A stretch of 64,000 nt of DNA from Candidatus Poribacteria bacterium (GCA_003635265.1 PYIZ01000053.1:62001-126000), one strand, 5' to 3'; positions 1-64,000 are shown, counted from the first letter of the stretch. The notes: generated from the letters alone by a model not told the origin. Numbers and translations: made by a program.

Positions 1-77
1 GTTAAATCAGGTGTTTTGCTTTCTCCTGCCTCGTCACCATATCTCCAATGATGCTATCCGTCAGTAACGGTAGAAAT

Positions 78-111
78 TTGACGTGCATTTTAACTATATT
101 TTAGTTATAAT
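78..111 (+). promoter_or_regulatory. possible weak promoter upstream of the CBS gene
   Basis: A perfect -10 hexamer TATAAT lies at 106-111. The only good -35-like hexamer, TTGACG at 78-83, is 22 bases away, which is too far for a standard sigma70 spacer (about 17). Either another -35 is used or the -10 match is chance in an AT-rich stretch. The rest of 1-249 shows no convincing gene. Confidence 0.3.
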
Positions 112-249
112 GGTAAGAAACCGAGCAACTTACGCAAGTCCGTGATTCCCCATTCTTAACTGGCGTTGCTTTTGCCCAATCGTCATTCAGGAAGGTTGGA
201 CACCTCAACCGATTCTATACGAAAGCAAAAAGCAGAAAGGAGCCTGAAA

Positions 250-708
250 ATGATTCATACATTGGTGAGAGATTGGATGGCACAGGAGTTAAGCACAGCC
301 GAACCGCAAACCGAGATTGTCGAGGCATATCAACTGATGCTTACCGATCAGATTCGGCGCCTGCCAGTTGTGACTGCCAATCGACTCGTTGGCATCGTAA
401 CGTTGAGCGATCTGTATCGAGTGTTTGATTTATTGAGCAACACAGAACAGACACTATCCCAAAAGCTGGAACAGATGACTGTGGGAGAAGTAATGACACC
501 CGACCCAGTAACCGTTGCCGAGGATGCAACAGTTGGCGAGGCAGCGCAAAAGATGCTGGAAAATAAGATTAGCGGTCTACCCGTTGTTGATCCCGTGGGG
601 GTGAATCTTGTTGGTATCATTACAGAGTCCGATATTTTCCGCATTGTTGCCCAAGAATGGTCAACTCGACGGCACGGTTCCATTCAGCTACCACGTAGAT
701 CGACATGA
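250..708 (+). CDS. tandem CBS-domain protein
   Basis: About 152 residues made almost entirely of two CBS domains. The first runs from VRDWMAQE to TLSDLYRV and the second from VGEVMTPDP to ITESDIFRI; both carry the usual RLPVV/GLPVV core and the closing SD(L/I) segment. CBS pairs bind adenosine nucleotides and act as energy or ligand sensors; nothing in the sequence shows the ligand or partner here. The ORF track starts at 166, but I prefer ATG 250 because AGGAG lies at 238-242, 7 bases ahead, and the protein then starts just before the first CBS domain. The gene is followed by a hairpin and a bidirectional terminator and is convergent with the TonB-dependent receptor. Confidence 0.85.
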   Translation: MIHTLVRDWMAQELSTAEPQTEIVEAYQLMLTDQIRRLPVVTANRLVGIVTLSDLYRVFDLLSNTEQTLSQKLEQMTVGEVMTPDPVTVAEDATVGEAAQKMLENKISGLPVVDPVGVNLVGIITESDIFRIVAQEWSTRRHGSIQLPRRST

Positions 709-793
709 AAATGGGCAGGCTGAGACGACTGTCTGCTTATACCGTATTCTTCCACCCGATATACTGTTGACCGCGATGCTCATGACACAATGC

Positions 794-816
794 GTAGGGG
801 TTAGGTTTCCCAACCC
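794..816. repeat. short intergenic palindrome (GGGTT/AACCC type)
   Basis: The arms GGGTTAGG and CCCAACCC flank a TTT loop with one A-C mismatch. The same sequence in inverse orientation, with perfect arms, recurs at 44806-44832. It belongs to a loose family of stem-TTCC-stem palindromes also seen at 33235, 35021 and 44711. Confidence 0.6.
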
Positions 817-895
817 ATTGGATGCCTCCCATTGAATGACAGACACTCCTCACACAAATCTCAACGTGCCTTACCGACCTCCCTTAAACATAAAA

Positions 896-956
896 AAAGT
901 GAAACCCAACACCTAATTCAACGGTCCCGCTGATTTTTGGTGTTGAGTTTCACTTT
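896..956. terminator. bidirectional terminator between convergent genes
   Basis: The arms AAAGTGAAACcCAACACC and GGTGTTGaGTTTCACTTT pair over about 17 bases with one mismatch around a 25-base loop. The A-rich left flank and T-containing right flank suit termination from both sides. It sits between the 3' ends of the CBS gene and the TonB-dependent receptor. Confidence 0.75.
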
Positions 957-1027
957 ATTGGTTCATTCGTTCGGATGAAGCATAATATGCAATGTGTAAA
1001 AAATCTTACGTATTACGTATTACGCAT

Positions 1028-3736
1028 TTAGAACGTATAACCGAACTTGGCATACACGTACCTGCCGTTAAAGCCGAACGGGCTAAACTGACCATATTGG
1101 TTGCCAATATTGCCCGACCCCGGATTTTCATCGGGGTACTGGTCGAGAAGATTCTGGACACCCAGACTGATGTTGAGACCGACGGCGGCCCAGTAAGTCG
1201 TTTCTATGTCGAAAAGGACCTTACCGGTGTACGTTTCACCATCCTCAGAATCGAACCAGTCACCGAAATAACTGCCCCGACCAAGCACGCTCCACTGGCT
1301 CGTTATGGATTGTGTTACTGTGAGACTTGCGCGCTGTTTCGGCAGGTTCTCTTCCAATTCTTTGATCCGCAAATCATCGAGCGTTTTCGGGTTGAAATCC
1401 GTAACCTCCGTCACTGTGCGGTTATAAACAGCAGTGACATCACCATTCGGTACTGGCACCGTGAGAACGACATCCACACCGTTGGTGGTGGTGTCGAAGT
1501 CATTGGTAAAGAATCGGAACTCTTGGAGACCCGCTGCACTAGTTACCCCTTCCGCAAGTAGCTGGTCCCTTTGTGCGTCAGTTAGTAGGTTGTCTCGGGA
1601 CAGGGCTAACCGGTCTTTCATCCGAATATCAAACAGGTCCACAGTAAGGTTAATATCCCTTACCTCAAAGGTGAAACCGGCGGTGAAGTTTGTGGAGGTT
1701 TCAGGATCAAGTGAGTTATCTTCCTCACCCGTCACCACCGCAACAGCGGGGTTAGTTGAAGGAATCGTTCCGTTGTTGACCAAATCATTCTTTTCAAAGT
1801 TAAATTCGGTCGTAATGTTGAAGGCGTTCTGTTGCCCCGGAGTCGGCGCCCTAAATCCTGTGCTATAACCTCCACGGAATTTCAGGATCATCGCATCATT
1901 GGCAATCATATTGGCGTCCTCAAGAAAGTCTGTAACACCAATATTGGTGGCGACCTTATAGTTGAGGGTCTGGCCAAAATCTTCAAAATCTTCACCGCGC
2001 ACCGCAAGACTAAGCAGCCAGTGTTTGAGAGGTCTGATTTCACTTTCCAAATAAGCCGCAACGTTGGCACGATCCCATTCGCCTGAGGCAATTTGGCTAA
2101 ATCCGGAAAATCCGTTAGAGGCGGGCTGGTAGCCTTGACCCGTCAGAGGACCGATTTCATACGATTCTCTTTGGCCCTCCACTATCTCGAAGCCCTCGTT
2201 CCGGTATTCTAAACCCGAAGCGAAGAACAGCATGTCGCTCAGTGGGTAGGTCAAATCAAAGTTAAGGTTATAATCGGTCTGGATGTAGTCACCCGGATTG
2301 AAGTATGTCGGCGTAGCGGGACCTAGAGAGGCATTGACGGTGTTAAAGATAAAAAAGTCGGCATGATGCCGTCCGAAATAGCCACTCAAATCCCAGCCCA
2401 ATCCTGCTGAGGGAAGCATCGATTCCAAGGCGGTGCCTTTAATCCCAACGAGAACGGAACTATCCACCGTCTCTGCCCCAAATCTCGGTGTGAACCCACC
2501 CGGGAACATCTCCCTGTACGAGAATAAATTCGGATCCTCAACCACTGCTTGCCACTGAGCCGGATCTGCTGGAACTCCGTTGGCAATTGCTGTACGCTCT
2601 GCAGCGTTGGTGGCGACTGTTGAACCAGTTTCAGGGTGAGCTAACAGAATGTCGTCATCCTCTTTAGCTGCCCCTTCTGGCAGACCCGCTAAATTCGCAA
2701 CGAGTAGGTAAAATTCGTCTGGGGCTCCGTCACCATTTGTATCTGCGTTACGGCCAAACACACCGCTGCGGGTGTTGGGATTTCGGAAATAGAACCCACC
2801 TTCGACCCGTTTGCTAGCATAGTTGGCGTGCCCATAGAACTTAATGTTATCCGTAAGGGTGCTACCATAATTGGCGAAGAGTTTGACGTCACCCTCTACA
2901 ATGGGCTGTCCCCAAATTTGAGCGGGGTCTCTCACGCTGAAATTGCCAGCATCAACGAGTGCGAGGGCATCATCGCGTTGTACCGAGCGGATAGTCGGGT
3001 CAGAACCGCCATATTCTAAACTCAGGTTGGTCCAAGTTTCCTCACTGCCCAAACCGATATTACCAGCGACCGCGTATTGGCGACCATCACCATACGAATT
3101 GATGCCAGGCTTGAATTCAAAGGAGCCACCCTCATGGCTATCTTTAAGTTGAAAATTCATCACACCGGCGATGGCATCGGAACCGTATTGGGCAGATGCA
3201 CCGTCACGGAGCACCTCCACCTGTTTCAGCGCGATCGCCGGGATGGCAGACAGGTCAGGTCCTTGTGCGCCATCAGCTAATCCATTACCTAACCAGTGAA
3301 TCACCGCCGCACGGTGGCGCCGCTTACCGTTGATCAGCACCAACGTGTGGTCGGGTGCCAGCCCTCGTAAATTCGCAGGTCGAACAACTGTTCCCGCGTC
3401 GCTGATTGGCTGGACGTTCACGTTGTATGAAGGTACCAAGTTTCTAAACATGTCTTGTAAATCTGTGATACCTTGCTTGGCGATTTCATCGCCACGAATG
3501 GTGTCAATCGGTACCGCAGAATCAATAACAGAACGCGGACGTGCTCTTGAACCAATCACGACCTGTTCTTCAATTAAAATAGGCTCCTCTTCAGCTGCGG
3601 TATCAGATGACATATCAGCACCCATATCATCTGACATTTCTGCTTCGGTTGATTCCTGCGCCACGGCGGTAGACAGGACGAAAAGTGACGCAATAACACT
3701 AACCAGAATTAGCGCTATTTTCCCTGTTTGAGACAT
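1028..3736 (-). CDS. TonB-dependent outer-membrane receptor
   Basis: 902 residues, a normal length for the family. The N-terminus is a signal peptide (a hydrophobic IALILVSVIASLFVLST stretch before AVAQ) followed by an acidic, Met-rich linker. The plug domain follows at about residues 55-200, with the typical segments VVIGSRA, LRGLAPDHTLVLINGKR, VEVLRDGASAQYGSDAIAGV. The rest is beta-barrel, ending in an aromatic last residue (AKFGYTF), as expected for BAM-dependent insertion. It should import a large substrate across the outer membrane using TonB energy; the substrate is not evident. AAGGAG lies 11 bases before the start. A promoter is visible at 3889-3916. The leader TTTAAGGAGTTT is shared with the neighbouring nucleotidase gene. 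Confidence 0.93.
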   Translation of the reverse strand: MSQTGKIALILVSVIASLFVLSTAVAQESTEAEMSDDMGADMSSDTAAEEEPILIEEQVVIGSRARPRSVIDSAVPIDTIRGDEIAKQGITDLQDMFRNLVPSYNVNVQPISDAGTVVRPANLRGLAPDHTLVLINGKRRHRAAVIHWLGNGLADGAQGPDLSAIPAIALKQVEVLRDGASAQYGSDAIAGVMNFQLKDSHEGGSFEFKPGINSYGDGRQYAVAGNIGLGSEETWTNLSLEYGGSDPTIRSVQRDDALALVDAGNFSVRDPAQIWGQPIVEGDVKLFANYGSTLTDNIKFYGHANYASKRVEGGFYFRNPNTRSGVFGRNADTNGDGAPDEFYLLVANLAGLPEGAAKEDDDILLAHPETGSTVATNAAERTAIANGVPADPAQWQAVVEDPNLFSYREMFPGGFTPRFGAETVDSSVLVGIKGTALESMLPSAGLGWDLSGYFGRHHADFFIFNTVNASLGPATPTYFNPGDYIQTDYNLNFDLTYPLSDMLFFASGLEYRNEGFEIVEGQRESYEIGPLTGQGYQPASNGFSGFSQIASGEWDRANVAAYLESEIRPLKHWLLSLAVRGEDFEDFGQTLNYKVATNIGVTDFLEDANMIANDAMILKFRGGYSTGFRAPTPGQQNAFNITTEFNFEKNDLVNNGTIPSTNPAVAVVTGEEDNSLDPETSTNFTAGFTFEVRDINLTVDLFDIRMKDRLALSRDNLLTDAQRDQLLAEGVTSAAGLQEFRFFTNDFDTTTNGVDVVLTVPVPNGDVTAVYNRTVTEVTDFNPKTLDDLRIKELEENLPKQRASLTVTQSITSQWSVLGRGSYFGDWFDSEDGETYTGKVLFDIETTYWAAVGLNISLGVQNLLDQYPDENPGSGNIGNQYGQFSPFGFNGRYVYAKFGYTF

Positions 3737-3888
3737 AGCTAGTTAAACTCCTTAAATTAGGTTGTTGATTTTGAGTTAGGCACATAAGATTTGACATGGC
3801 GACAAAGGCGTGGGGGATCCGCTCGGTTGAAATTGGGCACTTGTCAATTGCAGCCGATTTTTTCGGATATTTTTTGCCGCAATGAAAT

Positions 3889-3916
3889 AGTATATTATTG
3901 TGTTAATGATTGTCAA
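3889..3916 (-). promoter_or_regulatory. sigma70-type promoter of the TonB receptor gene
   Basis: On the minus strand, TTGACA is followed by a 16-base spacer and TATACT. It would give a 5' leader of about 150 bases before the start codon at 3736. The region is strongly AT-rich compared with the flanking genes. Confidence 0.7.
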
Positions 3917-4081
3917 GTTTTTTTCCATATACTAACGCCAAGCGGCATATCGCTTGGAGGTTTGTTTCATATCGAGTTGTGAAATGTAGGAGGGCAAAGG
4001 GAGTTGTAAATTTTGGGGTGGAAAGTATTACGTGCAGGAGATGGTAACTACGAGCGATGAAAAGTGCCTTAAGAAGCCCTG

Positions 4082-4209
4082 TCGTTGTGACGATGCAGAT
4101 CCACAGTGAACTGTTGAAGGGCGGCTCGGATTGGGGCTCCAAGCCGACCAGTTATGGGTAGCAGATTCGATCGTTGTGGATTGACATATCCACAGCACGC
4201 TGTTGAAAG
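4082..4209. repeat. two-copy imperfect direct repeat, 89-base pitch
   Basis: TCGTTGTG...ATCCACAG....CTGTTGAA occurs at 4082-4120 and again at 4171-4209. On the minus strand both copies would read FNS(V/S)LWIC, so two short track ORFs here look alike. They lie immediately downstream of the nucleotidase stop codon. I read this as a non-coding duplication; function unknown. Confidence 0.6.
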
Positions 4210-4215
4210 ACAATC

Positions 4216-7083
4216 CTACTTCAGAATAACCATCTTACGGGTTGCTCTTGATTCAGGTGTGATTAGCTGATAGAAGTAAACGCCTGAAGCCAGTAGTTCA
4301 CCAGAATCGTTACGACCATCCCAGTAAGCAGCACGCGCCTTTCCAACGTAATATCCTGCCTGCTGAAATCCAAGGTCAAGAGAGCAAACAAGCTCTCCCG
4401 CCTGCGAGTAGATGCGAATTGCAGCCTGAGTGTCGTTTGCTAACTGATACGGGATCCACGTTTCAGGATTGAACGGGTTTGGATAATTGGGGAGCAGGGC
4501 GGTCTGTTTCGGTTTCAGGTCCTCCGGGGTCAATATCAACTCCGTGAACGCGCGACGGATATCTGTTGCATCAATTTCATGATGTAGTATCCGGATTAAT
4601 TGACCATTTGTATCACGCACTTCAATCGTCAGCGTCTCACCGATAGAAGCAACCGCGCCGCGGTTGATGTCTGCCCAGACAGCATGTGACCTGTTCATAT
4701 CAACAATTTCCGAAACGCCAATGCGCGGGTTGCGAACGGTCAACGTTACCCCATCAATCCCTTCGAGTTGGGCGCGAAGGACCAACGCCCATACATGAGG
4801 AGTCTGAGGAACCGTTGGCGCGGCTGGAACTGTCGTCGGTCTATTTTCCCACGCACGTCCGGTGAATCTCACAACCTTGGAGTTGGGGAGGTTTACAATA
4901 TAACCCTTCCCGCCTTCGATAGGGAAACCGTTACCAGAAGAATTTGCTGTGAAACCAATAAAACTACGGACCGATGGGTTGTACTCTATCACGACTGTCG
5001 CACCGAGTTTTTCCATGAAAGAACGCGCTGTATACGGATCGTCCGACATCAAAGGTAAACTAATCATGTTCAATCCTGCGCTGAGTTGCATGTTGAATGC
5101 ACTCATGCTTCGAGGCGTTGTTATCAGGCTGTCGGCGCGAAATGCGAGGTTCTGAGTGCGTTCATCGCCTTCAGGAGCAACATCAGCAACCGCAAACGGG
5201 GTTGCTGAAAAACTCGATGCGAGATATTCCGCAAGTGCGTCCTGTTCCGTACCGGGAGCGGTAAAGGTTGCTTGCCCACCCGACTGTTCCTCTGTCATTA
5301 CTGCGGATAGGTCTACACGGTCGGTATTCGGGAAATTTGGATAAGGATAATCATCACCACCACCCGCAAGGAAGTCAATTGTGACCATGCGGAAGGAGCG
5401 ATTTGGATCGCCAACAACCTTGCTATTTTGTACGACGATGTCAGTCGCATTCCCAGTAGCATCGGTGAGCACGAGCGACCTAACCCTTGAACCGGCGGGC
5501 TGCGAAATATCGAAGCTGAAAGCAAATCCAGCAACTTGGGCGAATTGCCCGGGGGTTGAGCCCGGCTCAGATCTGGCAACGGCGTGTTCGATGACCTCAA
5601 GTAGCTCCGCTGCCGTGAGTGTTAATAGACTCAGGCCATTGTTAAATCGGAGGGTGTTTTCTATGTCAACCTGCGAAATTTGACCCGCCATTTTGCCAAC
5701 CAATGGATTATCCGGCGGTGGGAGTGTGCTGCCACCAACGGTGACACCAATAGACGCACGGATGCCTCCACCATTTTTTAACGAGACAACAACCGTTGGA
5801 TCTACCCGGCGCGCTACATATAGATTAGCATCAGCAATTAAGTTACCGAGATTCGTTTCCTCTGTACGGACCGAACCCCGATTTCCATTAAGGTAAACGC
5901 TTGTTTGCCCAAAAATATTGCCATCCTTTGCAATAACCACATTCTGAATCGCTTCAGTAATTTCAACCACACGCGCCGCTGGCATAACGTTGCCAGTATC
6001 CACAACGCCTTGTTCGTCCGCAGCGAAGGCACCACTTATCTCAGTATCGATTGATTCCGGTAACAGGAGGCCCGCCTCGTCAAAATCCACGACTAATCGA
6101 CCGACGTACCTGTAATTCCCATCTGTGCTAACAATTGCAATCGGTTCATTTGTCATGGAATTTGTCAGAATCGGATAAGGTCTATTTGCAACATCGCCTT
6201 CGCGCAGGCGATCTGTGTCATCCGCTAGCAGTGTGTTTGAACCACCGGCAATGATAATGTCAACATCGCGCAACTGCGATGCCATCATCTCATCGAGGCG
6301 AATTTGTTGAAGGTGTCCGGTAACGATTATCTTGTCTATTCCGGTTGCTGTCAACGCATCAACAGATGCTTGGACGATTGCTGCCAATGCCGCAATATCA
6401 TCTGGATCTTCAGGGGCAATCCCGACATCTCCTGACTTGGATAGACTGCCGAGCCATGGTGTGGTTATGCCAACAACACCAATCTTTTCGTCCGAAGACG
6501 TTGTGATGACCACACTCTTGGTGATACTATTTGGAATCGTGCTTGCCTCCTGCCCTGCGTCGACAACGAGATCTGCAAGGTTGCTATCGAGGCTAAAATC
6601 CAAGTTCGCACTCAGGAACGGGAACGCGGTGCCGACGTAGCCTCTACCATCATTCCGAATCAACCCTGCAAGTGTACTAGTGCCCGTGTCAAATTCATGG
6701 TTGCCGAGTGCTGCCGCCATAAATCCCATCGCATTGAGTATCAAAATGTCTGCCCGTCCCGATCCTTCACGTCCTAAGATATCGCGAAGGCTTCGATCAT
6801 TACCCGCTGCGAAAAACGGTCCGGGGATATAGCTATCGCCCGCTCCGATGATAACAGTATTCTCATACTCAGCACTGAGTGCATTCAGTATTGATGAAAA
6901 CCGGGGGACATTTTCGAGTGCTTCGATGTCGCCTTCCATGTCCGCTGCATGGAGCAGTTGCAGTGTGAAACTTACATCGGTTTCTGCCCCGTTGTCAGAG
7001 AAAACCAGCGTGATAGATCCCAGAATTAAGGTCGCCAAAACTGAGAAACCAATAATCGAAATAAAGTGTTCCTTTCTATACAT
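4216..7083 (-). CDS. secreted 5'-nucleotidase-like metallophosphatase with C-terminal sorting domain
   Basis: 955 residues. A signal peptide (IIGFSVLATLILGSITLV) is followed by a calcineurin-like metallophosphatase domain (about residues 40-340: LLHAADMEGD, GAGDSYIPG, LGNHEFDTG, VTGHLQQ) and a 5'-nucleotidase C-terminal domain (about 390-640: TNLGNLIADA, SLKNGGGIRAS, FNNGLSLLTLTAAEL). A linker leads to a C-terminal module LLPNYPNPFNPETWIPYQL ... RKMVILK, shared with the subtilase at 7438. The metal motifs deviate from UshA: HxxDxHG is HAADMEG and the GGHxH motif is replaced by AGGSNT, so the metal site or substrate may differ. Expected role: extracellular phosphate-ester or nucleotide hydrolysis. 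AAGGAG lies 6-7 bases before the ATG. Confidence 0.88.
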   Translation of the reverse strand: MYRKEHFISIIGFSVLATLILGSITLVFSDNGAETDVSFTLQLLHAADMEGDIEALENVPRFSSILNALSAEYENTVIIGAGDSYIPGPFFAAGNDRSLRDILGREGSGRADILILNAMGFMAAALGNHEFDTGTSTLAGLIRNDGRGYVGTAFPFLSANLDFSLDSNLADLVVDAGQEASTIPNSITKSVVITTSSDEKIGVVGITTPWLGSLSKSGDVGIAPEDPDDIAALAAIVQASVDALTATGIDKIIVTGHLQQIRLDEMMASQLRDVDIIIAGGSNTLLADDTDRLREGDVANRPYPILTNSMTNEPIAIVSTDGNYRYVGRLVVDFDEAGLLLPESIDTEISGAFAADEQGVVDTGNVMPAARVVEITEAIQNVVIAKDGNIFGQTSVYLNGNRGSVRTEETNLGNLIADANLYVARRVDPTVVVSLKNGGGIRASIGVTVGGSTLPPPDNPLVGKMAGQISQVDIENTLRFNNGLSLLTLTAAELLEVIEHAVARSEPGSTPGQFAQVAGFAFSFDISQPAGSRVRSLVLTDATGNATDIVVQNSKVVGDPNRSFRMVTIDFLAGGGDDYPYPNFPNTDRVDLSAVMTEEQSGGQATFTAPGTEQDALAEYLASSFSATPFAVADVAPEGDERTQNLAFRADSLITTPRSMSAFNMQLSAGLNMISLPLMSDDPYTARSFMEKLGATVVIEYNPSVRSFIGFTANSSGNGFPIEGGKGYIVNLPNSKVVRFTGRAWENRPTTVPAAPTVPQTPHVWALVLRAQLEGIDGVTLTVRNPRIGVSEIVDMNRSHAVWADINRGAVASIGETLTIEVRDTNGQLIRILHHEIDATDIRRAFTELILTPEDLKPKQTALLPNYPNPFNPETWIPYQLANDTQAAIRIYSQAGELVCSLDLGFQQAGYYVGKARAAYWDGRNDSGELLASGVYFYQLITPESRATRKMVILK

Positions 7084-7325
7084 TACAAACTCCTTAAATG
7101 ATATAAACTCAATCGGAATTGACTGTAAAATCCTAGGAAAAACGCTTCCAAGCGATTGTTACCGGGATACTTGGTCACACCTAGGTGCCAAGAAATATAG
7201 CTGTGAAAAAGTGGGAAATGCCCAAAAATCCCATCAGCGGGAAGAAGGTGATATGTATGCGCTGGAGTCTTTAAGGAGTGCGTCTACACCCGTAAGTGGG
7301 TAACCTGCAAGGAACAGGTCGCCTC

Positions 7326-7354
7326 TTGACAGCAGCACGGCGCGTTGGTAAAAT
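7326..7354 (+). promoter_or_regulatory. sigma70-type promoter of the subtilase gene
   Basis: TTGACA at 7326-7331, a 17-base spacer, and TAAAAT at 7349-7354. It lies in the roughly 350-base gap between the divergent nucleotidase and subtilase genes and would leave a leader of about 75 bases. The rest of the gap shows nothing recognisable. Confidence 0.7.
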
Positions 7355-7437
7355 CTAATGTATACACCTAAAGTTAAGATCCAACCCTCTCGATCTCCCA
7401 ATGTAGGGACTGAGTAATGATGACACCCTAAACAGCA

Positions 7438-9354
7438 ATGAAACTAGAAATCCAACGAGCCAGAAATCCAAAACGAACGGAACGGCTAACACTTCAGTCG
7501 ATTCTATTCCGTCGATTGGTCTATACTATTATAGCATTTACTCTATTTACTGCATCCCCTATTGCGAGGTCGAATGTCGAGCAACACCCAAAAATCTCCC
7601 CAGCCATTCGCTTCCATGTGCCTAGCGCAAGGCTAAAAGTATGGGTACTCTTTGCCGACAAAGGATTCTCGACAGCGGCCGATCAACACAGCGCGATAGA
7701 TCAGTATCAAACCCAGATGTCAAATAGAGCGAAGTATCGCCGCGAGTTACGGGGGCATCTCCGTCGTCCTGATGTTACGGATTTGCCCATCGAATCTCGC
7801 TACATTGAGGCAGTGCTTCGATCGGGAAGCAAACTCCGAAGCCAGAGTCGATGGTTGAACGGCATAGGCTTGGAAGCGACGGAGCAGGAGATTCGCGAAA
7901 TCGCTCGTCTGTCGTTTGTCCGCGCGATTGATCCTATTCGTCAGTATACCATGTTTTTTGAAGTACCTAGCCCCAGTTCATTTTCACCGAGTGCGCCTTC
8001 ACCTGCCAAGGTTTTAGATTATGGCAACGCTAAGGCACAAATTACACAAATTCAGGCGGACTTCCTACACCAAGAAGGCTTTTTAGGAGAGAGCATTGTT
8101 ATCGGGCTACTGGATACAGGGTTCAATCTGGAACATACCGCGCTTGAACATGTGGATGTTATCGCCCAACACGATTTTGTCAATGATGACGTTAACACTG
8201 CCGATAAGGTAGATCAGGATGATCCGCATCAGGACGATCACGGGTCAGTAGTATTGGGTATCCTCGCTGGCGACGCGCCGGGACAACTCATCGGTATTGC
8301 ACCCCGCGCCCGCTACCTTCTTGGGAAAACAGAGCTAGTTTCGCTGCGTGGTGTTGTGTTTGAGCGGCAAATCGAAGAGGATTGGTGGGTTGAGGGACTT
8401 GAATGGCTCGAAGAGATGGGCGCAGATGTGGTAAGCAGCTCACTGGGCTATTTTGATTGGTATCGTTTTGCAGACTTGGATGGAAAAACCTCAAAAGTCA
8501 CGGTTGCCGCGAACCTTGCGGTTCAAAAAGGGATGGCTGTCGTCATTGCTGCTGGAAATCTGGGTGCCCAGCCACTGAGCGATGGCTTGGGGCTGCAAGG
8601 TCGAATCAACCCTCCCGCAGATGGGTTTGACGTGCTCGCTATCGGTGCTGTAGACCGCGACGGGCGGGTGTTACCTTTCAGTTCGCAAGGGCCCACCTAC
8701 GATGGCCGAACTAAGCCGGATCTCACGGCGATGGGTGCAGGGGTCACAAGCATTAATTCAACCACCCGTGAGGGTTTTTCGAGTGATCATAACGGCACGT
8801 CATTCGCAACACCTCTGGCTGCGGGCGCTGTTGCACTGCTAATTGAGGCTTTCCCACTAGCAACCGTGCGGGATATAGTCAACACACTTCGTATGACGGC
8901 TTCGCGAGCGAACAAGCCCGATAATATCGCCGGTTACGGGATTATTCGCGCCCGCGCGGCGTATGACAGATTACTCAATCAGTTTGGGGGTACAGGGCTT
9001 CCCAAACCCGTTGCAGTTCAACCAACCTTGGATTTTCTGCCGACAACTTTGGGCAAACTAAAACGGGGCGAACTCTTGCAGAACTATCCCAACCCTTTCA
9101 ATCCTGAAACTTGGATACCCTTTAAGTTGACATCTTCCGGTCAGGTAGTGATTCGGATCTACAGTCTTAATGGCAAATTGGTTAATGCCCTTGAACTTGG
9201 GAGGTTGCCGGAGGGCGATTATTCTGCAAAGCATCGTGCGGCTTATTGGAATGGACGTAATCTAAACGGTGAACGGGTGGCAAGCGGCACCTATTTTTAC
9301 GTCCTAGAATTTCAAGGCGAAACCGCTACTCGGAAGATGATTGTGCTGGAATGA
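7438..9354 (+). CDS. secreted subtilisin-like (S8) serine protease with C-terminal sorting domain
   Basis: 638 residues. A hydrophobic segment near residue 25-45 (LVYTIIAFTLFTASPIA) is the likely signal peptide, followed by a prodomain-like region to about residue 200. The S8 triad is visible: Asp in GLLDTGFNLEH (about 226), His in DDHGSVVLGILAG (about 267), Ser in NGTSFATPLAAG (about 455), with the oxyanion Asn in IAAGNLGA. The last 90 residues repeat the NYPNPFNPETWIPF ... RKMIVLE module of the upstream nucleotidase, so both proteins probably use the same export or surface-anchoring route. No clear ribosome binding site precedes the ATG. Substrate unknown. Confidence 0.93.
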   Translation: MKLEIQRARNPKRTERLTLQSILFRRLVYTIIAFTLFTASPIARSNVEQHPKISPAIRFHVPSARLKVWVLFADKGFSTAADQHSAIDQYQTQMSNRAKYRRELRGHLRRPDVTDLPIESRYIEAVLRSGSKLRSQSRWLNGIGLEATEQEIREIARLSFVRAIDPIRQYTMFFEVPSPSSFSPSAPSPAKVLDYGNAKAQITQIQADFLHQEGFLGESIVIGLLDTGFNLEHTALEHVDVIAQHDFVNDDVNTADKVDQDDPHQDDHGSVVLGILAGDAPGQLIGIAPRARYLLGKTELVSLRGVVFERQIEEDWWVEGLEWLEEMGADVVSSSLGYFDWYRFADLDGKTSKVTVAANLAVQKGMAVVIAAGNLGAQPLSDGLGLQGRINPPADGFDVLAIGAVDRDGRVLPFSSQGPTYDGRTKPDLTAMGAGVTSINSTTREGFSSDHNGTSFATPLAAGAVALLIEAFPLATVRDIVNTLRMTASRANKPDNIAGYGIIRARAAYDRLLNQFGGTGLPKPVAVQPTLDFLPTTLGKLKRGELLQNYPNPFNPETWIPFKLTSSGQVVIRIYSLNGKLVNALELGRLPEGDYSAKHRAAYWNGRNLNGERVASGTYFYVLEFQGETATRKMIVLE

Positions 9355-9410
9355 TCGGTGGAAGCCGGACCATTACTCGTCATGCGAGACCCTGACATCT
9401 AACTTTTTGG

Positions 9411-9439
9411 TTGGCAATGAGAAGATTTTCGGTTATAAT
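9411..9439 (+). promoter_or_regulatory. sigma70-type promoter of pspA
   Basis: TTGGCA at 9411-9416, a 17-base spacer, and a perfect TATAAT at 9434-9439. It lies about 70 bases upstream of pspA, after the end of the subtilase gene. No sigma54 -24/-12 element was noticed, so control may differ from that of enteric psp operons. Confidence 0.75.
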
Positions 9440-9506
9440 TGGACTTCGGTTTTAGCCGACTAAATTTTGGAATCTACACTAATCACTACATACTAGGAGG
9501 CGTAAA

Positions 9507-10184
9507 ATGGGATTCTTCAACCGTGTATCCACTATCTTCAAATCCAATGTAAATGCTGCGTTGGACCAAGCAGAAGATCCGGAAAAGATGTTGAATCAGA
9601 TTACGAACGAGATGCAGGAACAACTCGTCAAAGTCAAGCAGCAAGTTGCTACCGCTATCGCACAGGAAAAGCGGCTTCAGAAAGACTACGAAAACGAGCA
9701 GGAACAAGCAAACGGCTGGGAACAGAAAGCGACAATTGCTCTCCAGAGAGAGAACGAAGACCTTGCACGCGAAGCGCTGACTCGCCGCAATGAGCATGCA
9801 AGCGTTGCAACAGGCTACAAGGAGCAGTGGGAGAAGCAGAAACAGGCGGTCACCATGCTCAAGGATAATCTCCGAACGCTTGAGCGGAAAATTGATGAAG
9901 CAGGCCGTAAGAAGAACCTGCTGATTGCGCGACAAAAACGGGCGAAAGCACAAAAGGCGATCCATGAAACGATGGCAGGCATGAAGGATAATAGTGCTTT
10001 TGCGACTTTCGATCGTATGGAGCAGAAAGTCGGGGATATGGAAGCGCGCGCCGACGCTGCATCAGAAATGTCTGAGTTAAGCCGTGATCCACTTGAGGAA
10101 GAATTCGCAGCCCTTGAAACCGGGAATGTAGACGACGACTTGGCAGCGCTGAAAGCCAAGATGGGCGGCGACAAGAACGCTTAA
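9507..10184 (+). CDS. pspA: PspA/IM30 family membrane-stress protein
   Basis: 225 residues, the usual size. It is almost wholly helical and coiled-coil, starting MGFFNRVSTIFKSNVNAALD with the typical QAEDPEKMLNQ segment, long Glu/Lys/Gln-rich helices, and an acidic DPLEEEFAALE tail. PspA/Vipp1/ESCRT-III-like proteins polymerise on the inner membrane to protect it under stress. AGGAGG lies 6 bases before the ATG and a strong promoter is just upstream. It is followed 71 bases later by a DUF2170-like gene, a pairing also known from the yjfI-yjfJ arrangement in enterobacteria. Confidence 0.93.
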   Translation: MGFFNRVSTIFKSNVNAALDQAEDPEKMLNQITNEMQEQLVKVKQQVATAIAQEKRLQKDYENEQEQANGWEQKATIALQRENEDLAREALTRRNEHASVATGYKEQWEKQKQAVTMLKDNLRTLERKIDEAGRKKNLLIARQKRAKAQKAIHETMAGMKDNSAFATFDRMEQKVGDMEARADAASEMSELSRDPLEEEFAALETGNVDDDLAALKAKMGGDKNA

Positions 10185-10255
10185 CGTAGAACTTAGGCAT
10201 ACCAGCAGAATCGGTTTGAAATTTCTTTCGCACGTGGCAGTGAAGGAGAACAACA

Positions 10256-10666
10256 ATGTCAAAATTAAACACACCGGTAGACATCACCGTATTCCTCGAC
10301 GAGCAGGGATATAGCGTTTCTACAGAGGATGAAATCCTAATCATCCAAGATGAAGATGGACTCAATATGTTTGCCGTGGTTGACGAAACGCAGATTGAAT
10401 TTATGATAGACCTATGCAGCGTCAACGATCTCGATACATCAAGGCTGGAAGAAATTTACGGAAAAATCCTTGACCAAAACACTGAAATCCTTCCAACCTG
10501 TTTTGGAATTGATTCAAGCGAACCCGATGACCACCACATCGTTCTAGTGGATAGTCTTGCAACGGAGAACATGGATTCCAACGAGCTATTGCTCGCTTTG
10601 GATTCTCTCGCGGTCAATGTCGTGACTGCCCACGAATTGCTGCTCCCCTACCTCAAGCAAAGGTAA
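10256..10666 (+). CDS. DUF2170 (YjfI-like) protein next to pspA
   Basis: 136 residues, acidic, with no signal peptide or membrane segment. Alternating hydrophobic strands (EILIIQDEDGLNMFAVVDE, IEFMIDLCSV) followed by ILPTCFGID and a helical end (LLLALDSLAVNVVTAHELL) fit my memory of the DUF2170 family, whose E. coli member yjfI lies beside the PspA paralogue yjfJ. The call rests on that resemblance plus position. GAAGGAG precedes the ATG. Probable co-transcription with pspA suggests a role in the same membrane-stress response; the biochemical function is unknown. Confidence 0.6.
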   Translation: MSKLNTPVDITVFLDEQGYSVSTEDEILIIQDEDGLNMFAVVDETQIEFMIDLCSVNDLDTSRLEEIYGKILDQNTEILPTCFGIDSSEPDDHHIVLVDSLATENMDSNELLLALDSLAVNVVTAHELLLPYLKQR

Positions 10667-10678
10667 AAAGAGGATTTG

Positions 10679-10900
10679 ATGAAAATCTATATCCTCACCG
10701 ACTTGGAAGGCCCTGCGGTGGCTGAAGCGTGTGAAAACATCAGTCAAATTACACCTTTGATGATCGAGCCACCCTACGAACAGGAAATCCGTGTCCTTGA
10801 GGGGCAGTCTATAGAGGGATATCTGCGTCGAGGTGCAACGAGGATTGATGACCGTACCGTTGTGAAACGCGCCGACACGATGTGTGAGTTATTCATATAG
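10679..10900 (+). pseudogene. remnant of an M55 (DppA-like) D-aminopeptidase gene
   Basis: A 73-residue ORF whose first 12 residues (MKIYILTDLEGP) look like the metal-binding start of M55 peptidases. The remainder (ENISQITPLMIEPPYE, GATRIDDRTV) looks like the family's extreme C-terminus. About 200 central residues would be missing, so this reads as an internal deletion product that kept its frame. It has a good ribosome binding site (AGAGGA) 10 bases after the DUF2170-like stop, so it may still be translated. The assignment is from memory of the family; an unrelated small protein is possible. Confidence 0.5.
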
Positions 10901-11008
10901 TGTCGATATTGAACAGAACAACAGAGGTGAGTGTCTGAAGTTATATCCTTCGGTTTATCGAAAGTTAAGAGATTCGTCGCATCGGTTGTATATCGTGAGA
11001 CGTTTATA

Positions 11009-12073
11009 TCAACGTCCATGATCTACCGGATCTACTTTATCCTGCGACCATTCTTCTACTCGATTCCATACCGTGTCAACCGTTAATTTCTTCGTGCACT
11101 CCCAGCCAATCTTGCATTTGTGTGCACTACAGGGCCAACACGGCATATCTCGCCTGACAATCGTTGCCTCCTCACTGAGCGGTTTCCAAGCCACATGATC
11201 GGTAGGACCAAAGATTGCTACAGTTCGTACATCCAAAGCTGCAGCGATGTGCATGGGTCCTGAGTCGTTGCACACAAAGAAATCGCAGTGTTTTATCAGG
11301 GCAGCAAGTTCGCGTATCGACTTCGGGGCGTAGGCAATAGATGTGGATTGTAGGGCTTTCTGGACGTTTCGCTCTAATTCAGCTTCGTCGGGACCTCTGA
11401 GAATCAAAATCTTCGCACCGTATTGATGTGCAAGTGTATCGGCAACTGTGGCGTAATTTTCCTCGGGCCACCGTTTATCAAACGAACTGCCGCCGGGATG
11501 GATGCCAACTAAGAAGTCGTTCGGGGCGATTTCCCAATCCGCTAACAGTTGTTCTGTTGCCGTGATTTCATTATTGAGTAGATTCAGCACCAATCGTCGA
11601 TGTCCTTGTCCATTGCAAATTAGCCCAACTAGGTCAAAATTTCGATCGATTTCGTGGACTTCCCCTTTCTTATACTGTCCCTGCCAAGTGTGTGTCAGGA
11701 GACTCTTGAACCGCTTTTGGTAGCGCCCTAACCGATACCTCGCGCCCGACAGAAATGCAACAAAATTGCACCACGAAGCCGTCCGCATCGCAACGGCAAG
11801 ATCATACCGCTCATGTCGTAAATTCTGATAAAACCGTAATCGATCTCGCAGCCGACGATGTTCGTTTTCCCGGTCAAAAATCAATACCCGATCAACATCA
11901 GGATTGCCGACCAATATCGGCGCATTCAACGGCTGGGCGAGCACCGTGATTTCTGCATCGGCATAATTTTGGCGTAACAGCGCAATGGCGGGTGTTGAAT
12001 TGAGTAGGTCACCGATGCCATCGTTGCGGATTACCAAGATTTTCTGGATATTGGGAAGGCGATGGTCGGACAT
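11009..12073 (-). CDS. family 9 glycosyltransferase (ADP-heptose:LPS heptosyltransferase-like)
   Basis: About 354 residues. The N-terminal Rossmann half begins ILVIRNDGIGDLLNSTPAI, the classic GT9 opening. The C-terminal half has GIHPGGSSFDKRWP, the nucleotide-sugar segment CNDSGPMHIAAAL and VAIFGPTDHVAW. A Cys-rich end (CWPCSAHKCKIGWEC) is common in this family. It should add a heptose or similar sugar to a surface glycan at the cytoplasmic face of the inner membrane. The track ORF starts at a GTG at 12157; I prefer ATG 12073 because family similarity begins there. It is divergent from the amidohydrolase gene. Confidence 0.88.
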   Translation of the reverse strand: MSDHRLPNIQKILVIRNDGIGDLLNSTPAIALLRQNYADAEITVLAQPLNAPILVGNPDVDRVLIFDRENEHRRLRDRLRFYQNLRHERYDLAVAMRTASWCNFVAFLSGARYRLGRYQKRFKSLLTHTWQGQYKKGEVHEIDRNFDLVGLICNGQGHRRLVLNLLNNEITATEQLLADWEIAPNDFLVGIHPGGSSFDKRWPEENYATVADTLAHQYGAKILILRGPDEAELERNVQKALQSTSIAYAPKSIRELAALIKHCDFFVCNDSGPMHIAAALDVRTVAIFGPTDHVAWKPLSEEATIVRRDMPCWPCSAHKCKIGWECTKKLTVDTVWNRVEEWSQDKVDPVDHGR

Positions 12074-12235
12074 AATACCGGACCTTAAATCAGGTGTGAA
12101 AAGGAAACTTTTATGTCTCACTAGAGATGTGGTAGAAAACACACACTCCGCACACACTATTGTCTACACTGTGATTAGACCCTGCATCAAAAACCTTAAC
12201 AAGGATATCCGAACAGTCATAAAAGGTGAACACAA

Positions 12236-13081
12236 ATGTTAAAAATCATTGACACACATCAGCATCTCTGGGATACATCAAACTTGAGTTACCCCTGGTT
12301 GGATGACTTTGATGCCCTAGATAAACGCTATCTAATCGACGACTATCGTCGAGCCTGCGAGGGAATCAACGTCGTCCGATCCGTCCATGTCGAAGCAGAT
12401 GTAGCACCCGCACACGTGGTCGATGAGGTCAAGTGGTTGGCACAAATTGTGCAACAGCATGGCATGATTGGTGCCATCGTCGCGTCTGCTCCCCTTGAAG
12501 AATCGGGTGTTGAAGAAATCCTCAAGCAACTTACTGAGTACGATCTCGTAGTTGCGATTCGCCGCATGGCTTGGCACCGTCCCGATAGTCAGTTTTATCG
12601 AAGTCCCGAACTCGTCAAAGGGGTTCAACTGCTTGAAAAGTTTAACCTCTCCTTTGATCTCTGTGCCAATCACCAGCAGCTTCCCGCGGCTATTGATTTA
12701 GTGAGGGCAACGCCGAATGTGCGACACGCCGTTAACCATTGCGGGGGACCCGATATAAAAGGCGCACAATTTCAACCGTGGGCTGACCATATGAGTGAAC
12801 TTGCGTCGTTTAATAATGTACACTGCAAGGTTTCAGGTATCGTAACAACTGCCAGTGAGAACTGGACGAAAGCAGAACCGAAGCCGTACATTGATCACCT
12901 TGTGGCGGCGTTTGGCTATGACCGTCTCATGTTCGGTAGCGATTGGCCCGTCTGTACACTAGCCGCGGAGTACCAACAGTGGGTGGAAGCCCTACTTTGG
13001 TCAGTAGGTAATGCTACCGACACGGACAGACGGAAGCTGTTTCACGATAACGCAGAACAATTTTACCGAATCAAGAGTTAG
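12236..13081 (+). CDS. amidohydrolase-2 family metal-dependent hydrolase
   Basis: 281 residues, full length for the family. It opens with the metal-binding DTHQHLWD motif and shows later TIM-barrel landmarks: VRSVHVEAD, AVNHCGGPD and the closing MFGSDWPVC aspartate motif. Relatives include L-fuconolactonase and related lactonases of sugar catabolism; the substrate cannot be read here. AAAGGTGA precedes the ATG. The gene stands alone between the divergent GT9 gene and a palindromic repeat that could serve as its terminator. Confidence 0.88.
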   Translation: MLKIIDTHQHLWDTSNLSYPWLDDFDALDKRYLIDDYRRACEGINVVRSVHVEADVAPAHVVDEVKWLAQIVQQHGMIGAIVASAPLEESGVEEILKQLTEYDLVVAIRRMAWHRPDSQFYRSPELVKGVQLLEKFNLSFDLCANHQQLPAAIDLVRATPNVRHAVNHCGGPDIKGAQFQPWADHMSELASFNNVHCKVSGIVTTASENWTKAEPKPYIDHLVAAFGYDRLMFGSDWPVCTLAAEYQQWVEALLWSVGNATDTDRRKLFHDNAEQFYRIKS

Positions 13082-13219
13082 TACTAAGCAAAGAAACGTT
13101 GGCTGAACTTTTGATAGATATTATCAAAACAGCATTGACTTTGTCAAAAAAAATTGCGTTATAGCATTGATCCACTGCACCCACATCGTAGGTATGCTGC
13201 CAGACGTCTTAACATCTCC

Positions 13220-13309
13220 GCTCATGTTAAGATTTAGTGCAAAGAAACCGAGTTTTTTCTTCAAAACTCGGTTTCTCTGAGTGCTTTGCACTTTCTTTTT
13301 ACATGAGCC
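13220..13309. repeat. nested-palindrome element, copy A (MITE-like)
   Basis: About 90 bases with three nested inverted repeats: outer CTCATGT/ACATGAG, middle TGCAAAG/CTTTGCA, and inner AAACCGAGTTTT/AAAACTCGGTTT. Copies B (18821) and C (20085) are nearly identical inside. It encodes nothing. The whole unit could fold into one long hairpin, so it may act as a terminator after the amidohydrolase gene. Confidence 0.85.
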
Positions 13310-13339
13310 AACATCTTTTTGAGCGCACACTTCGGTGTC

Positions 13340-13368
13340 TTGACAGTTCGTGAGTGCTGTTGTATACT
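13340..13368 (+). promoter_or_regulatory. sigma70-type promoter of the TPR/propeller gene
   Basis: TTGACA at 13340-13345, a 17-base spacer, and TATACT at 13363-13368. It lies about 110 bases upstream of the start codon and directly after palindromic element A. Confidence 0.75.
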
Positions 13369-13476
13369 ATACGACAATCTGATGTCGGCAGACCGGTCAA
13401 ACAATGACCACAGCCACTCCAACACAATATAGCGGAATACCTTCACTATAGCGTTAATCCCGCGAGGAAATTAAGC

Positions 13477-15402
13477 ATGAAACATATATCTAACTTCAAG
13501 CACGTACTAATCTGGCTTCTTTTGGTTCTCTTATGTGCACACGTCGGTTATGGACAGCACTACATCTCAATTTATCTCGAAAACGGAGATCACCTCAAAG
13601 GGCGTTGGCTGGGCGGTGATGCAGAATCAATCCAGATTGAAGTCTACGACCAGCAATTATCAATTCCTTTCCGTGAAATCATCTACATCACAGCTTTTGA
13701 TGATGTGCGTGCCATCCCCAGCGAGGCAGCCGAAAAACACTTCCTCAACGGCCAGACCTTCTTACAGTTGGATATGTATGATAGAGCGAAAACGAGTTTT
13801 ATGAAGGCAATTGATGAATATCCTAAATATACTGATGCCCATTATCAACTTGCCCTTCTCTTTGAAGCGGAAGGAAACAATGATGAGGCACTCAGATATT
13901 TTGGAAATGTTGTGAAGATTGATCCCAACGCATACAGCATGGAGGACAAGTTTAAGACAGCAGGCGATGCCTACCTCGCAGCTGAAGAATACCGTAAAGC
14001 AGTCAGCGCTTACTTACTTTTGTTCCGAATTTACCCCGATCGGTACGGCGCCGACGAAGCTGCCTACACCGCAGGCTTTCTGTTAGCAGTTGAGTTGGAT
14101 GAACCCCAAGAGGGACTCAAAGTCCTCCAGGAAGCTGTGGCGCATTTCCCAGATAGCCAACATCTAGAACGCGCTACATACCTCATTGGATCGCTACACT
14201 CCAAGCTAGGAAATGCTGAAATGGCAGTGGAGACATTGAGTAGTTTTATCCAAAACTATCCGCAAAGTCGGTGGCTTGCCATCGCTTATATGGCGCGGGG
14301 TGATGCATATACACAGTTGCGGCGACGTACGGAGGCAGTGGCTGACTACAATTCCGTCGGGCCATACACGTCAAATCTTAAGCTGAAGAATGAAGCGCGA
14401 AGAAAGCGAAGCGAGAGTGCGTGGACAATCTACACTGTCTCTGACGGGATTCCAAGCAACCAGATTCAAGCGATCGCTATTGATGGGACGACCCTATGGA
14501 TTGGCACACCAAACGGGTTGGCACAAATTGACCTCAGTTCGGGAACGTGGCAGCCAAACACGGACATAACCGATCACATCAATACCCTTTTTGACGAAGA
14601 AACGCCGATTGATGTTCGAGCGCTTGCAGTTGATAGTCAAGAATTGTGGATTGGGACGCTGAATCATGGTTTAATTCGTTATAACAAAACGACGACATTT
14701 CCCGAAATTTTCGATATCCGCAATGGGCTGCCGGATAACACAATATATGACATTAAAATTGACAAAGAGGAGGTTTGGATCGGCACCTTTGCGGGAGTCG
14801 CCCGTCATCTGCGATCTACCGGAGAGTGGAAAAGCTATAGAAAAGCAGATGGTTTGCCTGCTGATGATATTGTTGCGTTGGCTGTCACGCCGGACAGGGT
14901 CTGGATCGGTACTTCACAGAATGGGTTGGCAGTCTACAATCGAAGCATGGACATTTGGCAAAGCTTTAGTGCCCTTGACAACCTCGACCTAAAAACCGGC
15001 AGTGAAATTGTAAGTTTTGATATCAGTGCTGATAAAGTTTTCTTTACTTGGAATTATAGTGTGGACAAAGCCAACGGATACGGCGAAATCCATCAGGGGG
15101 ATCTGAGCAGTACAGTTGAAGCTGTCCTCCGTTTTGTAGATATGGTGCCGTATCAGAGTATCTACGTCGCTGCTACTAAAGGTCCAATAACCGCGGTTAA
15201 ACCTGCTACAGTGTGGATTGCGACCAACGGTGGTGTGTGGATCAAAACCGCAGAGGGGTGGCGAGACCCCATTGAATTCCCCTCTAGTCGAATCAGTGCA
15301 CCTATCGTTAGCTGCATCACGCTGGGCGTAGGTGCAGCTTGGATTGGCACCGCTGATGGACTCGCTAGGATCGACACCAACGCAATTTATGGAAACAACT
15401 AA
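13477..15402 (+). CDS. exported TPR plus beta-propeller (two-component-regulator-type) protein
   Basis: 641 residues. The signal peptide is LIWLLLVLLCAHVGYG. About residues 80-310 form six or seven TPR-like helical repeats (AEKHFLNGQTFLQLDMYDRA, YPKYTDAHYQLALLFEAEGN). About 320-640 is a propeller of blades of the type GIPSNQIQAIAIDGTTLWIG, with repeated VWIGT strands, as found in the sensory part of hybrid two-component regulators. No histidine kinase or DNA-binding domain follows, so it is probably a periplasmic scaffold or sensor. GAGGAAATTAAGC precedes the ATG. Confidence 0.85.
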   Translation: MKHISNFKHVLIWLLLVLLCAHVGYGQHYISIYLENGDHLKGRWLGGDAESIQIEVYDQQLSIPFREIIYITAFDDVRAIPSEAAEKHFLNGQTFLQLDMYDRAKTSFMKAIDEYPKYTDAHYQLALLFEAEGNNDEALRYFGNVVKIDPNAYSMEDKFKTAGDAYLAAEEYRKAVSAYLLLFRIYPDRYGADEAAYTAGFLLAVELDEPQEGLKVLQEAVAHFPDSQHLERATYLIGSLHSKLGNAEMAVETLSSFIQNYPQSRWLAIAYMARGDAYTQLRRRTEAVADYNSVGPYTSNLKLKNEARRKRSESAWTIYTVSDGIPSNQIQAIAIDGTTLWIGTPNGLAQIDLSSGTWQPNTDITDHINTLFDEETPIDVRALAVDSQELWIGTLNHGLIRYNKTTTFPEIFDIRNGLPDNTIYDIKIDKEEVWIGTFAGVARHLRSTGEWKSYRKADGLPADDIVALAVTPDRVWIGTSQNGLAVYNRSMDIWQSFSALDNLDLKTGSEIVSFDISADKVFFTWNYSVDKANGYGEIHQGDLSSTVEAVLRFVDMVPYQSIYVAATKGPITAVKPATVWIATNGGVWIKTAEGWRDPIEFPSSRISAPIVSCITLGVGAAWIGTADGLARIDTNAIYGNN

Positions 15403-15431
15403 TTGGTCTATCTATGGGTGTAATTTTATGC

Positions 15432-15460
15432 TTTGCAGCTTTTTGAAGGTGTGCTATAAT
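15432..15460 (+). promoter_or_regulatory. sigma70-type promoter of the 146-residue protein gene
   Basis: A perfect TATAAT lies at 15455-15460, with TTTGCA 17 bases upstream as a weak -35. It is about 75 bases before the start codon at 15533. Confidence 0.55.
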
Positions 15461-15532
15461 AGGCTACCTACAAATCCGGATCGGCTGGACTTGTAGTTTC
15501 ATCAATACCATAGACGACAAGGAGAAAATAAA

Positions 15533-15973
15533 ATGGCAGGAGTTATTCCCACAATTAGTTCAGGTGTTGCTGGTCCCCTTGGTGTTCTGCATCTACCAAG
15601 ATTTTGGAGTAAGGTCACGTTGGACGCAGTAGGTCAACTACATTCGGATTATCCGGCATGTGGTGCTGGCTTCGATCAGATGGTTCTTGATGGGCTTGGC
15701 CTCGATAAGGACGCAACGTTGGCATATATCAGCGACAACCGTCCAAGCTATACCGAGTTTGAAAGCTGGATTCTGGAGCAAAAAGGCGGGAGTCTAGATC
15801 AAGCCGCAGTTGATGAGTTGAATGCCGCGATTACGGGCTACAATCACGATGACGATACCCGTGGAGCTATCTTAGGCGCAGCCGGTGTTTCCGATGACGG
15901 TTCAATCTTGGATGCCGTGCATCTCAATAACCTTGAGGATTGGACTGACTGGCATGCTGATCTGACAGGGTAA
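15533..15973 (+). CDS. small soluble protein, possibly DUF5069-like
   Basis: 146 residues with no signal peptide or membrane segment. GPLGVLHLPRFWSKVTLDA followed by FDQMVLDGLGLDKDATLAYI resembles, from memory, the DUF5069 pattern of a LPR...K helix followed by a D...LGL segment; the match is tentative. The C-terminal part is acidic. AAGGAG precedes the ATG, a promoter is upstream and a strong terminator follows, so it is a single-gene unit. Function unknown. Confidence 0.55.
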   Translation: MAGVIPTISSGVAGPLGVLHLPRFWSKVTLDAVGQLHSDYPACGAGFDQMVLDGLGLDKDATLAYISDNRPSYTEFESWILEQKGGSLDQAAVDELNAAITGYNHDDDTRGAILGAAGVSDDGSILDAVHLNNLEDWTDWHADLTG

Positions 15974-16012
15974 GCACTAAACAATTCGTATCCCTAGAAA
16001 AACAGACGAAAA

Positions 16013-17128
16013 TCAAACCATGTAATTAAAAAGGGGCAACTTGAAAGCTTGCCCCTTTTTTTCTTTTATCGCGCTAGGTAGCGACGATTGGATTAGCTTC
16101 CCATATGCCTTCTCTGGAGCACGGAAATCTTCCGTTGTCGAAGGCTTGAGTTGGTCTATAACCGATAGAAGGGCATCAGGCGTTGCGCCGCTGATCCGAA
16201 GATTGGATATCTTTGGAAAAACCTCAACGGCGGAACCACGCACATCAACCGAGAGGTTCAGTACTCGTGTTCCTTCTATACCATAGGCGGGAAGGCTGCC
16301 ATGCAGACGGGCAGAGACAACTGTATGAGCGGAGGCGTATTGTCGGAGCAGTGTGTAGGGATCTCCGTGAAACCAAAGGGCTTCGGACGGAATTGTGTCT
16401 CGGAGGGCATTGTACTCCCTATAAGCATGACAGAGCACCCGTACATCGTATCCGTTTTCTTGGAGAATCACGTAGAAATTCTTCCAGCTATCCGCGAATT
16501 GTTGAAGCCTGCTGCGGCGGGAAATGCGTCGATGTCCAGACCGTTTCGGCGTGTGGCGCGGTGACGGTGGAACAAGAATGAGGTAAGGTCTCTGCTCTGC
16601 CGGCGCGATATTCCACATCCTACTTGCCCAAGCCGCAGCGCATGGAAGGTAGCGATTGGGTATTTCAAGTGCATTCAGCAGGGCGTGTGCATACGCATCA
16701 CGAACCGTGAAACAAAGACTCGGTTCAACTCGCTGACGAATAATTCGCTCTGTCTTTTTGCTCTTTCTGCAATGTGCGACATACGCATCAATGCTAATAT
16801 CCGGGTGAGAAAAACCGGCCCCGCCTGCCATTGTAAAGACTTTTAATCCCCATCGAATGATAAAATCACGCCACATTGCGTCGTCGTACCAATGCTTCCA
16901 GTCGTCGTAATTATTGTATTGCGGCATCCCGCCGTACACCAGAAACGGAGCATTCCGGATAACATCTTCAAAGTCTCGGAATCCCTTTGGACTAAAGCGG
17001 TCAATCAGCACCCACACCTGAGGTCCCAAAATCTGTTCAAACAGATATTGCAGTCCCACTCCAATGAAGGTATCACCCGGATTATCATTTGTCCGTCCAG
17101 TTGTAGTTATCAGCGGAATGTGCGTCAT
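16013..17128 (-). CDS. polysaccharide pyruvyl transferase family protein
   Basis: 371 residues. The N-terminal Rossmann half starts ITTTGRTNDNPGDTFIGVGLQYL, the usual 'new and not monotonous' glycine-rich start of this family. The C-terminal half has LCHAYREYNAL and the conserved TVVSARLHGSLPAYG motif. Relatives transfer pyruvate to, or modify, surface polysaccharides. It lies 53 bases downstream of gpmI on the same strand. The last dozen codons (FKLPLFNYMV end) are read from a terminator hairpin, so the true family C-terminus may have been reshaped by it. Confidence 0.8.
   Translation of the reverse strand: MTHIPLITTTGRTNDNPGDTFIGVGLQYLFEQILGPQVWVLIDRFSPKGFRDFEDVIRNAPFLVYGGMPQYNNYDDWKHWYDDAMWRDFIIRWGLKVFTMAGGAGFSHPDISIDAYVAHCRKSKKTERIIRQRVEPSLCFTVRDAYAHALLNALEIPNRYLPCAAAWASRMWNIAPAEQRPYLILVPPSPRHTPKRSGHRRISRRSRLQQFADSWKNFYVILQENGYDVRVLCHAYREYNALRDTIPSEALWFHGDPYTLLRQYASAHTVVSARLHGSLPAYGIEGTRVLNLSVDVRGSAVEVFPKISNLRISGATPDALLSVIDQLKPSTTEDFRAPEKAYGKLIQSSLPSAIKEKKGQAFKLPLFNYMV
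16028..16062. terminator. strong bidirectional intrinsic terminator
   Basis: AAAAAGGGGCAA and TTGCCCCTTTTT form a 12-base stem around a short loop, flanked by an A run on the left and a T run on the right. It terminates the 15533 gene on the plus strand. It also lies inside the last codons of the convergent pyruvyl transferase gene. Confidence 0.9.
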
Positions 17129-17181
17129 CGTTGCAAAATGTCAAATGGGAAAAGGTGTGGAGGAACTGCCAGCCGAAAATT

Positions 17182-18801
17182 TCAAATCAGCGGCTGTCCA
17201 GTCATTTCTGATGGCTGATCTAAACCCAATAATTTTAGCGCAGTTGGGGCAATATCCGCTAATCTGCCATCTGTCTTCAATTGATGACCCTTGAAGCGAT
17301 TATCGACCACGATGAGGTTGACAGGGTATGTTGTATGTGCCGTATGGGGTGCCCCGGTCTCAGGATCAACCATCTGCTCACAGTTGCCGTGATCGGCAGT
17401 CACGATTAAACCCCCACCTTTTGCCATTACCGCATCAACCACCTGTCCCACACATGCGTCCACCGTTTCTACCGCCTTAATCGCGGCAGGCAACGATCCT
17501 GTATGACCGACCATGTCGCCGTTTGCGTAGTTCAGGATGAACAGATCATACCTGTCTGATGTTATCCGACGTAGCATCTCTTGAGTAACCTCTGGCGCAG
17601 ACATTTCGGGTTTCTGGTCATACGTGGATACATCACGCGGCGACGGGATGATTTGTCGGTCCTCCCGGTCAAATGGCTCGTCTTGATAATCGTTAAAGAA
17701 AAAGGTGACGTGCGGAAATTTCTCCGTTTCGGCGCAGCGGAATTGTGTCAACCCAACCTCGCTCGCGTATGCCCCCAGAATGTTAGGCATTTTGGGCGGT
17801 TTCGGGATTGCAACCTCTACGGGAAGCCCCCGTTCATATTCAGTCATCGTGACGAACTGAATATCTAACTTCTTTCCACGTTCAAAACCCATTTGTTGGA
17901 TAACTCCGTCTTTGCCGGCCGCTTCAAACGGAAACTCTGTGAGACAGAAAGCCTCGCAGAGTTGACGCGGTCTATCCCCTCGAAAATTATAAAAAATCAC
18001 CACATCACCGTCAGAGATTCTCGGCAACGGGTTGCCTTGATCATCGATAACAACTGTTGGCTCGATAAATTCGTCTCCGACTTGGTTATTTGTGGTGGAG
18101 GCGTCATAATAGCGTTGATATCCTTCCGCGGCCGATCTCACCTGATCTCCTTTGCCTTCAGTCAACAGCCGGTAAGCTTTCTCCACACGATCCCAACGAT
18201 TATCACGGTCCATAGCATAATATCGTCCTACTACTGAAGCAACCCGTCCGATACCAATCTCCTTCATTTTGGCTTCGATCTGCTTACAAAAGTTGATGCC
18301 ACTTGTTGGTGAGCAGTCGCGGCCATCGCTAAAGTTATGCACCAGCACACGGTCAGCCGAGATACCTGCGTCTTTTGCCAATGCAAGCAGAGCATAAAGG
18401 TAATTTAGGGAACTATGTACACCGGCTTCGCTTGCCAACCCCATAAGATGAAGGTTCCTACCCTGTGCTTTTACATGGGTCATAGCAGCGACCAACGATC
18501 TGTTCTGTGTGAATTCACCTGAGCGAATCATTCTGCTGATTCGTAAAAGTTCCTGATCGACAATCCGACCGGCACCGATATTCTGGTGACCTACCTCGCT
18601 ATTTCCCATTGTGCCTGTTGGTAAACCGACATCTTCACCGGACGTATGAATGCGCACGTGCGGATATGCCCGCATGAGCCGATCATCAACCGGTGTTTTT
18701 GCAAGATGAATCGCGTTGGTTCTGTTCCACTTTGGGTACGGGTTGTACCCCCAACCATCCCGAATGATAATTACCATCGGGCGAATTTGTAGCTTCGTCA
18801 C
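17182..18801 (-). CDS. gpmI: 2,3-bisphosphoglycerate-independent phosphoglycerate mutase
   Basis: 539 residues, the usual size. It interconverts 3- and 2-phosphoglycerate in glycolysis using two Mn ions and a phosphoserine. The N-terminal IIIRDGWG metal motif, the catalytic serine in MGNSEVGHQNIGAGR, HNFSDGRDCSP, and the C-terminal NYANGDMVGHTG and TADHGNCEQM motifs are all present. The start is GTG with AAAGG 5-6 bases upstream. Palindromic element B lies just upstream in its leader. Upstream neighbour of a pyruvyl transferase with which it may be co-transcribed. Confidence 0.96.
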   Translation of the reverse strand: MTKLQIRPMVIIIRDGWGYNPYPKWNRTNAIHLAKTPVDDRLMRAYPHVRIHTSGEDVGLPTGTMGNSEVGHQNIGAGRIVDQELLRISRMIRSGEFTQNRSLVAAMTHVKAQGRNLHLMGLASEAGVHSSLNYLYALLALAKDAGISADRVLVHNFSDGRDCSPTSGINFCKQIEAKMKEIGIGRVASVVGRYYAMDRDNRWDRVEKAYRLLTEGKGDQVRSAAEGYQRYYDASTTNNQVGDEFIEPTVVIDDQGNPLPRISDGDVVIFYNFRGDRPRQLCEAFCLTEFPFEAAGKDGVIQQMGFERGKKLDIQFVTMTEYERGLPVEVAIPKPPKMPNILGAYASEVGLTQFRCAETEKFPHVTFFFNDYQDEPFDREDRQIIPSPRDVSTYDQKPEMSAPEVTQEMLRRITSDRYDLFILNYANGDMVGHTGSLPAAIKAVETVDACVGQVVDAVMAKGGGLIVTADHGNCEQMVDPETGAPHTAHTTYPVNLIVVDNRFKGHQLKTDGRLADIAPTALKLLGLDQPSEMTGQPLI

Positions 18802-18820
18802 AATAACCTTTCAAAGAACG

Positions 18821-18909
18821 TTCATGTTAAGATTTAGTGCAAAGAAACCGAGTTTTTTCCGCAAAACTCGGTTTCTGTTCGTACTTTGCACTTTCTTTTT
18901 ATATGAGCC
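18821..18909. repeat. nested-palindrome element, copy B (MITE-like)
   Basis: Near-identical to copy A: left end TTCATGTTAAGA, middle GTGCAAAG/CTTTGCAC, inner AAACCGAGTTTT/AAAACTCGGTTT, right end ATATGAGCC. It separates the start of gpmI from the end of the alpha/beta hydrolase gene and would terminate nothing on the minus strand except a read-through from the hydrolase. Confidence 0.85.
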
Positions 18910-19008
18910 TCAAAGAAAATATAATATTATGGCACCAATAAGCCATAGGTCAAAATAATAAGCTTTTTTATTACCTATTTCCTAAACGACAGAATTCGTA
19001 TCAAGGCG

Positions 19009-20034
19009 TCACATCAAATGCTTCTTGAGAAATGCCAGCCCCGGCTCAACGTCCACCTCATGGCCCCCTTCAAAGTAGTCCAACTCAAGGTTATCTGGAC
19101 GACCGGCTGCAGCATAGATCTGCTCAATATGATTAAACGCAGTTTTGGCATCTGACGCGATGAAACAACTATCGTCCGATGCTATTTGCGCCATGCAGGG
19201 ACGCGGTGCAATTAATCCCGCAACATCCGATATGTCCCCATGTCCACGCAGCCCAAACATGAATTGAGAACCGCAAGTATTTCCGCGTCCCCGATCGTTG
19301 AGCGCATCGGTCAGGGTGCTGAGGTAGCAAACGATAACCGCCGCCTTAATCCGTTGATCCAAAGCAGAAACGTAGGTTGTCATCGTTCCACCGAACGAAC
19401 AGCCCATACAGCCAAGCCGGTTCCCATCTACATCGGGTCGGGATTGTAAGTAGTCCAAGCACCGTTGGGCGTCACAGATATGGAGTTGGAGTAGTTGATA
19501 GCCAAAGTAACCGTACGCCATATAAGCGACATTGCATCCGTCACGCCCGGGGCGGCGAACCCATTCATCCCGATCTTTACGTTCACCAAAGGTGCGCCAG
19601 TCCGGTGCAATCGTGACGAACCCCTGCCGTGTCAACTCGACAGCGAACTGTTTCTGGTAATCCTCACCTATCCCGGCGAGCGGATCTTTTCCGATCCCGT
19701 GCCCGTGTGCACAGAGCACCGCCGGGCAACGGTTGTCCGGACCTGCTCCTTCAGGACTCAGAACATAAGCGGGAATAGAGGAGAAGGGATCGGGATTGAA
19801 GATAATCTTCTCCCGTGTATATCCGTCCATCTCTGTCCGTTCTAACACCTCGACCTCTAGCGGAATAGCTTCCGGTTTCGGACCCAAGTCTCTGACTAAC
19901 TTACGTCGAAAGGTTTTGCGCCATTCCTGCCACTCCGCTTTTGATGTCCCAGTGAAATGCAGAGGTGGAATCTGTTTCAACAGGTGCTCTACACCAAGTT
20001 CCGCAGTTAAAAAACGGGGGGTTGTATTTGCCAT
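19009..20034 (-). CDS. alpha/beta hydrolase (acetyl-xylan esterase/dienelactone-hydrolase type)
   Basis: 341 residues. The oxyanion segment is VLCAHGHGIG; the nucleophile elbow is GCSFGG (Ser about residue 211); the acid is probably Asp in ASDDSCF; and the His is in FEGGHEVD near the C-terminus. No signal peptide, so cytoplasmic. The family hydrolyses small esters, including acetylated sugars; the substrate is not evident. GAAGGAG precedes the ATG. It stands alone between palindromic elements B and C. Confidence 0.85.
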   Translation of the reverse strand: MANTTPRFLTAELGVEHLLKQIPPLHFTGTSKAEWQEWRKTFRRKLVRDLGPKPEAIPLEVEVLERTEMDGYTREKIIFNPDPFSSIPAYVLSPEGAGPDNRCPAVLCAHGHGIGKDPLAGIGEDYQKQFAVELTRQGFVTIAPDWRTFGERKDRDEWVRRPGRDGCNVAYMAYGYFGYQLLQLHICDAQRCLDYLQSRPDVDGNRLGCMGCSFGGTMTTYVSALDQRIKAAVIVCYLSTLTDALNDRGRGNTCGSQFMFGLRGHGDISDVAGLIAPRPCMAQIASDDSCFIASDAKTAFNHIEQIYAAAGRPDNLELDYFEGGHEVDVEPGLAFLKKHLM

Positions 20035-20084
20035 TTTGAATCTCCTTCTCTACTGTCAATTTATGGTGAATTCCAAAAAATAAA

Positions 20085-20161
20085 GGCTCATGTTAAGAAA
20101 TAGTGCAAAGAAACCGAGTTTTTTCTTCAAAACTCGGTTTCTCTTCGTTCTTTGCACTTTT
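20085..20161. repeat. nested-palindrome element, copy C, inserted in a gene
   Basis: Left end GGCTCATGTTAAGA is the best-preserved of all copies, with GTGCAAAG/CTTTGCAC and AAACCGAGTTTT/AAAACTCGGTTT inside. The right end (ACATGAGCC) is missing; the element stops at CACTTTTA and joins directly to the GxxExxY reading frame, which continues into the element and supplies its last 20 or so codons. Confidence 0.8.
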
Positions 20162-20404
20162 AGGCTCTGGTGCTTCTTTATAGAAAATGTCTTGCTCAAC
20201 TTCACGCGCAAACGTCAACCCCGCTCGTGATAGTTCAAGTGCTAACCCTTGTTGATAAATCACTTCTTGGAAGCCGTTGCCTAAAAACGTATGGACCTCA
20301 AAAGCAGCCCCGATAATCTTGTCAGTGATATCACCGTATTTTAGATTGTGGTTAATTGTTTGTATCCTGTGTAGGTATAGAATAGCGGATTGCCGCAGAT
20401 TCAA
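20093..20404 (-). pseudogene. GxxExxY-family protein, truncated at both ends
   Basis: The core KIIGAAFEVHTFLGNGFQE with VIYQQGLALEL is a clear GxxExxY-family N-terminal half (PD-(D/E)XK-related fold). After FYKEAPEPKS the frame runs into palindromic element C, so the catalytic C-terminal half is absent. The track start is a TTG in a repeat region and no in-frame ATG precedes the core, so the N-terminus is also doubtful. Probably non-functional. These proteins are often found near repeats and defence genes. Confidence 0.75.
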
Positions 20405-20460
20405 AAATCCGCACTAGTCTGTGTAATCCTCTTAATCCGCGATTCAGATGTTTTCCGCCT
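20402..20460 (-). repeat. GCGGATTAA...GGATTACAC repeat, copy R0
   Basis: Reading on the minus strand: GCGGAAAACATCTGAATCGC followed by GGATTAAGAGGATTACACAG. The same sequence occurs at 25191-25330 and, shortened, at 21351 and 22671 and inside the tandem array at 29.0-29.3 kb. Here it lies between the Doc toxin 3' end and the GxxExxY fragment. Confidence 0.7.
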
Positions 20461-20470
20461 TAACGGTCTG

Positions 20471-20863
20471 TTACTGAATCCATTGCTGTATATGGTCGGC
20501 GATTATCTCAAGATCGGTGATTGTCCCATCCGCAATGTTAAAGCCGAGTTCAATAATCGAATCTTCAATGTTGCGATGAAGGGAACAGCCATTCAAAACT
20601 AAAAATGTGAGCGCGCAGGTCAGACCGATACGTTTATTCCCATCGGAAAACAGATGTCCAGTAACAGTGTGATGGGCATATACGGCAGCCTTTTGGGGCA
20701 AGGTCGGAAACAGTTCTGTATCACCCAATTTCGCGCTAACTATTTCAACCAAATAGTGTAACTGATTTTCATTTAACAACTGATAGCTGCCTACATGCCT
20801 CTCGGCAACCCTCAGAATTTCCGAAATTGTCAAATACCTCAAGGCTTGCCCAGCGTTTTCCAT
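20471..20863 (-). CDS. Doc-type (Fic fold) toxin
   Basis: 130 residues, the size of Doc. The Fic-fold signature HLFSDGNKR sits in AAVYAHHTVTGHLFSDGNKR, preceded by LNENQLHYLVE and followed by a hydrophobic helix, as in death-on-curing proteins. P1 Doc phosphorylates EF-Tu and arrests translation; activity here is inferred. The ATG overlaps the upstream antitoxin-like gene by 25 bases, the usual toxin-antitoxin arrangement. It is the first intact gene of a defence-type island on the same strand. Confidence 0.85.
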   Translation of the reverse strand: MENAGQALRYLTISEILRVAERHVGSYQLLNENQLHYLVEIVSAKLGDTELFPTLPQKAAVYAHHTVTGHLFSDGNKRIGLTCALTFLVLNGCSLHRNIEDSIIELGFNIADGTITDLEIIADHIQQWIQ

Positions 20864-21048
20864 GCTCGATCGTATTTTCTTACTATCTCGTCTAAGACGC
20901 TTTCAAAATCGGTCGCCGATTCGTGGGTGGCTTCCTGCCCTTCCTTGTCTCGCAGATAGGTCAGATAGTCAACCCCCGCTTTCAATTGTTCTGTCGAGAG
21001 TTGCTTGATTAACTCAACCGCTTGCTGTTGTAGGTCTGCTTTTCGCAT
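20839..21048 (-). CDS. putative antitoxin of the Doc-type toxin
   Basis: 69 residues from ATG 21048, chosen because AGAGGAG lies 4 bases upstream; the longer track start at 21102 lacks support. Small, charged and helical (MRKADLQQQAVELIKQLSTE), ending in a variable acidic/basic tail (VLDEIVRKYDRAWKTLG). It has no recognisable DNA-binding fold beyond a possible short N-terminal one. The role is inferred from its overlap with the toxin gene. Confidence 0.7.
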   Translation of the reverse strand: MRKADLQQQAVELIKQLSTEQLKAGVDYLTYLRDKEGQEATHESATDFESVLDEIVRKYDRAWKTLGKP

Positions 21049-21235
21049 GGGGCTCCTCTTTCGTTCTGTTTGCCCTCTATTGTTTGAATAGTGGATTGGC
21101 ACGGATTATTGGTATATTAACCCAAGTTGTTAGTTGATAAACCAGGCAGGGGGCGTACCTTCCAAATCGCGACTCTGACGCTTGATATTTCCCATTGATT
21201 GTGTTCAACTCACGTTGCGACCTAAAGCCCCAGCG

Positions 21236-21296
21236 GGGCGATATGTATATAGAATATCAGTGTCCTAAGTCCCCTAGCCCCAGCGGGGCGACATGT
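21236..21296 (-). repeat. two GCCCC-hairpin repeats upstream of the toxin-antitoxin pair
   Basis: Copies of AGCCCCAGCGGGGCGACATG at 21236-21256 and 21276-21296, each with the 5-base stem GCCCC/GGGGC and an AGC loop. They are the same family as the array at 28952-29326 and the single copies at 32815 and 56818. The rest of 21103-21405 holds only this and repeat R1. Confidence 0.85.
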
Positions 21297-21350
21297 GTCG
21301 CATTGGGATCATGCCTGATATATTGAGAATCCGTAATTCTCTTCCTTCAT

Positions 21351-21460
21351 CGTCTGAATCGCGGATTAACGGATTACACGGATTAAAAAACATCGGCGGT
21401 GATGCTTATTGCTGGGGTGTCAACATTGCGGCGATGTCTGCCGGTAGTTTAATGCCTATT
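21351..21460. repeat. cassette-end direct repeat R1
   Basis: GTCTGAATCGCGGATTAACG, then GGATTACACGGATTAAAAAA, then CATCGGCGGTGATGC and the shared TPR-gene 3' end. It matches 22671-22790 (R2) almost base for base from the non-coding repeat through the final codons IAAMLTPQQ of both TPR genes. This marks the 21406 and 22735 genes as copies of one 3' cassette. Confidence 0.75.
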
Positions 21461-22404
21461 ATCCGCTCAAAGTCCGGGACGCTCGCGTAGTCGTTATGAA
21501 ACGAAGTGATGATATTTACACCCATGTCCCTGGCAGTTGTTAGATCAAACTTGGCTCTTTCCCATTCGCTGAGGTGTAACCATGCTTCGCCGCGACTCGC
21601 ATAAGACTCAGCAAGGTCAGGTTTCCGTTGTATCGCTCTGTTATAATCTTCAATCGCACGGGCATACTCGCCTGTTTTAGTGTAAGCATTGCCACGATTG
21701 TTATAAGCTTCAACAAGCTTAGGTTTTATTTCTATCGCTGTGGTATAGTCTACGATGGCACGGTCATAATCGCCTTTTTCCCCGTAAGCTCGACCACGAT
21801 TGTAATGTGCCTCAACGAGATCCGGCTTTAGTTGTATGGCTTTGTCGTAATCTGCGATAGCTCGGTCAATCAGGCCCTTTTCTCGATAAGCGGCACCGCG
21901 ATTGCTGTAAGGTTCAGCATAATTTGGGTTGAGCTTTATTGCTCTGGTACAATCTTCAATCGCACGAGCATAATTGCCCTCACTGCGGTAAGCTCCACCA
22001 CGATTGTTATAGGCGTAGGCATAATTGGGGTTCAGCTCTATCACTTTGGTAAAATCTTCAATCGCACGGGCAAAATTGCCTTTAGCGTAGTAAGCCATAC
22101 CACGACTGTTATGGGCAATGGCATAATTGGGTTTGAGTTGTATCGCTTTGTTCAGATCTTCGATGGCACTGATAAAATTGCCTTTAGCGTAGTAAGCAAT
22201 ACCGCGATTGTAATAGATGTTGGCATCATCCGGTTTGAGTTGTATTGCTTTGGTAAAGTCCGCGATAGCACGGTCATACTCCCCCTTTTTGTCGTAAGCA
22301 ATACCACGACTATAATATGCCCTGGCGAGGGTAAGTTTATCTGGCTGTAACGCCCCAACTTCAGCGTGAGAGGTTATGCTTCGTGAGCTCATTCTAAATC
22401 TCAT
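21406..22404 (-). CDS. TPR-repeat protein, C-terminal part of an FRG-TPR unit
   Basis: 332 residues consisting of about eight 34-residue TPRs of consensus YxNRGxAYxxKGxYDRAIxDY, then a capping stretch ending IAAMLTPQQ. TPRs are protein-binding scaffolds. The ATG overlaps the end of the FRG reading frame by 11 bases and there is no ribosome binding site. So either translation restarts here or one frameshift has split a former FRG-TPR fusion. Its last 50 residues and the downstream DNA match the TIR-TPR gene. No signal peptide. Confidence 0.85.
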   Translation of the reverse strand: MRFRMSSRSITSHAEVGALQPDKLTLARAYYSRGIAYDKKGEYDRAIADFTKAIQLKPDDANIYYNRGIAYYAKGNFISAIEDLNKAIQLKPNYAIAHNSRGMAYYAKGNFARAIEDFTKVIELNPNYAYAYNNRGGAYRSEGNYARAIEDCTRAIKLNPNYAEPYSNRGAAYREKGLIDRAIADYDKAIQLKPDLVEAHYNRGRAYGEKGDYDRAIVDYTTAIEIKPKLVEAYNNRGNAYTKTGEYARAIEDYNRAIQRKPDLAESYASRGEAWLHLSEWERAKFDLTTARDMGVNIITSFHNDYASVPDFERIIGIKLPADIAAMLTPQQ

Positions 22405-22636
22405 TTTTCTGATCGTGCCCTAGGAGCTGCGCTTTCTCTATTAAGTCCTGATTGATTCGGAGGAGCCAAGCCGGATTATTTCTCGCCCCTTTTGGTAAGC
22501 GGCGATAGGCAGATGCTTCTATTTCGTAGGACTCGTTTGAAACACCCCGAAACAGATATTGACCGTCATTGAATTGTGCTGCCCATTTGATAAAACTATT
22601 CAGCGTTTTGACACGGCTCGACGCTTTTTCTGCCAT
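22394..22636 (-). CDS. truncated FRG-domain protein
   Basis: About 80 residues. SFIKWAAQFNDGQYLFRGVSN and YEIEASAYRRL form the start of an FRG domain, named for its Phe-Arg-Gly motif. The second half of the usual domain is absent; the frame ends at GHDQKNEI and the TPR gene begins in another frame. FRG domains are common in defence and toxin contexts but their activity is not settled. I prefer ATG 22636 to the GTG at 22651. It may be a broken gene. Confidence 0.65.
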   Translation of the reverse strand: MAEKASSRVKTLNSFIKWAAQFNDGQYLFRGVSNESYEIEASAYRRLPKGARNNPAWLLRINQDLIEKAQLLGHDQKNEI

Positions 22637-22670
22637 ACTTTTTGTTCTCACGCAATGGTGATTTCTTCAC

Positions 22671-22790
22671 TGTCTGAATCGCGGATTGTCGCGGATTCAG
22701 GGATTACACGGATTAAAAACATCGGCGGTGATGCCTATTGCTGGGGTGTTAGCATTGCGGCGATATCTGCCGGTAACTGAATGCCATGTT
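22671..22790. repeat. cassette-end direct repeat R2
   Basis: Second copy of R1: GTCTGAATCGCGGATTGTCG, GGATTACACGGATTAAAAAC, ATCGGCGGTGATGCC, then the TIR-TPR gene's last codons. It lies between the FRG-TPR and TIR-TPR units and could let them recombine. Confidence 0.75.
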
Positions 22791-25095
22791 GTTCAATTCC
22801 TTGCTCCTTGGCAATTATCAGGTCTATTTTCGCTTTTTCCCGTTCTCCCAAGCGTAGCCATACCATACCACGATTATAATAGGCTCCGGGATAATTGGAT
22901 CTCCGCTCTATTGCTCTGGTATAATCTTCAATGGCCCGGGGATAATCTCCTTTTTTGTTGTAAGCTGTCCCTCGTCCGCAATAGGCTTCAGCATAGTTGG
23001 TATTGGATTGTACTGCTTTGGTGTAGCTTTCAATAGCACGATCATAATCACCTTTGTTGATGTAAGCATTCCCACAATTGTTATGGGCCATAGCATAATC
23101 TGGTTCAAGTGTTACTGCCGCATTATAGTCATCAACGGCACGGTCAATCTCACCTTTAGCATTGTATGCTACACCCCGATTGTTATAGGCTTCTGCATAA
23201 TTGCGATTCAGTCGTATCGCCTCAGTATAGTCATCAATGGCACGGGGATAATCGCCTTTTTTCCAGTACGCCTTACCCCGATTGTTATAGGCTTCTGTAT
23301 AATTGCGATTCAGTCGTATCGCCTCAGTATAGTCATCAATGGCACGGGGATAATCGCCTTTTTTGTCGTAAGCGTTGCCACGATTGTAATAGGCTTCAAC
23401 ATAGTCTGATTTGAGTGTCACTGCCGTATTATATTCATCAATGGCACGATCAACCTCACCTTTATCACTGTAAACCGCACCGCGATTGTTATAGGCGTTG
23501 GCATAATCAGATTTCAAGTCTATCGCCTTGTTATAGTTACTGATGGCATGGTCAAAATCACCTTTAACATGGTAAGCGGCCCCAAGACCAAAATAGGCTT
23601 CAGCATAATTGGACTTGTATTGTATTGCTTTAGTGTACTCGCCCATAGCACCGTCAATATCACCTTTGTTGACGTAAGCAGCCCCACGACCACAATAAGC
23701 TTCAGCATAATTGGACTTGAACTGTATCGCTTTGGTATAGTTCTCGATGGCAAGGTCATACTCGTCTTTGTGACTGTAGGCACTACCGCGATTGCTATAA
23801 GCCTCAGCATAATCAGGTTTCAAGTTTATCGCTGTGCTCAAATCTGCGATTGCACGGTCATAATCGCCCTTTTTGATGCAGGCACTACCGTGATTGTAAT
23901 AGGCGTGGGCAGAATCTGGTTTCAGGAGTATCACCTTAGCAAAGTCATCAACGGCACGGTTATAATCGCCTTTTTTATCGTAAGCACTACCCCGATTGTT
24001 ATAACCTTCTACATAATTGGGTTTCAGGTCTATTGCTATGGTATAGTCACCGATAGCACGGTCAATCTCACCTTTTTTTTCGTAAACAACACCGCGATTG
24101 TTATAGGCGAGATAAATAGGCCTCAAGTCTATCGCTGTGTTCAAGTCTTTGAGGGCACGGTCATAATCACCCATTTTGCCGTAAACGCCACCACGATTGC
24201 TGTAGGCTCCTGCGTCATCAGGTCTCAGTTGTATTGCTTTGGCAAGGTCCACAATGGCATGATCATACTCGTTTGTTTCTTGGTAAGAAATACCACGATT
24301 GTTATAGGCACCAGCATAATCCGGTCTCAGTTGTATTGCCTTAGTAAAGTCCACAACAGCAAGACCATGCTCGCCCGTTTCTTGGTAAGAAATACCACGA
24401 TTGTTATAGGCATCAGCATAATCCGGTCTCAGTTGTATTGCCTTGGTAAAACCTGCAATGGCAAGATCATATTCACCCCTGCTGTTGTAGATATTGCCGC
24501 GATTGTTATAGGCTTCAACCAGCTGCGGATATAATCTTAATGCTTCGGTATAATGCTCAACAGCTCTGTCATAATTTCTTCTATTTTGATGGGTCAGACC
24601 ATTGAAAAATTCCGCCACGGCATTTAGATTTACTGATTGTTCGACAGTATCTGCATTTATAGTTTCAGATGCAGCAGGTTGAACAATTTCACGGATACGC
24701 TGGAGGTTGACATCCCAATCCTCATAGAGACTAACATACTGAATATCCCGTAAGGTTTCTCCTGGACCAATGGGAAGATCAGGTATTTCACATTCGTTCA
24801 ACTTGACGGGGATAAACCATGCTTGGTCAATAGGTCGCAGACGAAGTTCTTCAATGGCGATCCTCAGTTCTTCGTTCATGTAGGTCCGATCGCGCTCGTA
24901 ATATTCCTTTGAGAAACACGCAATGAAAAAAGCCCCTTGTTGAATAGCCCGGCGAATTTCCCGCTTCCAGCGAGCTCCCGGAGCAAGATCTTTTCGGTCC
25001 AGCCAGACTTGGATGCCGTGTGATTTGAGTTCTTGGTAGAGATTTTTAACTATTTCTATATTTTCTTTAACGTAAGAGATAAAAACTTTTTTCAT
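22735..25095 (-). CDS. TIR-TPR protein, candidate defence sensor/effector
   Basis: 786 residues. Residues 1 to about 140 are a TIR domain: KKVFISYVKENIEIVKNLY, GIQVWLDRKDLAPGARWK, FFIACFSKEYYERDRTYMNE, then a strand and helix to about 140. The Glu pair of MNEEL sits where the NADase Glu of bacterial TIR domains is found. Residues about 150-770 are some 17 TPRs, and the end is LTPQQ. Bacterial TIR proteins in antiphage systems consume or convert NAD; the TPR part may sense or oligomerise. Lies between repeat cassettes R2 and R3 in the island with RM and helicase genes. No ribosome binding site stronger than AGGGAA was noticed. Confidence 0.88.
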   Translation of the reverse strand: MKKVFISYVKENIEIVKNLYQELKSHGIQVWLDRKDLAPGARWKREIRRAIQQGAFFIACFSKEYYERDRTYMNEELRIAIEELRLRPIDQAWFIPVKLNECEIPDLPIGPGETLRDIQYVSLYEDWDVNLQRIREIVQPAASETINADTVEQSVNLNAVAEFFNGLTHQNRRNYDRAVEHYTEALRLYPQLVEAYNNRGNIYNSRGEYDLAIAGFTKAIQLRPDYADAYNNRGISYQETGEHGLAVVDFTKAIQLRPDYAGAYNNRGISYQETNEYDHAIVDLAKAIQLRPDDAGAYSNRGGVYGKMGDYDRALKDLNTAIDLRPIYLAYNNRGVVYEKKGEIDRAIGDYTIAIDLKPNYVEGYNNRGSAYDKKGDYNRAVDDFAKVILLKPDSAHAYYNHGSACIKKGDYDRAIADLSTAINLKPDYAEAYSNRGSAYSHKDEYDLAIENYTKAIQFKSNYAEAYCGRGAAYVNKGDIDGAMGEYTKAIQYKSNYAEAYFGLGAAYHVKGDFDHAISNYNKAIDLKSDYANAYNNRGAVYSDKGEVDRAIDEYNTAVTLKSDYVEAYYNRGNAYDKKGDYPRAIDDYTEAIRLNRNYTEAYNNRGKAYWKKGDYPRAIDDYTEAIRLNRNYAEAYNNRGVAYNAKGEIDRAVDDYNAAVTLEPDYAMAHNNCGNAYINKGDYDRAIESYTKAVQSNTNYAEAYCGRGTAYNKKGDYPRAIEDYTRAIERRSNYPGAYYNRGMVWLRLGEREKAKIDLIIAKEQGIEQHGIQLPADIAAMLTPQQ

Positions 25096-25190
25096 TTCCC
25101 TGTTCTCCTTAATCTAGTGCCCGTCAAATATTGCTTAACCCAATCTTCCCTTCAGTTGAGTAACTTTCCGCACAATATCAGTTTCTCCAT

Positions 25191-25330
25191 TGTCAGAATC
25201 GCAGATTATCGCGGATTAAGGGATTACACGGATTAAAAAATCCGCGCAATCCTCCCCGATTTTATCCCCGATACATCGGGACTAAGAAGCGGGATGTGCC
25301 ACTTAATCCGCGATTCAGACATTTTCCGCT
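25191..25330. repeat. cassette-end repeat R3 with inverted partner
   Basis: The plus-strand repeat (GTCAGAATCGCAGATTATCG, GGATTACACGGATTAAAAAA) at 25191-25245 faces an inverted copy at 25300-25330 (CTTAATCCGCGATTCAGACA). Between them lies a CCCCGATACATCGGG palindrome. The inverted copy runs into the methylase gene and supplies its TGA stop codon. The pair resembles R0 at 20402. Confidence 0.7.
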
Positions 25331-28300
25331 CCCTCCACAATATCAATTTCTTCAGGGGCAAGACCGTATAACAAGTATACTATCTGATCAATCCGTTTTT
25401 CAAGTTCGGATACATTTGCGTCCGGGTCAGTGCGTTTGGCATCGAGGATCTGATCGACAAGTTCAATAATTGGTTCTTGTTTTTCAGGAGACACATCAGG
25501 AATTGGCAATTGTTTCCAATCATCAGGATACAGGTGGATATTGCTGCGGCGATTTGCCCTCAAGAAATCATGTGCAGCAGCCGAGTTCATCACACCAAGT
25601 AGGAACTTCACACCAAAACGATGGCTGATCTTTTCAAGGTCTTCCCGCTGGGGTAAATCTAGGCGTCGAGGCTTTTCGTTACGGTAACGAGTCAACTTTT
25701 TAATCGATCTATTGTGTATACCGGATAAGCTATGCCAAAGAATGAATCCGACACTGCTTGGCGTGAAAATTAGGTACTGATTATCATAACAAACTTTTGG
25801 ATCCGGTCCAGGGCTTCGTTGAGCTAGAATTTTTTCACCGACTGTATACATTTCTGGAAATGTTGGTCTACGAAATTGTGAAGGGGCTCGATCAGATCCG
25901 TACTCTAGCCAAAGATTCATCACCGGAAGCCAATAATCTAAATGCTTTCCTTCTACAAATGGCTTGCAATGGAGTTCATCCTTCTTATCTGCAACTAAAT
26001 CAGAAGTGGTAAATTCCCCTTTAGCTGTCTTTTCGTTGCTACTTGGTGTCAGTCCATAACTAATGTAACAGATGTCTGATAAGGCAACCGTTGGGGTCAA
26101 AAACTGCTGAAGATTAATATCTTCCGGAAAAAACGCACGGTAGGTAAGGTTACATTGTTCACCAGTTGGCAAGAGCGTAACAGCACCGACTTCTGGATTA
26201 TGAACGCGGCGCTCTGGCTGTTGACGGCTGCCAGCTACCTTTTGAAACAGATAGGTAATGTTACGAACCCCTGCATCGAAGATTTTAATCTTACTAAAGA
26301 AGTCAAGTCGTAGGATTCGGCTATTTTTGAGAAACCAGTTTTGTGATTTCTGGGCGTATTTTGAGTGACAGTAGGCATCTGAGACAATGAGTGTTGTGAA
26401 GCCCTCTGGCTTGAGCAGCTTATAGCTGCGTTCAATGAAAGGAATATACAGATCCCACTTCTCCCAAAGGGTTTCATACTGGTTGCTATCCTCAATTTTT
26501 TGGCGCATTTTAAGGTGCTCATCACCTGAATCCGCCCTGACATAGGGTGGATTCCCAATTGTAATATCAAACCCATCTATGACACCAAACATCCATTCCG
26601 AATCAAACCAATCTGCACTTGCGTTCTGGTCGTAGGGGTCCCAATGGGCAATTTTCTCCGCATCATCGGGGGGCATCCCAATATCCTTTAATTCCTTCGC
26701 CAACCCTCGCCGCAATTTCTTGTCTTCTCGTTTACACGCCAGTTTCTGCGGGCGCGTCGTGGCGTGGAAATGCCGCTCGCGGTTATCGCCCAATTCCCGC
26801 TCTAAATCCCTCGCTTCGGGACTGGTCAGAGTTCTCTCTTCTTCGAGACCGATGAGTGTGTTTGCCGCGATAAACCGTGTCTCCAGATTCGGCAGCGGCT
26901 TGATGCCGAAGTTGTCGGCGTTGTTATCCGGCTCCTGCTCAATGGCAAGGGAGATGAAGAAGCGGAGTTTGGCGATTTGGCAGGCGATGGATTGAATGTC
27001 CACGCCGAAGATGCTGTTTTGGATAAGGTACAACTTCCGTCCGAAGTCCGAATCGCGGTAGCGTTTGAAAGTTTCGTTGATTTCGAGGAGTTCCTCACGT
27101 CGCGCTTGATCATCTTCCGTATCAAACGCATCCGCCGCGCGTTGGGCGGCACGCTCCTTTTGCAATGCTTCCCAGCGTTTGTTATCCGGATCTAGCCGCC
27201 GCAGTGCGAGGGTCAGTTTGTGCAAGACACCCATCGGAAACGCACCGGAACCAACCGCCGGATCCAGTATTTTAAGTTCTGAAATTGCTCGCACCACCGC
27301 GTCAGCTTCGCGGCTATCGAACCATTCGCTCGCATCGTCAAACACCTTCGCATAATCGAACAGATAGCGTAACCGTTTCTCCCAAAACTCCGCATCTCCG
27401 TGTGTTGGCGATACCTTTCCCGCTAGCGTCGTCACTAACGCCTCCTCCACCATGTAGTCTACGATGGGGCGCGGGGTATAGTAGGAGCCGGTCTGTTTCC
27501 GTGCCGTTGCGCCGGTTTCGGGGTTATATGCGGCGAGCAGATTTTCAAACACCTTGCCGAGCAGTTCTGGATCTAAAGCGACCTCTTGCTCTATCGGTGT
27601 GTTTTCCTCAACGGTGAACTTGTAATGTTCTAGGAGAGGAATCAAACCACGGTCCTTGTCAAAGAAGAGACGGTTGGGAACTCTCAACTTATCGTAATCC
27701 ACATCGGAAAAGCAGTCGATACGGTAGCCGCCGTCTCGTGTTGCTTCCTCGCTGTCGAGGCAGTCAAACAAGCCGCCGTTGATAAAGGGCGTTTTCTCAA
27801 ATAGCTCCAGCAATTTATCGGGGTCGGTTATCTGATCCTTGTAGCGATATAGTGAGAAATTGCGATGGCGTGGGTTTCCCCCTTCGCTAAACTTACGCTT
27901 TTCTATCTCGGTGTTCAGCGTGGCAAAAAATAGGTTTTGTAGGACGGCGCGGTAGTAGGAATTGCCGGCATCATGGTCATAGTCCTTCAGTAAGGGAGCG
28001 ATTTGCGCCTCATTGAACAGTTCATCGGCAACCAACCCCTTCTCCTTGATGAACCAGACGAATAGGAGGCGCGTGATTAAGCGGATGACGTGCTCCTCTG
28101 GATCTAAGCTGCGGTTTTTATCTGTGGGGAATTTCCCCACAGCAACCGCCCATTCAAACCAGTTGAACAGTTCCCGGTAGAATTTCTTGTTGAGTTCTTC
28201 GGTATCCAGTCGGGCAAGCCACGCCGCGAGTAAACCGTCAAAGTTCTCCTGTTCGTTGTGGTCACGCATCCACTTCGCACATTCCTCTAACGAAAGTGCA

Positions 28301-28878
28301 AACAGGATATCCAGATGCGCCCGGTGTGGATCATCTAAACGAATGTCCTTGATTAGCGTGACCTGTTCTAGCACGTCGCGGTCTGGGTCACGCCGGTGTT
28401 GACGGCGACCGACAAAACCGATGGTCAAACGGTCTTTAGCGCGAAAGAATACCACAACAGGCATCATAAATCGTTTATTAATCTCTCTCGTAAACTGGGC
28501 ATATTTGCTCCGGGGGTAGTCTGAATCTTTCAATTCAATTGCAAAGAATGTGAAAGTCCTCACATATCCCTCATCAAAGGTAGGCACCTCAAACAGCATC
28601 GGCTGATCGTCGGGGGCAATTTCCGTGCTGCTGACCTGAAACACCAGCTCGACTGATTCCACGTTCTTGCGGAATTCCCGCTCTGTGTCGGTGTTTTCGT
28701 TTCGCGCTGGAAATCGCCAGATAAAGTGATCCGCTGTTACCGGGAAGTTCGCAGTCCGATCGCTACAGTAGCCCAAAACCTCCAACAGGTCCTTTGAGGT
28801 TTCCAAAAAATCGTCGTCAATCATTGCCGACAAAGCGAATTCGATTTCTTCCTTCTTTCTGATTTCTTCGTTGTTCAT
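25315..28878 (-). CDS. Eco57I-like restriction-modification methylase/nuclease
   Basis: 1187 residues. An N-terminal nuclease-like region (about 90-160) contains TFFAIELKDSDYPRSKYAQ and VVVFFRAKDRLTIGFV. A helical region leads to GSYYTPRPIVDYMVEEAL and the N6-adenine methylase core: motif I ILDPAVGSGAFPMGV (about 540) and motif IV IGNPPYVRAD (about 775). A C-terminal target-recognition-like part follows. Predicted to methylate and perhaps cut DNA. AAGGAAC precedes the ATG. The stop codon lies in repeat R3b. It is downstream of the PLD-SNF2 helicase on the same strand, separated by a 480-base repeat array, so the two probably form one defence system. Confidence 0.9.
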   Translation of the reverse strand: MNNEEIRKKEEIEFALSAMIDDDFLETSKDLLEVLGYCSDRTANFPVTADHFIWRFPARNENTDTEREFRKNVESVELVFQVSSTEIAPDDQPMLFEVPTFDEGYVRTFTFFAIELKDSDYPRSKYAQFTREINKRFMMPVVVFFRAKDRLTIGFVGRRQHRRDPDRDVLEQVTLIKDIRLDDPHRAHLDILFALSLEECAKWMRDHNEQENFDGLLAAWLARLDTEELNKKFYRELFNWFEWAVAVGKFPTDKNRSLDPEEHVIRLITRLLFVWFIKEKGLVADELFNEAQIAPLLKDYDHDAGNSYYRAVLQNLFFATLNTEIEKRKFSEGGNPRHRNFSLYRYKDQITDPDKLLELFEKTPFINGGLFDCLDSEEATRDGGYRIDCFSDVDYDKLRVPNRLFFDKDRGLIPLLEHYKFTVEENTPIEQEVALDPELLGKVFENLLAAYNPETGATARKQTGSYYTPRPIVDYMVEEALVTTLAGKVSPTHGDAEFWEKRLRYLFDYAKVFDDASEWFDSREADAVVRAISELKILDPAVGSGAFPMGVLHKLTLALRRLDPDNKRWEALQKERAAQRAADAFDTEDDQARREELLEINETFKRYRDSDFGRKLYLIQNSIFGVDIQSIACQIAKLRFFISLAIEQEPDNNADNFGIKPLPNLETRFIAANTLIGLEEERTLTSPEARDLERELGDNRERHFHATTRPQKLACKREDKKLRRGLAKELKDIGMPPDDAEKIAHWDPYDQNASADWFDSEWMFGVIDGFDITIGNPPYVRADSGDEHLKMRQKIEDSNQYETLWEKWDLYIPFIERSYKLLKPEGFTTLIVSDAYCHSKYAQKSQNWFLKNSRILRLDFFSKIKIFDAGVRNITYLFQKVAGSRQQPERRVHNPEVGAVTLLPTGEQCNLTYRAFFPEDINLQQFLTPTVALSDICYISYGLTPSSNEKTAKGEFTTSDLVADKKDELHCKPFVEGKHLDYWLPVMNLWLEYGSDRAPSQFRRPTFPEMYTVGEKILAQRSPGPDPKVCYDNQYLIFTPSSVGFILWHSLSGIHNRSIKKLTRYRNEKPRRLDLPQREDLEKISHRFGVKFLLGVMNSAAAHDFLRANRRSNIHLYPDDWKQLPIPDVSPEKQEPIIELVDQILDAKRTDPDANVSELEKRIDQIVYLLYGLAPEEIDIVEGAENV

Positions 28879-28901
28879 CTGTTTTGTTCCTTGTTATGCG
28901 C

Positions 28902-28929
28902 GTAGGGAACGCAGATCTGCGTTCCCTAC
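28902..28929. repeat. perfect 28-base palindrome in the methylase leader
   Basis: GTAGGGAACGCAGA and its exact complement TCTGCGTTCCCTAC form an uninterrupted inverted repeat, 24 bases upstream of the methylase start. Related GTAGGG...CCCTAC palindromes with other stems lie at 36249 and 61710. It could be an operator for the methylase or an RNA hairpin; position alone cannot decide. Confidence 0.75.
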
Positions 28930-28951
28930 AACCTGAACTGCGTAAGTCCTA

Positions 28952-29326
28952 ACATGTCGCCCCGCTGGGGCTTGGAATGAGGAGCGAATTGCCCGGCTAT
29001 AGACATGTCGCCCCTCTGGGGCTAAAAGCTAGGCTTCCCATTTTCTGTGCCTTATCCGCGTCATCTGTTAAATCCGTTTTAATCTGCGATTCAGACAAAT
29101 GGCACATGTCGCCCCGCTGGGGCTTGGGAGAAAGGACCTATCGCCTAGCTATAAACATATCGCCCCTCTGGGGCTAAAAGCTGGGCTTCCCATTTTCTGT
29201 GCCTTATCCGTGTAATCCGTTAATCCGTTTTAATCTGCGATTCAGACAACGGGCACATGTCGCCCCGCTGGGGCTTTGGTTATTTGCGTATTCCGCGTAC
29301 TATAAACATGTCGCACCTCTGGTGCT
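28952..29326 (+). repeat. array of six GCCCC hairpins, 152-base tandem period
   Basis: ACATGTCGCCCCGCTGGGGC and a variant with TCT loop alternate at 28952, 29003, 29104, 29155, 29255 and 29306. Odd copies have loop GCT and even copies TCT, and the pair repeats with a period of 151-152 bases, so this is a tandem duplication of about 2.7 units. The sixth copy has a stem of GCACC/GGTGC, with both arms changed together. Between copies is a stretch related to R0-R3 (AATCTGCGATTCAGAC). No coding capacity. Confidence 0.9.
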
Positions 29327-29361
29327 AAATATTCGCTTCCCGCTTTCTCGTTTTCCCGTTT

Positions 29362-32300
29362 TCAGTTTTTTTTCTGTGGGGTGGTGATAACTAGCCATGT
29401 CACTAACTCAAAATCGCCGGTATCCCTAGGGGTTTCGGATTTTAGAGGGAGTTCAAAGTCGCGTGTGCCGCTAAGTCCCATATTGTTGGTTTGTGTCGTG
29501 GTGTGCGCCCTACTGATGTGGTCAATAACCGCTTTTAACAGTCCGTTATACAGCCCCATGTTCTCACCGTTTTTGGTTTCGGTGTCAAATTGGATGCACA
29601 AGTCTTGTAACGAATCAATCTTCCCAACAGCCGCCGATTCAAACAGATCCAGCACCTGTCGGGTGTTTGCACAACCGTAACGGATGTCACCGGTGTTGCG
29701 GATATAGACCGCATAAAAGGGGTGGAGGGGACTGGCTGTTTTTCGCTGTATATCTGTGCTAGCGTTCCGTTGGCGGAGAAAAAAGATAACCCCTTTTTCC
29801 ATCGGACGGTTTTCATCGTGGGTGACAGCATACACGCCGTTGGGGGTCGCTTCCAACTCCTTTTTATTTTTTTCTAGATACCGCAACAGTTGGGTGAAGA
29901 AGTAGTCGAGCGTAAAATCGCTCAACACAACGCCGTCGGAGAGATCGTCGAAGTCTAGCACCTCCTCGCGCAGCTGCTTCAGCTGCTGGTTACGGAAATT
30001 CAGTTCCATCTGGGCTTGTTCATAAGCCGATTCGTTCAATGGGTCATCAGTACCGGTTGCCGCCGCGTCCGCGAGTGCCATGCGAGCCTCGACACGGCTT
30101 TGTAAGCGCAGGTAGACCTCCATGTCCTCGGTGGGCCAATAGTTAATCATTCGCACTGACTTGTTGCGGCTGCCGATGCGGTCAATGCGGCCGAAGCGTT
30201 GGATGATACGCACCGGATTCCAGTGGATGTCGTAGTTCAGCACCGTGTCGCAATCCTGTAGGTTCTGTCCCTCCGATATGCAATCGGTGGCGATTAGCAG
30301 GTCAATTTCATCGCCTCCCTCCTCAGCGCGTCCCCGTGCTCGCGGTGCGAAATTGGTCAGGATGGCGTTGAAGTTGTTTGGTCGGGATTGGGTTCGTGTC
30401 ACATCCCCGGAGACCATCGCCACCTTCAGGCTCAGTTCCGCTGCCAGATCTGACAGGTTTTCATAGAGGTACTCCGCCGTGTCCTTGAAGGTGGTGAACA
30501 CTAACAGTTTGCGATTGATCTCCCCGTCCTTGTCGGTCAGTGGGTTTTGTGCTTTGTCCCGAATATGCTCCCTGATTGCCCTGAGCTTGCCATCCCGCTC
30601 CGGCGTGATCCCTTTGACGCTTTTCCACGCCTCGGTCAACGTCTCTCTGTCCTTTATGAGATCCTTTTTCCAGCGGGCGCAATCCAATTCTCGCAGGTGA
30701 TAGGGGTGACGCGCCCTATTCACCAAAAACTCCTCATCGTCTTCATCGTCCTCCGGTAGGATGTCGTCATCTAGCAGAATCTCTGCCCCCGCTTGCGGTG
30801 TCTGCTGATTTTGTTCGTAGCGAGCAATCTTTTCTAGCAAGGCATCAATTTTGCCGATTGTGCGTTCAAGCGTTTCTGTGAGGGAGTGTGCCGAACTCTC
30901 CAAACGTTTCAGAAAGTTGGTTTGCATCATCCCAATCAGGAACTTTTCACGGTCTAACTGATTGAAACGGAAGTCCTGTTTTTCTTTTGCCAGTCGCTGT
31001 ATTGCTGCTTTACTGATCACGTAGCTGGACGGCGTGTAAACGGACAGGGAGAATTTCTCTATCTGATCCGCCAAATATTTATAAGAGAGCGCGCCGGTCA
31101 GGTCGGTTAGTGGGTGATGGTTTTCTGGTTTCAGTTGTTCGGGAAACTCCCCAATTCGCCCTATTTCATCGGCGTAGAAATTTTCAATGTGCCGCCGTGA
31201 ACGGGCGATAGAAACGCCGCCGAGTAACTGGAAGAAATCGGCTCCCAATTTAGCTAGCAATTTCGATTTGTCTCTGCCACTGTCCTTATCGTCTTCCCAT
31301 GCCTTAAACTCCCTTTGCGCCTGTCCCAGCAGAGCACGGATATTGCTGATGCCCAAACTTTTCTGGAAGGCATCTTCGCGCTTCTCGGTCATTAGGTAGA
31401 TTTGATTCCGTAGGTCAATGAGTGAGGTGTTCACCGGCGTCGCTGAAAGCATCAACACCTTTGTTTGGGCACCTTCCTTGATAACCTCTTCTAACAGCCG
31501 CGTGTAGCGACTGTGGTGGGTAATATTACCGGCATCATCACGCTTGGGTTTGGTGTCGTTGCGGAAGTTGTGCGATTCGTCGATTACTACCAAGTCAAAA
31601 TTGCTCCAATTAAAGCCTGCCAAATCAGTGCCATCGGCATCACCGGTGTAACGGGAAAGGTCGGTATGCGATAGCAGCGAGTAGCCGAATTTGTCGTCCT
31701 CAAAAGGATTGTTGCGTTGGCTGTAATACACCGGATACAGTGCCCAGTTTTCACGCAGTTTTTTGGGACACAACACTAAGACACGGTCATTTCTTAATTC
31801 AAAGAACTTGATCACTGCTAACGCTGTGTAGGTTTTTCCCAACCCCACACTATCGGCGAGGATGCAGCCGTTGTGCCGTAGCAGACGGGCGATAACGCTT
31901 TTGACACCATCTTTCTGGAAGTCGTACAATTTATCCCAGATTTTGGTGTCATACAAGTGCGTGTCTTCCAGTTTCTGCTCGTTGTTCATTCGGGCTTCTA
32001 AGTCGTCACGGAACAGCTCGTAGAGCGTCTTGTAATAGATGAACTCTGGTGCCTGATCGTCCCCAAGTTTTTCCAGTCTAGCAATTACCTTTTTCTTTAC
32101 ATCCTCGACCCGTTCATCGTCATTCCAGACATCATCAAACCACGCTTTGAGGTCTCGGCGGTCTTGGGAGTCCTCCACCTCAAGATTGAGCTCAATGTTA
32201 TTGTTCGACTGACTCAACCCGAGTCCCTGCACAGTAAAATTGGAACTGCCCATGACGGCTTTTTCCACACCGTTGTTGACGATGTGATACATTTTCCCGT

Positions 32301-32661
32301 GGAGCAGATTCGATTGCCGGGTTGATTTAATCTCTACTTTCTTTTCTATCCAGTCAGCGCATTCTTGGGCAATCGGCCTCTGTTGAAGCGGTTTGTTAAG
32401 CTGCAAGCCCTCGTCCTCAATTTTGAAGACTTTCGGATCGGTGTCCCTTGAGTCAAGATTTTTGATAAAGTCAGGTTCACCGAACAGGAATCGCAGTCCG
32501 TCAATTTTCCACAGATACGCTTTGAGCGCTTCAAAGGCGTGGATCGTGAAGTACGCGGATACAACCGAGAGCGATGAACCGTTTTCGATATTTGCCTTCA
32601 GAAAATCGCCGACCGTTCCTCGATCGTGATTATCTCGGATTCGAGTGTTACGGTTTGACAT
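29362..32661 (-). CDS. PLD-nuclease/SNF2-type helicase, probable defence effector
   Basis: About 1099 residues. The N-terminal PLD-superfamily nuclease domain has NLLHGKMYHIVNNGV and GSSNFTVQGL (about residues 110-160). An SF2/SNF2 helicase follows: Walker A DSVGLGKTYTAL (about 270), DESH in LVVIDESHNFRND (about 360), LMLSATPVNTSL, and motif VI QRFGRIDRIGSRN (about 820). Predicted to translocate on DNA and cleave it. I chose MSNRNTRIRDN at 32661; the longer track start at 32724 reads through an intergenic repeat (GAACTCATGG type). Upstream partner of the Eco57I-like methylase, a pairing seen in bacterial defence islands. Confidence 0.85.
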   Translation of the reverse strand: MSNRNTRIRDNHDRGTVGDFLKANIENGSSLSVVSAYFTIHAFEALKAYLWKIDGLRFLFGEPDFIKNLDSRDTDPKVFKIEDEGLQLNKPLQQRPIAQECADWIEKKVEIKSTRQSNLLHGKMYHIVNNGVEKAVMGSSNFTVQGLGLSQSNNNIELNLEVEDSQDRRDLKAWFDDVWNDDERVEDVKKKVIARLEKLGDDQAPEFIYYKTLYELFRDDLEARMNNEQKLEDTHLYDTKIWDKLYDFQKDGVKSVIARLLRHNGCILADSVGLGKTYTALAVIKFFELRNDRVLVLCPKKLRENWALYPVYYSQRNNPFEDDKFGYSLLSHTDLSRYTGDADGTDLAGFNWSNFDLVVIDESHNFRNDTKPKRDDAGNITHHSRYTRLLEEVIKEGAQTKVLMLSATPVNTSLIDLRNQIYLMTEKREDAFQKSLGISNIRALLGQAQREFKAWEDDKDSGRDKSKLLAKLGADFFQLLGGVSIARSRRHIENFYADEIGRIGEFPEQLKPENHHPLTDLTGALSYKYLADQIEKFSLSVYTPSSYVISKAAIQRLAKEKQDFRFNQLDREKFLIGMMQTNFLKRLESSAHSLTETLERTIGKIDALLEKIARYEQNQQTPQAGAEILLDDDILPEDDEDDEEFLVNRARHPYHLRELDCARWKKDLIKDRETLTEAWKSVKGITPERDGKLRAIREHIRDKAQNPLTDKDGEINRKLLVFTTFKDTAEYLYENLSDLAAELSLKVAMVSGDVTRTQSRPNNFNAILTNFAPRARGRAEEGGDEIDLLIATDCISEGQNLQDCDTVLNYDIHWNPVRIIQRFGRIDRIGSRNKSVRMINYWPTEDMEVYLRLQSRVEARMALADAAATGTDDPLNESAYEQAQMELNFRNQQLKQLREEVLDFDDLSDGVVLSDFTLDYFFTQLLRYLEKNKKELEATPNGVYAVTHDENRPMEKGVIFFLRQRNASTDIQRKTASPLHPFYAVYIRNTGDIRYGCANTRQVLDLFESAAVGKIDSLQDLCIQFDTETKNGENMGLYNGLLKAVIDHISRAHTTTQTNNMGLSGTRDFELPLKSETPRDTGDFELVTWLVITTPQKKN

Positions 32662-33773
32662 AATTTGTTCCCATTTTAGGTTGTTCTGGTTCATTGGTTC
32701 ACTGAACTCATGGACTCCATACATTACAATCTGCTTTCACACATCACGTTTCACGCATCCTTACCCGTGCTATCCGATTCATCTGTCTAATCCGTGATTC
32801 AGACAATACTATACACATGTCGCCCCGCTGGGGCTATGTGGTTTATTGGTTCGTCAACTGTGGTTACGGCATACGGAGTATGCCTACTACTTTATCCGTG
32901 ATTCAAATCGCTTCGCCTCTCTTCCCACGGGCTAAGGGGCTTGTAGGAGGGGATTCCTAGACTCGATGATAAACTGATATGGCTCTCCCCCGGCTTGTTG
33001 AGCGTAAGCGAAATCCTGAACTGGCAGGATGAGGCGGAATAAGGGCGGTAGCCTTCCAATCAACTCAGATCAAGATAAGTTTCCTGTCGAGAATTCGGTA
33101 TATTCAGTATATCATACAACCTATATTCAATCCATCGTTTTTACCCTACGAATTAATCCAAGTTGCTAGTGGTAGGTATATTGCTTTGAATCCCAATCTG
33201 AGACTCCCTATGCCTTAACCATTGCTCTCGTAGCCACAGATTTCCTAATCTGTGATCGGGGCATACCTGCCACCAATATAACCTGCGATCACTTGGGAGC
33301 ATATAATTGCACGCACCGGTTCGTAGTAGCGCAATTCATTGCGCGTCAGATACCAACGACGTCAGTCTTAGTATTTTATTTGATAAATCACCCTACCACA
33401 AACCTACCAATTTACTGTAGTTGCCCGCCTGTCCCGATTTAGCGGAGATTTATCCGGGCGGCGATAAATCGCTGAACTACAATGTTTTGAACGCTCAACT
33501 TTACTGTAGTTGCCCGTTCCGTTTCACGAGAATCCCGATGAATCGGGACCTGTCCCGCCTGCCTGCTCTCGGCTTGTCGGAGTCCCGATTTATCGGGGAC
33601 AAGTCAGGGATTCATCGGGCGTCCGTTCCGAGTAAGTCCTAAAAAAATTAGAGTAACTGCGAAACTTTTAGTTGAATTAAATGTGTTATGGGATGAAGTT
33701 GATGAGGTTCATCAACAATTCATGGCGATCTACAACTCGCCTTTCCTATAGGAGCGTTCCTTCCCAACTCATT
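32662..33773. other. 1.1-kb repeat-rich intergenic region
   Basis: No supported gene. It holds an isolated GCCCC hairpin at 32815-32835 preceded by TAATCCGTGATTCAGAC, an inverted-repeat GGCATACGGAGTATGCC at 32868-32884, CACAGATTTCCTAATCTGTG at 33235-33254, and TCCCGAT/ATCGGGA palindromes at 33533-33548 and 33583-33599. A short track ORF at 33421 is read entirely from these repeats. No clear promoter. Confidence 0.7.
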
Positions 33774-34214
33774 ATGTATTACCGATATTTAGCATCAACT
33801 ATAATATTGTGTTTTATCCTGACCGGCTGTGGTCAGCGAGGATTAGAATTTTCGCGAGAATTATATATCAATAGTTCACACACTGCAAACAACCTCGCGG
33901 AGCATAAACAACGGGAAGCCGCAAGGCGATATAAACGTAAAAAAACAGTTAAACAGATCAAAGCTAAGTCGAAAGAACTAGAGAGTCAACTTCGTTCTAT
34001 ACTTGTAGGAAAGCACATATCGTTGCCTATAACAAAGCTGGGAGAACCAACAGCGATTGGAGGTGTTAGTTGGCTGGGAAAAATCTACACTTGGCGTGAT
34101 GGAGGTAAAAGAACATGGATTGAGGTGAGTCTACTTACGAATTCTGAAGGGGTCATAAAAGATGTGTCAGTAAAAGGAGGTATAAAACGATCCTCATTTG
34201 GCGTATCTCATTAA
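33774..34214 (+). CDS. small predicted lipoprotein
   Basis: 146 residues from ATG 33774. A hydrophobic lead (LASTIILCFILTGC) ends in the lipobox LTGC, so Cys20 should be lipidated. After it comes a basic, helical stretch (EHKQREAARRYKRKK) and a C-terminal GEPTAIGGVSWLGKIYTWRD part resembling small OmpA-lipoprotein or SmpA-like folds only vaguely. No family is recognised. The ORF track starts 93 bases earlier, but only this start yields a signal peptide. AGGAG lies 18 bases upstream, too far to be convincing. The base composition is more AT-rich than neighbours, consistent with recent acquisition. Confidence 0.6.
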   Translation: MYYRYLASTIILCFILTGCGQRGLEFSRELYINSSHTANNLAEHKQREAARRYKRKKTVKQIKAKSKELESQLRSILVGKHISLPITKLGEPTAIGGVSWLGKIYTWRDGGKRTWIEVSLLTNSEGVIKDVSVKGGIKRSSFGVSH

Positions 34215-34488
34215 TTCTAAAATCCACTATTAGTTGATTTTCGTAGTAAAATATGGCAAAATTCTGATACGTCCTAAAGTGGGAGAACTTCACCTCTACA
34301 CCCTCTGCAGGGTCTCCCGTTGCCTTCAGTGAAGTCAAGGCATTGGACGCTAAGGGACGAAAACCAAGCCTCATATCAGGACAAAAACCAAGTCCGAAAA
34401 ATCTATGCTGTCGCGGCGGGACACGCCGATCCCGATAATCGGGGCTTTGAAGGCGCAACTCGTTGAGGAGGTCATAATAAAACGCCAC
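34215..34488. other. intergenic stretch with a TCCCGA palindrome
   Basis: No gene supported. It contains one TCCCGATAATCGGGG palindrome at 34430-34444 and an AGGAGG about 18 bases ahead of the next ATG. Nothing else was recognised. Confidence 0.5.
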
Positions 34489-34779
34489 ATGCCGAAAATA
34501 GGTTTAGGGTTACTGGCCGTCATGTTACTTGTGGTGATAGGTATCGTTATTTATATGAGGAACGCACCCGTCGAAGATGTGTGGGTATTTGAATTGCAGG
34601 ACGCGAGTCCGGCAGAGCCTAGGAAGTCCGACCATATCAATAGCACTCCCGCAATCGAATCACCAACGCACAATGTGGATACAACTGAGAGTTCGGATCA
34701 CGATGCAGACGTTGACGCTGGAACTGTTGTAGATTCAGGTCCTGCTGCAACGGACAGCACCGTGGACTCGGAAAAATGA
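34489..34779 (+). CDS. small single-pass membrane protein with acidic tail
   Basis: About 96 residues from ATG 34489. One transmembrane helix (LGLLAVMLLVVIGIVIYM) near the N-terminus is followed by a Ser/Thr/Asp-rich tail (TTESSDHDADVDAG) that is probably extracytoplasmic or flexible. No family is recognised. The track start at 34405 is unlikely because it reads through a palindrome. AGGAGG is about 18 bases upstream, more distant than usual, so the true start is uncertain. Confidence 0.5.
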   Translation: MPKIGLGLLAVMLLVVIGIVIYMRNAPVEDVWVFELQDASPAEPRKSDHINSTPAIESPTHNVDTTESSDHDADVDAGTVVDSGPAATDSTVDSEK

Positions 34780-35075
34780 GGTTAAGCGTTATCTCTATTG
34801 CTCGCATCCAGTAGCCCCTAGGCGTTTTGTTTGGAGGCTTTTTTCTGTGCCCCGAAATGTCCTATAACACAGAAGAAGCTATATTGGTATAAAACCTACC
34901 CGTGAAGATGTCCTAAAAGCTGTAGGAATTATCGTGACTTATTGTGACGAGTTTGAAGACTAACTAGGTTCTGTTGATATTCGAGAAAGTGTGCCAATAT
35001 CACCGTTACACACCTCGTGGGTACAGGTTTCCTAACCTGTACGTACAACAACCATAAATAACCCAAAGGATAACC
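34780..35075. other. intergenic stretch with a palindrome before the dehydratase gene
   Basis: No gene supported. ACTAGGTTCTGTTGATATT at 34963-34983 recurs near 56691 and inverted near 44880. GTACAGGTT and AACCTGTAC flank a TCCT loop at 35021-35042, 34 bases before the start of the next gene, and could be an operator. Confidence 0.55.
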
Positions 35076-36215
35076 ATGAAAATAACTGACATAGAGGTCA
35101 TTCAGTTTCGGACAACGACCCGGGGCCACCCTACCAAGTGGGGATACGGTATCTGGGGCGACGAAGTGGACAGTGTGAGCACGATCACCAAAATCTCGAC
35201 TGACGAAGGTGTCGAAGGGCATATGCTCGGCGGCGACAAAGCCACGATGGAGGGCGTCATCAAGCCGCTCATTGTGGGTGAAAATCCGTTGCACCGAGAG
35301 CAGATCTGGCACTGGATGGACCAGATGTCCACTTTCAGCCATAAGCCATCGGAGAGTGAAATGGGCTTGGTCGATTGCGCATTGTGGGATCTGTTGGGCA
35401 ATAAAGCAGGCCTCCCCGTCTATCAACTGCTCGGTGGGGCGCGTGATAAGGTCAGAGCCTATGCTAGTACCTTCCCGAACCTAGGGGGTCCCGAAGTTTA
35501 TGCCGAACACGCGCTGGCTTGTAAAGCGAAAGGCTACAAGGCTTACAAGGTCCATGCCTACATCTGCTGGAATCCCCACACCGAAGAACCTGCCCCTCAA
35601 CTGCCGGGCTTCCCGAAGGAAGATGTTGAGGTGTGTAAAGCGGTGCGCGAAGCGGTAGGCGATGATATGGTGCTAATGCTAGATCCGTTTGGTGTCTACA
35701 CCTTAGATGAAGCAATCTGGGTGGGACGGGAGTTGGAAAAACTCAATTACTACTGGTTAGAACACCCCATGGTCGAAACCCGTGTTGAAGCGTACCGACG
35801 ACTCTGTCGCGAGTTGGATATCGCTATCTGTTCGCCGGAACATGTTCCGGGGGGCGTGTTCAGCCGGGCGGAATGGATATTACAGGGTGCGTGCGACATG
35901 ATGCGCGTTGACATCTTTTATGGCGGAATTACAGGATGCTGGAAGGTGATCAATCTGTGTCAGGCTTACGGCATACAGTGCGAACTACACGGCACAGGGG
36001 CACCTCACGTCCATCTTGCTTGTGCTGCACCGGAAGCCACCTGCCGGTATTATGAGCGAGGTCTCTTGCGTCCGGGCGTTGATTATGAACAGCCACCACC
36101 CTATCTGAAAGCGATTGATGATCCAATAGACTCCGAAGGCAACGTCATCGTTTCCCAGAAGCCCGGACTGGGTATAGAATACGATTGGGATTATATTGAA
36201 GCAAACCGGATATAA
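35076..36215 (+). CDS. enolase-superfamily enzyme (mandelate racemase/muconate lactonizing type)
   Basis: 379 residues. The N-terminal capping domain is followed by an (alpha/beta)7-beta barrel. KVHAY is the KxH-type catalytic lysine site; metal ligands appear as Asp in MLDPFG, Glu in WLEHP and Glu in CSPEHVP; GLVDCALWDLLG is the conserved helix before the barrel. The exact reaction (dehydration of an acid sugar, racemisation or epimerisation) cannot be read. Cytoplasmic. AAAGGA precedes the ATG and a palindrome lies just upstream. Single-gene unit, convergent with moeA. Confidence 0.88.
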   Translation: MKITDIEVIQFRTTTRGHPTKWGYGIWGDEVDSVSTITKISTDEGVEGHMLGGDKATMEGVIKPLIVGENPLHREQIWHWMDQMSTFSHKPSESEMGLVDCALWDLLGNKAGLPVYQLLGGARDKVRAYASTFPNLGGPEVYAEHALACKAKGYKAYKVHAYICWNPHTEEPAPQLPGFPKEDVEVCKAVREAVGDDMVLMLDPFGVYTLDEAIWVGRELEKLNYYWLEHPMVETRVEAYRRLCRELDIAICSPEHVPGGVFSRAEWILQGACDMMRVDIFYGGITGCWKVINLCQAYGIQCELHGTGAPHVHLACAAPEATCRYYERGLLRPGVDYEQPPPYLKAIDDPIDSEGNVIVSQKPGLGIEYDWDYIEANRI

Positions 36216-36248
36216 ACATAATCCAGTCTAATTCGTGGCGCCTTCGCG

Positions 36249-36276
36249 GTAGGGAGCAACAATCGTTGTTCCCTAC
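36249..36276. repeat. GTAGGG palindrome between convergent genes
   Basis: GTAGGGAgCAACAA and TCGTTGTTCCCTAC form a 28-base near-perfect inverted repeat between the dehydratase and moeA 3' ends. Its stem resembles the perfect 28-base palindrome at 28902 but differs inside. Likely a terminator-like hairpin without a T tract. Confidence 0.65.
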
Positions 36277-37479
36277 CTACCCCATAAGCTGCGCCTCTAC
36301 CGTTTCACCCGCATTTATCGTTACGCCCGCTGGAATAACGATAAAACCGTTGGCTAAGACAAGCGAGTGAAGGATGCCAGAACCTTGCGGTCCCGTTGTT
36401 TTTGCGTAATATTTCCCATCGCGCGAGGTGATAATTGCCCGCATAAAACTGACACGTCCATCTCTATTTGAGACCTCTTCGTCCAGAACCGCATTAAAAG
36501 TTGGGCGGAGCAGTTCCGAATGTCCCGCCATTTTCAGGAGCGCAGGACGGACAAAGAGCTCAAACACAACCAGCGAAGAAACCGGATTCCCCGGCAATCC
36601 AAAAATCGGTTTGCCATCAGCGATACCGTAAGCCTGCGGTTTCCCCGGCTTCATCGCTACGCGCCAAAAATTGATTTCACCGAGTTTAGATAACACCGCT
36701 TTGACAACGTCGAACTCTCCGACGGAGACCCCACCACTGGTGATGAGGGCATCCGCCCCGTCCAACGCTTCGCGGAACTTACGTTCTGTCTCCGCTTCAT
36801 CGTCACGGGCAATTCCCATATCAACGGGATAGCAGCCTGCCTCCTCGATCTGAGCGCAGATGCCGTAGCGATTACTATCTCGAATCTTGCCTGCTTCAAG
36901 TGATTGTCCGAGAGGCGTTAGCTCATCGCCTGTGGACACCACTGCCACTTTCGGACGTTTGTAAACCTCAACCTCAGATCGGTTTAGCGAAGCAAACATC
37001 GCAATTTCCTGTGGGCGGATGAGTTTGCCTTTTGACATGACCAGATCGCCCTGCCCCACACTCTCGCCCATAAACCGGACGTTCTCATCTTTTTCCACAC
37101 CTTCAAGAATTGCGACCTGTTCCCCTTCCAATTGCGTTACTTCTTTCATGACGACAGCATCCGCGCCTTCAGGCATCATCGCGCCTGTCATGATACGCGC
37201 AGCACTTCCTCGTTGCACGCGGGCTGAGGGGGCATAACCCGCCTGAATCGTCTCAATGATGGAAAGTTGGATCGGCTGCGCTTCGGACGCGTTCGACACA
37301 TCCTCCGCAACTACAGCAAAGCCATCCATCGCCGAATTGTGAAATGGTGGTATATTCTCGCTAGCGTACACATCTTCAGCGAGGATTGTGCCGAGACTGT
37401 CTAGAATACCGCGCGTTTCTGTGGGTAGAGTGGTAATGGTATCTAACATTCGTTGACGCGCTTCTTCAACAGTTAGCAT
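36277..37479 (-). CDS. moeA: molybdopterin molybdenumtransferase
   Basis: About 400 residues, the usual length. It inserts molybdate into adenylylated molybdopterin. Landmarks include PPFHNSAMDGFAVVAEDV, GSAARIMTGAMMPEGADAVV, VVSTGDELTPLG and ALITSGGVSVGEFD. I moved the start from TTG 37494 to ATG 37479 because GGAGGAA then lies at the proper spacing upstream. The ATG overlaps the end of mobA by 7 bases, so the two are translationally coupled. Its presence implies molybdoenzymes elsewhere in the genome. Confidence 0.95.
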   Translation of the reverse strand: MLTVEEARQRMLDTITTLPTETRGILDSLGTILAEDVYASENIPPFHNSAMDGFAVVAEDVSNASEAQPIQLSIIETIQAGYAPSARVQRGSAARIMTGAMMPEGADAVVMKEVTQLEGEQVAILEGVEKDENVRFMGESVGQGDLVMSKGKLIRPQEIAMFASLNRSEVEVYKRPKVAVVSTGDELTPLGQSLEAGKIRDSNRYGICAQIEEAGCYPVDMGIARDDEAETERKFREALDGADALITSGGVSVGEFDVVKAVLSKLGEINFWRVAMKPGKPQAYGIADGKPIFGLPGNPVSSLVVFELFVRPALLKMAGHSELLRPTFNAVLDEEVSNRDGRVSFMRAIITSRDGKYYAKTTGPQGSGILHSLVLANGFIVIPAGVTINAGETVEAQLMG

Positions 37480-38117
37480 GATGATTTCCTCCAATATACA
37501 GTCGCTTTCTCAAAATCTTCAGGTGTATTAATGTTGAAAAACGAAAGCCCCTGCGGATCAAAAGCCTGCCATTCATGCGGTCGCACAATGCGAACATCAA
37601 TGTGATCGTACAGCGCATGAACGCGCAATTCACCTGCTGCCAACATCGCATCAACAGCGGGTAAGCATCGTTTGGAATAAACAGCCGACAATGTTTGAAA
37701 GACGGGAGCAGACCGGTCTGCCGCTTGGACGCAGGGAACTACAGCATCATAATTACCGAGGAGGGTGGTCAGATGAGATATGAGATTCGGTTGTAACAGC
37801 GGCATATCGCAGCCGACACAGACCACCGTACTGTTTCCGGCGTAAGTCAATCCCGCGTGGAGTCCTCCCAATGCGCCCATGCCCGGCAGTATATCTGGGT
37901 ACATCGGCAACTTCAGGTCGGTGTATAGGTCTGGCTCATTCGTGATTAGCAGGAGTTCATCTGTGGCCCATTCCAGTTGGCGAATAACATGTGCAATGAG
38001 CGGCTCTTTCCCCAAGCGCATCAACGCCTTGTTTTGTCCCATGCGCCGGCTCCGTCCACCGGCAAGTATAACGCCCGTAACGGGGGTGTCTATAGCTTCC
38101 GTCATCATCCGTGACAT
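37473..38117 (-). CDS. mobA: molybdenum cofactor guanylyltransferase
   Basis: About 214 residues, the normal size. It attaches GMP to molybdenum cofactor for the DMSO-reductase family. The nucleotide-binding start is GVILAGGRSRRMGQNKAL, followed by GALGGLHAGL, VCVGCDMPLL and FFNINTPEDF. I chose the Met at 38117 because the longer track ORF (to 38231) reads through a terminator hairpin. It is the upstream gene of the mobA-moeA pair. Confidence 0.92.
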   Translation of the reverse strand: MSRMMTEAIDTPVTGVILAGGRSRRMGQNKALMRLGKEPLIAHVIRQLEWATDELLLITNEPDLYTDLKLPMYPDILPGMGALGGLHAGLTYAGNSTVVCVGCDMPLLQPNLISHLTTLLGNYDAVVPCVQAADRSAPVFQTLSAVYSKRCLPAVDAMLAAGELRVHALYDHIDVRIVRPHEWQAFDPQGLSFFNINTPEDFEKATVYWRKSSC

Positions 38118-38167
38118 CCCATCTATATGATACTTCCAATCATAGCACTTCGGGGCGGCAGCGTCAA

Positions 38168-38222
38168 TAAAAAAACAGGAGCGAGCACTATATCTAATCT
38201 GAATCTGTTTTCGTCCGCTCCT
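38168..38222 (-). terminator. terminator of the 2004-residue protein gene
   Basis: On the minus strand AGGAGCG and CGCTCCT flank a loop of about 32 bases and are followed by TGTTTTTTT. The T tract is directly after the stem. It ends transcription of the giant gene before mobA, so the two are separate units. Confidence 0.7.
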
Positions 38223-38242
38223 ACAAAGCATCAGTCTCAGAT

Positions 38243-41200
38243 CTAAGGCACCGGTGCTTCCAAAATCAGCAGTCCCAAATCGCTTGGAAACACCGGACCC
38301 GCCTCTGGCATCTGCGCTGCCCAGTAAATCGCTTGATTGTTGGATCGGTGAATGACAAAGTTGAACCCGATGCGGTTATGCTGTCGCGTTTTCAGGGGAT
38401 GAAATCCACGAAGCACGGGGAAAAATGGGATGCGCGCCTCGATAACATAGTAATTTGGCTGTTGTCTCACCGCGACATCGAGATCTGCTGCTTGATAGTT
38501 CGGGATAAATTCGGGTGCTCCCTGCCCGATATAGGGACGGTCACCATGAAAACCACCGCCTTTGGGACATATCCAAATAACATACCGGTTCGGATCGTTC
38601 GCCATCTGCAAGTAATTCGGCCTTTTGACGGCGTCCGGTTGGAGATCTATGTGCAACTCCAGCGCATCTGCATCGCGGTAATATTCGATGACATCTGGCA
38701 CAACGACATCTTCATCATAGATCTGTGCGAGCAAGTAGAGGTTATCTCGGTCCCACTGCAACCAGAGCAGCCCTTCATCTTGAGAGGTTTTGACGACTTT
38801 CTCAAGGGGCCAACCGTCCTCATGTCCATCAATCAACACCGGTCGATTTGTATGCGGCACCCAAGCGATAGAATTTGCGCGACAGCTTACGCTGATTTCA
38901 ACGTTGGTTTCACCTGTATCCGTAAGTCCATCTTCATAAGTTGCCCTGACAGTATCGCCACCAACCAGTCCAAGGATCGGTGATTGATCAACCCCCTCCG
39001 AAGGAGATGTTGATACGTCAACTATTGCTCGCCCATACTGTGTAGAAATCTGTCCCCGGAAGATATGGGAGTTCGCGTTCTCCTCATAGAGGATAATCGA
39101 TGTTTCCTGTGCTTCTGTCACAGCCTTTAGTTCTGTCGATTCAACCTTAAATGAATCGAGATTCAAGTCTGCATCCTCAAGTCGAAAATGAAGGGGAAGA
39201 CCTACATTAAAATGCCGAACTGGCGTACCGTCTTCCCGAGTGATTGCGAGATACCCACGAACGCCTTTGTTGGTGTAAGCGAAATCTTCGACGACGGGGT
39301 AGTTGACCCCCAGAAAAGTTGGTGTATAGGTTGCCCGTATCTCTTCGTCACCTTGTACGTCCAGCGTGTCATCTGCAATCGGTGTTGTGCCGTATCGGCT
39401 CGGAACAGAACCGATAAAAATGCCTTCAACGCCTGACTTCTTACGGAGTGTAACTCCAACTTCGTCCGCTGTTTTGTCGCCGGTGACTGTAATCTTGACT
39501 TCATCGGCTTCGACAACCGTGCTAAGAAGTAGATCTTCCAGCCAAAAGTAGATCGTTTGCCCGGCATTAAAGCTAGCTAATTCATGGGTTGATGCGAAAT
39601 CTTGCGGGGCGGCCGTGAAGATAGGAATTGCCGTTTCGGGATTAAACAGTGAATCAATAATGTGTGCATCAACGATGCGTAGCATTCCCGCGCTGCTGCC
39701 TAACACAACAGCTTGGGTTTCGGTCTGAACGTCAGTTTCGCCAGTTGCAGTAATTTCATCGATATATGCAGCGGTAATAACCTCTTTGTCCGTGATTTGC
39801 AGGATTTCATCCGTGGTGAGCGGTGTATCGCCTTCAATAATTGATGATTCCCCTTTTTGGGTTGGGAGATTACCCTCAAAAACTGCACTGTTAATAGATG
39901 TCTCGCGCACAATGATCTGAACATCATCAGCGACGACATTGCCCCAGACTACCACGTTCACACTGTCGGACAGCGTCGGAGATAGATTCAGGTCCTTATC
40001 TGTCAAACGAATTCTTAGCCTTTCACCTACGTTAAAGCTGCCGGTGCCCACAACAGAACCGCTGATAATCACCCCGCTGTCTGCGCTATAGATTTCCAAT
40101 TCACCTGTATCACCCGTTTCGACAGAAAGCCTCTCTTGAATAGGCACCAGTGTTGCGCCTGTGTTCTGTAGGGTATCGATATAGGTGCATATCACAACGC
40201 CTTCACCCTGTACCTGCAAGATGTTATCGTCTGGAATCGGGTCATTACCATAGGCGGTTCTAATCTCACCGCGAAAAATGTCCACACTATCCGCCGTTTT
40301 AGCCAATATCACACTGGCACTATCCCGACCCGTAACTTCAGTGAAATCGGTTTCAAGCAGCTGTGCGATTACCTCTGTGCCGTCTAGATCGGCGTCTTGG
40401 ATTTCCAAAATCAACGTATCGCCAGCTCGGAAACTTGATATCTCAAGATTTTGAGCCAAGGCATAATCAAAATTGTTCTTGTTATAGACTCTGAGTTTCC
40501 CACTGATGCCAATATTTGCCGTACAGGTATCATAAAATACCACATTAGTTTCACCTGTCGATTGCAGTTCGTCGACATAGATGGCTTGCACCTGCTCCGT
40601 TCCTCGTACCTGTAAGATACCATCGTTCTCTTGGCCCTCTGTGCCGTATGCGGTTTGGATTAAACCGAAGAAAGTTCCTTCGACGGGGTAGATGCGTGTC
40701 CCTTCCTCCATGGATTGGAACAACCGTACTGTTTCTCGATCATTCACTGTTTCCCCAACGAGCGTGATTTGAACGAATTCATCGGTGATGTCTGTGTCGA
40801 GGAGACGAAAGTAGAGTCTGTTTCCCGCATTGAAGTTTTCCAAACTGGTGACGTAATTCGCTGTGAGGATGTCGAGTACCCCGTTTTGTCCGGCACTGAC
40901 CTGCGCTGTGTCTGTGACCGTGACCTTCGTGTTTCCAGAGCCAGCTAGTGCGTCAACATAGCTGACTGTTACAGCCTCTTTTCCCGTGACTTCAAGCACA
41001 TCGTTGGTTAGGGTTGCGCTTGTTGCGTACCGGGTCCTAAATGTCCCTGTGAATTGACCCGAAACATCGTGCGCTTCTTTGAGGGCAAGTTGGTACTCAT
41101 CCTTGAGCCGATCGCCCTTTAGTAGAACGTGAACGGTTTCCTGTTGGTTCTCATCGCGGTTCAAATCTATGTCTTGCAACCGGACGCCGAGCGTACTGCC

Positions 41201-44200
41201 TGCCCTGAAAAATTTCTGATTATCCAATAATAGAAGATTGTCTGTCGAACCCAATTCAATTCGTGCCGTGTCGCCGATAGCAACGTCTGCTTGCGCGCTG
41301 ACCGGGACGTCCGTTTCGCCGGTAATCTGAATCTCATCCAAATAGATTGCTGCCACTCTCTGTGCGCCTAATGCTTCCAAGCGACCATTACGCGGTGTTG
41401 GAGTGGCATTGTAGCCCGTAACAACCGATCCAGAATAGTGTCCTTCCTTCGGTTGATAGATCAGTTTCACAGGCTCAACCTCTTGCATCTCCGGTACAAT
41501 ACACCTGACAGTTATCTCCGCATAGGGTGGTGTTGATGCATTAACCTCCTGATTCACTGAACTGCCTTCATCCGCGGATTTGCCTATTGCTTTGAGTAGG
41601 TCGGGATCTTCAACCTGTATGTAGAGGATTTCGCCAAGCTCAAATGCCTCAATCGGTTCGCCGGACTTCGTTGTTATTGCAATTGTCCCGGTCGATCCAG
41701 TATTCACTGTCACAGTGGTATTCACCGTTTGGTTTCGTTGGGTGCTGCTATAGTACGGATCGATGTATTTCAAGGAAACTGTTTCCTTACCGTGAACAAA
41801 AAGCGTTTGCGAATCTGTTCCGCCTTCCTCGTTACTGCCATAAGCGGTGGAAATCTTCGCAGCAAAGAGGGAACTGTTCTTCCCTAAATCGTTCTCTGAA
41901 TTATCATCAGCCCCGATTGCATCGGGATTCAAAGCAACAAGCGCGGGAAAGTTGGATTCACGGAGGGTAACTGGTATTAATTGACCGGATGTATCATTTC
42001 GCAATTCCGCTTCAATTGATTCCACCCGATGCCGATCTGTATTTCGATCAGCATCCCAGACACAGAGGGTCAGTGTGCTGCCAGCGTTAAACGACGAGAG
42101 CAATTCGGCTGCACGTCCATCCATGAACACAGTACTTCCACTGACTCGATTGATAAGCTCAACTTCATTCCAGCGGTTCGGTGGAGCGGTGAGTTCGTCT
42201 GAAGCGTAAGCGAGCCATCCAGATGGTCCCTTCGTCAGCTTGAGGTTAGTCATAATGTAATTGAAGCCGATAGAGCGGTCAAGCACTGGTTGAAACGCAT
42301 TTAACCCCAGATCTTTAGGGATTCTAGCTTCGAGGATATAACCACTCTCTGTTTTCGCAGCCTCCACTTCAATGTGTTCGTGGAAATCGATGTTTTGTGG
42401 AATGGCATCGAGGTGATGGTGGATCTGCGATGGATGCACCCGAGGTTGAGGACGCTGTGGATTGTGGATGGTCAAAACGAAGTGGTGTTCACTGGGCGTG
42501 TACATCCCCGGAGAACCTGTCCGCATCGTATCAATAAACAGATGCAATGCCTCGTCCCCGCTGGATTTTTGCTGCGTCGGAGGTGGTTCTGTATCTCGAT
42601 TGATAATTGCTGCGATATAAAAATTGTCATCAGCCCACTGTGCATATAGCACCACAGGCGAATCCGCAGGGTTGTCGTAGTTTTGAGGAAGCATTGGGTA
42701 AAGCAGGGGCCACTCATCTAGCGTTCCGTCAATTACGATTTGCTCGCTCATGCGAATCGCCTGCCCGATTGTTTCGTCACTCGATTCTGCTGATTCAATG
42801 GCAGTGCTGACCGCTCCGATGGTTGGATTGGCTTCAAAGATTGAGAGCTCCGAAACCGCTGCATTCGGTCCCGCCAAACGGTTAAAGTTGAGGACAATCT
42901 CGCCATCGGCATACGCCTCACGTGGGAGCCCGTAGGTGTAGGACTCAGCCTGACCTTTCGGAGGGACCAGTGCGTCGTGCAGCAGAAATCCGTCAACATT
43001 GAGGTTCTGTATCCGGCTGCCGCTCCTTTCCTGAAGATAGGTTACTTTCAGCCAGTATAATAGCGCCGGTTGTAGATCTGTGAATCTGAGGCTGACCATA
43101 TCATAATGGTAAGCAAAGCTCCTCTGACTCGGTGTATTGCCCGCCTCCACCGCATCGGGGCCCTCACCTTCTGGCAGTCGATAACGGTTTTCATCGCCGG
43201 TATCCCTATCAAACGCAAAACCTTGTACCAGATGTGGTGCTAATACGTTTCCGCCCTCTCCCATATTTTCATAGTGCATCTGTACTGCGTTGTACTCATC
43301 TAGTCTGTTGTCAGTCGGAGGGGGTAACCGGTAGGTGTCCGTGAAAATCTCAAACTCTCGAATCTCAGGATAATCTCCGTACCAATCCCCCTGCTCAATC
43401 TGCAAGCGGACGTAACGTCCTGATATCGGCGGCTGAAATTGACGTAGGTGGGTAACCGTTTCATCAACAAGTGTGTGAGACGCAAAGACCTCCCTATATT
43501 CCTGTCCGTCGTCGCTGACGGAAAAGTGATACCGCTTCAGATTGTTGCCGGGACCGTCTGTCGTCAGACGCACACCGTAGATCTGCTGATTTGAGCCGAG
43601 ATCGCCAATCACTTGAATCTCGCTTGTCGGTGCCTTAAAGGAGATTTCCACCACTTTCTTTCCATCCCCTTGCGTTGCCTTGTTTTCTATTCGTTCTGCG
43701 CCGATCCATTTAGCGTTCTCAAAGGGAAGGAGGTCCGTCAGTCGTGGGAGGTCAGCGACGTTGTAGTTGGCATTGAGCACCAAAATTGGGCTATGGGGTT
43801 GATAGCGGGGACCGACGCGAAACGCATCTTTTTGCAGTTGCGGCTTGCTACTGAACCAGTCGTTGATAACGACTTGCACCCAGCGCGCTTCAACCGGAAG
43901 GGGAAATGCCTGTCGGGGATATGTATATTCGCGGGAACTACCTGTATAAGAAAAGGCCCGTTCAAACCGCTGCCCAGTCCGATTGGTGTGAACAAGGAGG
44001 TCATATTGCCTAGGACCGCTCTCATCGGGGTTCTCGAAGCGGATTTCTGCCTTATCAATCCTGTACACGAACCCCAGATCGTACGTTGTGACAATCGGAT
44101 CCGTTCGCAGAATGCCCGTGTAGTGGAGTGGTTCATTATCAAGCGTGCGAACAGGTGCGATAAAATCCTGATCGTCAACCGGAGTAACCTCTCCACGCGG

Positions 44201-44257
44201 AAAAAACAGGAATCCGAGAAGCAGCGCACTTCCGCCAAGTATCAGATACTTTATCAT
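38243..44257 (-). CDS. giant secreted modular protein: discoidin-like, two CBM9-like domains, Ig-like repeats
   Basis: 2004 residues, the largest gene here. It starts with a hydrophobic signal (LILGGSALLLGFLFF). The first 330 or so residues contain two discoidin-like beta-sandwich stretches (VYRIDKAEIRFENPDESG, GVRLTTDGPGN). Around 495-715 a CBM9/DOMON-like domain begins IVIDGTLDEWPLLYP. About seven degenerate repeats of 130-170 residues follow, each with a FNAG...L.D.DLN strand, an F.G.I.T.YG strand and an A.Y.DEIT.TGET strand. A second CBM9-like domain (VLIDGHEDGWPLEKV) closes the protein. Probably an extracellular or surface carbohydrate- or matrix-binding protein. The promoter at 44330 and terminator at 38168 make it a single-gene unit. 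Confidence 0.85.
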   Translation of the reverse strand: MIKYLILGGSALLLGFLFFPRGEVTPVDDQDFIAPVRTLDNEPLHYTGILRTDPIVTTYDLGFVYRIDKAEIRFENPDESGPRQYDLLVHTNRTGQRFERAFSYTGSSREYTYPRQAFPLPVEARWVQVVINDWFSSKPQLQKDAFRVGPRYQPHSPILVLNANYNVADLPRLTDLLPFENAKWIGAERIENKATQGDGKKVVEISFKAPTSEIQVIGDLGSNQQIYGVRLTTDGPGNNLKRYHFSVSDDGQEYREVFASHTLVDETVTHLRQFQPPISGRYVRLQIEQGDWYGDYPEIREFEIFTDTYRLPPPTDNRLDEYNAVQMHYENMGEGGNVLAPHLVQGFAFDRDTGDENRYRLPEGEGPDAVEAGNTPSQRSFAYHYDMVSLRFTDLQPALLYWLKVTYLQERSGSRIQNLNVDGFLLHDALVPPKGQAESYTYGLPREAYADGEIVLNFNRLAGPNAAVSELSIFEANPTIGAVSTAIESAESSDETIGQAIRMSEQIVIDGTLDEWPLLYPMLPQNYDNPADSPVVLYAQWADDNFYIAAIINRDTEPPPTQQKSSGDEALHLFIDTMRTGSPGMYTPSEHHFVLTIHNPQRPQPRVHPSQIHHHLDAIPQNIDFHEHIEVEAAKTESGYILEARIPKDLGLNAFQPVLDRSIGFNYIMTNLKLTKGPSGWLAYASDELTAPPNRWNEVELINRVSGSTVFMDGRAAELLSSFNAGSTLTLCVWDADRNTDRHRVESIEAELRNDTSGQLIPVTLRESNFPALVALNPDAIGADDNSENDLGKNSSLFAAKISTAYGSNEEGGTDSQTLFVHGKETVSLKYIDPYYSSTQRNQTVNTTVTVNTGSTGTIAITTKSGEPIEAFELGEILYIQVEDPDLLKAIGKSADEGSSVNQEVNASTPPYAEITVRCIVPEMQEVEPVKLIYQPKEGHYSGSVVTGYNATPTPRNGRLEALGAQRVAAIYLDEIQITGETDVPVSAQADVAIGDTARIELGSTDNLLLLDNQKFFRAGSTLGVRLQDIDLNRDENQQETVHVLLKGDRLKDEYQLALKEAHDVSGQFTGTFRTRYATSATLTNDVLEVTGKEAVTVSYVDALAGSGNTKVTVTDTAQVSAGQNGVLDILTANYVTSLENFNAGNRLYFRLLDTDITDEFVQITLVGETVNDRETVRLFQSMEEGTRIYPVEGTFFGLIQTAYGTEGQENDGILQVRGTEQVQAIYVDELQSTGETNVVFYDTCTANIGISGKLRVYNKNNFDYALAQNLEISSFRAGDTLILEIQDADLDGTEVIAQLLETDFTEVTGRDSASVILAKTADSVDIFRGEIRTAYGNDPIPDDNILQVQGEGVVICTYIDTLQNTGATLVPIQERLSVETGDTGELEIYSADSGVIISGSVVGTGSFNVGERLRIRLTDKDLNLSPTLSDSVNVVVWGNVVADDVQIIVRETSINSAVFEGNLPTQKGESSIIEGDTPLTTDEILQITDKEVITAAYIDEITATGETDVQTETQAVVLGSSAGMLRIVDAHIIDSLFNPETAIPIFTAAPQDFASTHELASFNAGQTIYFWLEDLLLSTVVEADEVKITVTGDKTADEVGVTLRKKSGVEGIFIGSVPSRYGTTPIADDTLDVQGDEEIRATYTPTFLGVNYPVVEDFAYTNKGVRGYLAITREDGTPVRHFNVGLPLHFRLEDADLNLDSFKVESTELKAVTEAQETSIILYEENANSHIFRGQISTQYGRAIVDVSTSPSEGVDQSPILGLVGGDTVRATYEDGLTDTGETNVEISVSCRANSIAWVPHTNRPVLIDGHEDGWPLEKVVKTSQDEGLLWLQWDRDNLYLLAQIYDEDVVVPDVIEYYRDADALELHIDLQPDAVKRPNYLQMANDPNRYVIWICPKGGGFHGDRPYIGQGAPEFIPNYQAADLDVAVRQQPNYYVIEARIPFFPVLRGFHPLKTRQHNRIGFNFVIHRSNNQAIYWAAQMPEAGPVFPSDLGLLILEAPVP

Positions 44258-44299
44258 GAGGCGTCAGATCTCCTTACAATCATAAGACACGATCTGTTT

Positions 44300-44339
44300 G
44301 AATATACTCCAAACGAAGCAAACGGTAAGAGTATATATC
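44300..44339 (-). promoter_or_regulatory. dyad overlapping the -10 of the giant gene
   Basis: GAATATACTC at 44300-44309 and GAGTATATATC at 44329-44339 form an inverted repeat separated by 19 bases. The right arm overlaps the -10 hexamer, so it could be a repressor operator. It might also be chance in an AT-rich promoter. Confidence 0.4.
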
Positions 44340-44358
44340 ACGCCTTACAAAAAGTCAA
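44330..44358 (-). promoter_or_regulatory. sigma70-type promoter of the giant secreted-protein gene
   Basis: On the minus strand TTGACT, a 17-base spacer and TATACT. It lies about 75 bases upstream of the ATG at 44257. A separate AAGGAG is 12 bases ahead of that ATG. Confidence 0.65.
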
Positions 44359-44917
44359 AAATCGTAACACTTTTTGGCAGACCGAGCGGAAACGCGGGAA
44401 CAGGTAGGGTTCGATTGGCGGGTTTTCTAGCAACGAACACTAGAGTCGAAACCGGAGGTGGATTGTCAAATGAGGTAGAACAGATCTGTATTGAGATGCA
44501 AGGATAGTCCTATGCAATAAAACATAAATTTCATTCTTATGTTTCTACTAAAGTTTGGATAATTCACGGCACGGCTGGCTAGTTGAAACCGCTCTTAGTG
44601 ACGCTAAACAGCACTTAGAAATCATTCTCACTTGACTTTATACCAGAGGGAAGGAAGCAACTTCAGCAAAATTGAAGATTCCCACCATATTGGCTTAAAA
44701 CCCAACGTGGCGCAGGTTGCCCAACCTGCGATCCCCCGGGAGCTAGATATTTTCAATTTTGGAAAATCGACCTACAGAAACCCGACATCGTTTCTGACGT
44801 GTGAACAAAGGGTTGGGAGACCCAACCCCTACGAAGAATCATGCGCCTATGCCCCCTCTTGATTGTCTAATTGCGCTGAAATGTCAACAGAACCTACGAA
44901 GATGTTATAAATGATTG
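44359..44917. other. repeat-bearing intergenic region
   Basis: No gene supported. Palindromes: CGCAGGTTG-CC-CAACCTGCG at 44711-44730 and GGGTTGGG-AGA-CCCAACCC at 44810-44828; the second is the reverse complement of the hairpin at 794-816. ATGTCAACAGAACCTACGA near 44882 is the inverse of the repeat at 34963. The short track ORF at 44632 is read through these repeats. Confidence 0.6.
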
Positions 44918-47377
44918 CTACTCCACCGATTTTTTAATTTCGCTCTTTATCAAGTCGATTATGTTCATCCGTTGGAGAGCGGCACGAATCTGATCAATCG
45001 GAATTGGGTCAGCACTTGCCCCCCAAACATCGAAACGCGCCTCATTGTCAACCGCGACTGCGAGCAGCCGTCCGTCGTGGTAAACAAGCGCGTCGCCTCT
45101 GATGATTTCGCCCGGTTTGAAAGGTCTCGCAACCGTCAACGTTGTCACTTTTCCGTGGTTGTCAATTTCGAGTTCCATGACGCCCACCGACCGTTCAGTT
45201 GGCCGTTCAACGGCGCGCCGATGAATTTCCGGGGGTAAATTGGGAAAATTGGGATAGCCGCGTGTGGAGATCGCCGCTATATTTGGGTACGTGTAACCAT
45301 CTTCTGGATTGGGTAATGGAATCGGAATGTACTCCCGCAGGTCCTCCACGTTTCCAAGCACGACGGGTCGCAAATCTGTCTGCCCGTCGACCTTCACTAT
45401 TGCTAATCCGCTGTCCCAGTCGATAGCGACAACTTTAGCGGATCGATAATCGACGATTTTGACACGGATGGTCTCTGCTTCTGTCACGTTTGCAGGCACG
45501 AGGATATGACCGACTTGGCTCAGAATAACGCCCGTGAAGATTTCACCGTCTACTTTGACCGCCACGAACGATTTATGTGCGTCAGATAGATCTTCTGCAT
45601 ACATTTCGCGTTTCCGGTTTGCTTCAAGCGAATGTCTATTGGCTTCGGTTAATGGCGTTTCTGCGATGAGTTTCTGAAATTCAGGGATGTCCTGAATCGC
45701 TGCAAAACGTTCCGGTTGTTCTTTTGCATAGTTGATGGCAGAGTTATTGTCATCCTCATCGTGTGCAACCGCTATCTGAAACAGCGCCCACGTTTTTTCT
45801 CGGTCGCCTTGCCGCGAGCAGAAAGTCGCCAACTCAAGCGCCTCACTTACGATAACATCTCCTAGGCTTGGAGTTGCTTGGCTCGCTTCGACAATCCGAT
45901 CATATGCTTCATTCATCCATGCCGTTGCGTCACCCCCTCGCGGTCGTTTTTGGTAGAGCCCCGACATCATAAGTTCAAATTTGCGATAGCGAACCTCCCA
46001 CATGATGTAGGGATTGTCTGGCATGAAAGCGAGGAGTTTTTCGTATTCGGCAATGACTTCTTCCTGTTCGTCTACCCTATTGGCACGAAGTTGACTGATT
46101 CGGGGAATGATACGTTCGCCAGCAACGTCTGTGTCCTCCGCGAGCAATGCTTTTACCAAGTGTTCGACTGCCGAATCTTCCAGCGCGAAACCGTGTGCAC
46201 TCTCTCGAAGTATCCCCGCTTTATCAAGGATGACGTAGTAGGGCCAACCATCGACACCGAACTGATACGGTACGAGCTCGGGGTCAACGAGCAGGTGAAT
46301 GCCCGGCATCGCATGTGTTTCGACGAACTGCTTCAGCTTCGCTTCACTGCTTTGGGAACAGACGGTGACTAAGACAAAATCGGGATTTTCGCCGTACATT
46401 TTGTGCAACTGCTTGAGGTTCGAAATTTCCCCTCCCGTTTCGTCATTACTCACCGTTCGACCATCTCGCGTTGACCAGTGATAGAGCACAACCACTTTGC
46501 CACGCAAATCCTTCAACGAAACAGGGGTGCCATACACGCTAGTATGCGAAAATGCGGGGGCAGGTTTACCTAGGATAAGTTCGGCGCGAAGCAAGTTAAA
46601 TTCGTCCCATTTGGCTGAGTCCCCCATCCTTGCGTAAATTTGTCCTTTGCGGTCGTACACCTCGGGCAGCAACGCCGGGTCATCAATCCTATCCCACTCC
46701 GCAAGGGCTTCCTCGAATCTGAATTGGTTTTCAAGGCGATACGCACGGAGTTTACGGACCTTGTTGGCGTATTTCGAGGTTGGATGTTTCAAGAGAAACG
46801 CTTCAACGCTAATCTCAAATTCGTCATCCGATTTGAGATTGCGAACGTATACAAGTTTCTGATATAGAATTTCATCGTATCGTTCGCTTTCTGCATAGGT
46901 GTTGAGGAACTGCTCGCAGAGTTGCAGACCACGTTCCCACTTCTGCTGATATTGTTCGCGTCGCGCTGCTCTCTCTGCCTCCGTTGGATTTTCGGGTAGC
47001 GGATCCGGTTGGAACTTGTACACAGCCTGAATCTCCTGATACAGTGCTTGCTCCGGATCCACCGCTTCTGCCACCTGTACCACACCTATCGGCATAGCCA
47101 AACAGATAAGTGCGAGCAGCCCTATTACCACCCCTACCTTCGTCATGGGCATCCGATTCCGGCTTTCGGCAAGAATCGTTTGGAATTGCTCCCCAATTTT
47201 TGATGGTCGTACCATCACCACAGCGGACCGCAAAATAGAGCGCGCCATCGCTGGCTGACGACGCAGAATAAATCCGAATAATCCCGCCACAACGATAATC
47301 AGAAAACTTTTCATCGTAGCGTCAGTCAAGAATTTCAGCTGCAGGTTTATTTTTAGCGTTTCAATCAACGGTATCAT
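44918..47377 (-). CDS. paralogue of the M56 protein: thioredoxin-like plus degenerate HtrA-like domain
   Basis: 819 residues. The first 35 residues (MIPLIETLKINLQLKFLTDA) and the segment RPSKIGEQFQTILAESRNRM plus a transmembrane helix (VVIGLLALICLAMPIGVV) align with the neighbouring 47529 gene, but the M56 peptidase in between is absent. A helical TPR-like part leads to a TlpA/AhpC-type thioredoxin fold (LGKPAPAFSHTSVYGTPVSL, DLRGKVVVLYHWS) where the CxxC site is replaced by STRDGR. The C-terminus is HtrA-like (VILSQVGHILVPANVTEAE, WDSGLAIVKVDGQ, RGDALVYHDGRLLAVAVD), with all three catalytic positions lost (HV to NV, D to G, GNSGG to GDALV). The ATG overlaps the end of the small upstream ORF; AAGGAGG is 9 bases ahead. 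Confidence 0.8.
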   Translation of the reverse strand: MIPLIETLKINLQLKFLTDATMKSFLIIVVAGLFGFILRRQPAMARSILRSAVVMVRPSKIGEQFQTILAESRNRMPMTKVGVVIGLLALICLAMPIGVVQVAEAVDPEQALYQEIQAVYKFQPDPLPENPTEAERAARREQYQQKWERGLQLCEQFLNTYAESERYDEILYQKLVYVRNLKSDDEFEISVEAFLLKHPTSKYANKVRKLRAYRLENQFRFEEALAEWDRIDDPALLPEVYDRKGQIYARMGDSAKWDEFNLLRAELILGKPAPAFSHTSVYGTPVSLKDLRGKVVVLYHWSTRDGRTVSNDETGGEISNLKQLHKMYGENPDFVLVTVCSQSSEAKLKQFVETHAMPGIHLLVDPELVPYQFGVDGWPYYVILDKAGILRESAHGFALEDSAVEHLVKALLAEDTDVAGERIIPRISQLRANRVDEQEEVIAEYEKLLAFMPDNPYIMWEVRYRKFELMMSGLYQKRPRGGDATAWMNEAYDRIVEASQATPSLGDVIVSEALELATFCSRQGDREKTWALFQIAVAHDEDDNNSAINYAKEQPERFAAIQDIPEFQKLIAETPLTEANRHSLEANRKREMYAEDLSDAHKSFVAVKVDGEIFTGVILSQVGHILVPANVTEAETIRVKIVDYRSAKVVAIDWDSGLAIVKVDGQTDLRPVVLGNVEDLREYIPIPLPNPEDGYTYPNIAAISTRGYPNFPNLPPEIHRRAVERPTERSVGVMELEIDNHGKVTTLTVARPFKPGEIIRGDALVYHDGRLLAVAVDNEARFDVWGASADPIPIDQIRAALQRMNIIDLIKSEIKKSVE

Positions 47378-47499
47378 GATGGGGTGCCTCCTTTTTTCAT
47401 TTGTTCAAGGCATTGGTATAGATTCTGTATTGACACAAAGGAAAATCCGAAGAACAGAGATGTAATACCCATGCCACAAAACACCGATTCCATGTCCAT
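47374..47499 (-). CDS. 41-residue membrane protein, missed by the ORF track
   Basis: Starts ATG at 47499 and ends TGA at 47376-47374, overlapping the next gene's ATG by 4 bases (ATGA). The sequence MDMESVFCGMGITSLFFGFS has one transmembrane helix, and the end LEQMKKGGTPS resembles the BlaI C-terminus IEQAKKGGSPS, including the same ribosome binding site. This suggests a copy of the blaI end was duplicated with the downstream gene, now carrying a new N-terminus. The start has no strong ribosome binding site, so expression is uncertain. Confidence 0.5.
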   Translation of the reverse strand: MDMESVFCGMGITSLFFGFSFVSIQNLYQCLEQMKKGGTPS

Positions 47500-47528
47500 C
47501 GGTCCGGCAAAAATTTGGTAGCCAACTT

Positions 47529-49910
47529 CTACTGCGCTGGTTTCTTGCTTTGACTTTCCATCAACTCAATCATGTTCATTCGCTTGAGCGCGGCACGAAT
47601 CTGGTCGATTAGTAGAGGATTGGTAATTGCCGACCCAAACTTGTAACGCACTTCATTGTCAACGGCAACCGCAAGCAACCGTCCGTCATAGTAGACGAAA
47701 GCATCGCCTCCAATAATTTTACCAGTTGGAGTTCCAGCTTGCAGTGCTGCTACTTTCCCACCATCGTCGATTTTGAGTTCTTGGATACTGCCTCCCCGAT
47801 AGGTTGGGGTTTCAAAAGCGTTTTGATGAAATTCTGGAGGCAGATTAGGGGCATTGGGATAGCCGCGTGTGGAAATCACATTTATGGTCAAGTAGGTGTG
47901 ACCAACTATGGTCGGGGAGGTGGAACCAACCTCCGGGTAGAGATGCGGAATCGGGGCGTATTCCTGCAGGTCGTCTATGTTTCCAAGAACGATGGGACGT
48001 AGCTCCGTCTGCCCATCGACCTGCACGACTGCCAACCCGCTCTTCGAGTCAACGACGACAACCTTAGCGGGTTGATAATCGCCAATTTTGGCGTGAATCG
48101 TCTCTGCCTCTGTCACATTTGCAGGCACAAGAATATGACCGACTTGACTCAGGATAATCCCCGTGAAAATCTCACCGTCCGCTTTCACCGCCACGTACGA
48201 TTTAAGGGAGGCAAAGAAATCTTTCCAGTACATATCCTGTTTCCGGTCTGCTTCCATGCGTCGCTTGTCTGCTTCTATAATCTGCGAAAATTCGGGTGAA
48301 GATTTACCTAGGATAAGTTCGGCGCGAAGCAGATTAAATTCCTTCGCTTTTTCCGAATTGCCCATCTCGGCGTAAATGGTTGCTTTTCTCTCGTACTTTT
48401 CAAGTAGCAATGCTGGGTCATCAATCTTATCCCATTCAGCAAGAGCTTCGTCGTATTTGAACTGAAACTCAAGGATATACGCACGGCGTTTACGGAGATT
48501 ACTGGTATATTTCGAGGCCGGATATTCTGAGAAAAATGCTTCAACACCTTTTTCAAATTCAGCATCGCGTCTGAGCAAAGAGATGTATGTAAGTTTTTTA
48601 TAAAAAACTTCCTCATATCGGTTACTCTCCAAATAAGTATTAAGGAACTGCTCGCAGAGTTGGAGACCATGTTCCAAGTGCTGTTGAAGCTGTTCCAGTT
48701 GTGCTGCTTGCTCCGCTTCTGTCGCGGTTTCCGGCAGCGGCTCTAGTTGGAAATTCTCTGCCGCTTGAATTTCCTTATACAATGCCTGCTCTGGCCCCAC
48801 CGCTTCTGCCAACTGCATCACCCCCATCGGCACAGCAAAACAGATAAGCGCGAGCAACCCTACTGCTACTGCAATTCTTGTTATCGGACGCCGATTCCGG
48901 TTTTCGGCGAGAACTGTTCGGAGTCGCCCTTCAATTTTTGACTGCCGCGCCATCGCTACCGCTGACCTTGTGGCAGTGTTTATTTTTTTAATATTTCGCA
49001 CAGCATCGAGTAGATGTTGGGCGTAATCAGTTGATTGATACCCCGCGTTGAGTACGTGGTCATCACAGGTACGCTCTACTTCTGTCCGCATTCGACGTGC
49101 CGCAAACCAGACGAGCGGGTTAAACCAGTACACCGCACACGTTATCTGTGCTACTGTCTGCATCAACCAATCCTGCCGCTGGATGTGTGCCAATTCGTGC
49201 AGCAGTACAGCGCGTTGCCGTTCGGGTTCCCATTCGTCCGCATCGGCAGGTAACAGAATCACCGGTCGAAACAACCCCCACACCATCGGCACCGTGACTG
49301 CGTCGCTCTTACGCATACTGACCGCACGCTTCCAATCGGGAGGCACCTGTGAAATTAAACCATTGAAATCGTCGCTACAGGTGGAAACGTGCCAGACGGC
49401 ACCAATTTCCATCAGCAAACGGGCGATAAGAAACAGTGTGCCTGCCGTCCAACACACCGCTATCCAATCAGTCCAATGAAGCGAGGCAAGACCTATCCCC
49501 AACGTGTTTGATTGTCGGGTGGCAATCTCGCTAGTAGTGGCCTCCGGTTGAATGGGTGTCGGCGTAGCCTGCACTGATGACCTAGTAGCTGTTGGTAACG
49601 GGCCTGATGCTATTGGAACAGGGGAGACGGCTGCCTGCCTATTATCTGTCAGCTGGTCTACCTGAAATCGCTCAGGGGTTGCCGGCAGAACACCAACTTC
49701 CCACTGCGGAAGTGTGAGCGAGAAGAACGGTACAGCCAAGCATCCCACCAGTGCCAAACTCCAAACCAAACCGCGCACCGCCGCCGAGTGGCGACGCAGA
49801 ATGAAGCCGAGTAATCCCGCCACGGCGAACATCGCGAAACTTTTCATCGTAGCGTCAATCAAGAGTTTCAACCATATGTTTATTTCGAGAGTTTCAATCA
49901 ACGGTATCAT
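47529..49910 (-). CDS. BlaR1-like M56 peptidase fused to a degenerate HtrA-like domain
   Basis: 793 residues. The M56 half has four to five transmembrane helices and the zinc motif LLHELAHIQRQDW (His-Glu-xx-His) plus VERTCDDHVL. In BlaR1/MecR1 this half cleaves itself and the repressor when a signal binds. Instead of a penicillin-binding sensor, the C-terminus holds a helical region then an HtrA-like fold (SQVGHILVPANVTEAE, SKSGLAVVQVDG, GGDAFVYYDGRLLAVAVD) whose His, Asp and Ser positions are all replaced, so it is probably a binding sensor and not a protease. The ATG overlaps the BlaI stop (ATGA), so translation is coupled. No penicillin-binding motif was seen. Confidence 0.85.
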   Translation of the reverse strand: MIPLIETLEINIWLKLLIDATMKSFAMFAVAGLLGFILRRHSAAVRGLVWSLALVGCLAVPFFSLTLPQWEVGVLPATPERFQVDQLTDNRQAAVSPVPIASGPLPTATRSSVQATPTPIQPEATTSEIATRQSNTLGIGLASLHWTDWIAVCWTAGTLFLIARLLMEIGAVWHVSTCSDDFNGLISQVPPDWKRAVSMRKSDAVTVPMVWGLFRPVILLPADADEWEPERQRAVLLHELAHIQRQDWLMQTVAQITCAVYWFNPLVWFAARRMRTEVERTCDDHVLNAGYQSTDYAQHLLDAVRNIKKINTATRSAVAMARQSKIEGRLRTVLAENRNRRPITRIAVAVGLLALICFAVPMGVMQLAEAVGPEQALYKEIQAAENFQLEPLPETATEAEQAAQLEQLQQHLEHGLQLCEQFLNTYLESNRYEEVFYKKLTYISLLRRDAEFEKGVEAFFSEYPASKYTSNLRKRRAYILEFQFKYDEALAEWDKIDDPALLLEKYERKATIYAEMGNSEKAKEFNLLRAELILGKSSPEFSQIIEADKRRMEADRKQDMYWKDFFASLKSYVAVKADGEIFTGIILSQVGHILVPANVTEAETIHAKIGDYQPAKVVVVDSKSGLAVVQVDGQTELRPIVLGNIDDLQEYAPIPHLYPEVGSTSPTIVGHTYLTINVISTRGYPNAPNLPPEFHQNAFETPTYRGGSIQELKIDDGGKVAALQAGTPTGKIIGGDAFVYYDGRLLAVAVDNEVRYKFGSAITNPLLIDQIRAALKRMNMIELMESQSKKPAQ

Positions 49911-50296
49911 GATGGAGAGCCTCCTTTTTTCGCTTGCTCAATGAGTTGGCTTAAACGGTCAAGTTCCTCATCTGAAACTTCTGCATCGGAAACTAATGCT
50001 GCAACCGTTTTTTCGATCGATTTATCGAAGAAGGTCTGAACAATCTGTTTAAGCGCAGACTGTCCCGCCTGATGGCGCGGTTGCGTCGGACGATAGATAT
50101 AGCGGGTGCCATCCTTTTGGTGAGTGAGATGCCCCTTCTCCTCTAAAATCCGCAGTAAAGCCCGCACTGTCGAATAGCTGGGAGCATCTGGGAGGTTTTG
50201 GAGCACATCGGCAACCGACGCCTGACTATGTTGGTAAATAATGTCCATAATCTGCCGTTCGCGACGGCTCAGTTTTAGGGTGTGAGAATCTTTCAT
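49907..50296 (-). CDS. BlaI/MecI/CopY-family transcriptional repressor
   Basis: 129 residues. A winged-helix domain (LSRRERQIMDIIYQHSQASV, YSTVRALLRILEEKGHLTH, YIYRPTQPRHQ) is followed by a dimerisation helix (LKQIVQTFFDKSIEKTVAAL), the normal architecture. It should repress its own operon by binding the dyad at 50383-50404 and be inactivated when the M56 protein cleaves it. It is the first gene of the operon. Confidence 0.93.
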   Translation of the reverse strand: MKDSHTLKLSRRERQIMDIIYQHSQASVADVLQNLPDAPSYSTVRALLRILEEKGHLTHQKDGTRYIYRPTQPRHQAGQSALKQIVQTFFDKSIEKTVAALVSDAEVSDEELDRLSQLIEQAKKGGSPS

Positions 50297-50382
50297 GCCG
50301 TCCTCTTTTGAGGTGTTGGTTGTAAGTCCGAATCAGATTGAAATTCAGGGCAATCTGCTTGCTAGGCAACCCCATTTTGATA

Positions 50383-50421
50383 ACATGCTAATATTTTAGC
50401 ATGTGTAAAACGAGGCGTCAA
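50383..50421 (-). promoter_or_regulatory. promoter and BlaI-type operator of the BlaI-M56 operon
   Basis: On the minus strand TTGACG (forward 50416-50421), a 17-base spacer and TAAAAT (forward 50393-50398). A perfect 9-base dyad ACATGCTAA/TTAGCATGT at 50383-50404 covers the -10, as expected for a self-repressing BlaI-type regulator. The ATG of blaI lies about 87 bases downstream. Confidence 0.75.
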
Positions 50422-50531
50422 GAGAAAAATGCGAAAAATTTAGCAGAAAAGGAAAAGAGGAATTTGGAGGGGACAAAGGCGACTGATTGAGGGATCAACT
50501 ATCACCTATAGGACTTACGCAAAAAGTAGTA

Positions 50532-50548
50532 GGCATACTCCGTATGCC
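50532..50548. repeat. GGCATAC palindrome upstream of the operon
   Basis: GGCATAC-TCC-GTATGCC, preceded by GTAGTA. The same unit is inverted at 32868-32884 and present with a changed stem at 56724-56740 (GGCACAC-GCC-GTGTGCC). A TCCCGAT-TGC-ATCGGGG palindrome follows at 50571-50587. The rest of 50422-50642 shows nothing else. Confidence 0.8.
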
Positions 50549-50642
50549 GTAACCAGAAACACCTGCCACGTCCCGATTGCATCGGGGCTTGCGCGCTCGT
50601 TTCCAGTGTTGGTTTTGAGCGTTCAGCTGCGTAAGTCCTAAC

Positions 50643-51944
50643 CTATTTCTTCTGATCTGCGATTAAATCCGCATTGTGTTGCACATTCCGTAGCCCTAGT
50701 TCACCACACAGCACATAGAGCCTGTCCCCCGAAACCGCAACGTCCAAGGCGGGACCGGGAAGGGTTTCGAGGTGATCGCGCTTCCAAAATTCGACTTCAC
50801 CATCCCATTTCAGTCCATAAACGCCTTTCGTTCCTGCTGCCACGTACACTCCGAAATATCCATAGGCGTCTATCCCATAAAGGTGACCAAAGCGGTCAGA
50901 AGCTGTACGGTTATTCCTAAGTCTCCATGAGATCCACTTATGGCTTGTAGACAGCGAGACCACCGCGTTTGCTGTAGCTATAAAGACAACTCCCTGATCC
51001 AACGGTGTGAGCCTCTCAAATTCACGGCGTTCTTGAGGATTGGCATGCCGGTACTGCTTGATTATAGCCTCTGTTTTCCCCGTTTCCCAATCTTCGCGTG
51101 AACCCATCACAAATTTCATATCAATAACATCGCCCGGAACCGCACCCGGAGTTAGCTGTCCATCAGGATGTTCGACGGTTTTTAACCAGAGTCCGCTCGC
51201 AGTCCCCGGTCCTCGCTCAAAGTCTTGATACTCCACCAGTTCATCACCAGCGACAAACACCTGATGACGGTAAAGGCCCATCTCTACAACGGCTGCACCG
51301 GCTAAGGGATCCAAAACCCGTTCAATTCGGGGTGAATGCGGTTCTGCTACGTCGAACACCGCAGCGATACCCGCACGGCTCGGAATAATAGCACGGGGTG
51401 GGTTTGGACTCTCACCTTCCCCTTGTAGCGTCAAGACCAGTTTATTGTCCTCACACCCGATATCGGTTCCAATCGGGTCTTTGAGTGGGTTTGGCAGGTT
51501 GAGTTTAGCCAATTCGTCCGCAAGTCTCAGATGTTCGATCTGTTTCGGTTGGGTTGGATCACCGACATCCACAACCTGTAAGCCTTCCGTATTGACGATG
51601 TAGACGACATTAGCCGTTGAATGCAGAGCAAGAGCGGTATCGTAACCGGAGAGCGGGAGTGATGACAGCAAACGCAGCTTGCCATTATCGTTCTCTTCCG
51701 CTATCAAAAGTAGCTTGTAACTGGCGATATAGACACGGTCCTCCTGAACAACGATATCAGAAGGACCGGCAATCGCTTCAGTCAGTGATAGCTGGTCAAG
51801 GATTTGCCCTATAGCACCTCTGTCGGACAACTGAATCACGGTTAAAGTTCCCGGCGCAATCGCGCGTTCAACCTGAAGCGCGGCTGGACTACAACCGACG
51901 ATCATAAAGAAGATGACTAAAAACCGAAAAGATTGGCACTTCAT
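50643..51944 (-). CDS. predicted lipoprotein with a beta-propeller-like (LVIVD-type) fold
   Basis: 433 residues. The signal peptide ends in the lipobox MIVGCS, so Cys18 is lipidated. The body is strand-rich with repeated blade-like units (DIVVQEDRVYIASYKLLLI, VVYIVNTEGLQVVDVGDP, DVAVSGDRLYVLCGELGLR), as in LVIVD or other surface propellers. No catalytic motif is visible. It lies 12 bases downstream of the TonB/VWA-like gene and probably shares its transcript. Function unknown. Confidence 0.65.
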   Translation of the reverse strand: MKCQSFRFLVIFFMIVGCSPAALQVERAIAPGTLTVIQLSDRGAIGQILDQLSLTEAIAGPSDIVVQEDRVYIASYKLLLIAEENDNGKLRLLSSLPLSGYDTALALHSTANVVYIVNTEGLQVVDVGDPTQPKQIEHLRLADELAKLNLPNPLKDPIGTDIGCEDNKLVLTLQGEGESPNPPRAIIPSRAGIAAVFDVAEPHSPRIERVLDPLAGAAVVEMGLYRHQVFVAGDELVEYQDFERGPGTASGLWLKTVEHPDGQLTPGAVPGDVIDMKFVMGSREDWETGKTEAIIKQYRHANPQERREFERLTPLDQGVVFIATANAVVSLSTSHKWISWRLRNNRTASDRFGHLYGIDAYGYFGVYVAAGTKGVYGLKWDGEVEFWKRDHLETLPGPALDVAVSGDRLYVLCGELGLRNVQHNADLIADQKK

Positions 51945-51956
51945 CGGATTGTCCTC

Positions 51957-53192
51957 CTAAAATTCTGACACATAGATTCGTCGTTCAATTACATTGTTCA
52001 GTGTAATCTGGAGTTTCCAATAGGCGTTTGCCAAGCTTGGTCCCGCGAGTTTCTCCATGTCGTGTGGGTTCTCAAAAGCCTGAATCCATTTGCCTCCCGT
52101 CTGCGATGCTAGCAGGGGCCCCACCTCTGTATCCGCGCCGTGAATATCGAGAACAACCCCAAGTGCATGGCACCTTTCAATAACAGATAGAGGGGAATAG
52201 CCGCCGCATATCGGAATGTCGTTACCGAAGACGATAAGCCGACGCTGGGCATCTGGACGGAACGCGCACCGTTCCAGCGCGTACTGAATCGCGTTCAGTT
52301 GAATATCCATAGAGAATCGAAATTGGACACGGGCCATCACCTCAAGAGCTTTATCAAAATGGCCGCTTAACGGAAAGTATCTGATGTATTGAGGTCCTTC
52401 ACAGTATTCAATATCGGATGTGATAATACCTACCCGATAATCTTTGGCTGACGCTCGGTATCGCTGAATCTCACGTTTAGCAAATGCAACGACATCGTTG
52501 ATGTACGGATGCATTTCATCCCTACAAGAGATGATAAATACAACATCAATCAGATTTGAGCGGTTACGCTCCAACCTTGGAGGCTGAATCCGACCCGAGT
52601 CGATCGGGTCTACACGGTCGATTGCTCGCGTCGGTTTCTCCTTATCCATTGGAGACTGAAGGGCCCCGGTATGATTGGAGAAAGTGCTTTGGGAATTGAT
52701 TGCTGCTCCACCCGATACAAGACGAATCTCAATACCTGTGCCAGTACTATTTCCTAACCCTCCTTCACCGGCGTTACCACCCATCCCTCCGAAGCCTTCA
52801 GCGTTTGCCATACTTGCCGTCAGTAGGGAGTTATCGGAGGAGGACTGAAAGGGTTTTGGGGTAGAGCGAATCGCAGGTTGTCCAGAATCCTGATGTAATC
52901 GGGGAGGTACTCCCTGAGATCCAACATCTGATAGTGCTTTTGGAGAGCGAATCGGGTTGAGGGGTTTGTGCGATATTGATGTGCGTTTCAACGCTGGCTG
53001 CTTGATCGCTAAAAGGGTGACAGTGAATCCTTCCTCTACTTGAATGACAGCAGGCGATCTTAACGCAAAAAACGTGAAAACAAGTGACAGATGCACCGCG
53101 AAGGACAAAATAACGCAAAACAGAAGGAGGTGGTTTTGGATTAGCTTTTGCCGAGATTGTGATGCCGCAGTTACGGGCGCCATGCTTTTCAT
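51957..53192 (-). CDS. TonB-like N-terminus fused to a VWA-like domain lacking MIDAS
   Basis: About 411 residues. One transmembrane helix (LLLFCVILSFAVHLSLVFTF) near the N-terminus is followed by a long low-complexity periplasmic linker rich in Pro, Gly and Ser (GGMGGNAGEGGLGNSTG), as in TonB-type energy transducers. The C-terminal half is a von Willebrand A-like domain (LIDVVFIISCRDEMHPYIND) in which the metal-binding DxSxS is replaced by SCRDE, so metal-dependent binding is doubtful. I prefer ATG 53192 because GGAGG lies 5 bases upstream. Could be a stress or envelope-anchored scaffold; no family match. Confidence 0.6.
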   Translation of the reverse strand: MKSMAPVTAASQSRQKLIQNHLLLFCVILSFAVHLSLVFTFFALRSPAVIQVEEGFTVTLLAIKQPALKRTSISHKPLNPIRSPKALSDVGSQGVPPRLHQDSGQPAIRSTPKPFQSSSDNSLLTASMANAEGFGGMGGNAGEGGLGNSTGTGIEIRLVSGGAAINSQSTFSNHTGALQSPMDKEKPTRAIDRVDPIDSGRIQPPRLERNRSNLIDVVFIISCRDEMHPYINDVVAFAKREIQRYRASAKDYRVGIITSDIEYCEGPQYIRYFPLSGHFDKALEVMARVQFRFSMDIQLNAIQYALERCAFRPDAQRRLIVFGNDIPICGGYSPLSVIERCHALGVVLDIHGADTEVGPLLASQTGGKWIQAFENPHDMEKLAGPSLANAYWKLQITLNNVIERRIYVSEF

Positions 53193-53566
53193 TGGGACCT
53201 CCATTGTATGGGGCTAATGGTTTATCTGCATGGATTCACTGAAAGGTGTGCATAAATGGATACGAAGTGTAAAAAAAAGATACACCGCTATGTAACTATG
53301 TAAGGCATCATGCCTCCAGCCTAATAGTGCGTTGCACTGCTCGGCAGCTGCCTCGTTTGCTCGTCCGTGTACCCTACGCAATCTGCTGAATCTGTGATTG
53401 GAATCCCGATTGTATGATATCGGCGCAATAATTATGCCCTCCTTTATTTTTACTGTGTAACTCATCTTAAATTGTGTGATTGGCAGGGTAAGATAATTTG
53501 AAAGGTATCATATCGGCGGCTGAGACTGGTGTCAAAGGAGATTTATATCCAATCGGCAAAATACAC
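53193..53566. other. intergenic region between divergent genes
   Basis: No gene supported. A TGAATCTGTGATTGGAATCCCGAT stretch recalls the GGATTA repeats but is degenerate. Nothing else recognised except the promoter at 53567. Confidence 0.45.
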
Positions 53567-53595
53567 TTTACAACACAAGCTGATAGGGATATAAT
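53567..53595 (+). promoter_or_regulatory. sigma70-type promoter of the dehydratase-like gene
   Basis: TTTACA at 53567-53572, a 17-base spacer, and a perfect TATAAT at 53590-53595. It lies about 48 bases upstream of the start at 53643. Confidence 0.75.
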
Positions 53596-53642
53596 ACCGT
53601 TTATAGTTAAAATTCGTACAATTCTTGAAGGAAAGGAAAACG

Positions 53643-54800
53643 ATGGAAGGAGCTCACTCAGGTGCGGTATCAAAAGCAAGGCACCCCATAAAAATTGAAA
53701 CAGTGGAGCCAATTCTGATTAAACCAACGACCCGCGGATACGCATTTCTGATTGTCAGAATTCGGACGGATCAAGGGATTGACGGTATCGGAGAATGTCA
53801 CGCCTCTGGGGAGGCACGGTCATTGGCGATTCGAGACTTTGTGGATTCAATGTCAGGAGAACTCGAAGGCACCAATCCGCTGGAGATTGAAGCCTTCCTA
53901 AACGGAGCCGCTCAGGGGGGTTCGGGTTGGGAGTGGTTCGCGGCGGTCAGCGCCATCGAAATTGCGATGTGGGATATTTTGGGACAGGTGGCAGGGCTTC
54001 CCATCTACATGCTGCTTGGTGGACGCGTCCGGGAGCGGATCCCGCTCTATGCGAATCATGGGGTTTTCGCGGATTCCAAGACTGTCGAAGAACGGGTCGA
54101 GCGGGCGGTAAGCACGAAAGAGATGGGTTTTGATATGTTCAAGTGGGATCCGTTCGGATACTATGGGATTCAAGGTGCGCCGGAAACGGCGCAGCTAGAC
54201 GGAGCCATCAAAGAGGTGGAAGCGATGCGGAACGCGCTGGGCGCAGACTTCAACATGGCGATTGATGCACACGCAAGGTTTAGCCTCGAAGGCGCGCTGA
54301 TGACTGTCAAGGCACTGGAGCCATTAAATCCCTTCTTCTTTGAAGAACCGACTAATCCGCCGGATCAGCCCAACCTCATCAAGCAGGTCGTGGATTCGAC
54401 TGCGATACCTATTGCCACAGGAGAACTACTCTCCGAACGGCAGAGCGCAGAAAAAGTCCTCGCTCACAGCGGCATCCAGTTTCTTCAGTCAGAAGTCGGC
54501 AATAATGGTGGCATTCTTGAGACATTTAAGGTCGCCGCAATGGCTGAAGCCCACGATGTCAAGATGGCACCACACAACTGGTGTGGTCCCGTACTTGCGC
54601 GGGCAACGGCTCACGTCTGCACGACGATACCGAATCTGGTCTATATGGAGTATGCCGGCACTGCGCCGGAAGCAGCGTGGGAACATGACCTAATTGATCC
54701 GCCTCTCCAGATTGAGAACGGTGAACTTATCCCATCGGATCTGCCCGGTCTGGGATCAAAGCTGAATGAAGATATAGTTGCTGCTCGCCGTATAGATTGA
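53643..54800 (+). CDS. enolase-superfamily enzyme (acid-sugar dehydratase-like)
   Basis: About 385 residues. Landmarks: IGECHASGEAR capping loop, AAVSAIEIAMWDILGQ helix, catalytic-type Lys in FKWDPFGYYG, metal ligands Asp in MAIDAHARF, Glu in FFEEPTNP and Glu in ATGELLSE, and the His of APHNWCGP. These resemble D-galactonate or related sugar-acid dehydratases. The track start at 53625 is less likely because AAAGGA lies 6 bases before ATG 53643. It heads a probable operon with the 54831 and 55105 genes. Confidence 0.88.
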   Translation: MEGAHSGAVSKARHPIKIETVEPILIKPTTRGYAFLIVRIRTDQGIDGIGECHASGEARSLAIRDFVDSMSGELEGTNPLEIEAFLNGAAQGGSGWEWFAAVSAIEIAMWDILGQVAGLPIYMLLGGRVRERIPLYANHGVFADSKTVEERVERAVSTKEMGFDMFKWDPFGYYGIQGAPETAQLDGAIKEVEAMRNALGADFNMAIDAHARFSLEGALMTVKALEPLNPFFFEEPTNPPDQPNLIKQVVDSTAIPIATGELLSERQSAEKVLAHSGIQFLQSEVGNNGGILETFKVAAMAEAHDVKMAPHNWCGPVLARATAHVCTTIPNLVYMEYAGTAPEAAWEHDLIDPPLQIENGELIPSDLPGLGSKLNEDIVAARRID

Positions 54801-54830
54801 ACGCCCAAAGACATATTGGAAGGTAATGTG

Positions 54831-55112
54831 ATGCCGCAGTTACGCCAAAAAATTCTCGTGCTTTATCTGCACACGCCCGATTTGAACAGCAATGTTGTCG
54901 CTTGGTCAATGTATGATGGAACAGGCAGCACGACTCCCACGACGGGCGATAGCGACAAGCCACCCTATAATTCCGTTGTTGAAGCAATGCAACACGGCTG
55001 GCGCGTGGTTCAATTCCCGCAACAATTCCCCGCCTATCCGGGCATGGAATACAGCACTTCATATCTCAGATTTGAATACATTCTCGAAAAAATGGAGGAA
55101 ATTGATGATTGA
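54831..55112 (+). CDS. small hypothetical protein between dehydratase and PhyH genes
   Basis: About 93 residues from ATG 54831 (GGAAGG 7 bases upstream); the track start at 54816 is a TTG. Alternating strand and loop (KILVLYLHTPDLNSNVVAWSM, HGWRVVQFPQQFPAYPGMEY), then a short helix. No family is recognised. It overlaps the start of the PhyH gene by 8 bases, so the two are translationally coupled and probably functionally linked. Confidence 0.6.
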   Translation: MPQLRQKILVLYLHTPDLNSNVVAWSMYDGTGSTTPTTGDSDKPPYNSVVEAMQHGWRVVQFPQQFPAYPGMEYSTSYLRFEYILEKMEEIDD

Positions 55113-55923
55113 CAAGAAGTATTTGCTCGATTCCAAACAGATGGCGAATTTCGTGGCTGATGGATACCTTCGATTCGATGAATTGATTCCAACGGCACTG
55201 AACGAAGCTGTCCACGCCGAGATGGAAGATCACGGTATCGGACGTGGGACTGCCGGCACCCCCTTGAGTGAAGTTTGGTCCGAATCTTCGCCCATCGGAT
55301 CTGTCTTTCGGCTTCCGGAAGTTCAAGGCATGATTCATAGCCTTGTCGGCCCCGACCCGCTCTACGACCACCACGCCGTCCACACCGTTCAGGCGGCTAA
55401 CGAAAGAGGACAACACTGGCATGCAGATGCGATTATCGACACCCGCATGCACTTCGACATTCAGTTCTTCTATTTTGCACACGACACGCCCCGTGAGATG
55501 GGTGGCACGATGATCTTACCCGGCAGCCACTATCGCCGTATCTGTGAATCGGACGTCGCTCGATATCACAACTTCCTAGAGCAGCTGCCGATTGTGTGCA
55601 AAGCTGGTACAGTCTTCGTGGTCCATCACGGTATTTGGCACTGTGCCCAACCCAATCTGACCGACCGCATGCGATATATGTTTAAGCTGAGGCTGAATCC
55701 TACGGTGCGGCAGATGTGTCTTTGGAATATCGACGATCTTGATGATCCGTCAATCCCCGGTATTCTGAGCAAGAATCACAAGTGGTACGGCAATGATGTC
55801 CGTCTTGAGATCGTCAACCGAATTAAGTTCTGGCGATTCTTAATCGGGGATGACAAGTTCGATGTAGGATACTGGATGGGACGGTTAGAGAATCTCCCCG
55901 AAAATGTGCTTGAAGCGGCGTAA
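55105..55923 (+). CDS. phytanoyl-CoA dioxygenase (PhyH) family protein
   Basis: About 272 residues. Fe(II)/2-oxoglutarate-dependent dioxygenase. The metal triad starts with HWHAD and ends with a His in VHHGIWHCAQPN; MILPGSHYRR supports the fold. Start 55105 (GGAGG 6 bases upstream) is used; the track ORF at 54892 reads 71 extra residues that overlap the previous gene. The substrate is not evident; many such genes are found in this genome. The first of three in the window. Confidence 0.88.
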   Translation: MIDKKYLLDSKQMANFVADGYLRFDELIPTALNEAVHAEMEDHGIGRGTAGTPLSEVWSESSPIGSVFRLPEVQGMIHSLVGPDPLYDHHAVHTVQAANERGQHWHADAIIDTRMHFDIQFFYFAHDTPREMGGTMILPGSHYRRICESDVARYHNFLEQLPIVCKAGTVFVVHHGIWHCAQPNLTDRMRYMFKLRLNPTVRQMCLWNIDDLDDPSIPGILSKNHKWYGNDVRLEIVNRIKFWRFLIGDDKFDVGYWMGRLENLPENVLEAA

Positions 55924-56101
55924 TGCGTGCAAATCTTGCGCGCACTCGTAAATTTTGCGTGGTAAATGGCGCGTGCTCAGGTGCATTTTAGGGTTTTTTC
56001 CCTTGTGTTTCTGGACTTTCCTGGCTTGTGTGCTGGTTGGTACAATTCTTGCCATGCTGTAATCGTCTAAGAATATAACTTGGAAAGTAGGCGATAACAC
56101 C

Positions 56102-56680
56102 ATGGCACGAGAGTTAAGACGCAAGAGTATCCATCTTTTGGGGTTGGCCTTTCCTATCCTATACGTTTTCACAACGCGGCACACAGCCATAATCGCTGTC
56201 GGTGTCCTCCTGGCTGTCGTACTTGGGAGTGAACTACTCAAGGCACTTCTGCCAGCTTTTCGGGGCATATTCAACCGTATCTTTTCCCCGATGCTGCGTT
56301 CCCAAGAACGTAAAGGCGGGCTCACCGGTGCCACATACTACCTTATCGGATCCTTCCTCTGCATACTTCTCTTTGACAAAACGCTGGCAATCGTTTGTCT
56401 CTGCTTTCTCACCTTGGGGGACCTCTTCGCAGCGTTAATCGGGAAGCAGTGGGGACGGATTAAACTCTTTTCCCGAAAAAGTCTAGAGGGCAGCCTCGCC
56501 TGTTTTATCGTGTGCACAGCGGTTGCGCTGCTGATAGGGCTTCACCCAATCGTTGCAATCGTCGGGGCACTCGTTGCAACATTGATCGAACTCTTGCCCA
56601 CCGGAGTCGATGATAACGTAACGATCCCGTTAATTTCGGGTTTGGCGATGCACCTACTGCTTAACAACTGGCATTTCTAG
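56102..56680 (+). CDS. diacylglycerol/polyprenol (dolichol) kinase-like membrane protein
   Basis: 192 residues with about six transmembrane helices. RRKSIHLLGLAFPILYVFT, ERKGGLTGATYYLIGSF and LTLGDLFAALIGKQWGR, followed by SRKSLEGSLACF, are the conserved SEC59/DGK1/VTE5-type motifs, which use CTP to phosphorylate a lipid alcohol. The substrate is unknown; in bacteria these may serve lipid salvage. No strong ribosome binding site. It stands alone between the PhyH gene and a repeat-rich region. Confidence 0.82.
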   Translation: MARELRRKSIHLLGLAFPILYVFTTRHTAIIAVGVLLAVVLGSELLKALLPAFRGIFNRIFSPMLRSQERKGGLTGATYYLIGSFLCILLFDKTLAIVCLCFLTLGDLFAALIGKQWGRIKLFSRKSLEGSLACFIVCTAVALLIGLHPIVAIVGALVATLIELLPTGVDDNVTIPLISGLAMHLLLNNWHF

Positions 56681-57124
56681 TACGCTAGGTTCTGTTGATA
56701 TTTTGCAGCGTGTCCTAGTAGTAGGCACACGCCGTGTGCCGTAATCCGCGTATGCTAGTTGGTTAAGCTGCTTATTTCAATCCGATAGTTGGCAGAACCG
56801 AAATCCTAGTCCTTCAAAGCCCCAGCGGGGCGACATGTGCATAACTCGATACCTCCCCTTCCTCTCTCTTCTTCCATCTTTCCAAATTGAAATGCAAATA
56901 AATGATGGTTCATGTAAAGAAATGGTGCAACCGAAACCGATTGAGTTCATGAGTTCACTCGTTTATGAATCAATAGATTAATGAACCCATGAACAAAGCA
57001 CTGTCACATTTTACGCATTACGTTTTACGCTTTTTGTGCTTTGCACTTTCTTTTAACATGAGCCTAAATGATATGGCTATAGACAAGTGAACACTGATAT
57101 GATAAAATCCATTGGGGTGAGCCA
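56681..57124. repeat. repeat cluster: three palindrome types and element D
   Basis: In order: CTAGGTTCTGTTGATATT at 56691; GGCACAC-GCC-GTGTGCC at 56724-56740; AGCCCCAGCGGGGCGACATG at 56818; and the large element D at 56907-57064. D has the left end GGTTCATGTAAAGAA and right end AACATGAGCC of copies A-C, but an interior of GAGTTCATGAGTTCACTCG and TTTTACGCATTACG-type repeats instead of the AAACCGAG stem. No gene here. Confidence 0.75.
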
Positions 57125-57760
57125 ATGAAATTAATCTTGGAATGTCTGGTTGTTCCGCCTTTTGAGTCAAATTGTTGGATACTCGGCTGCAGTGAAACAC
57201 AGGCAGCTATCGTGATTGATCCAGGGGACGAAGCCAGCATCCTTGAAACGCTAAAAGTACACAAATTGACGCTCAAATACCTGATACACACGCACGGACA
57301 TCTAGACCATGTGTCTGCCACCGCCGTTCTTCAGCAAGAGACAGGAGCACCGGTCCTTATCCACGAAGCAGACCAGATCCTCTTGGATAATCTAGGATTG
57401 CAAGGCACAATGTTTGGACTCGCAGCACCGGCGTCGCCAACTGTCGACAGGTACATTTGTGAAGGGGATAGAATTGGTTGGGGGCAACATACGTTGTCCG
57501 TGATTGAAACCCCCGGACATAGCCCCGGCGGTGTCTGCTTGAATCTTGAAGGAGAGCACATTCTTTTCGCCGGGGATACGCTTTTTCAAGACAGCATTGG
57601 ACGTACGGATCTCTGGGGCGGAGATTATGAACAGTTGTTGGATTCGATCCGGGAAAAGCTATGGCCACTCCACGACGATACAATCGTCTGTCCCGGACAC
57701 GGTCCGCGTACCACGATTGGCAGAGAAAAGCGCGTGAACCCCTTTCTACAAGGACTTTAG
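57125..57760 (+). CDS. MBL-fold metallohydrolase (glyoxalase II-like)
   Basis: 211 residues, a typical size. The metal site is HTHGHLDHV; the further ligands are His in TPGHSPGG, Asp in FAGDTLFQ and His in CPGHGPRTT. It should hydrolyse a thioester or similar substrate. GGGGTGA lies just upstream of the ATG. The last base overlaps the GTG start of the CocE gene, so the two are co-transcribed. Confidence 0.9.
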   Translation: MKLILECLVVPPFESNCWILGCSETQAAIVIDPGDEASILETLKVHKLTLKYLIHTHGHLDHVSATAVLQQETGAPVLIHEADQILLDNLGLQGTMFGLAAPASPTVDRYICEGDRIGWGQHTLSVIETPGHSPGGVCLNLEGEHILFAGDTLFQDSIGRTDLWGGDYEQLLDSIREKLWPLHDDTIVCPGHGPRTTIGREKRVNPFLQGL

Positions 57761-59676
57761 TGGCTATGCAGGGATCAGAACCAAAATACGGAATTGCCAT
57801 ATTTAAGGACGTGATGGTGTCAATGCGCGATGGAGTTCGGCTCGCAACCGACATCTATCGTCCCACCCTCGATGGAGAGTTAGTTCCGGGTACATTTCCC
57901 ACCATTCTGGGACGCACATCCTACGACAAGAACAGCCCACAGATGTGGGTGGAGCCGGTGGCTGACTTCTTTACTCAGCACGGATATGTGACGGTTATCC
58001 AAGACCTACGCGGTCGGCAGCGTTCCGAAGGCACAGGACAATACTTCCATACAGCCAATCCCACTGAAGGACACGATGGCTACGACACGGTGGAATGGAT
58101 CGCCGGCCAACCGTGGTCGAATGGGCGTGTGGGCACAGTGGGCAGCTCACACGGCGCGATTGTCCAGAGTGTGATGGCACTCTACCAGCCACCCCACCTG
58201 ACGGCGATGTGGCAAGATGTGGGACCCACCAACATTTACGCCCACGAGGCGCGTGAAGGCGGGGCGATGGCACTACACATGTTCGGTGCGCTCTTCCTCC
58301 ACGCCCACGACTCACAGGAGATTCGGGATAACCCTGTGGCGAAGGATTCAATCGCACAAGCGATGGAGCAGATGCGCGAGTTGGTCTATTCAACCCCGTT
58401 CAAACCGGGACACACACCACTAGCGGTGGTCCCCAACCTTGAGCAAATTCTTTTCAACTACTACTATCGTGGAGAGTATGATGAATTTTGGCGGCAGGAT
58501 TGCTGCGATCAGGAACGTTACTTTGATAGACACATAGACGCCCCATCAGTCTTCAGCGGTGGTTGGTACGATCCCTTTTCGGCTGCTACGACCAACTACT
58601 TTGCGACGATGTGCAAGCAGAACAAAACTGTGCAGCGGCTAGTGATGGGACCTTGGAATCACGGTGCCATGCGTGGCGTGGGGCCCTCATACGTGGGGGA
58701 TGTGGACTTCGGTCCCGATGCCGCGTGGGGCGACCAAGTATACAATCAGGAGCGTCTGCGCTGGTTCGATCGTTGGTTGAAAGATGTGCCAAACGGGCTG
58801 GAGGACGATCCACCGGTGCGCATCTTTGTGATGGGCGGTGGCGATGGTAGACGCAACAGCGAAGGACGTTTGAATCACAGCGGTATGTGGCGTTCAGAAA
58901 AAGAGTGGCCCCTCGCCCGAACGCAACATGTTACCTACTACTTCCACACGGGGGGCGAATTGAATACGGAGATGCCAGGAGAGAATGACTTGCCTGCCCG
59001 CTTCCTCCACGATCCGGACAATCCGGTGCCAACTATTGCTGCAAACGTTACAGGTTTCTACGAGCAAGTCCCACTAGGCGAGGGGATGGCATCGCAGTAT
59101 ACGCCGCCGAGAGCGCGAATGCGTAGCATTGTTATGGACGGTGCAGCTCACCAGAAGGAGGAACCCGGCATCGTGGGAGCTAAACCACCATATCTTCCCC
59201 TCGCGGCACGACCCGATGTCCTCGTATTTCAGACACGACCGCTAGATGAAGATATTGAAGTGACAGGAGCGATGGAGGTGCGGTTGTGGATTTCGTCGTC
59301 GGCAGTAGATACTGACTTTACTGCAAAGCTAATTGATGTCTATCCGCCAAACGAAGATTATCCCGCTGGCTACCACATGAATCTCGTGGATTCTATTATC
59401 CGATCCCGCTACCGGGAGGGTTGGGAGGAAGCGAAATTGATGGAACCAGGTGAGGTGTATCAGGTTCGGATCGCCCTGCCACCGACCTGTAACCTCTTCA
59501 AGGCAGGGCACCGGATTCGGCTCGATATATCGAGCAGCAACTTCCCGCGCTTCGACATCAATCCAAACACCGGCGAGCCGATGGGACGACATACACATAC
59601 CATCATAGTGCAAAATACGGTGTTCCTTGACCGCGACCACCCTTCGCACATTGTCCTGCCTGTCATTCCCCAGTGA
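57760..59676 (+). CDS. CocE/NonD family hydrolase
   Basis: About 638 residues from GTG 57760 (AAGGA 5 bases upstream; ATG 57766 is possible). The alpha/beta hydrolase domain has VTVIQDLRGRQRSEG, the serine nucleophile in VGSSHGAIVQS, and the His in GPWNHGAMRG. The C-terminal third is a jelly-roll X-Pro dipeptidyl-peptidase C-terminal domain (EVTGAMEVRLWISSSAVDTD). The track ORF at 57661 overlaps the previous gene and is unlikely. Family members hydrolyse esters or dipeptides; the substrate is unknown. Confidence 0.88.
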   Translation: MAMQGSEPKYGIAIFKDVMVSMRDGVRLATDIYRPTLDGELVPGTFPTILGRTSYDKNSPQMWVEPVADFFTQHGYVTVIQDLRGRQRSEGTGQYFHTANPTEGHDGYDTVEWIAGQPWSNGRVGTVGSSHGAIVQSVMALYQPPHLTAMWQDVGPTNIYAHEAREGGAMALHMFGALFLHAHDSQEIRDNPVAKDSIAQAMEQMRELVYSTPFKPGHTPLAVVPNLEQILFNYYYRGEYDEFWRQDCCDQERYFDRHIDAPSVFSGGWYDPFSAATTNYFATMCKQNKTVQRLVMGPWNHGAMRGVGPSYVGDVDFGPDAAWGDQVYNQERLRWFDRWLKDVPNGLEDDPPVRIFVMGGGDGRRNSEGRLNHSGMWRSEKEWPLARTQHVTYYFHTGGELNTEMPGENDLPARFLHDPDNPVPTIAANVTGFYEQVPLGEGMASQYTPPRARMRSIVMDGAAHQKEEPGIVGAKPPYLPLAARPDVLVFQTRPLDEDIEVTGAMEVRLWISSSAVDTDFTAKLIDVYPPNEDYPAGYHMNLVDSIIRSRYREGWEEAKLMEPGEVYQVRIALPPTCNLFKAGHRIRLDISSSNFPRFDINPNTGEPMGRHTHTIIVQNTVFLDRDHPSHIVLPVIPQ

Positions 59677-59731
59677 ACGGAAAATGAAGTTAGCCCGGAG
59701 GGGTACGGGGACAGGCTCAATATGTGATAAA

Positions 59732-60136
59732 TTACCAGATTACAGGCACAAGATTAGTTTCACGGATATTTTCGTCATAGGTGAGCAGAGAGACACTTTC
59801 TCCCTGATCAATCAGAACCAAGGCCGTTGCAGTAATTTGTCGATCGTGCATCTCATTGATGTCGGTTAGCATTAGGGTTTTATCTAGAATGGTGCGATCA
59901 AGCGGAATAACAGTTACGCGAGGATCAGCGTCTATCGTTAAGAGGAAGTCTGTAGCACTCGGAATGCTCGTTCTACCGCGTTCGATGATCCAGCATACTT
60001 CGGCGAGGACTGTGATTGGAAGGATTAGTTCGCTGTTTGGGTTGGATAAGATTCGCTCGGCGTTTGGTCCAAGGCGAGAATCACCTGTGCTAAACCAGAT
60101 TATTGCGTGTGTATCCACAACATATTTATTTGGCAT
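59732..60136 (-). CDS. vapC: PIN-domain toxin (VapC-like)
   Basis: 134 residues. The PIN acidic residues are D in KYVVDTHAIIWF, E in VLAEVCWI, D in NEMHDRQITA and D in LLTYDENIR. VapC toxins cut specific RNAs. The ATG at 60136 has GGAG upstream and overlaps the antitoxin stop by 11 bases. The longer track start (60187) would read through the antitoxin gene. Confidence 0.85.
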   Translation of the reverse strand: MPNKYVVDTHAIIWFSTGDSRLGPNAERILSNPNSELILPITVLAEVCWIIERGRTSIPSATDFLLTIDADPRVTVIPLDRTILDKTLMLTDINEMHDRQITATALVLIDQGESVSLLTYDENIRETNLVPVIW

Positions 60137-60383
60137 CTTCAAACTCCGGTTCGCCTCGCCACTCGGCCAGACGGAAGTCATCCTCATCGGTCTTGATGTC
60201 CCCGGCGAACTGACCGAAGGTCATTATTCGGGGTTCTGGCACACCGACTGACGATGGAGGAGTGCCGAAGTTCTTTTTTGTTTTTAGGAAGGTAACAAGC
60301 ACATCAGCCTGTTCAACGTCTTCAGGAATTTCTGCTAGCTCAATTTCCCCATCACGATAGGCACCTTCTACTGTCAGAAGCAT
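60126..60383 (-). CDS. VapB-like antitoxin
   Basis: 85 residues, acidic, with a start (MLLTVEGAYRDGEIELAEIPE) of the AbrB-like kind seen in VapB antitoxins and a variable C-terminal half. It lies immediately upstream of and overlaps the PIN toxin. AGGTGA precedes the ATG. No full DNA-binding motif can be assigned by eye. Confidence 0.75.
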   Translation of the reverse strand: MLLTVEGAYRDGEIELAEIPEDVEQADVLVTFLKTKKNFGTPPSSVGVPEPRIMTFGQFAGDIKTDEDDFRLAEWRGEPEFEDAK

Positions 60384-60510
60384 TACGATTCACCTCACAT
60401 TCCGATTGGGTAATCCTAAATTGTACTGTACGCGGTAGCGATTGTCCATCGAAATCATAACTTACGTGAAGAACTGATAGCATTAACATCTCATGAAACC
60501 GGAGTTTCGT

Positions 60511-61659
60511 ATGCGAACAGTACGTGTGGCAACGTTTGATGGTCCCGGCGCAGCACCCCAGATTCAGATCGTTCCCCGACCAAATGTGCCCGGCAAAGCG
60601 GCACTGATTGAGGTCGGTGCCTGCGGGGTGTGTGGAACTGACCTACATATCCTCAAGGGGCATTGGCCCAAACCCCTCCCTTGGCCCTTTACGCTTGGGC
60701 ATGAACTGGCAGGGGTTATTGTTGAGAAGGGAGATGCCCTAGAAGTAGATTTCATGGGCAACCCATTGGAGGTTGGGAGCAAGGTCATGCTCCCGCCGCT
60801 GATGCCGTGTGGGGAATGCTACTATTGCGCGCACTACCCGGAGCACGCCAATCGCTGCCTCAATCCAACCTACTATGGTCGCTATCTACCCTTTGACAAG
60901 CCACCGCATCTTTGGGGCGGTTGGGCGGAGATGGTTTATGTTGACCTAGAGATGCTGCCAGCGACGAAGATATACCGCTTGCCAGACGATATGTCATTGA
61001 TGCTCGGAGCGTTGACTGAGCCGCTAGCCTGCTGTATCCGCGCTCTCAACCGGGCTGTCTCAATCAACGGCTTCCGGTTCGGTGATACCGTTGTAATCCA
61101 AGGCTCAGGCCCTATTGGGATATTAATGATTACTGCCGCTAAGGAGATGGGGGCGGGCCGTGTTATCATGGTGGGTGCGCCTGAGAATCCACGCCTCGCA
61201 CTGTGCCGCGAGTTTGGCGTGGAGGCTACCGTGTCGATCGATGAACATACGACAGCGGAATCCCGGATTGACGCTGTCCGCGAGATTGTGGGCGGCTTTG
61301 GTGCCGATCTTGTAGTTGATTGCAGCGGTCACCCTTCAGCGGGTCCAGAAGGGATAGAGATGCTTCGGGACGGCGGGACTTATGTGGAAATGGGGCAGTT
61401 CACCGACGCCGGTTCCATCGAAACGAACTGGCACCGCATCTGCATCAAGGACATAAAGTTGGTGGGAAGTTGGGGGATTACCGCTAACGATCTTCCCGCG
61501 GGAATTGATATGCTCGATCGGGCTCGCGACCGCTATCCTTGGCGTCAGATGCAAGTGGAGTTCCCCTTTTCTGAGGCGGGAGTGGCGGAAGCTGTGCGAA
61601 GTGCGCTAGAGATGCGCTGCGTCAAAGCCACCATCTTGCCGAATGCAGCCATCGACTAA
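60511..61659 (+). CDS. zinc-dependent medium-chain alcohol dehydrogenase
   Basis: About 382 residues. The catalytic zinc site is GACGVCGTDLH with GHELAG; structural zinc ligands are in CGECYYCAHYPEHANRC; the Rossmann fold has VIQGSGPIGILMI. Substrates in this family include polyols, threonine and sugars. I chose ATG 60511 over 60493 because GGAG lies 7 bases upstream of it. A palindrome and a repeat follow the gene. Confidence 0.9.
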   Translation: MRTVRVATFDGPGAAPQIQIVPRPNVPGKAALIEVGACGVCGTDLHILKGHWPKPLPWPFTLGHELAGVIVEKGDALEVDFMGNPLEVGSKVMLPPLMPCGECYYCAHYPEHANRCLNPTYYGRYLPFDKPPHLWGGWAEMVYVDLEMLPATKIYRLPDDMSLMLGALTEPLACCIRALNRAVSINGFRFGDTVVIQGSGPIGILMITAAKEMGAGRVIMVGAPENPRLALCREFGVEATVSIDEHTTAESRIDAVREIVGGFGADLVVDCSGHPSAGPEGIEMLRDGGTYVEMGQFTDAGSIETNWHRICIKDIKLVGSWGITANDLPAGIDMLDRARDRYPWRQMQVEFPFSEAGVAEAVRSALEMRCVKATILPNAAID

Positions 61660-61709
61660 TCCTTCCAAATCGGGATTTGCTCATCCTGAAAAACCGTGGT
61701 ACAAGAATC

Positions 61710-61735
61710 GTAGGGGCGGGGTCACCCCGCCCTAC
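61710..61735. repeat. GTAGGG palindrome after the alcohol dehydrogenase gene
   Basis: GTAGGGGCGGGGT and ACCCCGCCCTAC form an inverted repeat with a single bulged G. Related to the palindromes at 28902 and 36249 by their ends. Confidence 0.6.
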
Positions 61736-61756
61736 TTGCTAATAAACCAACAAATA

Positions 61757-61815
61757 GTTGTCACGTTTCACGCATCACGTTTCACGCGCTTTGTGCTTTG
61801 CACTCTCTTTTGAGA
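61757..61815. repeat. partial nested-palindrome element E
   Basis: Contains CACGTTTCACGCATCACGTTT, then GTGCTTTGCACTCTCTTTTG and GAGATGAATC, the right end of element D in degenerate form. A short inverted repeat GAGATGAATC/TATTCATCTC lies across its end. Between the convergent alcohol dehydrogenase and PhyH genes. Confidence 0.55.
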
Positions 61816-61837
61816 TGAATCTAGCAATATATTCATC

Positions 61838-62665
61838 TCAAGATTCGTTTCCGAGCATTACCTCTACCTGATCGGGCGGTGAATAGAAATAAGAACCAGC
61901 CTTCCACTCGCCAATGTCCCCAACCAACCGTCGCTGGCGCGGCGTACACCGCTCCAGTAACTCAGGCGATGGCTTTTCAAAATCAAATGCCCGCATACAT
62001 TGATGAACGTAACAATAGATCAACGATTTGCGCGGTTTATCCGATCTATTTGCGACGAAGCCGTGCCACATCGCATGAGGAAAAATAGCCATATCACCCG
62101 CCTCCACACACAGCGGCAATGCTTCGGGGATATACGGTCCATCCTCGAATCCACCGTCTGGAAAGAGGCGGTTGTGGCTGCCGGGGACGACCGTGAAATT
62201 ACCCATATCCGGTTCAGGCAAATCGGTCAGGAAATATTGGAATTTGATCTGGAACGGCAGACTACTTTCACTCACCCGTATCTGTCGCATCGCCTGACCG
62301 CCATCTGTGTGCAACAACCCTTTCCCTTCGGGGTCTGTCGGTCGGACAATGATCTCGGACATACTCAGATGTATGTAAGGACTCATCAACTCAAGCACGA
62401 TTGGAAACGTCGCGGGATGATCCATCAAATCAACAAAGATGTCGTGATCCTCCATGACGTTTCGCCGATCTAGCCCTGCGTCCGGCTTCACATCGGGTTG
62501 TTGGAGATGGTCCTCGTACATCTGATCAACGATGGCTGTCAGGTTCTCGACCTCCTCCGAAGATAGGATGCCTTTCATAACCAGATAGCCATCTTCCTTC
62601 CACTGCTGTTTCTGTTTGTCAGTTAAGACACTTTCCTGTCCTTCAATTAACGGGGCTAGGTCCAT
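61838..62665 (-). CDS. phytanoyl-CoA dioxygenase (PhyH) family protein
   Basis: 275 residues. An iron/2-oxoglutarate dioxygenase fold: DGYLVMKGILSSEEVENLT near the N-terminus, the metal pair HTD in LLHTDGGQAM, FTVVPGSHNRL, and the distal His in PHAMWHGFVANRSDKPR. AAGGAGG precedes the ATG at excellent spacing. Second of three PhyH genes here; substrate unknown. Confidence 0.9.
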   Translation of the reverse strand: MDLAPLIEGQESVLTDKQKQQWKEDGYLVMKGILSSEEVENLTAIVDQMYEDHLQQPDVKPDAGLDRRNVMEDHDIFVDLMDHPATFPIVLELMSPYIHLSMSEIIVRPTDPEGKGLLHTDGGQAMRQIRVSESSLPFQIKFQYFLTDLPEPDMGNFTVVPGSHNRLFPDGGFEDGPYIPEALPLCVEAGDMAIFPHAMWHGFVANRSDKPRKSLIYCYVHQCMRAFDFEKPSPELLERCTPRQRRLVGDIGEWKAGSYFYSPPDQVEVMLGNES

Positions 62666-62743
62666 GCTGACCTCCTTGAAAGATCTCTCAAAATATATAT
62701 TGACTCAAACATCTAACGACATGACGGATTATTGCCGTTTCAT

Positions 62744-63028
62744 TTAACAGTCGCACGGCGTAGATTCGCACTTAGGACAGCCAGCTGCGTAAATTTTTGC
62801 AGCTTCAGTGAGATCAACACCAAGCAAACTAGCGAGCGTTGACATCCACGCAAACACATCGGCGAACTCAGCCCGGAGCCGTTCTATATCCCGTTGTTCA
62901 CGCCGAATCTCTTTGGCAAGTTCGCCAACCTCCTCAGTGAACCAAACAAACGTGCCCTCTACACCGCGTTCAGCATCTCGATTATAATAAATGCGTTCGA
63001 TAAGTTTTTGAAATTCCTGAATAGTCAT
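62744..63028 (-). CDS. MazG-like nucleotide pyrophosphohydrolase
   Basis: About 94 residues from ATG 63028 (MTIQEFQKLIERI). The MazG acid motifs are TEEVGELAKEIRRE and RLRAEFADVFAWMSTLA. The short C-terminus GCPKCESTPCDC may bind a metal. It would hydrolyse nucleoside triphosphates to monophosphates. GGGGA lies near the start; the track ORF begins 62 residues earlier at 63214 without support. Confidence 0.8.
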   Translation of the reverse strand: MTIQEFQKLIERIYYNRDAERGVEGTFVWFTEEVGELAKEIRREQRDIERLRAEFADVFAWMSTLASLLGVDLTEAAKIYAAGCPKCESTPCDC

Positions 63029-63187
63029 TATGGGTTCCCCAAAATACACTTCCGATTTAATTTCACATCGTGTATACTTTGACGGATAGCGATCGGCGCA
63101 TTTTCCTGTAGGAGGGATCTCCGAATCCCGACGCTGTATAGCAGACATCAAAGGGGTATCTATACTAAAAAAGAGGTTATACAAATT

Positions 63188-64000
63188 ATGGCAAACGACC
63201 GCACATGGCCTCATCTCAAAAGAGATTTAAGATTCTATCCGTCTAAATGCGAACAGCCACGTCGGCTTTCCCAAGAACAGATCGAATCGTACAATCAGAA
63301 CGGCTACCTGAAAGGGTTTCGCATCTTCAGTGACGAGGAAACGGATGCGAACCAACAATATCTCGACAAATTACTCGCGAATCTCGAACCCGAAAAAAAT
63401 AGCTACTCAATCAACGGCTATCATAAACACTGCCAAGGTCTCTACGACCTCGTAGTGAATCCAATCATCTTGGAATACGTTCAGGATCTGCTCGGACCGA
63501 ACTTTGTCTGCTGGGGAACACACTACTTCTGCAAGATGCCCGGCGATGGAAAAACGGTCTCATGGCATCAGGACGCGCATTACTGGCCCCTAACCCCCTC
63601 AAAGACTGTCACTGTGTGGCTTGCCATCGACGATGCGGATGTCGAAAACGCCTGTATGCAATTTATTCCCGGATCCCATCGCCGCGGAGAATTAAAACAC
63701 CATGCCAGCGATCCCGCTGAGGACAATGTGCTATACCGAACCGCCGAAGCCACAGAAATTCGCGCTGAACCCGTTCATATCGAGTTGAAAGCCGGTGAAA
63801 TTTCCCTGCATTCTGACCTATTGCTGCACGGTTCTCCACGGAATAACTCCAACCGTCGCCGTTGCGGGTTGACAATGCGCTACGCTTCGACCGATGTGAT
63901 CGCTCACGAAAGGTGGAACAAGAGCAGCATCCTCTGTTGTGGCGTAGATGCCGACAAAAATTGGGCGAACATTCAGCGCCCTGAGGAAGAGATTGTATGA
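63188..64000 (+). CDS. phytanoyl-CoA dioxygenase (PhyH) family protein
   Basis: 270 residues, complete: the TGA is the last codon of the window. It has QIESYNQNGYLKGFRIFSD near the N-terminus, the metal pair in SWHQDAHYWPL, MQFIPGSHRRGEL, and the distal His in LLLHGSPRNNS. AGAGG lies 11 bases upstream of the ATG. It is divergent from the MazG-like gene. Third PhyH of the window; substrate unknown. Confidence 0.9.
   Translation: MANDRTWPHLKRDLRFYPSKCEQPRRLSQEQIESYNQNGYLKGFRIFSDEETDANQQYLDKLLANLEPEKNSYSINGYHKHCQGLYDLVVNPIILEYVQDLLGPNFVCWGTHYFCKMPGDGKTVSWHQDAHYWPLTPSKTVTVWLAIDDADVENACMQFIPGSHRRGELKHHASDPAEDNVLYRTAEATEIRAEPVHIELKAGEISLHSDLLLHGSPRNNSNRRRCGLTMRYASTDVIAHERWNKSSILCCGVDADKNWANIQRPEEEIV

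Follow-up and report, generated by a model that had tools for sequence, protein, structure and literature searches.

A poribacterial BlaI-M56 operon with inactive HtrA-like ectodomains and a protease-less receptor paralog

Related systems and layout of the operon

The BlaR1 and MecR1 ectodomains resemble class D beta-lactamases and, to our knowledge, discussion of BlaR1 almost always concerns antibiotic sensing. In BlaI-BlaR1 and MecI-MecR1, the gene after blaI encodes a membrane-bound M56 protease that has HExxH and ExxxD motifs and ends in an ectodomain, and two dyads lie at the promoter. BlaR1 has an N-out, C-out topology, and its Arg294, on the domain-swapped helix alpha9, reaches the active site of the partner subunit (PMC9834060). 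This core is already known, as are relatives that do not respond to beta-lactams, such as PetR-PetP of cyanobacteria, a BlaI/BlaR1-like copper switch (PMC7896320). An HtrA-family (S1C) protease-like domain has also been described in the external sensor role of a membrane-bound regulator, RsgI9 of Clostridium thermocellum, an anti-sigma factor with an S1C-NTF2 ectodomain (PDB 7sjy; PMC12203970).

The locus analyzed here lies on the minus strand of a 64,000-nt stretch (GCA_003635265.1, PYIZ01000053.1:62001-126000; hereafter the window, from whose first base coordinates are counted) from an uncultured member of the sponge-symbiont phylum Poribacteria. It is a three-gene operon in the order blaI, P1, P2, in which the P1 start codon overlaps the blaI stop:

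49907..50296, minus strand: blaI, 129-aa winged-helix repressor (PF03965, 2.9e-32; MecI/BlaI structures)
47529..49910, minus strand: P1, 793 aa, with four transmembrane (TM) helices, an M56 protease, a TPR-like stretch and an HtrA-like domain lacking the catalytic residues (pseudo-HtrA)
44918..47377, minus strand: P2, 819-aa M56-less tandem paralog of P1

The initial annotation had listed a BlaI repressor, an M56 peptidase with HELAH and two paralogs with HtrA-like C termini. These components are all present, but the M56 peptidase sits inside P1; because M56 and the HtrA-like domain form one polypeptide there, the operon comprises three genes rather than an M56 gene plus two paralogs. Both paralogs do end in an HtrA-like domain, but the TlpA/redoxin domain of P2 had been overlooked.

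The arrangement follows BlaI-BlaR1 and MecI-MecR1 in gene order, protease motifs and promoter dyads, but the class-D-beta-lactamase-like ectodomain is replaced by TPR and pseudo-HtrA modules (with TlpA in P2), a protease-less paralog lies within the operon, and BlaI has Leu in place of Phe at its presumed P1' position. PetR-PetP likewise joins a BlaI-family regulator to a BlaR1-family protease under a non-beta-lactam signal; it differs in responding to copper and in its plastocyanin/cytochrome targets, and no HtrA-like ectodomain is reported in the commentary (PMC7896320). RsgI9, the closest solved functional precedent, differs in signaling as an anti-sigma factor instead of through M56/BlaI and in having NTF2 in place of TPR/TlpA. 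DegS, DegP, DegQ and PepD share the protease-domain fold and sequence profile, whereas the catalytic residues and PDZ are absent from this system and the domain is fused to M56. In an incomplete literature search we met no account of an HtrA-like ectodomain on an M56 protein, nor of M56 twins lacking the protease, and nothing relevant turned up on M56 in combination with thioredoxin, HtrA or Poribacteria.

In BlaI, Penicillinase_R (PF03965) covers positions 1-115 of 115 (E = 2.9e-32), and the winged helix and dimerization region characteristic of the BlaI/MecI family are present over the full length. The alignment places Ala-Leu where MecI/BlaI have Asn101-Phe102. A Phe at P1' is almost invariant in MecI/BlaI (PMC9834060), and because the residue here is Leu, cleavage at the aligned site is not assured.

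The coding regions of P1 and P2 contain the following motifs and domains:

49185..49199, minus strand: P1 HELAH zinc motif, residues 238-242 (aligned to H201EXXH of BlaR1)
47138..47230, minus strand: P2 cytoplasmic M56 remnant, equivalent of BlaR1 helix alpha9 (P1-P2 alignment)
46178..46570, minus strand: P2 TlpA/redoxin domain, residues 270-400 (PF00578, 2.5e-8)

P1 matches the M56 family (PF05569, 3.4e-32) and the cryo-EM chain of BlaR1 (1.1e-9). Its second zinc motif, ERTCDD (residues 279-284), aligns with E242xxxD of BlaR1, and Arg329, invariant among 13 poribacterial M56 proteins, aligns with Arg294. The complete set of zinc-motif residues, supporting D and Y residues and partner-reaching Arg (H238-E239-H242, D247, E279, D283, Y296 and R329) is invariant in our alignment (A5). 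The intact zinc motifs, the match to the BlaR1 structure (1e-9) and the conserved operator dyads uphold the BlaI/BlaR1 logic proposed for the operon. A class-D-like beta-lactam sensor with SxxK was sought in the operon proteins, and the Pfam scan detected neither a transpeptidase nor a beta-lactamase domain; no gene for a beta-lactamase or a PBP was found in the operon. The P1 ectodomain consists of a TPR-like stretch and pseudo-HtrA: the start of a TlpA domain is retained (LGKSSPEFSQ), after which the protein jumps straight to pseudo-HtrA, the rest of TlpA being gone.

P2 aligns to residues 1-51 of P1 and resumes at P1 residue 315 without intervening sequence, with about 64% identity on both sides of the deletion. 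This in-frame deletion coincides exactly with TM2, TM3 and the zinc protease, and because TM1 and TM4 are kept, the topology of P2 should match that of P1 and BlaR1. In the equivalent of helix alpha9, the invariant Arg is replaced by Gln (SKIGEQF in P2 versus SKIEGRL in P1, by P1-P2 alignment). With its catalytic part deleted and this Arg replaced, P2 is, judged from its sequence, unable to cleave BlaI, a point that the initial annotation had overlooked. Its ectodomain contains TlpA/redoxin, TPR-like helices and the HtrA-like domain; the CxxC of TlpA, kept in several relatives, is replaced by STRDGR (HWSTRDGR, near 46457-46486). The DNA directly before the P2 start duplicates the 3' end of blaI.

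Upstream of blaI are three predicted promoter elements:

50430..50445, minus strand: upstream operator-like dyad TGCTAAATTTTTCGCA (exact pattern match in its own genome)
50416..50421, minus strand: -35-like TTGACG, flanked by the dyads (TTGAC at position -125 relative to the blaI start)
50383..50404, minus strand: main predicted operator dyad ACATGCTAAAATATTAGCATGT, overlapping the -10 region

The dyads TGCTAAAATATTAGCA and TGCTAAATTTTTCGCA lie 44 bp from each other and enclose a TTGAC, which occupies the equivalent place in relatives. A dyad pair at 42- to 44-bp spacing is present in 7 of the 9 loci examined, the exceptions being one with a single clear site (L034) and one with none (L032). 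The dyad core has only two exact copies in the 5.3-Mb genome, both at the blaI promoter, so the system looks self-regulated, and the conserved predicted dyads point to blaI autoregulation. A wider regulon was rejected: one-mismatch operator sites occur at about the control frequency, and no clear promoter context surrounds any of them. No target gene beyond the operon was found among one-mismatch sites genome-wide or in the gene neighborhood. Directly downstream of the operon (window positions 38243-44257, minus strand) lies a gene whose product is a surface protein of 2,004 aa containing F5/F8 type C and CBM9 domains; this gene also adjoins the operon in the same-genus genomes G003 and G004. 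Conserved within the genus only, it was rejected as a neighborhood target.

Fold and catalytic positions of the HtrA-like domain

The HtrA-like domains occupy the C termini of both paralogs:

47571..48218, minus strand: P1 pseudo-HtrA, about residues 565-780 (His site Asn598, Asp site Gly625)
44969..45592, minus strand: P2 pseudo-HtrA, residues 596-803 (alignment, AlphaFold, Foldseek)

The HtrA fold ascribed to these C termini in the initial annotation is confirmed by profile searches, AlphaFold and Foldseek. TIGR02037 matches both paralogs (4e-5 and 7e-5), a nine-member profile (A1) searched against the PDB returned solely HtrA/DegP/DegS/DegQ-type chains among its best 60 matches (best, 3e-5), and comparing profiles of the domain and of seven true poribacterial HtrAs gave an E value of 8e-10. 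The AlphaFold model of the P1 domain is only moderately confident (pLDDT 72, pTM 0.73), and that of whole P2 has a pLDDT of 74. Foldseek, queried with these predicted structures, recovered DegP, DegS, HtrA1 and PepD at about 1e-8, with target-normalized TM scores up to 0.74, and nearly all of its top 50 matches belong to the HtrA family. These matches span about 230 alignment columns. Together, the profile and structure results predict a complete HtrA protease domain that lacks a PDZ; Pfam scans detected no PDZ domain, and the proteins stop just after the last protease helix.

Where the true HtrAs have TNHHV, SDLALL and GNSGGA, the window copies have, in register, VPANV, SGLAVV and IGGDAFV or IRGDALV, placing N (PANV), G (SGLA) and G or R (before GDAFV or GDALV) at the triad positions. 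Aligned to true poribacterial HtrAs, both copies have thus lost His, Asp and Ser, as had been claimed. Global and local hhalign fixed the register of the N lobe and misplaced the C lobe of pseudo-HtrA against HtrA, and the Ser-site assignment rests on the MAFFT alignment together with the Foldseek coverage of about 230 columns. His and Ser are absent from all 9 aligned members, and Asp survives only in C55a and C55b of genome G009 (SDLA); because these distant relatives retain Asp, the triple loss is not family-wide.

Distribution and history of the receptors

Phylum searches located the pseudo-HtrA domain in 5 of 85 poribacterial genomes, and the related loci recovered from GTDB genome contigs by a single ten-residue motif scan were all in poribacterial metagenome-assembled genomes. 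The canonical members (G009 C55a and C34a, G012 C52 and C160, and G006 C16) are each one polypeptide, about 1070-1085 aa long, located behind blaI, with the order M56-TM-TPR-TlpA-TPR-pseudoHtrA. Because P1 has only the start of TlpA and P2 has TlpA but no M56, the two are, as read from their domain order, reciprocal in-frame deletions of tandem copies of this M56-TPR-TlpA-TPR-pseudoHtrA form. The family has two branches, one in which the TlpA cysteines are kept wholly or partly and another, including the window copies, in which they are lost. The branches are clean in trees, and the split of P1 and P2 with respect to G003 is not resolved. Pairwise dN/dS values of 0.13-0.24 for the M56, TPR, TlpA and pseudo-HtrA segments (comparisons of P1, P2 and G003) indicate that purifying selection has constrained both P1 and P2.

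Broken copies occur in relatives: an in-frame TGA immediately precedes pseudo-HtrA in G003, G009 C55b has a frameshift, and C34b has a stop and a shift, suggesting that some copies are decaying, although the breaks may also be assembly errors. The G003 TGA (around position 7650 of L030) interrupts a single full-length gene in the linker that joins TPR2 to pseudo-HtrA, and an ATG lies about ten codons later. In G006_C10 (L033, 5608-8043), M56 is fused directly to pseudo-HtrA without TPR or TlpA, and a weak GH115_C-like beta domain (E = 0.006) follows; a similar tail occurs in G009_C55b (L031, 8950-10737).

M56 proteins are present in 48 of the 85 poribacterial genomes. Of 60 M56 loci taken, 57 had an M56-like ORF, 49 of these with an adjoining blaI-like ORF. 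The pseudo-HtrA domain is confined to the 5 genomes found in the phylum searches, and a local HMM search of the tails tested listed no HtrA-like match in other M56 proteins; on these two results we reject the idea that the domain is general among poribacterial M56 proteins. Pfam recognized TlpA as the commonest ectodomain among 53 M56 tails (18 tails), along with ExbD-like (13), LTD (9) and HEAT (6) matches. HEAT repeats (L135, L139, L142) and, by eye, WD40-like repeats (L141) are eukaryote-like repeats.

Among 20 extended loci, 17 have an M56-less ectodomain paralog next to M56. Twelve of the 20 were picked for a paralog already seen, and 5 of the other 8 yielded one as well; in 4 of the 17 the ectodomain is matched only partly. 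Because such paralogs recur in poribacterial loci, P2 is an instance of a recurring arrangement. Several have signal-peptide-like starts and an intact CxxC, and an LTD-type locus (L164) holds a copy that, like P2, lacks the M56 core yet keeps a TM4-like segment. At L158 (1088-6771), four consecutive TPR-TlpA ectodomain paralogs without M56 stand behind one BlaI-M56 pair.

A proposed switch and its alternatives

We favor, at a probability of roughly 0.55, a transmembrane proteolysis switch of the BlaI/BlaR1 type, with a modular sensor and with P2 as a protease-less co-receptor or decoy. BlaI would bind the two predicted dyads at its own promoter and repress the operon. P1, N-out and C-out as in BlaR1, would engage an envelope ligand or partner through its periplasmic TPR and pseudo-HtrA modules, whereupon its cytoplasmic M56 domain would cleave BlaI and the operon would be derepressed. 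P2, predicted to keep the membrane frame of P1 (TM1 and TM4) and to have TPR1 and pseudo-HtrA in common with it but no protease, would join P1 in ligand or oligomer contacts and exert feedback as it accumulates; a protease-less co-receptor or decoy is its most likely role. We infer the cleavage of BlaI by P1, the binding of a signal by pseudo-HtrA and the damping or co-sensing by P2.

The part played by pseudo-HtrA in such a switch can be read in several ways. The initial annotation had a dead protease replacing the beta-lactam sensor; a pseudo-protease is indeed part of the ectodomain, but it is not the sole replacement, being one module of TPR-TlpA-TPR-HtrA. Its further suggestion, that the domain senses misfolded peptides, found no specific support, because PDZ, the peptide-recognition module of DegS and DegP, is absent. 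The broader form of that view, in which the domain would sense unfolded envelope proteins or peptides much as a chaperone does, draws on the HtrA homology, on envelope stress as the usual HtrA theme and on the capacity that a noncatalytic fold could have to hold peptides; we consider it unlikely, as DegS senses peptides by its PDZ, whereas Pfam scans detect none here and the active-site region is rebuilt. By analogy with RsgI9, whose S1C domain is among the Foldseek matches and whose S1C protease-like domain is reported to bind cellulose (PMC12203970), pseudo-HtrA might instead sense a glycan or polymer. The weak GH115_C-like domain of G006_C10, the similar tail in G009_C55b and the CBM9/F5-F8 surface protein directly downstream would suit such a sensor, but the window copies have no extra C-terminal domain, binding residues could not be mapped, and the CBM9/F5-F8 neighbor is not conserved outside the genus, leaving this reading improbable.

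HtrA domains trimerize, and pseudo-HtrA could be a structural or oligomerization module, the real sensor being the TPR/TlpA part. TlpA is the commonest recognized ectodomain and pseudo-HtrA is rare, which earns this view some tentative credence; nevertheless, P1 lacks TlpA yet combines M56 with pseudo-HtrA, and the TlpA cysteines are lost in the window's branch. Decay of a tandem duplicate, with P2 as a nonfunctional remnant, would account for the reciprocal deletions and the broken copies in relatives. Both deletions are in frame, however, both ORFs are open and the topology of P2 is preserved, the pairwise dN/dS of P2 versus G003 is about 0.13-0.17, and protease-less paralogs recur across the phylum, all of which make decay distinctly unlikely.

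Beyond the proposed proteolysis switch, a more speculative extension, to which we give little weight, is a general poribacterial receptor platform of M56, swappable ectodomains and protease-less copies, in which P2 would form a BlaR1-like domain-swapped dimer with P1 and act as a built-in damper by presenting Gln to the partner's active site in place of the required Arg, and the dead HtrA would bind ligand. The protease-repressor core appears to serve other inputs in Poribacteria, with TlpA, HEAT, WD40, LTD and pseudo-HtrA ectodomains swapped like cassettes, and many loci encode a protease-less twin of the receptor ectodomain alongside. The dead HtrA fold would represent a second kind of regulator with an S1C ectodomain, after the anti-sigma factor RsgI9, and P2, with its altered swapped helix, offers a direct test case for the proposed BlaR1 domain-swapped dimer mechanism.

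The genome contains one other BlaI-M56 pair, on contig C39 (L003, 1107-3597), which has a carboxypeptidase-regulatory-like ectodomain and its own upstream dyad, TAATACTAATACATTAGTATTA.
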